A stretch of DNA of 22,444 nucleotides. Origin: a virus. The stretch lies in IMG/VR virus record IMGVR_UViG_3300015374_000072, positions 1 through 22,444 of that record; one strand, 5' to 3'. Positions within the stretch are counted from its first letter, which is position 1. Every line of letters starts with the position of its first letter. Below the pieces are notes generated by a model that made no database searches, was not told the origin of the DNA, and saw only the letters and a list, made by a program, of their open reading frames with translations. Below are positions 1 through 22,444 of the stretch, one piece after another. A program made the position numbers and the translations under genes.

Positions 1-29
1 AGCGGGACGACGACAGTGCTGCAGCGTGA
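1..29 (+). CDS. Tail end of the 79-aa membrane gene (left repeat copy)
   Basis: The last codons, ending DDDSAAA and TGA at 27-29, repeat those at 22325-22353 with one silent difference. This is only the terminal-repeat copy, not an independent gene. Confidence 0.75.
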
Positions 30-120
30 ACGGATGGGCGGTGGCGGGAGCTGGTGCGCCTTCCCCGCGTCGGGTTGCGGGATGACGTGGGCGTAGACCT
101 TGAGCGTCACCCCGGCGTCC
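1..120. repeat. Left copy of 120-bp terminal direct repeat
   Basis: Bases 1-120 repeat at 22325-22444. Positions 37-120 are identical to 22361-22444. The four mismatches fall at 23, 30, 35 and 36. The repeat stops exactly at the window's last base, which is what the overlap of a circular contig looks like. It carries the 3' part of the integrase frame and the last codons of the small membrane-protein gene otherwise found at 22114-22353. The mismatches may be population variants or contig-end errors. Confidence 0.9.
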
Positions 121-1160
121 GCGTGGCCGAGCCAGCGGCTGACCTGGAGGTAGTGGTCTGGCGGGCCGTTGCGGAGCTGGAGCGTGGCGAATGTGTGCCG
201 GAGGTCGTGGAGCCGGGTGTGCGGGAGCCCCGCCGCGCGGACGGCCGGGATGAACACGCGCCGGTAGAAGTTCGACGGCTCCACCGGGAACAGCCGCTCA
301 TCGGCACTGCGGCCCGCCGTGTACTCCGTCAGCAGCTCCGCTAGCCACCCGTCAAGCGGCACCGTGCGACGGCTCGCCCGCGACTTCGGGGTGCCGGTCT
401 CCCACCCGCCCCGGACCTTCCGCCGCGTCCGGTTCACCCGCACCGCCCCAGAGGCGAGGTCCCCGACATCGAGCCCGGCTAGCTCGGCCGCGCGGAGGCC
501 GGTGTAGGCGAGGAACAGCACCACGAGCTGATGCGTCGGGTCGGCGATCTCCTCGACGACAGCGGCCACCTCTTCGGCCGTGAGCGCGCGGCCCTCGAAC
601 TCCTCCCCCGCCGTCGAGCGCCCGCCGAGGTCGACCAGCGCGGCCGGGTTGGTGTCGATGATGTCGTGGCGCACCGCGTACAGCAGGACCCGGTTGAACC
701 CGGCCCAGGCGTTCCGGAACGTCCGCGCCGCTATGCCGCGCTCCGAGAGCCCCTGCGCCCACGCCTCCGCCGTCCGGCCGGTAATCGCGCCCACCGGGAC
801 CGCTGCCCACGCAGGCAACACATGACGCCGCAGGACGGCCCCGTACTCCTCGTGGGTCCGGGCCTTGAGCTTGCCGGTCGCGACCCGCGGCTCCAGAGAC
901 GCAAGCCAGGCTTCCGCAACGGAGCCAAACAGGGCCTCACCCGCCGAGGCATCGCGGACCGGCCCAGTCGCAGACTCGACCTCGGCCCGCCAGGCGTTGG
1001 CTTCGCGGCGCGTGTGGAACGTCTGCTGCCGGTAGCGCTTGGCGACTCCGCTGCCGTTGAACGCCATCTCGGCCCAGCGCACCTCATAGTGCGTCACCAC
1101 GCCGCCCCGCGGTGCGCAGCGCTCGCAGGCCTGGGGGTTGACCTTCTGGATGTGCGCCAC
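1..1160 (-). CDS. int: Tyrosine integrase, 3' end cut by the window edge
   Basis: Site-specific recombinase that would insert the phage at a tRNA-Arg gene. The frame runs from GTG at 1160 with no stop to base 1 (386 codons). Using the right-hand copy it ends at 22303, giving 393 residues. The catalytic set is complete: R223 in a TGLR motif, K259 in the beta-hairpin, H318 and R321 in LHDLRH, H346 in LGH, and nucleophile Y356. An N-terminal SAM-like core-binding domain lies around residues 75-170. The stop TAG of the upstream 64-aa gene shares one base with the GTG start, so translation is probably coupled. The attP candidate lies beyond the 3' end at 21911-21957, a normal int-attP arrangement. 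Confidence 0.95.
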   Translation of the reverse strand, partial: MAHIQKVNPQACERCAPRGGVVTHYEVRWAEMAFNGSGVAKRYRQQTFHTRREANAWRAEVESATGPVRDASAGEALFGSVAEAWLASLEPRVATGKLKARTHEEYGAVLRRHVLPAWAAVPVGAITGRTAEAWAQGLSERGIAARTFRNAWAGFNRVLLYAVRHDIIDTNPAALVDLGGRSTAGEEFEGRALTAEEVAAVVEEIADPTHQLVVLFLAYTGLRAAELAGLDVGDLASGAVRVNRTRRKVRGGWETGTPKSRASRRTVPLDGWLAELLTEYTAGRSADERLFPVEPSNFYRRVFIPAVRAAGLPHTRLHDLRHTFATLQLRNGPPDHYLQVSRWLGHADAGVTLKVYAHVIPQPDAGKAHQLPPPPIRSRCSTVVVP

Positions 1161-1354
1161 TACTCGCCCCGGCGCCGATAGAACGTGCTGTCGGGCGTGT
1201 ACCGCGCTCGCGTGCCGTCAGCGAACTGGAGCGCAACCACCTGCCCCTCGTCCTCGCGCTTCACGCATGCCACCTTGCGCAGTCCCTCCTGGTTGAAGAT
1301 GACGTCCCCTGCCTCCAGCGCGTCCGCCGAAGCGATCTCCCAAGCTCTGTCCAC
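1160..1354 (-). CDS. 64-aa protein in excisionase/RDF position
   Basis: Small acidic protein lying directly upstream of the integrase and overlapping it by one base (TAG/GTG). The GTG start at 1354 has a GGGAGGT ribosome-binding site at 1360-1366. The sequence looks beta-rich and has no helix-turn-helix that I can see, so it is not a classical MerR-like Xis. Position and coupling suggest a recombination directionality factor or an integrase modulator, but that is inference. The SD and start codon both sit in hairpins (1349-1377), suggesting translational control of this gene and of int. Confidence 0.7.
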   Translation of the reverse strand: MDRAWEIASADALEAGDVIFNQEGLRKVACVKREDEGQVVALQFADGTRARYTPDSTFYRRRGE

Positions 1355-1377
1355 TGTGGACCTCCCGGGCGGGAGGT
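1349..1377 (-). promoter_or_regulatory. SD- and start-sequestering hairpins ahead of the RDF-int pair
   Basis: On the minus transcript, ACCTCCC (1371-1377) can pair with the Shine-Dalgarno GGGAGGT (1360-1366). The two lie inside a perfect inverted repeat at 1360-1377. Immediately downstream, GTCCACAGTGGAC (1349-1361) is a second perfect palindrome that contains the GTG start. The two hairpins are adjacent and share the bases at 1360-1361. They would be expected to limit ribosome access in the resting transcript. Confidence 0.55.
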
Positions 1378-1439
1378 TACGCCAACTTGATCATGAGCAG
1401 TACAACCCCAGGGTACCCGGGGAATTGCGCAACTACAAT

Positions 1440-1458
1440 TAGACGCTGACCGCGTCTA
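1440..1458. promoter_or_regulatory. Operator dyad O1 (TAGACGC-N5-GCGTCTA)
   Basis: Perfect 7-bp inverted repeat with spacer TGACC, between the leftward RDF-int pair and the rightward repressor gene. A weak -35/-10 pair (TTAGAC at 1439, TATCCC at 1461, 16-bp spacing) overlaps it. The same dyad recurs at 18059, 18112 and 21853. Likely the binding site of the repressor encoded at 1510. Confidence 0.75.
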
Positions 1459-1472
1459 CCTATCCCATCAGT

Positions 1473-1483
1473 TACGCTAGTAA
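1473..1483 (+). promoter_or_regulatory. Shared promoter-like element TACGCTAGTAA
   Basis: This exact 11-mer lies 37 bases upstream of the repressor start. The same 11-mer lies 39 bases upstream of the primase start, at 18815-18825. TACGCT fits a TANNNT -10 box. The conserved sequence and distance suggest a shared promoter core, but no matching -35 is obvious at either place. Confidence 0.4.
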
Positions 1484-1509
1484 GGCGACGGAATAGTGGG
1501 GAGAAGACA

Positions 1510-1773
1510 TTGCCGTTCAATCCAGATGTTGAGCAGAAGTCACCTATGACCAGGGCCCTGTTGGTGGTCGGCCACACGCTGCGGTCTGCGAGCGAGGAAA
1601 TGGGCGTGAGTTACCAGCACCTTGCCAACGTTGCACGCGGCCGAACGCACCCCAGGCCCGAGGTCATCAAGGGGTTCGAGCAGCTCACCGGCAAGCCCCT
1701 GAAGGACTTTGTATCCGACTGGGCGTTGGCCAAGCCCTATGACGCGAATTGCGCCACCAAAGGCGTGGATTAG
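1510..1773 (+). CDS. Cro/CI-family HTH repressor
   Basis: 87-aa protein with a Xre/Cro-type helix-turn-helix in the middle. The segment around residues 24-60 (LRSASEEMGVSYQHLANVARG followed by a PxPEVIKGFEQLTG region) fits helices 1 to 5 of HTH_3. There is no dimerisation or peptidase domain, so it is a short regulator rather than a LexA-like CI. The start is TTG at 1510, with GGGGAG at 1498-1503 as ribosome-binding site. The O1 dyad lies 50-70 bases upstream, so autoregulation together with repression of the divergent RDF-int unit is likely. It is the best candidate immunity repressor and the best candidate binder of the four dyads. Confidence 0.8.
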   Translation: MPFNPDVEQKSPMTRALLVVGHTLRSASEEMGVSYQHLANVARGRTHPRPEVIKGFEQLTGKPLKDFVSDWALAKPYDANCATKGVD

Positions 1774-1817
1774 ACGTAGTTGATCTTGACGTAGTACCCT
1801 CTTCCTAAGGACGTAGT
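1773..1817 (+). repeat. Triple GACGTAGT repeat ahead of the early operon
   Basis: GACGTAGT occurs at 1773-1780, 1788-1795 and 1810-1817, between the repressor stop and the first early gene. A fourth copy, inverted, is at 17649-17656. This is a candidate operator or activator array for the early promoter. I could not place a convincing -35/-10 pair, although TTGACG at 1786 is -35-like. Confidence 0.45.
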
Positions 1818-1840
1818 AACTCCCCCAGGAAGAGGCCCTG

Positions 1841-2014
1841 ATGTTCTACCTGATTATGTCGTTCTTGACCGGTGTGGCGTTGCTCTGGATCGCCGACCTC
1901 CACACCAAGAAGTACAAGCGACAGGCCGCGGAAGCGCTGGGCGCCCTGGTCGAGATCCACAAGGAGATCGTCGGCCCCGTCCGCGCCGAGAAGACGCTCC
2001 ACCGGGCTGCGTAA
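1841..2014 (+). CDS. Small membrane protein (57 aa)
   Basis: First gene of the plus-strand early operon. ATG at 1841 follows AGGAAGAGG at 1828-1836. Residues about 2-17 form a hydrophobic segment (FYLIMSFLTGVALLWI). A basic stretch and an amphipathic helix to residue 57 follow, so this is probably a single-pass protein with a cytoplasmic helix. Its TAA stop overlaps the ATG of the next gene by one base. Function is not recognised. It could act in envelope exclusion or lysis, but nothing in the sequence decides this. Confidence 0.7.
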   Translation: MFYLIMSFLTGVALLWIADLHTKKYKRQAAEALGALVEIHKEIVGPVRAEKTLHRAA

Positions 2015-2496
2015 TGGCGAACTCAAACCCGGACCCACAGGAGCGCCTGCGGCAGATCAACCGGGTTTGGGAGCTACGCGAGAACCACGTGCCCTTCCGC
2101 GAGATTGCCGAGGAGCTGGGTTGCTCCGTCTCGACTGCGCACAAGCTGTTCAAGGAAGGGCTCCAGTACAACGCCCCGCCCGGCGCCGAAGAGGAACGCA
2201 TCCTCACCGCGCGGCAGACCGATGAAGCCTTGACCCGGGCGTGGCGCCTGTTCGAGCGGACGAATGACCCGGAAGTCCACATCAAGATCCTGACCGCAGT
2301 GGCGCGGCTCCTAAAGGAGAAGCGGAGCTTGTTGGGCCTCGACGCAGCCAAGAAGTTCCAGGTGGTCACCACAACAAGCTCCGCCCTGGATCAAGACATC
2401 GCGCAGCTCTTGAAGGAGTTCGGCGAGTTCGCCGCGCCGGGCGAGGCAAGAGCCGAAAAGCATCGACAAGACCGACTAGGAAGGCTACAACGATGA
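2014..2496 (+). CDS. HTH DNA-binding protein, small-terminase-like
   Basis: 160-aa protein. The N-terminal residues 10-48 contain a resolvase/terminase-type helix-turn-helix (FREIAEELGCSVSTAHKLFKEGL). A helical region follows (about 65-110: RQTDEALTRAWRLFERT, then a LLKEKRSLLGLDAAKK segment) resembling the oligomerisation part of some phage small terminase subunits. It sits in the early operon, on the strand opposite the large terminase, and a better-placed TerS exists at 16785. A DNA-binding regulator or accessory packaging protein is therefore as likely. TAATG and ATGA overlaps on both sides show a compact operon. Confidence 0.75.
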   Translation: MANSNPDPQERLRQINRVWELRENHVPFREIAEELGCSVSTAHKLFKEGLQYNAPPGAEEERILTARQTDEALTRAWRLFERTNDPEVHIKILTAVARLLKEKRSLLGLDAAKKFQVVTTTSSALDQDIAQLLKEFGEFAAPGEARAEKHRQDRLGRLQR

Positions 2497-2699
2497 AGTA
2501 CCTGCGTGACCCCCTGGCCCTGACCGAGATCGCCGAGGAACTGCGCGAGCACGCCGACAACGTCGAACGCGAGGCGAAGGACAACGGCCGTGAGAAGCGC
2601 ACAGCACCGCGCCTGCGTCGCCTCCGCGCCGTGGCTCGGGAGATGGAGCAGGCCGCCAACCGCGGCGGGCGTCTCGACGCTCTGGACGCCGAGTCGTGA
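2493..2699 (+). CDS. Hypothetical 68-aa helical protein
   Basis: Starts with an ATGA overlap on the previous gene and ends in a GTGA overlap with the next. The sequence is highly charged and helical throughout (EIAEELREHADNVEREAK followed by an arginine-rich middle), consistent with a small coiled-coil protein. It has no cysteine motif and no membrane segment. Function is not recognised; operon context suggests an early accessory role. Confidence 0.65.
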   Translation: MKYLRDPLALTEIAEELREHADNVEREAKDNGREKRTAPRLRRLRAVAREMEQAANRGGRLDALDAES

Positions 2700-2797
2700 A
2701 GCGCCCGCGGAAGTTCCTACGGCGGGTGGACAAGTGCCTTGTGCCGCTGGGCATTGCAATCTGTGTGGCGATCGTGATCGGAGTGGGTGGCAGGTGA
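2696..2797 (+). CDS. 33-aa single-span membrane peptide
   Basis: GTG at 2696 overlaps the preceding stop by four bases (GTGA), and its own TGA at 2795-2797 overlaps the GTG of the next gene in the same way. The N-terminus is very basic (KRPRKFLRR). Residues 15-31 form one hydrophobic helix (LVPLGIAICVAIVIGVG). The overlaps on both sides are the main reason to accept so short a frame. It could be a holin-like or regulatory micro-peptide; function is unknown. Confidence 0.55.
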   Translation: MKRPRKFLRRVDKCLVPLGIAICVAIVIGVGGR

Positions 2798-3027
2798 CCT
2801 GGGTCCATTGGCTCCTGCTCGGCTTCCTGGCCCTGGTGTTCATCATCACGACCTGCCGCAAGGCGCTCGGCCGAGTTCTCCAGGCGGGAGCCGATGCCCG
2901 GAACCGCTGGCCCGAGGAGCTGCGCCGCATCGAGCGTGAATCCTGGCAGATGGAACGCGAAGCCGCCCACCGCGAGCACGGCAAGGCACAACTGCCGACA
3001 CAACCGTCCTACAGGAGCTTGGGATGA
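2794..3027 (+). CDS. 77-aa membrane protein with cytoplasmic coiled coil
   Basis: GTG at 2794 overlaps the previous stop (GTGA). Residues about 4-20 are hydrophobic (VHWLLLGFLALVFIITT). Residues 35-65 are a charged helix (RWPEELRRIERESWQMERE). The topology resembles a short N-in membrane anchor with a coiled coil, as in spanin- or holin-accessory-like proteins, but no family assignment is possible. It ends ATGA-overlapped with the zinc-ribbon gene. Confidence 0.65.
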   Translation: MTWVHWLLLGFLALVFIITTCRKALGRVLQAGADARNRWPEELRRIERESWQMEREAAHREHGKAQLPTQPSYRSLG

Positions 3028-3206
3028 ATTGCTGGTTCTGTGACCACGAGGCCGTGACGATCGGCTACGGCTTCGCGGTCTGCGGAGGCCTGGAAACGCC
3101 GGTGAACTGCTCCGAGAAGGCCCGCGTTCTCGGTGACGTCGCCCTGACGCAGGCCCAGCGCGACCGGATGAAATACAACCTGTACAAGGTCGACAAGGAG
3201 AAGTGA
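3024..3206 (+). CDS. 60-aa zinc-ribbon-like protein
   Basis: Cysteines at residues 3, 6, 20 and 29 (CWFC near the N-terminus, then C and C) fit a small zinc-binding knuckle. A basic helical tail follows (residues 43-60). The ATG overlaps the previous stop (ATGA) and has AGGAG at 3013-3017. Small zinc ribbons are common in actinophage early operons and often act in protein-protein or nucleic-acid binding. The exact role is not recognisable. Confidence 0.65.
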   Translation: MNCWFCDHEAVTIGYGFAVCGGLETPVNCSEKARVLGDVALTQAQRDRMKYNLYKVDKEK

Positions 3207-3469
3207 TGGAAATGCCGATCCGGGCCGTGACGCCCGAGCTACAGGAGCTTGGTATGAACAACTGGCTCCTGTGGATCTTCCCGCTCCTGCTGATCCTGCT
3301 CGGCGCGTTCATCGGGTACGGAATCGGCCGGGTACGGCGCAAGCGTTTCGAGCAACAGGCCCGTGACCTCCTGGCCGCCCTCAAGGAGCACGGCGTCCCC
3401 GGCGGGCCGGTCTGGAATGCGTACTGGTCCCTCCACCAAGCGATCTACCAAGATAGGATGGGCAAGTGA
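3206..3469 (+). CDS. 87-aa (or 71-aa) membrane protein
   Basis: A strong hydrophobic helix (NNWLLWIFPLLLILLGAFIG) is followed by a basic stop-transfer segment and a C-terminal amphipathic helix. Two starts are plausible: ATG 3206, coupled to the previous stop and preceded by AGGAG at 3196-3200, and ATG 3254, preceded by AGGAG at 3243-3247. The second start lies in a 14-bp exact copy (CTACAGGAGCTTGG) of the sequence before the zinc-ribbon gene, which favours it as a real initiation site. GTG 3203 is also in frame. Function is unknown; it is the fourth small membrane protein of this operon. Confidence 0.65.
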   Translation: MEMPIRAVTPELQELGMNNWLLWIFPLLLILLGAFIGYGIGRVRRKRFEQQARDLLAALKEHGVPGGPVWNAYWSLHQAIYQDRMGK

Positions 3470-3606
3470 CCGAACCCCGCGACGAACTTGCCCGAGAGGT
3501 CGCCCGTTTGTGGCGAGAGTACCCGGAGGACGCCGACTTCCCGGGGCTCCCCACCGTCTTAGCCGATGCGCTCGACCGCCTGGCGGAAGCCTACGAGTCC
3601 GACTGA
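3466..3606 (+). CDS. 46-aa acidic protein, last gene of early operon
   Basis: GTG at 3466 overlaps the preceding stop by four bases. The TGA is at 3604-3606, six bases before the terminator stem. The sequence is acidic and helical (ELAREVARLWREYPEDADFP, then VLADALDRLAEAYESD), with no motif I recognise. Support comes from the overlap, GC-rich codon third positions and its place just before the terminator. Confidence 0.6.
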   Translation: MTEPRDELAREVARLWREYPEDADFPGLPTVLADALDRLAEAYESD

Positions 3607-3611
3607 TGGAA

Positions 3612-3642
3612 CTGCCCCGCCCTGGAGCATAGGGCGGGGCAG
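3612..3642. terminator. Bidirectional terminator between convergent operons
   Basis: Perfect 12-bp stem: CTGCCCCGCCCT (3612-3623) pairs with AGGGCGGGGCAG (3631-3642), with a 7-nt loop. It lies between the early operon stop (3606) and the stop of the receptor-binding gene (3650). It lacks a long U tract, which is usual for high-GC actinobacterial terminators. Confidence 0.85.
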
Positions 3643-3649
3643 CAGTCTG

Positions 3650-4264
3650 TTACGGCCGCATCCAGGTCAAGTGGATGTGCGTGCCCTGGTTAACCACGGC
3701 CACATCTTTGTTCGAGCCCGAGTCTTGGAAAGCGTTGACGACGATTGTGTCCCCGGCCACGAACCGCTTGGTGAACCCAGCCGACGGGGTGAACGCCGCG
3801 GTACCGTTGGGGATTGAGAACTGCTCCCCGTAGCGGGTGGTGCCGTTGTCGGGGCCGATCCATAGTCCGTACCGGTTTCCGGAGCTAGTGGTGGCCCAGC
3901 GGATCGCCGCGTCTATCGACCAGATGCCCGCCCGATTGAGCGTGAACTTCGCGTTGGCGATGCTGCCGGCCGTCGAGGTCCCCTGTGTGACGTCAGAGGC
4001 CGTGATGACCGACGTGTCGAAGCCGACCGGCCGGTCAGTAGCGGTTGGGATGGTCTGCGTGCCGCTGAGGTAATACTCGGCTTCGTGGTTAGTCACGCCC
4101 GTCGCGACGAACGAGCGCCACGCTGAACCGTCGTACCAGGCGTAGAGCCCGGTGTCGGTCTCGTAGATCAGCTGCCCCGTGTGGCCGGCCGGGTGCGTGG
4201 CAGATGTACAAACGTACACGCTCATCTGTGACGCGCGCAGCTTCTGCCCTGCGGTGTAAGACAT
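3650..4264 (-). CDS. Receptor-binding / tail tip protein, C1q-like
   Basis: 204-aa last gene of the late operon. The N-terminal 50 residues (TAGQKLRASQM, then CTSATHPAGHTGQLIYETDTG and W residues) are a module repeatedly seen at the start of actinophage tail-tip or fibre proteins. Residues about 60-204 have the pattern of a C1q/TNF-like jelly roll: F-T-L-N-R-AGIWSIDAAIRW, later GDTIVVNAFQDSG, ending HLTWMRP. It would form a trimer at the tail tip and bind the host surface. ATG at 4264 has AGGAG eight bases upstream. Position directly after the large minor tail gene supports the call. Confidence 0.8.
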   Translation of the reverse strand: MSYTAGQKLRASQMSVYVCTSATHPAGHTGQLIYETDTGLYAWYDGSAWRSFVATGVTNHEAEYYLSGTQTIPTATDRPVGFDTSVITASDVTQGTSTAGSIANAKFTLNRAGIWSIDAAIRWATTSSGNRYGLWIGPDNGTTRYGEQFSIPNGTAAFTPSAGFTKRFVAGDTIVVNAFQDSGSNKDVAVVNQGTHIHLTWMRP

Positions 4265-4272
4265 TGCTCCTC

Positions 4273-6558
4273 CTAAAGCCCGATGACGGGCGGGTTCCAG
4301 ACGCTCACCGCGGCGCCTGCGGGGCGGTCTACAGGGAGCGCGTCAACGGTGAAGGTCTGAGGACTCGACGCCCCCGCGCAGGCCGTAGCGCGCACCTGAA
4401 CGCCGCCTACGTTGAGGTAGAGCGGGTAGTCGTCGGAGTCCGTCGTCCAGACCAGGCCGCTCGGACTCGACGTTGCGACCGACAGGGAGGTAGCACCCGC
4501 CAACGCGGTCGTGTCGACGGTTGCAGTGTCGGTATCGAGCCGCGCCGTCAGCTCATTGGTGTCGCCGGTGTCAGATGCGAGCACGCCAACGCGCCAGACC
4601 TCGAACGGCGAGCAGTTCAGCGTGACGCGCCAATGCCGCGGGCCGATGTCGTGCGAGATACCCTCGACGGTCAGGCTAACGGTCTCGGGCGCTGAACCGG
4701 TGAGAGCGTCGTCCAGGTTTGTAACGTCAACCCGCGCGCCGGGGAACAGGTCCACAACGGCCTCGGCGTGCTGCGGCGTAGCCCGCAAGTCGATAGTCAG
4801 ACTCGGGTAGCGGTAGCCCTCGACGGTGCCCGCGTGAACGAGCCACCCGGCTAGCTCCTGTGCCGCTTGGTCGGCGTAGCTGTTGATCGTGAGCGAGTCG
4901 TCATATACGCCGATCTCACCAGTGCCCATCGGGCCGTCCGCGTCCTCGGAGACATACGTCGCGCCCGACTTCCGGGTCACCGACCACTTGTTCCGGATGC
5001 GCTGGTCGTCGTCGGTCGGCTGGAACGGCGGAGCTAGCTCACCGGCAGCCGCGTCGATCGTCAGCGCGGCAGGCGCGTTTTCCCGTCGACGTCGCGTCGT
5101 GTAGGCGAGCCCAGCCCGCAGGCCGTCCCAGAGCACGCCCCGCTCCTGCTTCTCGCACTCGCGGAGCAGGGTCAGCACGTCGTCGATGCCCTGTGACCCG
5201 GCGTAGTCGGACGGCGTGGCTGTGTCCGATGTGCCGCCGTACAGCGTGAACTCAATGCCGTTTTCCGAGCACAGCCGGGTCACACGGCCGCTTGTGATGA
5301 GCTCATTTGGGTAGCCGTGGACCTGTTGGTAAACGTCAGTGAGCGGGTCGGTCGCCGACCGCGCCTTCAGAACGGCAATGTGCCCGAAGCCCATGCCCGT
5401 GACGGCCGCGCTCGGGTCGATCCAGATCTCCGAGACGATGCCCAGGGTGCCGGTGCCGCTCGGGTTGCCGGGGATCGAGCCGTACGAGGTGCGGTCGTTC
5501 CGCAGGAAGTTCAAGTTGTAGAAGAAGGTGCCGCCGCTCTGGTAGAACTCTAGCGATATTAGACCAGGGACGCCGTCCACGCTGAACGTCGCGTTCGCCG
5601 ACGACAGGATCGCACCGGAAGTGGCGTAGGCGATGACATTGAAGACCCCGGCCGTCTGGTAGCAGACCTCGAACCGCCCGACCGAGCCGCCGTACAGCCA
5701 CACGCGCATCAGCACGGAGTTGTTCGCAGGCGCACTCGCTGCCGGCGGCAGCGACATCAGCATCCGGACGCCGGTCGAGTAGTCCGACGCGGGCGTGTAG
5801 CCGTCGACCGTCGTGCGGAATGAGCCGCCAACGCCCGCGACGCCGTTGCTCGTCGGCAGCGGGTTCGACCCCGGGTAGTCGTCACAGCTTGCCAGGTCGA
5901 CGTCACCGGTCCACGTCATATCCCGGGTGCCGACCGCGGCGGGGAAGTTATCCGCGTCGTCGCCCTCTTCACAAGGCCAGTACGCAACAACGTCCGGTTC
6001 ATTCGTGAGGTAGCGGCGGATCGGCGAGACGACGGGAGCGGCGCCCTGAGCGAGCCGCCTAAGCGTCCCTGAGGCGCTGAGCTTGACGACGGCTACCTCC
6101 GCGTCACCCGTCAGAGACTCCCAGCCCGGCTGCCACTCTGAAGCGAAGCCGAGCCACAGCGTCCGCGCTCCGGTACCCGTGTCGACCCGCAGACGCACAG
6201 GCGTGTTGGGGCGGATGTAGGGGTACCGCCGCGACCGCCCGCCCCGCGAGTAGTCCCCGCTCGTGTTAGTCAGGACCGCCGACAGCTCGGCGGGGTTTGT
6301 GGTGCTCGACTCATCCGCGCGGCCGAGGCGACAGGAGATGCCGGACTCGGCCCGGACGTCAGTCGTGATAGGAGTCCAGGACCAGAACGCGCTGTCGGTC
6401 GTCAGGTCAGCGCCAAATGCCGCCTCAAACGACAGCCGCGCCTCGGGTAGCTCGGGGATGAACGAGACGCCGGGGAAGGAACCGCCGAAAGGCGCGGCCA
6501 GCGAAGCGCCCCGGCGCCGCTCCCAACTGGCATACCGAACGGCAGTGTTAGCCATCAC
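4273..6558 (-). CDS. Large minor tail protein with LamG-like domain
   Basis: About 760 aa, the largest product. The N-terminal part (residues ~30-170: a beta-rich region with DVRAESGISCRLGRADESS and PNTPVRLRV) resembles the tail-hub or baseplate proteins of actinophages. Residues ~180-410 look like a concanavalin/LamG-like carbohydrate-binding domain (begins VAYWPCEEGDD). The C-terminal part (~430-760) is beta-rich and includes a GTVEGYRYPSLTIDL segment and a final domain typical of tail adhesins. It overlaps the upstream stop: the start is GTG 6558 or ATG 6555. Probable host-adsorption or tail-hub protein; no peptidase or muramidase motif was found. Confidence 0.8.
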   Translation of the reverse strand: MMANTAVRYASWERRRGASLAAPFGGSFPGVSFIPELPEARLSFEAAFGADLTTDSAFWSWTPITTDVRAESGISCRLGRADESSTTNPAELSAVLTNTSGDYSRGGRSRRYPYIRPNTPVRLRVDTGTGARTLWLGFASEWQPGWESLTGDAEVAVVKLSASGTLRRLAQGAAPVVSPIRRYLTNEPDVVAYWPCEEGDDADNFPAAVGTRDMTWTGDVDLASCDDYPGSNPLPTSNGVAGVGGSFRTTVDGYTPASDYSTGVRMLMSLPPAASAPANNSVLMRVWLYGGSVGRFEVCYQTAGVFNVIAYATSGAILSSANATFSVDGVPGLISLEFYQSGGTFFYNLNFLRNDRTSYGSIPGNPSGTGTLGIVSEIWIDPSAAVTGMGFGHIAVLKARSATDPLTDVYQQVHGYPNELITSGRVTRLCSENGIEFTLYGGTSDTATPSDYAGSQGIDDVLTLLRECEKQERGVLWDGLRAGLAYTTRRRRENAPAALTIDAAAGELAPPFQPTDDDQRIRNKWSVTRKSGATYVSEDADGPMGTGEIGVYDDSLTINSYADQAAQELAGWLVHAGTVEGYRYPSLTIDLRATPQHAEAVVDLFPGARVDVTNLDDALTGSAPETVSLTVEGISHDIGPRHWRVTLNCSPFEVWRVGVLASDTGDTNELTARLDTDTATVDTTALAGATSLSVATSSPSGLVWTTDSDDYPLYLNVGGVQVRATACAGASSPQTFTVDALPVDRPAGAAVSVWNPPVIGL

Positions 6559-7067
6559 TCGTCCCAGACAACCCAGCAGAGCGCGTTGACCGCGGCGGAG
6601 AAGGTCACGCGCACCCGGAGGAACTTGGACACGGCCACGATCGGCCGCTCGTCCGGCATGAACTGGTAGGCGTAGTTGATCGGGGCCGCGCCGTTCGAGA
6701 CGCCTGCGACCTCCTGCGCGTCGAACACGCGCGTCGCGGTGATCGAGCCCTCCGCGCTGCCGGTGTAGCCCGTGGCGCTCGTGCCCAGCGTCATCAGCGA
6801 GGCGGGCGCGTTTGGGTCGAGCGGCTGCACCCCGGCCGCGACGTGGGCCGTCACGGTCGCCGCGACGTCCGTCTGCAGCAGCTCAACCACGCCGACACCG
6901 GTAGTCGCGGGCGCGGCGTCGAGCGAGAAGCCCCAGCCGATGATCTGGATCTGCTTGGTGGCGGGCGTGGCGACCTGGAGCAGCGTCTTGACGGCGGTGC
7001 CGGTGGTGACCTTCACCTGCGCGGCCGTGGTGGGCATCGGCCCGTTCCACGTCTTGAACCTGTTCAT
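6555..7067 (-). CDS. 170-aa virion-associated protein
   Basis: Placed between the tape measure and the large minor tail gene, where distal tail proteins are encoded. The sequence is beta-rich and almost free of lysine after residue 40, with hydrophobic strands such as KQIQIIGWGFSLDA and FLRVRVTFSAAVNALCWVVW. No enzyme motif is visible. It could be a distal tail or decoration protein. ATG at 7067 has AGGG six to ten bases upstream. Its stop overlaps the next start. Confidence 0.65.
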   Translation of the reverse strand: MNRFKTWNGPMPTTAAQVKVTTGTAVKTLLQVATPATKQIQIIGWGFSLDAAPATTGVGVVELLQTDVAATVTAHVAAGVQPLDPNAPASLMTLGTSATGYTGSAEGSITATRVFDAQEVAGVSNGAAPINYAYQFMPDERPIVAVSKFLRVRVTFSAAVNALCWVVWDE

Positions 7068-7080
7068 CAGTAGCCCTTTC

Positions 7081-8550
7081 CTAGGCGATCTGGATCTGCT
7101 TGGTGCGGACCAGGTAGTTGATAAGCTCCGCCACCTTGGAGTCGGCGCTGCCCTTCACGATCAGCGTCCCGCCCCGCGGGCCTCCCGAACTGCCCTGCGC
7201 CATGCGGTGGTTCGGCGTGACGTAGCCCGAGCCCGGCATAGTCAGGTATTCCGGGCCGCGCTCGCCGACCAGGTACGTCTGGCCCTTGTTAACGGTGCCG
7301 CCGACCGCGCGGCCGGGAATCAATCCGCGGATGTAGGACGACACATTCGCCACAGCGTTGACCGTGATGGTCCGCGCGGCGGGCAGCAGGCCGATCGTCC
7401 GGACGAGATCCTGGACCTCGCGCAGACCGCGTGTGTTCGCGTTGATGTCGACGGCCTTGGAATGCATCGCATCGACAGTGCCGCGGAACCGGTCAATGCC
7501 TTCCTTGGCGCTGTTGGTCGAGACCGCGGCAGATCGCATCGACGCGCCGAACTGACCGGGCAGCAGGCCGAGGACGGCGAACACGCGCGACATCGCGCCG
7601 AGCGTTGTCGACACGAACGACAGCACGCCCGAGGTCACCGACAGGAACGCAATAACGCTCTGCTGCGCGAAGTCCTCGACCGAGTCAATGTTGCTGGAGA
7701 GCCAGTTAATGAACCCCGCCAAGGCCGGGATTACCACGCCGATGATGAGGTCTGCCAACGCCGGTAGCACGTGCGAGATGATCGGGGTTAGCTTATCCAA
7801 CAACTTCTGGAGCGGCGGCCCGAGCTGGATGAACGCCTGCCCGAGTACCTTGCCAACGGCGTCCGCGAGCATCAGCACGATTGGCGCCAGCATCTTGAGG
7901 ACCGGGGCGAGCCCTGTTGCGGCGTCTGCGATCAGCCGCCCGAGGATCGGCAGCAACCCGTTGATGACGCTGAACAGCGAGGAAAGGATTGATGCGGCCG
8001 GTCCGCCCGCAGTTGAGATGGCCTGGAACATCTGGCTCAAGCCGGTGCCGGTCCCTGCGAGCCCCGCGCTAAGCGCATCAATGACCGGCTTGGCCGCCTG
8101 CATCCCAGACAGAAAACCAGGCATGACGTTCTTGACGAGCGACGCGAGACCGCTAGCCAAGGTCTCCACATACGGAGCCGTGGTGGCGAACGCCTGCCGA
8201 AGCTGCGGCCCCATTGCGTCGAACGTCTTGCGCCCGAGGTCCGAGATCCGCATCAGCACCGGCTCGAACGGCTGGGCCATACTCTTCAGCTCGGAGACAA
8301 CGTGATCCTTTAGCCCGGTGAAGGATGCCTTGACCTTCTCGTTCTGCGCGGCGATGGCAATGCCGAGCCCGGCGAACCCGACAGCGACACCGGCCAGGGC
8401 GGCAGGCGCGGACACGGCAGCAACGCCACCGAGAATCGAGCCCCACTTCAGCGTGGCGCCGGTGACCGATGTCAGCTTGTCCTGGACATCGGTGAGGGTC
8501 CGGCCGAGCCGGTTATCACCGACGAACTGCAGGATGACCCTGTTGGCCAT
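7081..8550 (-). CDS. Tail tape measure protein
   Basis: 489 aa. A hydrophobic N-terminal zone (residues ~35-68, alanine/glycine-rich) and repeated hydrophobic helices (150-330) are typical of tape measures. The C-terminal region contains the common motif GRAVGGTVNKGQTYLVGERG followed by a PEYLTMPG segment. It is short for the family. By the usual rule of about 0.15 nm per residue the tail would be near 70-75 nm. It follows the tail-chaperone genes and a gp10-like gene. No lysozyme or peptidase domain is evident. Confidence 0.9.
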   Translation of the reverse strand: MANRVILQFVGDNRLGRTLTDVQDKLTSVTGATLKWGSILGGVAAVSAPAALAGVAVGFAGLGIAIAAQNEKVKASFTGLKDHVVSELKSMAQPFEPVLMRISDLGRKTFDAMGPQLRQAFATTAPYVETLASGLASLVKNVMPGFLSGMQAAKPVIDALSAGLAGTGTGLSQMFQAISTAGGPAASILSSLFSVINGLLPILGRLIADAATGLAPVLKMLAPIVLMLADAVGKVLGQAFIQLGPPLQKLLDKLTPIISHVLPALADLIIGVVIPALAGFINWLSSNIDSVEDFAQQSVIAFLSVTSGVLSFVSTTLGAMSRVFAVLGLLPGQFGASMRSAAVSTNSAKEGIDRFRGTVDAMHSKAVDINANTRGLREVQDLVRTIGLLPAARTITVNAVANVSSYIRGLIPGRAVGGTVNKGQTYLVGERGPEYLTMPGSGYVTPNHRMAQGSSGGPRGGTLIVKGSADSKVAELINYLVRTKQIQIA

Positions 8551-8551
8551 A

Positions 8552-8974
8552 TCAGCTCACGTCCAAACCAGAACTCTCGGCGTACCGCTCTAGCGCGGCG
8601 GCCATAATGCGACGGACGGCTGGCTGGTTCCGTTCGTATGCCGGGTAGATGTACCGCCCGGACTTGAAGAACGGCCGCCGCTTCTCCTGGTTGGGGTATG
8701 GCCGCACCGTGCCGCCGAAGTCCAGCCAGGGGTAATAGGGGTACTTCCGCCCGCCGCCCTGGACGCCCCAGCCGTCGCCCTGGCGGAGCGCATAGACGCT
8801 GTTCCGCGCATGGCCGTTGATCCCCGGCCCGATCGGCACCTGTCGCCGCGCGGCCTTAGCGACAAGCTGCGCGGCCTCCTTGGAGGCGTCGTCAATGACC
8901 TTCGGCATGGAGGCGTCGAGTCGGCCAACGGCGCGGCGGAATTGCTGGAGTCCGTAGACCTTGACCGCAACCAT
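8552..8974 (-). CDS. HK97 gp10-like head-tail/tail protein
   Basis: 140 aa. The profile fits the HK97-gp10 family: VYGLQQFRRAVGRL at the start, a central VPIGPGINGHARNS segment, a WLDFGGTVRPYP motif and a final helix of AALERYAES type. Such proteins bridge or complete the head-tail junction. The start ATG at 8974 has GAGAAGGG upstream and shares one base with the stop of the chaperone extension (TGATG). Its place after the chaperones and before the tape measure is unusual; the family is normally encoded before the major tail gene. Confidence 0.8.
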   Translation of the reverse strand: MVAVKVYGLQQFRRAVGRLDASMPKVIDDASKEAAQLVAKAARRQVPIGPGINGHARNSVYALRQGDGWGVQGGGRKYPYYPWLDFGGTVRPYPNQEKRRPFFKSGRYIYPAYERNQPAVRRIMAAALERYAESSGLDVS

Positions 8975-9484
8975 CAGCCGACCCTTCTCCCACGAGCGCT
9001 TGCCATCTTCTCGTCCAACTCCGCCTGCTGCGCGCGCAAGGCGTAGTACATTGCCCACCTCACGTATTCGCGGTTGGACATCTGAGTTTCCAGTTCCTCT
9101 ACCGTCATCCGAAGTTGCTCGGCGAGAAAGTAGGTGAAGTGGAAGTCAGGGTCAGCCTGGAAATCGCCGCACCGTTTCCTTCTCGATGTCGGCGGTCATC
9201 CCGGTCAGGCTCAGGATCATGTCGACCACGGGCGCGAGTTCCCCTGCGGGGGCGACCTCCTGCCACTGGGCGATCTCCTCGGCTGTCATCTCGGGCTCGA
9301 CCATGGCCAGCGCCAGCAACTGCACCTCGGACGTCTCCTCGTCGAGGTCCATGGCCTTGACGCGCAGGGCCTCGCGCCGGGTGAGCGCTCGCACGACCAC
9401 GAACCCGTCACCCGACGGCAACTTGACCTCACGTGTGCTGCCCTCTGCGCGCTTCGCCAGCAGGGCTTCCTTGTTGATTGCCAT
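8974..9484 (-). CDS. Tail assembly chaperone, frameshifted long form (gpG-T-like)
   Basis: Beyond the gpG stop a second frame, offset +1 (equivalently -2), is open from about 9201 down to the TGA at 8974-8976. It encodes a typical T-type extension with DFHFTYFLAEQLRMTVEELE, then EYVRWAMYYALRAQQAELDE. It has no good start of its own. The best slip site is TTT followed by C at 9160-9163: Phe-tRNA can move from TTT to TTC, while the next codon CCA is uncommon here. That shift would give a 169-aa fusion. GGC before TGA (9152-9157) is an alternative site, and a -2 slip earlier in the overlap is possible. Confidence 0.75.
9152..9484 (-). CDS. Tail assembly chaperone, short form (gpG-like)
   Basis: 110 aa, starting MAINKEALLAKR and containing EVKLPSGDGFVVVRALTRRE. 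This pattern is common in actinophage tail-assembly chaperones. ATG at 9484 has GAGGAG eight bases upstream; longer upstream in-frame starts have none. It sits between the major tail genes and the tape measure, as expected. The frame ends CGA TTT CCA GGC TGA at 9152-9166, where a second frame opens (see the extended form). It binds the tape measure during tail assembly and is not usually part of the virion. Confidence 0.85.
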   Translation of the reverse strand: MAINKEALLAKRAEGSTREVKLPSGDGFVVVRALTRREALRVKAMDLDEETSEVQLLALAMVEPEMTAEEIAQWQEVAPAGELAPVVDMILSLTGMTADIEKETVRRFPG

Positions 9485-9513
9485 TCCAGTGCTCCTCTGG
9501 ATTGTTGGTTTAC

Positions 9514-9918
9514 TTAGGACTGGTCTGCGGTGTTCACGGCACCGGTGATCTGCAACTCCGCGGCCCACTTGATCATGTCCGCGACGCCCGCAACCTCTTC
9601 ATAGGCGGTGACGATTGCGTTGCCGTCGACCTCGGGGTTTGTGGACCCTGTGCCATTCGCGCGGTAGACCCAAGCCACCGAGGTGCCAAGGGCGTCGCCG
9701 ATGACAACGCGCGGCGTGACGGTGTCCGTGTCGTTGTAAGTCCCCTTGAGGGAGACCGTGCCATCCGTTAGCCCGCCGAAGTAGGCGTGCCCGGTGGCGC
9801 CGAAACAGGTCACATCGTGCGAGTCGCCCGCGCGCTTCAGCTCCACGCTGTCGGTGTACGCAGTCAGCGCAGTACCGGCGATTGTGATGACCGTGCTCTT
9901 GCCGTGGATGAATGCCAT
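9514..9918 (-). CDS. Major tail protein, paralogue 1
   Basis: 134-aa tail-tube subunit. By eye it shares roughly 60 percent of residues with its upstream neighbour without gaps, including KRAGDSHD, GATGHAY, GGLTDGT, TAYEEVAGVADM and AELQITGAV. It lies directly before the chaperone gene, the canonical major-tail position. ATG at 9918 has GGAG a few bases upstream. Differences between the paralogues concentrate around residues 65-95, probably surface loops. Confidence 0.85.
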   Translation of the reverse strand: MAFIHGKSTVITIAGTALTAYTDSVELKRAGDSHDVTCFGATGHAYFGGLTDGTVSLKGTYNDTDTVTPRVVIGDALGTSVAWVYRANGTGSTNPEVDGNAIVTAYEEVAGVADMIKWAAELQITGAVNTADQS

Positions 9919-9927
9919 GACGCTCTC

Positions 9928-10329
9928 CTACTGGTCCGTGGTGGTAACTGCGCCAGTGATCTGCAGCTCGGCCGACCACGTGACCATGTCGGCAACCCCG
10001 GCCACTTCCTCATAGGCGGTCAGCACGCCCGAGCCGGTAAGGGATGGCCGCCCTGCGGCGGTGCCTGCGGCCTGGTAGGTCCAGGTCAGCGTCGTGGCGA
10101 GCGCGCCCTGGAATGTGATGCGCGGGTTGCTGGCGTCGCCGTCGTCGTAGGTGCCCTTTACCGAGATCGTGCCGTCCGTCAGGCCGCCCTGATAGGCGTG
10201 GCCCGTGGCGCCATACACCGTGATGTCGTGCGAGTCGCCCGCGCGCTTGACCTCGACGCTATTGCAGAAGGCAGAAAGGTCGGTCGAGCCAATCTTGAAG
10301 ACCGCACTCTTACCATGAACGAATGCCAT
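9928..10329 (-). CDS. Major tail protein, paralogue 2
   Basis: 133 aa, starting MAFVHGKSAVFKIG. It is a tandem duplicate of the next gene, with the same length and motifs. It follows the tail-terminator gene with one base between the previous stop and this ATG (10329); AGGAG is inside the previous gene's end. Both copies are intact and diverged evenly, suggesting both are used. They could form a mixed tube, or one could be a specialised ring. Confidence 0.85.
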   Translation of the reverse strand: MAFVHGKSAVFKIGSTDLSAFCNSVEVKRAGDSHDITVYGATGHAYQGGLTDGTISVKGTYDDGDASNPRITFQGALATTLTWTYQAAGTAAGRPSLTGSGVLTAYEEVAGVADMVTWSAELQITGAVTTTDQ

Positions 10330-10330
10330 G

Positions 10331-10735
10331 TCAGGCTCCTGATCCTGTGATCTCAACCTGGAACACAGCGCCCAGGTACTCGACGCCAGCCGATGTGATC
10401 GCATCGACCGAGGCGGATGCGACCCGCACGGAGTCGCACTCTGTGTATGTGCCGCCATCGAGCGCGGCTTTGATGGAACCTGTGGCCGAGCCGTCGAGGT
10501 AGACGGCCAGCGCGTCGCGGGCTGAGCGGGCATCGACATTGCCCACCAGGACGAACACCGGCAACGTGAACTGGTCCGCGCCTCGGCCCATTGTCAGGTC
10601 GTATTCAATCGGGTCGGGCCAGCCGACGATCGCAGCCGGGGGCGTCACACGAGTCGCGCTGTACGGGAAGACGCGGAGCCCGGTGATCGTTTCGAGCGCC
10701 GTGCCCAACTCGTCCATTACATCGGCGATGTTCAT
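10331..10735 (-). CDS. Tail terminator / tail completion protein
   Basis: 134 aa with the layout of siphophage tail terminators: an N-terminal helix (IADVMDELGTALETITGLRV), a YSATRVTPPAAIVGWPDPIEYD segment of beta strands, then a helix (SARDALAVYLDG) and closing strands. It sits between the head connector and the major tail genes, where this function is normally encoded. ATG 10735 overlaps the connector stop (ATGA); an in-frame ATG at 10747 would add four residues. Confidence 0.7.
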   Translation of the reverse strand: MNIADVMDELGTALETITGLRVFPYSATRVTPPAAIVGWPDPIEYDLTMGRGADQFTLPVFVLVGNVDARSARDALAVYLDGSATGSIKAALDGGTYTECDSVRVASASVDAITSAGVEYLGAVFQVEITGSGA

Positions 10736-11367
10736 GCGAATGCCCACTGCTTGCGCTTGAAGTCGACCAACGCGACCTCGACGTCCGGGTCGACCTTTGC
10801 CAGAAGCCGCATCTCTGAGCCGGTCTCGGGCGAGCCTGCGATTCCGTACGGGCTATCCCGCCGCGAGAGGAGGCGGGACGCCTGGAGCAGAGTCGCCTGC
10901 TTCACCGGGTCCGGCACGGAAGTCCAGCCCCACTTCGCAGTCACCTTCACCATGTCCTCGGCATCAGTCGGGAACACGGTCGAGGTGGGCCGTACCACCA
11001 GCTCCGTCCAAGGCTTTGCCCTAGCCGCAGCATTCATCGGCTTCAAGTCGTAGGCGGTAATAGAGCCCGAGTACGTGTAGTCCGCATTGGAGTCCACGGC
11101 GAACGCGAACCCCGTGGTAGTCATCAGGTCGTCAATCTCAACAACCCAACGCAACCGGGCGTCGTCGTAATGTGCCGTGTAATACCGAGCCTCCGCAGAC
11201 GCCACAAGCCCGAACTGCCGCCGCATCGCATTGCGCGAGCAGAAGCGGTCGACCGCGCGGGAGGCGGCGGCAATGGCAAGGGCAACCTGTGTGTCATCGG
11301 CAGTGTCCCCAATGCGGACGTATGCCTTCAGTTCGGCCGCCGTGCAGTAATCAGGTGCCCAAGCCAT
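10732..11367 (-). CDS. Head-tail connector (HK97 gp6-like)
   Basis: 211 aa. The N-terminus (CTAAELKAYVRIGDTADDTQ and AASRAVDRFC) matches the first helices of gp6-like adaptor proteins, which dock onto the portal. The middle has beta strands with conserved W residues. The C-terminal helix (VKQATLLQASRLLSRRDSPYG) is typical of actinophage versions. ATG 11367 has GAGGAG upstream. It follows the capsid and the 62-aa protein and precedes the tail terminator, completing the head-tail interface. Confidence 0.8.
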   Translation of the reverse strand: MAWAPDYCTAAELKAYVRIGDTADDTQVALAIAAASRAVDRFCSRNAMRRQFGLVASAEARYYTAHYDDARLRWVVEIDDLMTTTGFAFAVDSNADYTYSGSITAYDLKPMNAAARAKPWTELVVRPTSTVFPTDAEDMVKVTAKWGWTSVPDPVKQATLLQASRLLSRRDSPYGIAGSPETGSEMRLLAKVDPDVEVALVDFKRKQWAFA

Positions 11368-11382
11368 TGCCGTCTCCTCGGG

Positions 11383-11571
11383 TCAGTTCGGGTCGACCAG
11401 GCCGAACTGCTCCAGCACCGTGATGATGCTGTTGATCGCAGCCCGCGCCTCGGCGTCAGTCGTCGCGCCCCCGGTGGGGGCGGTGATCGCTGCCTTGGTC
11501 GTGACCGGCGTGGCGACGGACCCGACCGACAGGCTGGTCGTGTTGATCGTCTTGTTTGTCCTCCGGGCCAT
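11383..11571 (-). CDS. 62-aa head-associated protein
   Basis: Short protein immediately after the capsid gene, start and stop overlapping by one base (TGATG at 11569-11573). A polar Thr/Ala-rich N-terminal half is followed by an amphipathic helix (TDAEARAAINSIITVLEQFG). That helix resembles the conserved end of small head-fibre-like proteins encoded next to capsids in many phages. I propose a head fibre or decoration peptide; confidence is moderate because the gene is short. Confidence 0.6.
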   Translation of the reverse strand: MARRTNKTINTTSLSVGSVATPVTTKAAITAPTGGATTDAEARAAINSIITVLEQFGLVDPN

Positions 11572-12890
11572 CAGGAGGCCGCCGTGATCACGATGCGCTC
11601 GACGGAACCGGTGTACTTGACGTGGACCGCCGAGTACGCCCAGATGCCCAGTCGCACGATCTCCGGGCCGTCAGGCTGCTCGTAGGTGAACTGCCGGACG
11701 CCCGACTCGAACAGCAGCGTGTCGGCCGCACGGGCGACCAGCAGGCTCTCCGCGTACTGGGTGATGCCGTCCGACGCGATGACGCCGAGACCGGGGGACG
11801 ACAGCCGACCGTCGACCGCGACGGAGCCGACGCCGAAGACGTTCATCGGACCAGCGGAGTCCGCGGGCAGGATCGGGCGGCCGGTCGAGTCCTTGATCTT
11901 CAGCAGGTCGCCGTAGCGGGTCACCGAGCAGACCAGGATGTCCGCAGGGAGCTTGCGGCCGTTCCGCACCGCGACGGCGGTGTCCACGATGTAGTCGCCG
12001 ACGTACGTGGCGCCCAGCGGGTCGAGCCCGGTCTGCCACGCGGCCTCGGTCGCGTAGGTGGCAGTCGCCGAGCCCGCAGCGGTGATCATCGCCGCCACGA
12101 CCTTGGCCTCGATGGCGCTGTCGTAGTCGCCCAGGAGGTCCGACCAGATCAGCTCGTCCACGACCGGGTTGCTGGACTCCAGCATGATCCGGGTGACCTT
12201 CTGCCCACCGGCGGTGGCCTTGGGCGTCACCGTGGTCACGGCCGAGTCCCAGCCGTCGGTGAAGGTCGTGCCGGTCTCCTCCGTCGTCTGCTCCGCGACG
12301 GTGCCCGCCTCGGCGGTCTGCTTCGGCAGCGACAGCGGCGCAGCATCGGTCAGCGGCAGGTTCCGCACGGCTGCGGCGGCCCGGCGCGTCTGGCGCGCGA
12401 TGTCGGCGAACTCCGACGCCATCCACTTGGGCGGCGTGATGCCGGGCCCCTCGTCGAGCAGGGTCAGCGCGCGGGTGTGCTCGGCCAGGCGTCGCTCGGC
12501 GCCGCGGTCGCCCTGCTTCGAGCGGTGGAGGTCGGCGAAGAACGAGTGCGCTCCGCCCTGCTCGTCACGCGCGGCACGGCGGTAGTGGCCGGGGTCGCGG
12601 TCCTTGGCGGTGGTGCCGGACACGCGGACCTCGCTGCGGGTCTCGGTCGCGCCGTCGTCCTCAGTAAGCGAGGCGGCCATCTCGGCGACCTTGCGGGAGC
12701 GGGTCTCCTGCTCGGTCAGCATCTCGATCTGCGTGTAGAGCGTCTGGGCCTTCTCGCCCTGCTCCTTCACGGTGCGCAGCTCGGTCTCGTCCAGGTCGCG
12801 GCTCGCCTCGGCGGCCCGGGTCAGCAGACCCTCGTTGCTCGCCTTGAGCGCGTCGTACTGCTCGCGCAGCTTCTTCAGGTACGGGTTCAT
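11571..12890 (-). CDS. HK97-fold major capsid protein with N-terminal scaffold domain
   Basis: 439 aa. Residues 1-75 form a long charged coiled coil (PYLKKLREQYDALKASNEGL onward), the delta/scaffold domain normally removed by the prohead protease. The rest is the HK97 fold, with the N-arm and E-loop region around 130-230 (PLTDAAPLSLPKQTAEAGTV) and a C-terminal end of YSAVHVKYTGSVERIVITA type. ATG at 12890 has GGAGAGG upstream. It is separated from the protease gene by a terminator and a repeat-bearing leader, so it is probably transcribed from its own promoter to a high level. Confidence 0.92.
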   Translation of the reverse strand: MNPYLKKLREQYDALKASNEGLLTRAAEASRDLDETELRTVKEQGEKAQTLYTQIEMLTEQETRSRKVAEMAASLTEDDGATETRSEVRVSGTTAKDRDPGHYRRAARDEQGGAHSFFADLHRSKQGDRGAERRLAEHTRALTLLDEGPGITPPKWMASEFADIARQTRRAAAAVRNLPLTDAAPLSLPKQTAEAGTVAEQTTEETGTTFTDGWDSAVTTVTPKATAGGQKVTRIMLESSNPVVDELIWSDLLGDYDSAIEAKVVAAMITAAGSATATYATEAAWQTGLDPLGATYVGDYIVDTAVAVRNGRKLPADILVCSVTRYGDLLKIKDSTGRPILPADSAGPMNVFGVGSVAVDGRLSSPGLGVIASDGITQYAESLLVARAADTLLFESGVRQFTYEQPDGPEIVRLGIWAYSAVHVKYTGSVERIVITAAS

Positions 12891-12937
12891 TGCCCTCTCC
12901 GGTCACGAGGAATGTGTTTCTCTTCCATCGAGTGACC

Positions 12938-13017
12938 GGGGTGCCGAACCTATCTGTCCCGGGGTGCCAGCATCTCGGAGATTGGCTGGGGTGCCGGGCG
13001 AAGCTATTCGGGGTGTC
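12938..13017 (-). repeat. Four GGCACCCC repeats in the capsid leader
   Basis: On the minus strand GGCACCCC (one copy GACACCCC) lies at 12938-12945, 12961-12968, 12988-12995 and 13010-13017, spaced 22-27 bases. The flanks share YCGGCACCCCRG-like context. They lie between the promoter-like element at 13029 and the capsid start at 12890, within the expected 5' UTR. They could be sites for a DNA- or RNA-binding regulator or leftovers of a duplicated unit. Confidence 0.6.
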
Positions 13018-13027
13018 GGTATCGAGC

Positions 13028-13047
13028 AGTACCTAAATAGTACCTGA
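13028..13047 (-). promoter_or_regulatory. Late promoter-like element ahead of the capsid gene
   Basis: Minus strand reads CAGG-TACTATTTAGGTACT. An almost identical block, CAGGCTACTATTTGAGTAGC, precedes the HNH-terminase operon at 17501-17520. TACTAT fits a -10 box; no -35 consensus is present, so an activator may be needed. It lies just past a strong terminator, as expected for restarting transcription. Confidence 0.5.
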
Positions 13048-13059
13048 TCTCGAAATGAC

Positions 13060-13101
13060 GGAACCCCGGCCAACTGGGAGGGGGCAGTTAGCCGGGGTTC
13101 C
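13060..13101 (-). terminator. Strong hairpin between protease and capsid genes
   Basis: On the minus transcript a 17-bp stem forms: GGAACCCCGGC, then U, then AACUG on one side, and CAGUU, then G, then GCCGGGGUUCC on the other. It has a single U-G pair and an 8-nt loop. On the plus strand that pair would be an A-C mismatch, so the hairpin is best formed leftward. It should end or attenuate the HNH-terminase-portal-protease transcript. Confidence 0.8.
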
Positions 13102-13120
13102 GGGGGAGCGGGAGAGTGGT

Positions 13121-13723
13121 CTATGCGGGGAGCATTGGGAGCCCTGCCATCATCTGCCTCGCGCGGTCGAGGTTCCGGGTCAGGGGCACAACCGGAGCAA
13201 CCTGCTCGACCTCGTGACAGCCGCAGTTACAACCGGCATTGCGAACCGCGCTGACGAGCGCACCACGCTTGTAGGCGCCATTGAGCACGAGCGCGGTCTC
13301 CACGAGATTCGCCGTGACGCGGGTGATCGTGCCGTCCGGCTCGCGCTTGTTCTGGCGCTCGTGGAACCCGATGCTCAGCTCATCGAGCACGCCATCCTTG
13401 GCGAGTTCTAGGGACTCATCCCCGACCGGCGTCCGCGAGATCCGCCAGGCGCCCCACAGTCCGGCCGCGTCGTCGCGCAGCTCGATCGCCTTACCGATCA
13501 GGACGCCACCGAGGTCCAGGTGCTCACGGGAGAACTTGACCCGGTTGGGCGCGCCAATCTGGTGATTGAAGGCGCCGCGGGCGAACTGCTCGGTGAGGTG
13601 CGCGTCAATCCGCTGTGGGCGGAAGTAGGGCACCGCAATGCCCTCGATGGTCCGGCCGTCTCCGCCCTTGGCGGCCGACCTGATCTCCAGCTCCGGTGTG
13701 AAAGACCGGGTCAGCTCGGTCAC
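13121..13723 (-). CDS. Prohead protease (HK97 family, S78-like)
   Basis: 200-aa serine protease that trims the capsid scaffold domain during head maturation. Catalytic His68 lies in SREHLD and Ser117 in DELSIGF, the standard signatures. The N-terminus has the usual EIRSAAKGGDGRTIEGIAVP strand region. The last 50 residues, including a CNCGCH cysteine cluster (about 163-168), go beyond the core and may be a self-cleaved tail or a metal site. GTG 13723 overlaps the portal stop (GTGA). Confidence 0.9.
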   Translation of the reverse strand: MTELTRSFTPELEIRSAAKGGDGRTIEGIAVPYFRPQRIDAHLTEQFARGAFNHQIGAPNRVKFSREHLDLGGVLIGKAIELRDDAAGLWGAWRISRTPVGDESLELAKDGVLDELSIGFHERQNKREPDGTITRVTANLVETALVLNGAYKRGALVSAVRNAGCNCGCHEVEQVAPVVPLTRNLDRARQMMAGLPMLPA

Positions 13724-14889
13724 TGGTTGCTTCCCTTCTGCGTTGCGGCCCTCTGGTCCGCGGTGAGCGGCGGCAGATCCTCGAACTCGCGCGCCTCGTC
13801 CTCGGTTAGGAACCCGGCGTCAATGCCGAGCTTGTGCGCCTCATAGCGTGTCTTCGTGTCAGACCGCAGCAGCGCGTTCAGGTTCGCCTTGACCCTGGTT
13901 CCGCGTGGGAACGCCAGCGACAGCGTCTGCTCGAACCGGGTGATGTCGTCGCCGACACCGGAGTACTTGAGCAGGTCGAGCCCCTTTGTCTCCTGGTTCT
14001 GGTAGGTGCGGGAATCCCCCGAGACGCCGAGCCAGGTCGGCTCGATGTCGAAGATCAGCGCCAACTCGTGCAGGGAGAACTTCCTGGCCTCCAGGAGTTG
14101 CGTCTCCTCGGGGTTCCAGGCCAGCCGCACGTAGTCGGTCGTGGGGCTCAGCATCGCCACAGTGCGCTCGCGCTGCGACTTCTGCCAGCCTGCCTTGGTC
14201 TTCTTACCATCCTCCGGGTCATAGTCCGGGTCGGTCGACTTCAGGTAGCCCGTCGGCACGGCCGCAATGTCGATGTTCCGCGCCTGCCGTTGCAGCGAGT
14301 CCGCAAGCCGCAACGTGTCGAAGTGGTTCTCCAGAACGCCCATGCCCCGCAGCGCGCCCGGCTTACTCGGGCCCTTGATGTGGAGCACCTCATACGGGCT
14401 GAACCAGCGGCGGCCGATCCGGTAGCCGATCGTGCCGACCGGCAGCGGTGCGCCGTCGCTCTGTGTGATGCGCTTGACGTAGACGTCCTCTGCGCAGACC
14501 GACACCAGCGACGTCGGCCAGCCGTCCCGGTTCCGCGAGGCGTAGATGCCGATCGCATTGCCGTGCCACACCAGGTCCAGGCACAGCGCGGAGAACGTCG
14601 TGACGCGCGGGTCCGGGGGTTCAGGCTGCTCCAGAAGCGGCTGCGGCGGCAGCTTCTGCGCGGGCTTGCCAGCGCGCTCCCGGTAGGCGTGCCAGGGGAA
14701 CCCGCCGATCATGCTCGACCGCAGGCGGGCCGCGCGCCAGGCGCCGGGCAGCCCCATGCCGCCGTTGTAGTCGGAGTTGCCGAAGTCTCGCACGAGGTCC
14801 GACGACACGCCCCAGCTCTGCGATTCACCGGTTGTCGTGTTGACGGCTGTGTACTTGACGTCGCGCGTGAAGAGCGCCCCGAGTCCCAT
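13720..14889 (-). CDS. Portal protein (HK97 family)
   Basis: About 389 aa. It forms the dodecameric ring at the head vertex. Typical motifs are AWRAARLRSSMIGGFPW near the N-terminus, DLVWHGNAIGIYASRNRDGWP, FSPYEVLHIKGPSKPGALRG, and LIFDIEPTWLGVSGDSRTYQNQ near residue 290. The C-terminus has LGIDAGFLTEDEAREFEDLPP, as in actinophage portals. The start is ATG 14889, sharing a base with the preceding stop (TGATG); GTG 14892 is an in-frame alternative. It follows two small genes after the large terminase rather than the terminase directly. Confidence 0.92.
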   Translation of the reverse strand: MGLGALFTRDVKYTAVNTTTGESQSWGVSSDLVRDFGNSDYNGGMGLPGAWRAARLRSSMIGGFPWHAYRERAGKPAQKLPPQPLLEQPEPPDPRVTTFSALCLDLVWHGNAIGIYASRNRDGWPTSLVSVCAEDVYVKRITQSDGAPLPVGTIGYRIGRRWFSPYEVLHIKGPSKPGALRGMGVLENHFDTLRLADSLQRQARNIDIAAVPTGYLKSTDPDYDPEDGKKTKAGWQKSQRERTVAMLSPTTDYVRLAWNPEETQLLEARKFSLHELALIFDIEPTWLGVSGDSRTYQNQETKGLDLLKYSGVGDDITRFEQTLSLAFPRGTRVKANLNALLRSDTKTRYEAHKLGIDAGFLTEDEAREFEDLPPLTADQRAATQKGSNQ

Positions 14890-15038
14890 CACTCACCCCT
14901 CTTCCGGTTCGGGCACTGCCGATCAGCAGCGCGGCGCTCTCCGCGATTGCGCGCAAATGCGTGGTCGGGACAACACTTTGTCGGCAGTGTCGGCAGTGTC
15001 GGCAGTGCCTGTGGTGCCGGTGGCGGCGGCCTTTCCAT
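14889..15038 (-). CDS. 49-aa proline-rich Cys/His protein
   Basis: Frame from ATG 15038 to TGA 14889-14891, overlapping its neighbours by one base on each side (TGATG twice). The N-terminus is proline-rich and contains three LPT units encoded by a 9-bp tandem repeat (about 14981-15007). Then comes KCCPDH, a basic stretch and another Cys (RQCPNRK), which could form a small metal-binding knuckle. Perfect coupling to the membrane-protein and portal genes argues that it is translated. Function is unknown. Confidence 0.6.
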   Translation of the reverse strand: MERPPPPAPQALPTLPTLPTKCCPDHAFARNRGERRAADRQCPNRKRGE

Positions 15039-15241
15039 CACTCACCGCCCTTGCGGCGCAGGAGCACCGGCTTGCCGTTGGGGGGCTTCGGGCGCGCGGT
15101 CGCCTCGGCAACCGTGCCCCAGATCAGAAGGAACACGCCAAGGGTCATGTAGCCGAACTCGAAACCGAACTTGATGTAGACGCCAGCGGCCAGCAGGACC
15201 CCGCCAGCCAACTGAAACAGAATGGGCACGGCCTTAATCAT
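15038..15241 (-). CDS. 67-aa two-span membrane protein between terminase and portal
   Basis: Two hydrophobic segments, about residues 5-22 (VPILFQLAGGVLLAAGVY) and 28-45 (FGYMTLGVFLLIWGTVAE), are followed by a basic tail rich in Arg, Lys and Pro. The ATG at 15241 shares a base with the TerL stop (TGATG). Size and topology fit a small class II-like holin, and it is the only two-span protein in the late operon. No endolysin is nearby, so the holin idea is only a hypothesis. Confidence 0.7.
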   Translation of the reverse strand: MIKAVPILFQLAGGVLLAAGVYIKFGFEFGYMTLGVFLLIWGTVAEATARPKPPNGKPVLLRRKGGE

Positions 15242-16788
15242 CAGACCACAGAACTCCTTGGCTTGGGGACCTCCACGGGGAGTGTCCGGACAACATAAGC
15301 TGCACCTGCGGCGGCATAAGTGGCATCAACGTGCCCAACCCCGCGTCTCACAAACCGCCAGCCGTCACCTACATTGAGTTTCTTGCTACCGGCAACGTGG
15401 CCATTCAGCAGCGGGTCATTCGGGTGCAGAACCTGGAGCGCCTTGACCAGGTCGGCGAACTCGCCACACGCCGTAACTGCATCCTGCCCTGTGATGTCGA
15501 CCACGTTGATTGGCTTCTTGTCCACGATGATTTTCTTCAGCGTGACACCGAGCGCAGAGGCCGGGCCGCTCGGGTACCAACCCACTGCGTCTGGCTTGAT
15601 CTTCTTCAGCAGTTCGGGCAATTCCCGGCGCGCATCAGCTGTGCTCTTCCACGCGCCCAGGACCTCCACGCGCACACGGCCATCTGCCAACTCGGCCGCG
15701 CCGCAGAGCGTCACGTGTGCGCCGTCCGGGGCAACATCGAGGCACGTCACGATGCGCTGCTTGGCGAAGTCGAACTTGCCAATGCTGTCCTTACACGACA
15801 TCCACGCTGCGCTGTCCACGGCGGCGTCGAGCGCATCCACCTTCTGGCACAGGACCTCGGTGCGGAAGACGTTCGGCGGGTCGGTGCCCAGGGAACTCTT
15901 GATTGCCTGCGGGGTGGGGCCGTTGTAGCCGGTACCCGGGTTCCCCTGCAGGATCGCATCCCAGTCGTCAAGCTCGCAGCCTTCCGGACCGCTCCACTCG
16001 AACAGCCCGATGCTCTCGTCGCGCCCCGCAAGCGCCGCATCCCGGAGCTGATTGAGCACAACGCTCTCGTCGTCGCCCGCGTTCGTGATCGCCCAGGTCA
16101 TCCCATACAGGCGCGCGCTCGTGGTCTTGCTGAGCGCGCTCCAGGCGTCAAACGTGCGCTGCTCGCGGATCTCGTCCATATTGAGCTGGTCAATGGTCTT
16201 GCCACGGCCCGCCTTGCGGTTTGCCGCCACAATCTTGTACTTGGCGCCGTTGGTCAACCAGAAGCTCTGCCGCCCGTTCGCCTTCATCTCGCCGCCGAAC
16301 TCGACAGCTAGTTCCGGGCAACCCTTAATGGTCTCGACGCACTCCTCCAGGAACTCCCGCGCCACGTCGAGGTCCTGGGCGCAGCCGAGCGCTCGATACG
16401 CCCCGTCCATGTACATACGCCACAATGTGAGCATGCGCAGGAAGTGCGTCTTGCCGTTCTGCCGCGCCACGAGCACGAGCACCGTGCGAAAGCGGTATGT
16501 GCCGTCCGGGTTGAGCTCAAGCGCATGGAGCGCGAGCCATTCCTGCCAGGGGTCGAACGGCTCACCCACGACATCGCGGGCAAAGTCAATCAGCTCATAG
16601 CCGCGTGTGGTCTTCCGCGTGAGCGGTCGCAGCGGCTCGGGGAACAACCGGGGTTCGGTCTTGCCCAGGAGCCGAGCGGGCTTCTTGCCCTTCTCGGCGT
16701 TCGACCTCGCCTCACGGAGACCTGCGAGACCGCCCCTCATCTGCTCGCTCTGGGCCGAACTCGTCTCTCGGGTACTACCTCGGGTCAT
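15241..16788 (-). CDS. terL: Terminase large subunit
   Basis: 515-aa packaging motor. ATPase domain: Walker A-like ARQNGKT at residues 108-114, Walker B LNMDE with D205-E206, and coupling motif TWAITN around 231-236. Nuclease domain: CLDVAPDG with D351 and D355, and further acidic residues toward the C-terminus. Length is normal. ATG at 16788 overlaps the small subunit stop (ATGA). An adjacent HNH gene and a small terminase subunit complete the usual packaging module. Confidence 0.95.
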   Translation of the reverse strand: MTRGSTRETSSAQSEQMRGGLAGLREARSNAEKGKKPARLLGKTEPRLFPEPLRPLTRKTTRGYELIDFARDVVGEPFDPWQEWLALHALELNPDGTYRFRTVLVLVARQNGKTHFLRMLTLWRMYMDGAYRALGCAQDLDVAREFLEECVETIKGCPELAVEFGGEMKANGRQSFWLTNGAKYKIVAANRKAGRGKTIDQLNMDEIREQRTFDAWSALSKTTSARLYGMTWAITNAGDDESVVLNQLRDAALAGRDESIGLFEWSGPEGCELDDWDAILQGNPGTGYNGPTPQAIKSSLGTDPPNVFRTEVLCQKVDALDAAVDSAAWMSCKDSIGKFDFAKQRIVTCLDVAPDGAHVTLCGAAELADGRVRVEVLGAWKSTADARRELPELLKKIKPDAVGWYPSGPASALGVTLKKIIVDKKPINVVDITGQDAVTACGEFADLVKALQVLHPNDPLLNGHVAGSKKLNVGDGWRFVRRGVGHVDATYAAAGAAYVVRTLPVEVPKPRSSVV

Positions 16789-17084
16789 GACGACCTCGCG
16801 GCCCGGAGACGCTCCATCGCTCCGCCACTAACAGGGGCGCCGTTCCCAACAGCTTTGCGGGCCTTTGGTGTGGCGCCGAGCGCATCCAGGACGGTCAGCA
16901 AACGGGGGCCAAGGCGCTCCAATGCCTCGGCGCGGGCTTCCTCGGGACTGTCGTCAATCTCCGCGGCGTACAGCTCCGCAAGCCGCGCTGCTCCGCCGTC
17001 TTCCGCGTCCAGTCCGAGTGCGCCAATAGCTGCGCTGACTGCTGGCTTCAACAGCGCGTCAGTCGAGCGCAGCTTGCGTGTCAT
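16785..17084 (-). CDS. terS: Terminase small subunit candidate
   Basis: 99 aa, ATG at 17084 with GGAG nine bases upstream. The protein is helical and acidic in the middle (LAELYAAEIDDSPEEARAEA and LGPRLLTVLDALGATPKARKA). It lacks an obvious HTH but matches in size and position the short TerS-like proteins of HNH-TerS-TerL modules in actinophages. The ATGA overlap with terL supports the role. A longer upstream start (to 17222) has no ribosome-binding site and would overlap the HNH gene. Confidence 0.75.
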   Translation of the reverse strand: MTRKLRSTDALLKPAVSAAIGALGLDAEDGGAARLAELYAAEIDDSPEEARAEALERLGPRLLTVLDALGATPKARKAVGNGAPVSGGAMERLRAARSS

Positions 17085-17169
17085 TTCTGGACTCCGGGTG
17101 CAGGTGTGGGGGAGGGAGAGACACAAGGCAGTGGGCGTCCGGGGGTGGCGTGTCTTTGGGAAAAATGCG

Positions 17170-17439
17170 TCACCAACTGTATCTGCGCAACGGTTCGGGA
17201 TCGAGCTTGCGCGGATCGCCAATCTTCAAGTTACAAGGCGTACAAGCGGCTACCAGATGCGCTTCATCATCGCCGCTCACGGTCCGACCGAGTGTGTGAT
17301 GTACGCAGTCGGCCCGGTACTTACAGACGTCAGGCAACTTGAGCTGACATAGCCACGAGTCCCGTGCCAGGATCTGCTCTCGCTTCTTGCGCCAGGCCCG
17401 TGTGCCGCCAGGTGTAGGAGTACGCCAAGCCTTGCTCAT
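17170..17439 (-). CDS. HNH endonuclease
   Basis: 89 aa. The HNH fold is recognisable from a basic N-terminal helix (WRKKREQILARDSWLCQL), CVHHTLGR with the catalytic His pair, and EAHLVAACTPCNLKIGDP with the second Cys pair, Asn and downstream residues. Such HNH proteins next to terminases are needed for cleavage at cos in several siphophages. ATG at 17439 has GGAGGG six bases upstream. It is the first gene after the late promoter candidate, so it starts the late operon. Confidence 0.9.
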   Translation of the reverse strand: MSKAWRTPTPGGTRAWRKKREQILARDSWLCQLKLPDVCKYRADCVHHTLGRTVSGDDEAHLVAACTPCNLKIGDPRKLDPEPLRRYSW

Positions 17440-17500
17440 GCGCCCTCCAACGCTCGACCCAATAGTGTGAGCCGAACGGGAAGCTGGGGAGCGTCCGTTC

Positions 17501-17520
17501 AGCTACTCAAATAGTAGCCT
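17501..17520 (-). promoter_or_regulatory. Late promoter-like element ahead of HNH-terminase
   Basis: GCTACT-CAAAT-AGTAGC on the plus strand is a perfect 6-bp dyad. The minus strand reads CAGGCTACTATTTGAGTAGC, closely matching the block ahead of the capsid gene. It lies about 65 bases upstream of the HNH start and downstream (leftward) of the 17570-17599 terminator. Confidence 0.5.
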
Positions 17521-17569
17521 GTCGTTCGCAGACTAGAGTTCGCACCGACCAGCGCATAGGCAAAGCAAA

Positions 17570-17599
17570 AGGGCGGGCCAGCCGTAGCCAACCCGCCCT
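17570..17599 (-). terminator. Leftward intrinsic terminator insulating the late promoter
   Basis: AGGGCGGG (17570-17577) pairs with CCCGCCCT (17592-17599). On the minus transcript the stem is followed by UUUUGCUUUG, a U-rich tract rarely seen elsewhere here. It would stop transcription arriving leftward from the origin region before the late promoter element at 17501-17520. Confidence 0.75.
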
Positions 17600-17687
17600 C
17601 TCGTGCTCCCCCGAGCTACGCCGTTCCGGTCGGCGCTACGTCTAGCTTACTACGTCGTAGTACGTACACGATACTTCCACGGCGGTT

Positions 17688-17778
17688 CCTTACGGGGGGG
17701 TACGGTGCAAGATAGCTCCGTATAGCAGATAGCAGCTACTGCAGTAGGACATATACTTTTCTATACCCCCCCGTAAGG
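17688..17778. repeat. 15-bp perfect inverted repeat with 61-bp spacer
   Basis: CCTTACGGGGGGGTA (17688-17702) and its exact reverse complement (17764-17778) flank 61 bases that are more AT-rich than the surroundings. The spacer contains a perfect 12-bp palindrome at 17736-17747 and repeated ATAGC units. Each arm carries one TTACGGG motif. The structure may be an origin cruciform or the stem of a structured RNA. Confidence 0.75.
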
Positions 17779-18058
17779 AGTTAATAAGAGAGTCTAGAGC
17801 TTGTATTGCCCCTGGTCCGGCCCACTTTCTGCTTACGGGTACCCCCTCCCCCGTTACCCCCGCTAACCCACCCGTAACACCCCCCGTTACGGGGGTGCGC
17901 CTGCCCCTGCCTGGCGCGGGGTCGAGGTCGGCGAGCCCTCGGTGAGCGCGGCCCGAGGCCCTTACGGAGGGGGCTTACGGGTGGGGCTGAGCCCTGCCGC
18001 GGGCCGGGAACGACTGCACGCCGCCTACTACGCCGAACGAGGGAATCCTAGACACCAC

Positions 18059-18077
18059 TAGAAGCTACTAGCGTCTA
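18059..18077. promoter_or_regulatory. Operator dyad O2
   Basis: TAGAAGC-TACTA-GCGTCTA, one mismatch from the perfect dyad found at 1440 and 18112. It lies 53 bases left of O3, about five helical turns, so a repressor could bind both on the same face. Confidence 0.65.
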
Positions 18078-18111
18078 CATGTAGCCCATTCCGCCTGGTA
18101 GCCGTTGTGAA

Positions 18112-18130
18112 TAGACGCCAATAGCGTCTA
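18112..18130. promoter_or_regulatory. Operator dyad O3
   Basis: TAGACGC-CAATA-GCGTCTA, a perfect 7-bp dyad identical in its arms to O1, with a different spacer. It lies 29 bases upstream of the -35 of the promoter candidate at 18159-18186. Confidence 0.75.
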
Positions 18131-18158
18131 CCCCCAAAACCGTGTGGCGTTAGCCATT

Positions 18159-18186
18159 TTGAACGAGCCTTCACGACCCGTAACGT
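18159..18186 (+). promoter_or_regulatory. Sigma-70-like promoter for the replication operon
   Basis: TTGAAC (18159-18164), a 16-bp spacer, then TAACGT (18181-18186). It is the best consensus match in the window. A TTACGGG motif in inverse orientation (18177-18183) overlaps the -10, and O2/O3 lie just upstream, so repression is plausible. The first downstream start is at 18231. Confidence 0.55.
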
Positions 18187-18230
18187 TATTGCCGTCAAGG
18201 AACGGACACAACCCACGGAGGCTTCCCCAA

Positions 18231-18443
18231 ATGGCTAGGAACGCACCTACACGAAAGAAGCTGTCGATGCCTGACGCTATCGCGCACACGGGCTACCCGG
18301 CGCCAATCATCCGCGCCGCGGTCAAGGCGGGCACGCTCCGCGCCGAGCGGCCGTCCGGTTGGGAGCGCGGGCCGTACTACTTCACCGAGTCCGACCTGGA
18401 CGCCTGGCTCGACTCGATCACCGTCAACGCCGAGGAGTCCTGA
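18231..18443 (+). CDS. Excisionase-like / MerR-type HTH protein
   Basis: 70 aa with a winged-helix pattern of the HTH_17/excisionase type: SMPDAIAHTGYPAPIIRAAV (helices 1 and 2), a RAERPSGWERG wing, and YYFTESDLDAWLDSI as the last helix. It could be the true RDF, encoded apart from int, or a regulator of the replication operon. ATG at 18231 is preceded by GGAGG at 18217-18221. A longer frame to 18144 has no ribosome-binding site and would place its start inside the promoter region. It sits just after operators O2 and O3. Confidence 0.75.
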   Translation: MARNAPTRKKLSMPDAIAHTGYPAPIIRAAVKAGTLRAERPSGWERGPYYFTESDLDAWLDSITVNAEES

Positions 18444-18444
18444 A

Positions 18445-18732
18445 ATGTACAACGGCTACGTAATCCGCGGCGACCGCAACGGACTCGGCACTGCCGGGCT
18501 CGTGCTCGGAACGCTCGCGCTGGCCACGTCGGTCATCCCGCTTATCGGCATTGTCGCCTGGCTCATGTGGCCGGTGGCGCTGGTGCTCTCGCTCGCTGGC
18601 CTAGCGCGGTGCGACCGGCAGCTAGCCACCAACCGCAGCTCGGCGGTTGCGGGCGTGATCGTGTCGGGTGTGTCTGGCGCCGTCTGCCTCGGGTGGGTCG
18701 TGTTCACGCTCCTCGGGACGCCCGGAACGTGA
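18445..18732 (+). CDS. DUF4190-like membrane protein (95 aa)
   Basis: Two hydrophobic blocks, about residues 15-53 (LGTAGLVLGTLALATSVIPL then a second span) and 67-90, flank a short basic loop with a conserved-looking LAGLARCDRQ segment. The pattern resembles small DUF4190-type proteins common in Actinobacteria. ATG at 18445 is one base past the previous stop and is probably coupled; no separate strong ribosome-binding site is visible. The role in a phage is unknown; superinfection exclusion is possible. Confidence 0.7.
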   Translation: MYNGYVIRGDRNGLGTAGLVLGTLALATSVIPLIGIVAWLMWPVALVLSLAGLARCDRQLATNRSSAVAGVIVSGVSGAVCLGWVVFTLLGTPGT

Positions 18733-18736
18733 AGCA

Positions 18737-18768
18737 GCCCGCCCCAGGGTCTGGAACCTGAGACGGGC
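18737..18768 (+). terminator. Imperfect hairpin after the membrane-protein gene
   Basis: GCCCG, CAGG and an 8-nt loop pair with CCTG and CGGGC, separated by a symmetric CCC/AGA internal loop. It starts just after the stop at 18732. It may be a weak terminator or attenuator before the primase; there is no U tract. Confidence 0.4.
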
Positions 18769-18814
18769 CGTGCGCTTCCCCAAATGAAGGCAATTCGAGC
18801 TTACCCTGATTCGC

Positions 18815-18825
18815 TACGCTAGTAA
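18815..18825 (+). promoter_or_regulatory. Shared promoter-like element ahead of the primase
   Basis: Exact copy of TACGCTAGTAA found ahead of the repressor gene (1473-1483). It lies 39 bases upstream of the primase start, so the primase-helicase pair may have its own promoter. Confidence 0.4.
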
Positions 18826-18853
18826 ATCGCTCCCCGCGAATGAAGGAAGTACA

Positions 18854-19675
18854 ATGCTGTCTGATCTGGTGAGATACCCGTACCTGGACCCCAGTCTTGA
18901 GTACGTCGATAAGCCTGAAGTCCTATTCTGGAAATGTCGCGCTGTAATCGACAGCAATTCCGGTAACCGGCGCAAGACATTCTGGTACTCGACGCCACAG
19001 CCCGGTGTCCGCGGGCTCTACGCCTACGGCAACCCGTTCAACACGACCGATATGCCCAAGGGCCCCGCGACTGACGCGGCCGTATTCCGACTCCACGCTC
19101 TCCGTGCGGGGCTCGACCGGAAGGCCCGGCTGGTCGTGTGGACCGAGGGCGAGAAGGACGCTCTGGCCGCGCGGGTCTACGGGGTGCCGTCGTTCTGCTC
19201 ACACGGTGGCGCTGGCAAGGCGACCATCGAGCAAGCGCACCACCTCGCCGGGTACAAGGGCGGGGTCGTGATCGTGGCGGACCGGGATGACGCCGGGTAC
19301 GCAGACGCCTACGTGCGCGCCGAGCACTGTAAGACGCTCGGCCTGGAGTTCTGGGTCGTGCGGCCTGCTGACCCTGTGGTGAACCCGGCGTGGTGCCCGC
19401 CCGGGACGCGCTGCTACTGCGACAAGCCTTGCCCCGTTGCGGGAAAGCTGTGGAAAGGCGCGGACCTCTCTGACCACATTGCGACCGGGCTGCCAATAGA
19501 TGCTCTGGTCGAGGTGCCCGATGCCGAATTGGCAGAGGCGCACGCGAAGAATGCGACCGCAGGTTACAACGCCAAACCGCCTGCGGGCTACACCGCAGAG
19601 TCCTGGCGCGAACTTAACGCCGAGTGCGTAGCAATTATGCGCGCTAGTGGCGCCTGGAAGGACGGTTGGAAATGA
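18854..19675 (+). CDS. TOPRIM primase
   Basis: 273 aa. The TOPRIM signature is present: VVWTEGEKDALAA with the catalytic glutamate at 98, and VIVADRDDAG with D143 and D145 for metal binding. KGADLSDH lies near 201-208. The N-terminus has no zinc ribbon, unlike most DnaG-type phage primases. Instead, cysteines at 181, 187, 189 and 193 form a cluster inside the domain. It overlaps the helicase start by four bases (ATGA at 19672-19675), so the two probably form a primase-helicase pair. ATG 18854 has GAAGGAAG upstream. Confidence 0.85.
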   Translation: MLSDLVRYPYLDPSLEYVDKPEVLFWKCRAVIDSNSGNRRKTFWYSTPQPGVRGLYAYGNPFNTTDMPKGPATDAAVFRLHALRAGLDRKARLVVWTEGEKDALAARVYGVPSFCSHGGAGKATIEQAHHLAGYKGGVVIVADRDDAGYADAYVRAEHCKTLGLEFWVVRPADPVVNPAWCPPGTRCYCDKPCPVAGKLWKGADLSDHIATGLPIDALVEVPDAELAEAHAKNATAGYNAKPPAGYTAESWRELNAECVAIMRASGAWKDGWK

Positions 19676-21213
19676 AGACCGACGAGCACCGGGAAGGGCT
19701 GCCCGAGGCGCTGCCGATCCCCAAGAGCAGGGCGCCATACGCGATTGATGAGCTTGATGGTGCTCTGCGCTTTGTGGATGTGTACGGCCCGTACGTCCGA
19801 TACTCCGAACTAGACGGCTGGGTGGCCTGGAACGGTTTGCGTTGGGATAGGCAACACGGTGAGCACGGCGTCAAGCTGATGGTGCGGGCTATGGTCCGGG
19901 CCTGGGCTGAGGAGATCGATGCGCGAAAGGATCTCAAGGACGACGCCAAGGTCTCGATGACCACAAGGGTCAAGGGCCTGCTCTCCGGCAGCAAGTTGAA
20001 GAACCTCCTTGGCCACGTCCGCACGCACTTCGACGTCGCGACCCCGGGCGGCTACTTCGACGCGGATGCGACTCTGCTGGGCGCCGAGGGCGCTGTAGTT
20101 GAGCTGACCGCGGATGGAGTGAAGCAGCGTCGGATGATCCCGGAGGACCGGGTCACGATGAAGACCGGCGCGCGGTTGAACCCCGATGCCAAGCACAAGA
20201 TGTGGGATGCGTACCTGGACCTGTTCGTGCCAGACCACGGCACACGCCAGGCCCTGAAGGAGGCGGCCGGACGTCTGCTGCTCGGCGGCAACCGAGAGCG
20301 CCTGTTTGTGGTCCTGATGGGCCGCAGTACCTCCGGCAAGAGCCTGTTCCTCAAGCTTGTGGACCGGGCGCTCGGGGAGTACGCCGGGCCGGGCGACCTG
20401 ACGATGTTCCGGGGCAACATTGACGAACGGCCGCGCGTCGACCTGGTGCGGGCTATGCCGAAGCGCCTGGTGCACACGACTGAGGCCAGTGAGGCATGGA
20501 CACTGCACGCGGATATGGTTAAGCGCATCGCGGGTGCGGACAGCATCTCGGCGCGACTGAACCACGGCAACGATATGTACGAAGGAGTGCCGCACTTCAC
20601 ATTCTGGCTGGCGACGAACAACGTGCCGCGGATCGCGGGCATGGATCAGGCGACGCTGCGCAGGATCGTGGTGTTCCCCTTCAACCAGACGCCTGCACGC
20701 GAGGACACATCCATCGGCGACAAGATGCTGAATGACCCGGAGGTGATCGAGGCCGTTCTGGCCTGGATGGCTGAGGGCTACGATGACTTTGTCGCCCGCG
20801 GCGAGGTCATGCGAGACAGCCGAGAGATGGCTGTGGCCAAAGCCAAGTTCGCTGACCAAGCCGGACCGGCTGGCGACTTCCTGGCTACGTGCTGTGAAGT
20901 CACGGGCAACCCGAACGACGGTCTGCTCACAACGGGGCTCTACAAAATGTACCAGTTCTTCTGCAAGGAGAACGGCATTCGGAATCGGGATCTGATGGCG
21001 CTGAACCAGTTTGCCCTTGCACTGGAAGAGACCGAGACGCTTGAGCGCAACTCTGCCGAAGGCGCACACAAGGTCTCTACTGTGCGCGGGCTGACCTTCA
21101 AGACAGAGTGGGTCAACCGTCTGAAGAGCAGCCCTGATGCCCCTGACGAGTCAATGTGCGCACCGCTCGGGCCCAAGCCTAAGCCGCGCGCACGTCGTGC
21201 TCGAAAGGCGTAG
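19672..21213 (+). CDS. Phage P4/D5-type SF3 helicase
   Basis: 513 aa. A D5_N-like region spans about residues 35-200 (YVRYSELDGWVAWNGLRWD onward). It is followed by an SF3 ATPase: Walker A GRSTSGKS at 217-224, Walker B region RLVHTTEASE around 265-274, sensor FTFWLATNN at 309-317 and an arginine-finger candidate at R330/R331. A C-terminal winged-helix-like part follows and the end is very basic. It would unwind phage DNA at the origin as a hexamer beside the separate TOPRIM primase. No DNA polymerase is encoded, so the host enzyme is presumably recruited. A TTG at 19666 is in frame but weaker. Confidence 0.9.
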   Translation: MKTDEHREGLPEALPIPKSRAPYAIDELDGALRFVDVYGPYVRYSELDGWVAWNGLRWDRQHGEHGVKLMVRAMVRAWAEEIDARKDLKDDAKVSMTTRVKGLLSGSKLKNLLGHVRTHFDVATPGGYFDADATLLGAEGAVVELTADGVKQRRMIPEDRVTMKTGARLNPDAKHKMWDAYLDLFVPDHGTRQALKEAAGRLLLGGNRERLFVVLMGRSTSGKSLFLKLVDRALGEYAGPGDLTMFRGNIDERPRVDLVRAMPKRLVHTTEASEAWTLHADMVKRIAGADSISARLNHGNDMYEGVPHFTFWLATNNVPRIAGMDQATLRRIVVFPFNQTPAREDTSIGDKMLNDPEVIEAVLAWMAEGYDDFVARGEVMRDSREMAVAKAKFADQAGPAGDFLATCCEVTGNPNDGLLTTGLYKMYQFFCKENGIRNRDLMALNQFALALEETETLERNSAEGAHKVSTVRGLTFKTEWVNRLKSSPDAPDESMCAPLGPKPKPRARRARKA

Positions 21214-21226
21214 TAAACTAGTACCC

Positions 21227-21313
21227 GAACGGCCCGGGGCCACACAATAGGGGTTGAGACTCCGATGGTATGGGGAACACCCCGGGCCGTTCACTTTCGC
21301 TCCCCACGAAAGG
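21227..21313 (+). promoter_or_regulatory. Structured RNA candidate with RBS hairpin
   Basis: A perfect 13-bp long-range stem joins GAACGGCCCGGGG (21227-21239) to its reverse complement (21280-21292). Inside, GGGGU (21250-21254) pairs with ACUCC (21259-21263) around loop UGAG. Immediately 3', CTTTCG (21294-21299) pairs with CGAAAG (21307-21312), which covers the ribosome-binding site AAAGG of the gene starting at 21321. The loop bases TCCCCA (21301-21306) are exactly complementary to TGGGGA at 21271-21276 in the closed element, so a pseudoknot could form. It looks like a cis-acting control element. Confidence 0.55.
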
Positions 21314-21320
21314 CAAAACA

Positions 21321-21647
21321 ATGTCCGCTCTCCCTATGCCCAATGAAGCCCGCGAAACCCCCGGTGTTGAGCCGATCTGGCCGAACTGGACCCCGCAGAA
21401 GCACGTCCTGGGCAACCGGCTGTTTCTGCTGCCGTCGCCGGACCGCTACCCTTACCTGTACCGCAAGCTGGAGGCGAGCCCCGGCGTGTGGGTCTACGGG
21501 CTCCGAGACCGGCTTGCGCCCGGCACCCCCGACGAGCAGATCGCAGAGCTGAACCGGCGCATCCGGCGCCACCGCCGCGCGGCCGTCGACCGGGCGATCG
21601 AGTACGGCCGCCAGAGGCACGCCGACTTCGCGGAAGGACGACCGTGA
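21321..21647 (+). CDS. Hypothetical 108-aa protein under the RNA element
   Basis: ATG 21321 follows AAAGG at 21309-21313, in the hairpin arm. The N-terminal half is rich in Pro, Trp and Tyr (PIWPNWTPQKHVLGNRLFLL, then PDRYPYLYRKLEASPG). The C-terminal half is a basic helix (IAELNRRIRRHRRAAVDRAI). No family is recognised; a DNA- or RNA-binding accessory is possible from the basic helix. It follows the helicase by 107 bases and overlaps the next gene by four. Confidence 0.65.
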   Translation: MSALPMPNEARETPGVEPIWPNWTPQKHVLGNRLFLLPSPDRYPYLYRKLEASPGVWVYGLRDRLAPGTPDEQIAELNRRIRRHRRAAVDRAIEYGRQRHADFAEGRP

Positions 21648-21844
21648 GCCACGAGGAGGAGCCTTGCGTGTGCGGCACCGACTTCATATGCCTGGCTCTC
21701 GTACACGCCGCCGGTCTGGTGCTCCCCACGGCGCTGTGGAATGCGTGCGTCGCACCCCCGGTGCAACCCCTCCGGAACCCCTCCGGAACCGTCCATCACC
21801 AACCGCAACCAACCCCTACCGGCGAGACGCGCACAGCGTCTTGA
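21644..21844 (+). CDS. 66-aa Cys-containing small protein
   Basis: GTG 21644 overlaps the previous stop (GTGA). Cysteines lie at about residues 8, 10, 16 and 35. A hydrophobic segment spans residues 15-32 (ICLALVHAAGLVLPTALW). The tail is proline-rich and partly encoded by a tandem 12-bp repeat (CCCCTCCGGAAC, about 21766-21789). Possibly membrane associated. Function is unknown. Confidence 0.55.
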   Translation: MSHEEEPCVCGTDFICLALVHAAGLVLPTALWNACVAPPVQPLRNPSGTVHHQPQPTPTGETRTAS

Positions 21845-21852
21845 CCAGGAGG

Positions 21853-21871
21853 TAGACGCCAAGCGCTTCTA
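21853..21871. promoter_or_regulatory. Operator dyad O4 beside attP
   Basis: TAGACGC-CAAGC-GCTTCTA, one mismatch from the perfect dyad. It lies 40 bases left of the tRNA-derived attP segment and nine bases after the stop of the previous gene. Confidence 0.6.
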
Positions 21872-21910
21872 CCGAGCAGGGACAACGTCCCCGGCGATTC
21901 GGCCCGACCT

Positions 21911-21957
21911 TCGGTTTCCTAAACCGAGTGCCGCAGGTTCGAATCCTGCCGGGGGCA
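21911..21957 (+). other. attP candidate: 3' half of tRNA-Arg(CCT)
   Basis: The segment reads as a tRNA from the anticodon stem to the discriminator base: stem TCGGT/ACCGA, loop with anticodon CCT (21918-21920), variable GTGCC, T-arm GCAGG-TTCGAAT-CCTGC, acceptor strand CGGGGGC and A. The D-arm and 5' acceptor strand (expected GCCCCCG) are absent upstream, so it is not a working tRNA. Integrases of this class commonly use the 3' half of a tRNA gene as core, restoring the host gene on integration. A small inverted repeat (ACCTG, CAGGT) overlaps its right edge at 21957-21972. Confidence 0.85.
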
Positions 21958-22113
21958 CCTGTTTTACCAGGTCAAACGGCACGTAGCCGTCGCGCGGGCG
22001 GAGCCGAACCCCTCCGCATCCCCTTCAGCGTAGGCACCGGTTTGCGCCGTCTCCCGGTGTCTGGCATGATCGCAGAGTCCCCTCCAGTTATGAGTGCAAA
22101 AATGAGGAAACTC

Positions 22114-22353
22114 ATGACTGCAGGGCTTTGGCCTGCCGGAATGCTGGCTGCCCCTCTGGCTTACCCGATCTACCTGTTGCTGATGGCTGGCGTCATGCGC
22201 ATCTGCGGCGTCGCCAAGGCGGACATCGCCAAGTGGGTCCTCCACCAGGCCGGTCGGCAGCGCTTCCTTGACCTCGTCCACGCGGCGCGGAGGCTTCCCG
22301 AGCTACCCGGTGCGCCTGCCGCGGAGCGGGACGACGACAGTGCTGCGGCGTGA
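22114..22353 (+). CDS. 79-aa membrane-associated protein, convergent with int
   Basis: ATG 22114 has GAGGAAA at 22104-22110; ATG 22102 is an alternative that adds four residues. Residues about 8-28 are hydrophobic (GMLAAPLAYPIYLLLMAGVM). A basic amphipathic helix follows (ADIAKWVLHQAGRQRFLDLV) and the tail is acidic (DDDSAAA). Its last 51 bases overlap the end of int on the opposite strand. The end of the gene repeats at window bases 1-29. Lying between attP and int, it would be separated from the rest of the early genes after integration. Function is unknown. Confidence 0.6.
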   Translation: MTAGLWPAGMLAAPLAYPIYLLLMAGVMRICGVAKADIAKWVLHQAGRQRFLDLVHAARRLPELPGAPAAERDDDSAAA

Positions 22354-22444
22354 GCGGAGCGGCGGTGGCGGGAGCTGGTGCGCCTTCCCCGCGTCGGGTT
22401 GCGGGATGACGTGGGCGTAGACCTTGAGCGTCACCCCGGCGTCC
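22303..22444 (-). CDS. int: C-terminal end of the same integrase (right-hand copy)
   Basis: This segment repeats the last part of the integrase frame (about residue 348 onward) and adds seven residues and the stop TAG at 22303-22305. The catalytic tyrosine lies within it. Its 3' end overlaps, on the opposite strand, the last 51 bases of the small membrane-protein gene at 22114-22353. On the circular map it is the same gene as 1-1160, not a second integrase. Confidence 0.85.
   Translation of the reverse strand, partial: DAGVTLKVYAHVIPQPDAGKAHQLPPPPLRSRRSTVVVPLRGRRTG
22325..22444. repeat. Right copy of 120-bp terminal direct repeat
   Basis: This is the partner of bases 1-120 at 116 of 120 identity. 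It joins the right end of the map back to the integrase gene. In the integrase frame the mismatches change two residues (Ile to Leu and Cys to Arg, left to right copy). In the overlapping membrane-protein frame the only mismatch before the stop is silent. Confidence 0.9.

Follow-up and report, generated by a model that had tools for sequence, protein, structure and literature searches.

A dyad family in the control regions

The window, by which we mean the whole stretch of 22,444 nucleotides analysed here, is a small temperate phage of actinobacteria, and its control regions carry an inverted repeat, TAGACGC-N5-GCGTCTA, whose copies form a real, well-placed, phage-specific and operator-like family. 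Judged from their sequence, it is very probable that a single switch protein of the phage docks at these dyads. Two copies are perfect: one (1440-1458, TAGACGC-TGACC-GCGTCTA) separates a leftward operon of a 64-aa gene and int from a rightward repressor-like gene, and the other is located at 18112-18130. The latter is 53 bp, or about five helical turns, from a copy with one mismatch at 18059-18077 (TAGAAGC-TACTA-GCGTCTA), which is accompanied by an extra half-site, TAGACAC, at 18049. A further copy with one mismatch (21853-21871) is flanked by putative integrase arm repeats on one side and by the attP core on the other. An earlier note on this DNA had reported these four dyads, all in non-coding control positions; our scan confirmed both the coordinates and the placement, non-coding DNA comprising 7.2% of the window as taken here.

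The claim that only these four sites exist holds as far as one mismatch is allowed, where exactly four are found. The next best site, however, had been overlooked. It is a fifth copy with two mismatches, both in the outermost bases (21824-21842, GAGACGC-GCACA-GCGTCTT), its inner 6+6 (AGACGC-N5-GCGTCT) being perfect. It is spaced 29 bp from the site at 21853 and shares bases with the stop codon of an ORF of 66 aa (21644-21844) that is itself doubtful. The note had named many equally good dyads in coding DNA as the result that would speak against it; the window has no further site within one mismatch. Exact half-sites are similarly distributed, six of nine falling within the 7.2% taken as non-coding. 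Isolated half-sites in coding DNA are at 3909, 8793 and 15177; the first and last had been noted (near 3908 and 15174), the one at 8793 had not.

Markov-shuffled genomes contain on average 0.005 TAGACGC-N5-GCGTCTA sites with one mismatch and 0.095 with two. We also scanned the window for all 7+7 dyads with gaps of 0-12, without reference to any particular sequence, and compared it with 60 shuffled genomes. The TAGACGC dyad was the sole family with at least three near-identical copies in the window. Three of the 60 shuffles reached a three-copy family and none reached four copies, which argues against a chance origin. One dyad was called terminator-like, on the minus strand, as might be expected if the palindromes acted as RNA hairpins or terminators instead of operators. 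The remaining copies were not called, and the terminator reading was rejected on the ground that a single copy was called; against hairpins in general, the sites share their very sequence and not the pairing alone. Chance, hairpins and terminators are thus a highly improbable explanation of the family.

The exact dyad is present in 37 other viral contigs of varied G+C content, mostly as a single copy in each. None of these contigs has a comparable site set or, by tblastn, homologous proteins, and we treat these occurrences as chance rather than as related systems. Several two-mismatch sites are present in L013. Among 297 Actinomycetes genomes the exact dyad was absent, whereas a reversed control pattern occurred in 13. 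These genomes are sampled species representatives, among which the true host of the phage may not be found, but absence from all of them makes a common host regulon unlikely. Taken together with the lack of a comparable set in the viral contigs, it indicates that the dyad is phage-specific.

The integration module

The window encodes a tyrosine integrase, a toprim protein and a D5-type helicase, and its terminase, major head and tape-measure genes run leftward. Its ends (1-120 and 22325-22444) repeat each other over 120 bp with 96.7% identity, the differences being clustered near the integrase C-terminus. Judged from these ends, the 22,444-base record probably represents a circular genome in which two strain variants meet at the join. 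The integrase gene (1-1160, minus strand) runs on at its C-terminus across the presumed circle junction 22444/1, and the 64-aa gene (1160-1354, minus strand) is coupled to it, stop and start codons overlapping by one base.

The attP site is a tRNA-Arg(CCT)-like sequence (21887-21959, plus strand). Like Streptomyces phage RP3 (X80661), the window has its attP core in the 3´ end of this tRNA gene, with 93% identity to the annotated RP3 core over 43 bp. Unlike the window, the RP3 record contains no dyad within three mismatches. To the left of the core lie two tandem 11-bp repeats, AACCCCTCCGG (21765-21786, plus strand), which are putative integrase arm sites, and to its right a third copy, AACCCCTCCG (22007-22016, plus strand). 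The three exact copies of AACCCCTCCG (21765, 21776 and 22007) thus flank the core, and the sequence is absent elsewhere in the window. Both dyads of this region, 21824 and 21853, sit between the left pair of arm repeats and the core.

The dyads might be bound by some factor other than those discussed below. It could be a regulator of the host, the integrase or a further phage product, for example the HTH protein at 2014 or the 64-aa protein. The phage does encode several small HTH or uncharacterised proteins, and it is by inference that we name the 87-aa protein at 1510 (see below) as the binder. Yet AACCCCTCCG, present three times on both sides of the core, is a better candidate for integrase arm sites than the dyad, and a host regulator is disfavoured by the absence of the exact dyad from the 297 species representatives (control in 13), even if the true host perhaps falls outside this sample. 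On balance we find such a factor improbable.

The origin side and a possible dual regulator

A probable replication origin (about 17687-18183) combines long inverted repeats with seven iterons of CCCGTAA, a sequence that has no copy in coding DNA. It is followed by a gene for a 70-aa HTH_17 protein (18231-18443, plus strand), excisionase- or regulator-like, which is the first gene ahead of the replication genes. The only recognisable promoter of this gene, TTGAAC-N16-TAACGT (18159-18186, plus strand), is a candidate found by inspection and missed by a strict consensus scan. Dyads 18059 and 18112 are located some 30-100 bp upstream of it and do not overlap it, so simple repression of replication by promoter occlusion is not evident.

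The 18231 protein itself might be the binder of the dyads, acting both as a recombination directionality factor and as a transcriptional regulator in the manner of Apl, Cox and Vis. Its targets would then be the DNA ahead of its own gene, the part of attP that separates the Int arm sites from the core, and the int/repressor interval. The site locations match such a dual protein well, compare Apl of coliphage 186: sites are found at attP (21824/21853) as well as in transcription control regions (1440, 18059/18112), a linkage of recombination and gene control that the window shares with Apl, Cox and Vis. The top PHROG match of the 18231 protein is also an excisionase and transcriptional regulator, and half-sites within 18049-18078 recur at 10-bp spacing. 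The symmetry of the sites, on the other hand, speaks against it. The targets of recombination directionality factors, the functional class that this protein resembles, are direct repeats spaced by about one helical turn, with presumably one monomer on each; for Apl the spacing is 10-11 bp, and monomers bind the repeats (PMC7498355). The window's sites, unlike those of Apl, are inverted 7-N5-7 dyads with a constant spacer, and direct repeats about one turn apart are found at 18049/18059 only (10 bp). A relative described below, in which no integrase was found, retains a homologue of the 18231 protein, which need not therefore be an excisionase. We consider this protein an unlikely binder.

More than one recurring element

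The dyad is not the only element shared by these regions. A second non-coding motif, GACGTAGTA, occurs as direct copies around the 3´ end of the 1510 gene (1773-1818) and again in the origin region (17648-17662 and 18026), where it includes a perfect palindrome, TACTACGTCGTAGTA. Allowing one mismatch, 11 sites are present in the window against 2.3 expected. This motif suggests more than one regulator; it is possibly the operator of a second one, and it could even be the motif, rather than the dyad, that is the true target of the 1510 protein. The control regions therefore carry at least three recurring elements: the dyad, GACGTAGTA and CCCGTAA. The idea of a single regulon linking integration, replication and immunity survives insofar as a phage-specific, operator-like dyad is common to the int/repressor, origin and attP regions; it does not accommodate the second motif and the origin iterons. 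Both "four sites" and "one regulon" oversimplify, and one regulator of everything exceeds the evidence.

The 1510 protein and its control region

The gene to the right of dyad 1440 (1510-1773, plus strand, TTG start) encodes the protein of 87 aa that had been proposed as the regulator. Its description as an HTH protein is borne out, Pfam (HTH_3, 24.9 bits, cut-off 23) and an all-helical model assigning it to the XRE/HTH_3 class. The model was built from a two-sequence alignment and has a pLDDT of 77. XRE regulators, ClgR, SinR and 434 repressor among them, make up most of its closest structural matches, all of which are of weak statistical significance (E of about 0.05 upwards, none below 0.04). 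Close relatives of the protein were found in neither viral contigs, genome contigs nor plasmids; phage records gave weak, partial matches in four records. A two-sequence profile retrieved a single viral contig, the relative described below, and had no match in 396 genomes.

Site 1440 falls where one would look for the -35 of a putative promoter of the 1510 gene, whose -10, TACGCT, was located by inspection at 1473-1478. Strict consensus scans gave no sigma-70 promoter in any of the three dyad regions.

A dimer would fit the symmetry of the dyad sites, their length of about two helical turns and their constant N5 spacer. The 18231 protein fits less well because excisionase-like factors bind direct repeats. 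Given its HTH_3 score and an all-helical model with XRE matches, the 1510 protein is the simplest candidate binder. We infer, with somewhat better than even confidence, that a symmetric helix-turn-helix dimer encoded by the phage uses the dyad as its operator, the 1510 protein being the most likely one.

A relative with an exchanged module

Terminase searches yielded one close relative, IMGVR_UViG_3300037119_000887 (L085, 22.3 kb; hereafter G001). Identity between G001 and the window is 82% for TerL, 76% for the portal, 45% for the repressor homologue and 33% for the HTH_17 homologue; no second relative carrying both of these regulators was found. In G001 no integrase was detected, either among ORFs or by comparison, and there is no tRNA-like attP; in the region around 6805-7186, about 60 bases stand in place of the window's attP/int module. 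The replication protein also differs, being a Prim-Pol plus AAA protein. As far as the two sequences tell, the difference in attP/int module and replication protein is a natural module swap. No TAGACGC dyad within one mismatch occurs in G001, nor does the unbiased scan reveal a recurring 7+7 dyad of its own.

These observations bear on the 1510 protein in two ways. G001 keeps the protein in the absence of integrase and dyad, which is evidence against the proposed role: the main function of the protein need not involve such operators. The G001 homologue retains the helix-core (third-helix structural) positions and the C-terminal helices and differs at most of the exposed residues of the recognition helix, namely at Q36, A39, N40, A42, R43 and G44. 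Such changes, seen in a single pair of proteins, are of the kind that divergent specificity would produce.

A non-coding leader or promoter of 70 bp (GCTTCCCCAAA...GAAGGCAATT...TACGSTAGTAAA) is conserved between the window (18762-18826) and G001 (10093-10162). It precedes a replication gene in both phages, though these genes differ, and TACGCTAGTAA is found once more in front of the 1510 gene.

Other TerL/portal relatives (L044-L079, L099-L110 and L087 in Micromonospora globbae) were set aside, as neither a dyad set nor a significant homologue of the repressor was found in them, and no relatives of the primase-helicase or integrase were found in viral contigs. In L046, a phage of the same terminase group, CCGGTCA-N3-TGACCGG occurs five times without mismatch in a span of under 150 bp (20943-21088), an operator- or origin-like array.

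A possible circuit

CI/Cro-type phage repressors (lambda, 434, P22) are small HTH_3 proteins with dyad operators. The window resembles these systems in encoding a small HTH_3 protein and in having a repeated, symmetric, two-turn operator-like dyad in the repressor control region and in a distant early region. It departs from them in that sites are also found beside attP, no face-to-face pair of early promoters was recognised, and the candidate binder, the 1510 protein, consists of an HTH domain with short tails only.

If the 1510 protein is the binder, a dimer at 1440 would cover the -35 of its own promoter, resulting in autoregulation, and would also lie a short way upstream of the promoter for the leftward 64-aa/int operon. 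Dimers at 18059 and 18112, on the same face of DNA five turns apart, might modulate transcription of the HTH_17, primase and helicase genes or a leftward origin transcript. Those at 21824 and 21853 would sit in the left arm of attP, with the Int arm repeats on one side and the core on the other. One protein would in this way tie together integration, replication and its own level; it may repress or activate, and it might affect recombination. A more far-reaching version has one minimal XRE repressor seated directly on the attP DNA that separates the Int arm sites from the core, on the origin region and on its own promoter; the occupancy of one dyad would then gate immunity, replication and the direction of recombination alike. 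This version appears doubtful to us.

The circuit is of an ordinary kind for phages, and the dyad operator adds a case. Should the 1510 protein bind all five sites, this compact actinophage of 22 kb would use one very small protein to couple its lysogeny and replication with recombination at the attachment site. An operator would then be defined for an uncharacterised repressor lineage, and the phage would offer a simple two-protein system for the influence of a repressor on tyrosine-integrase recombination.
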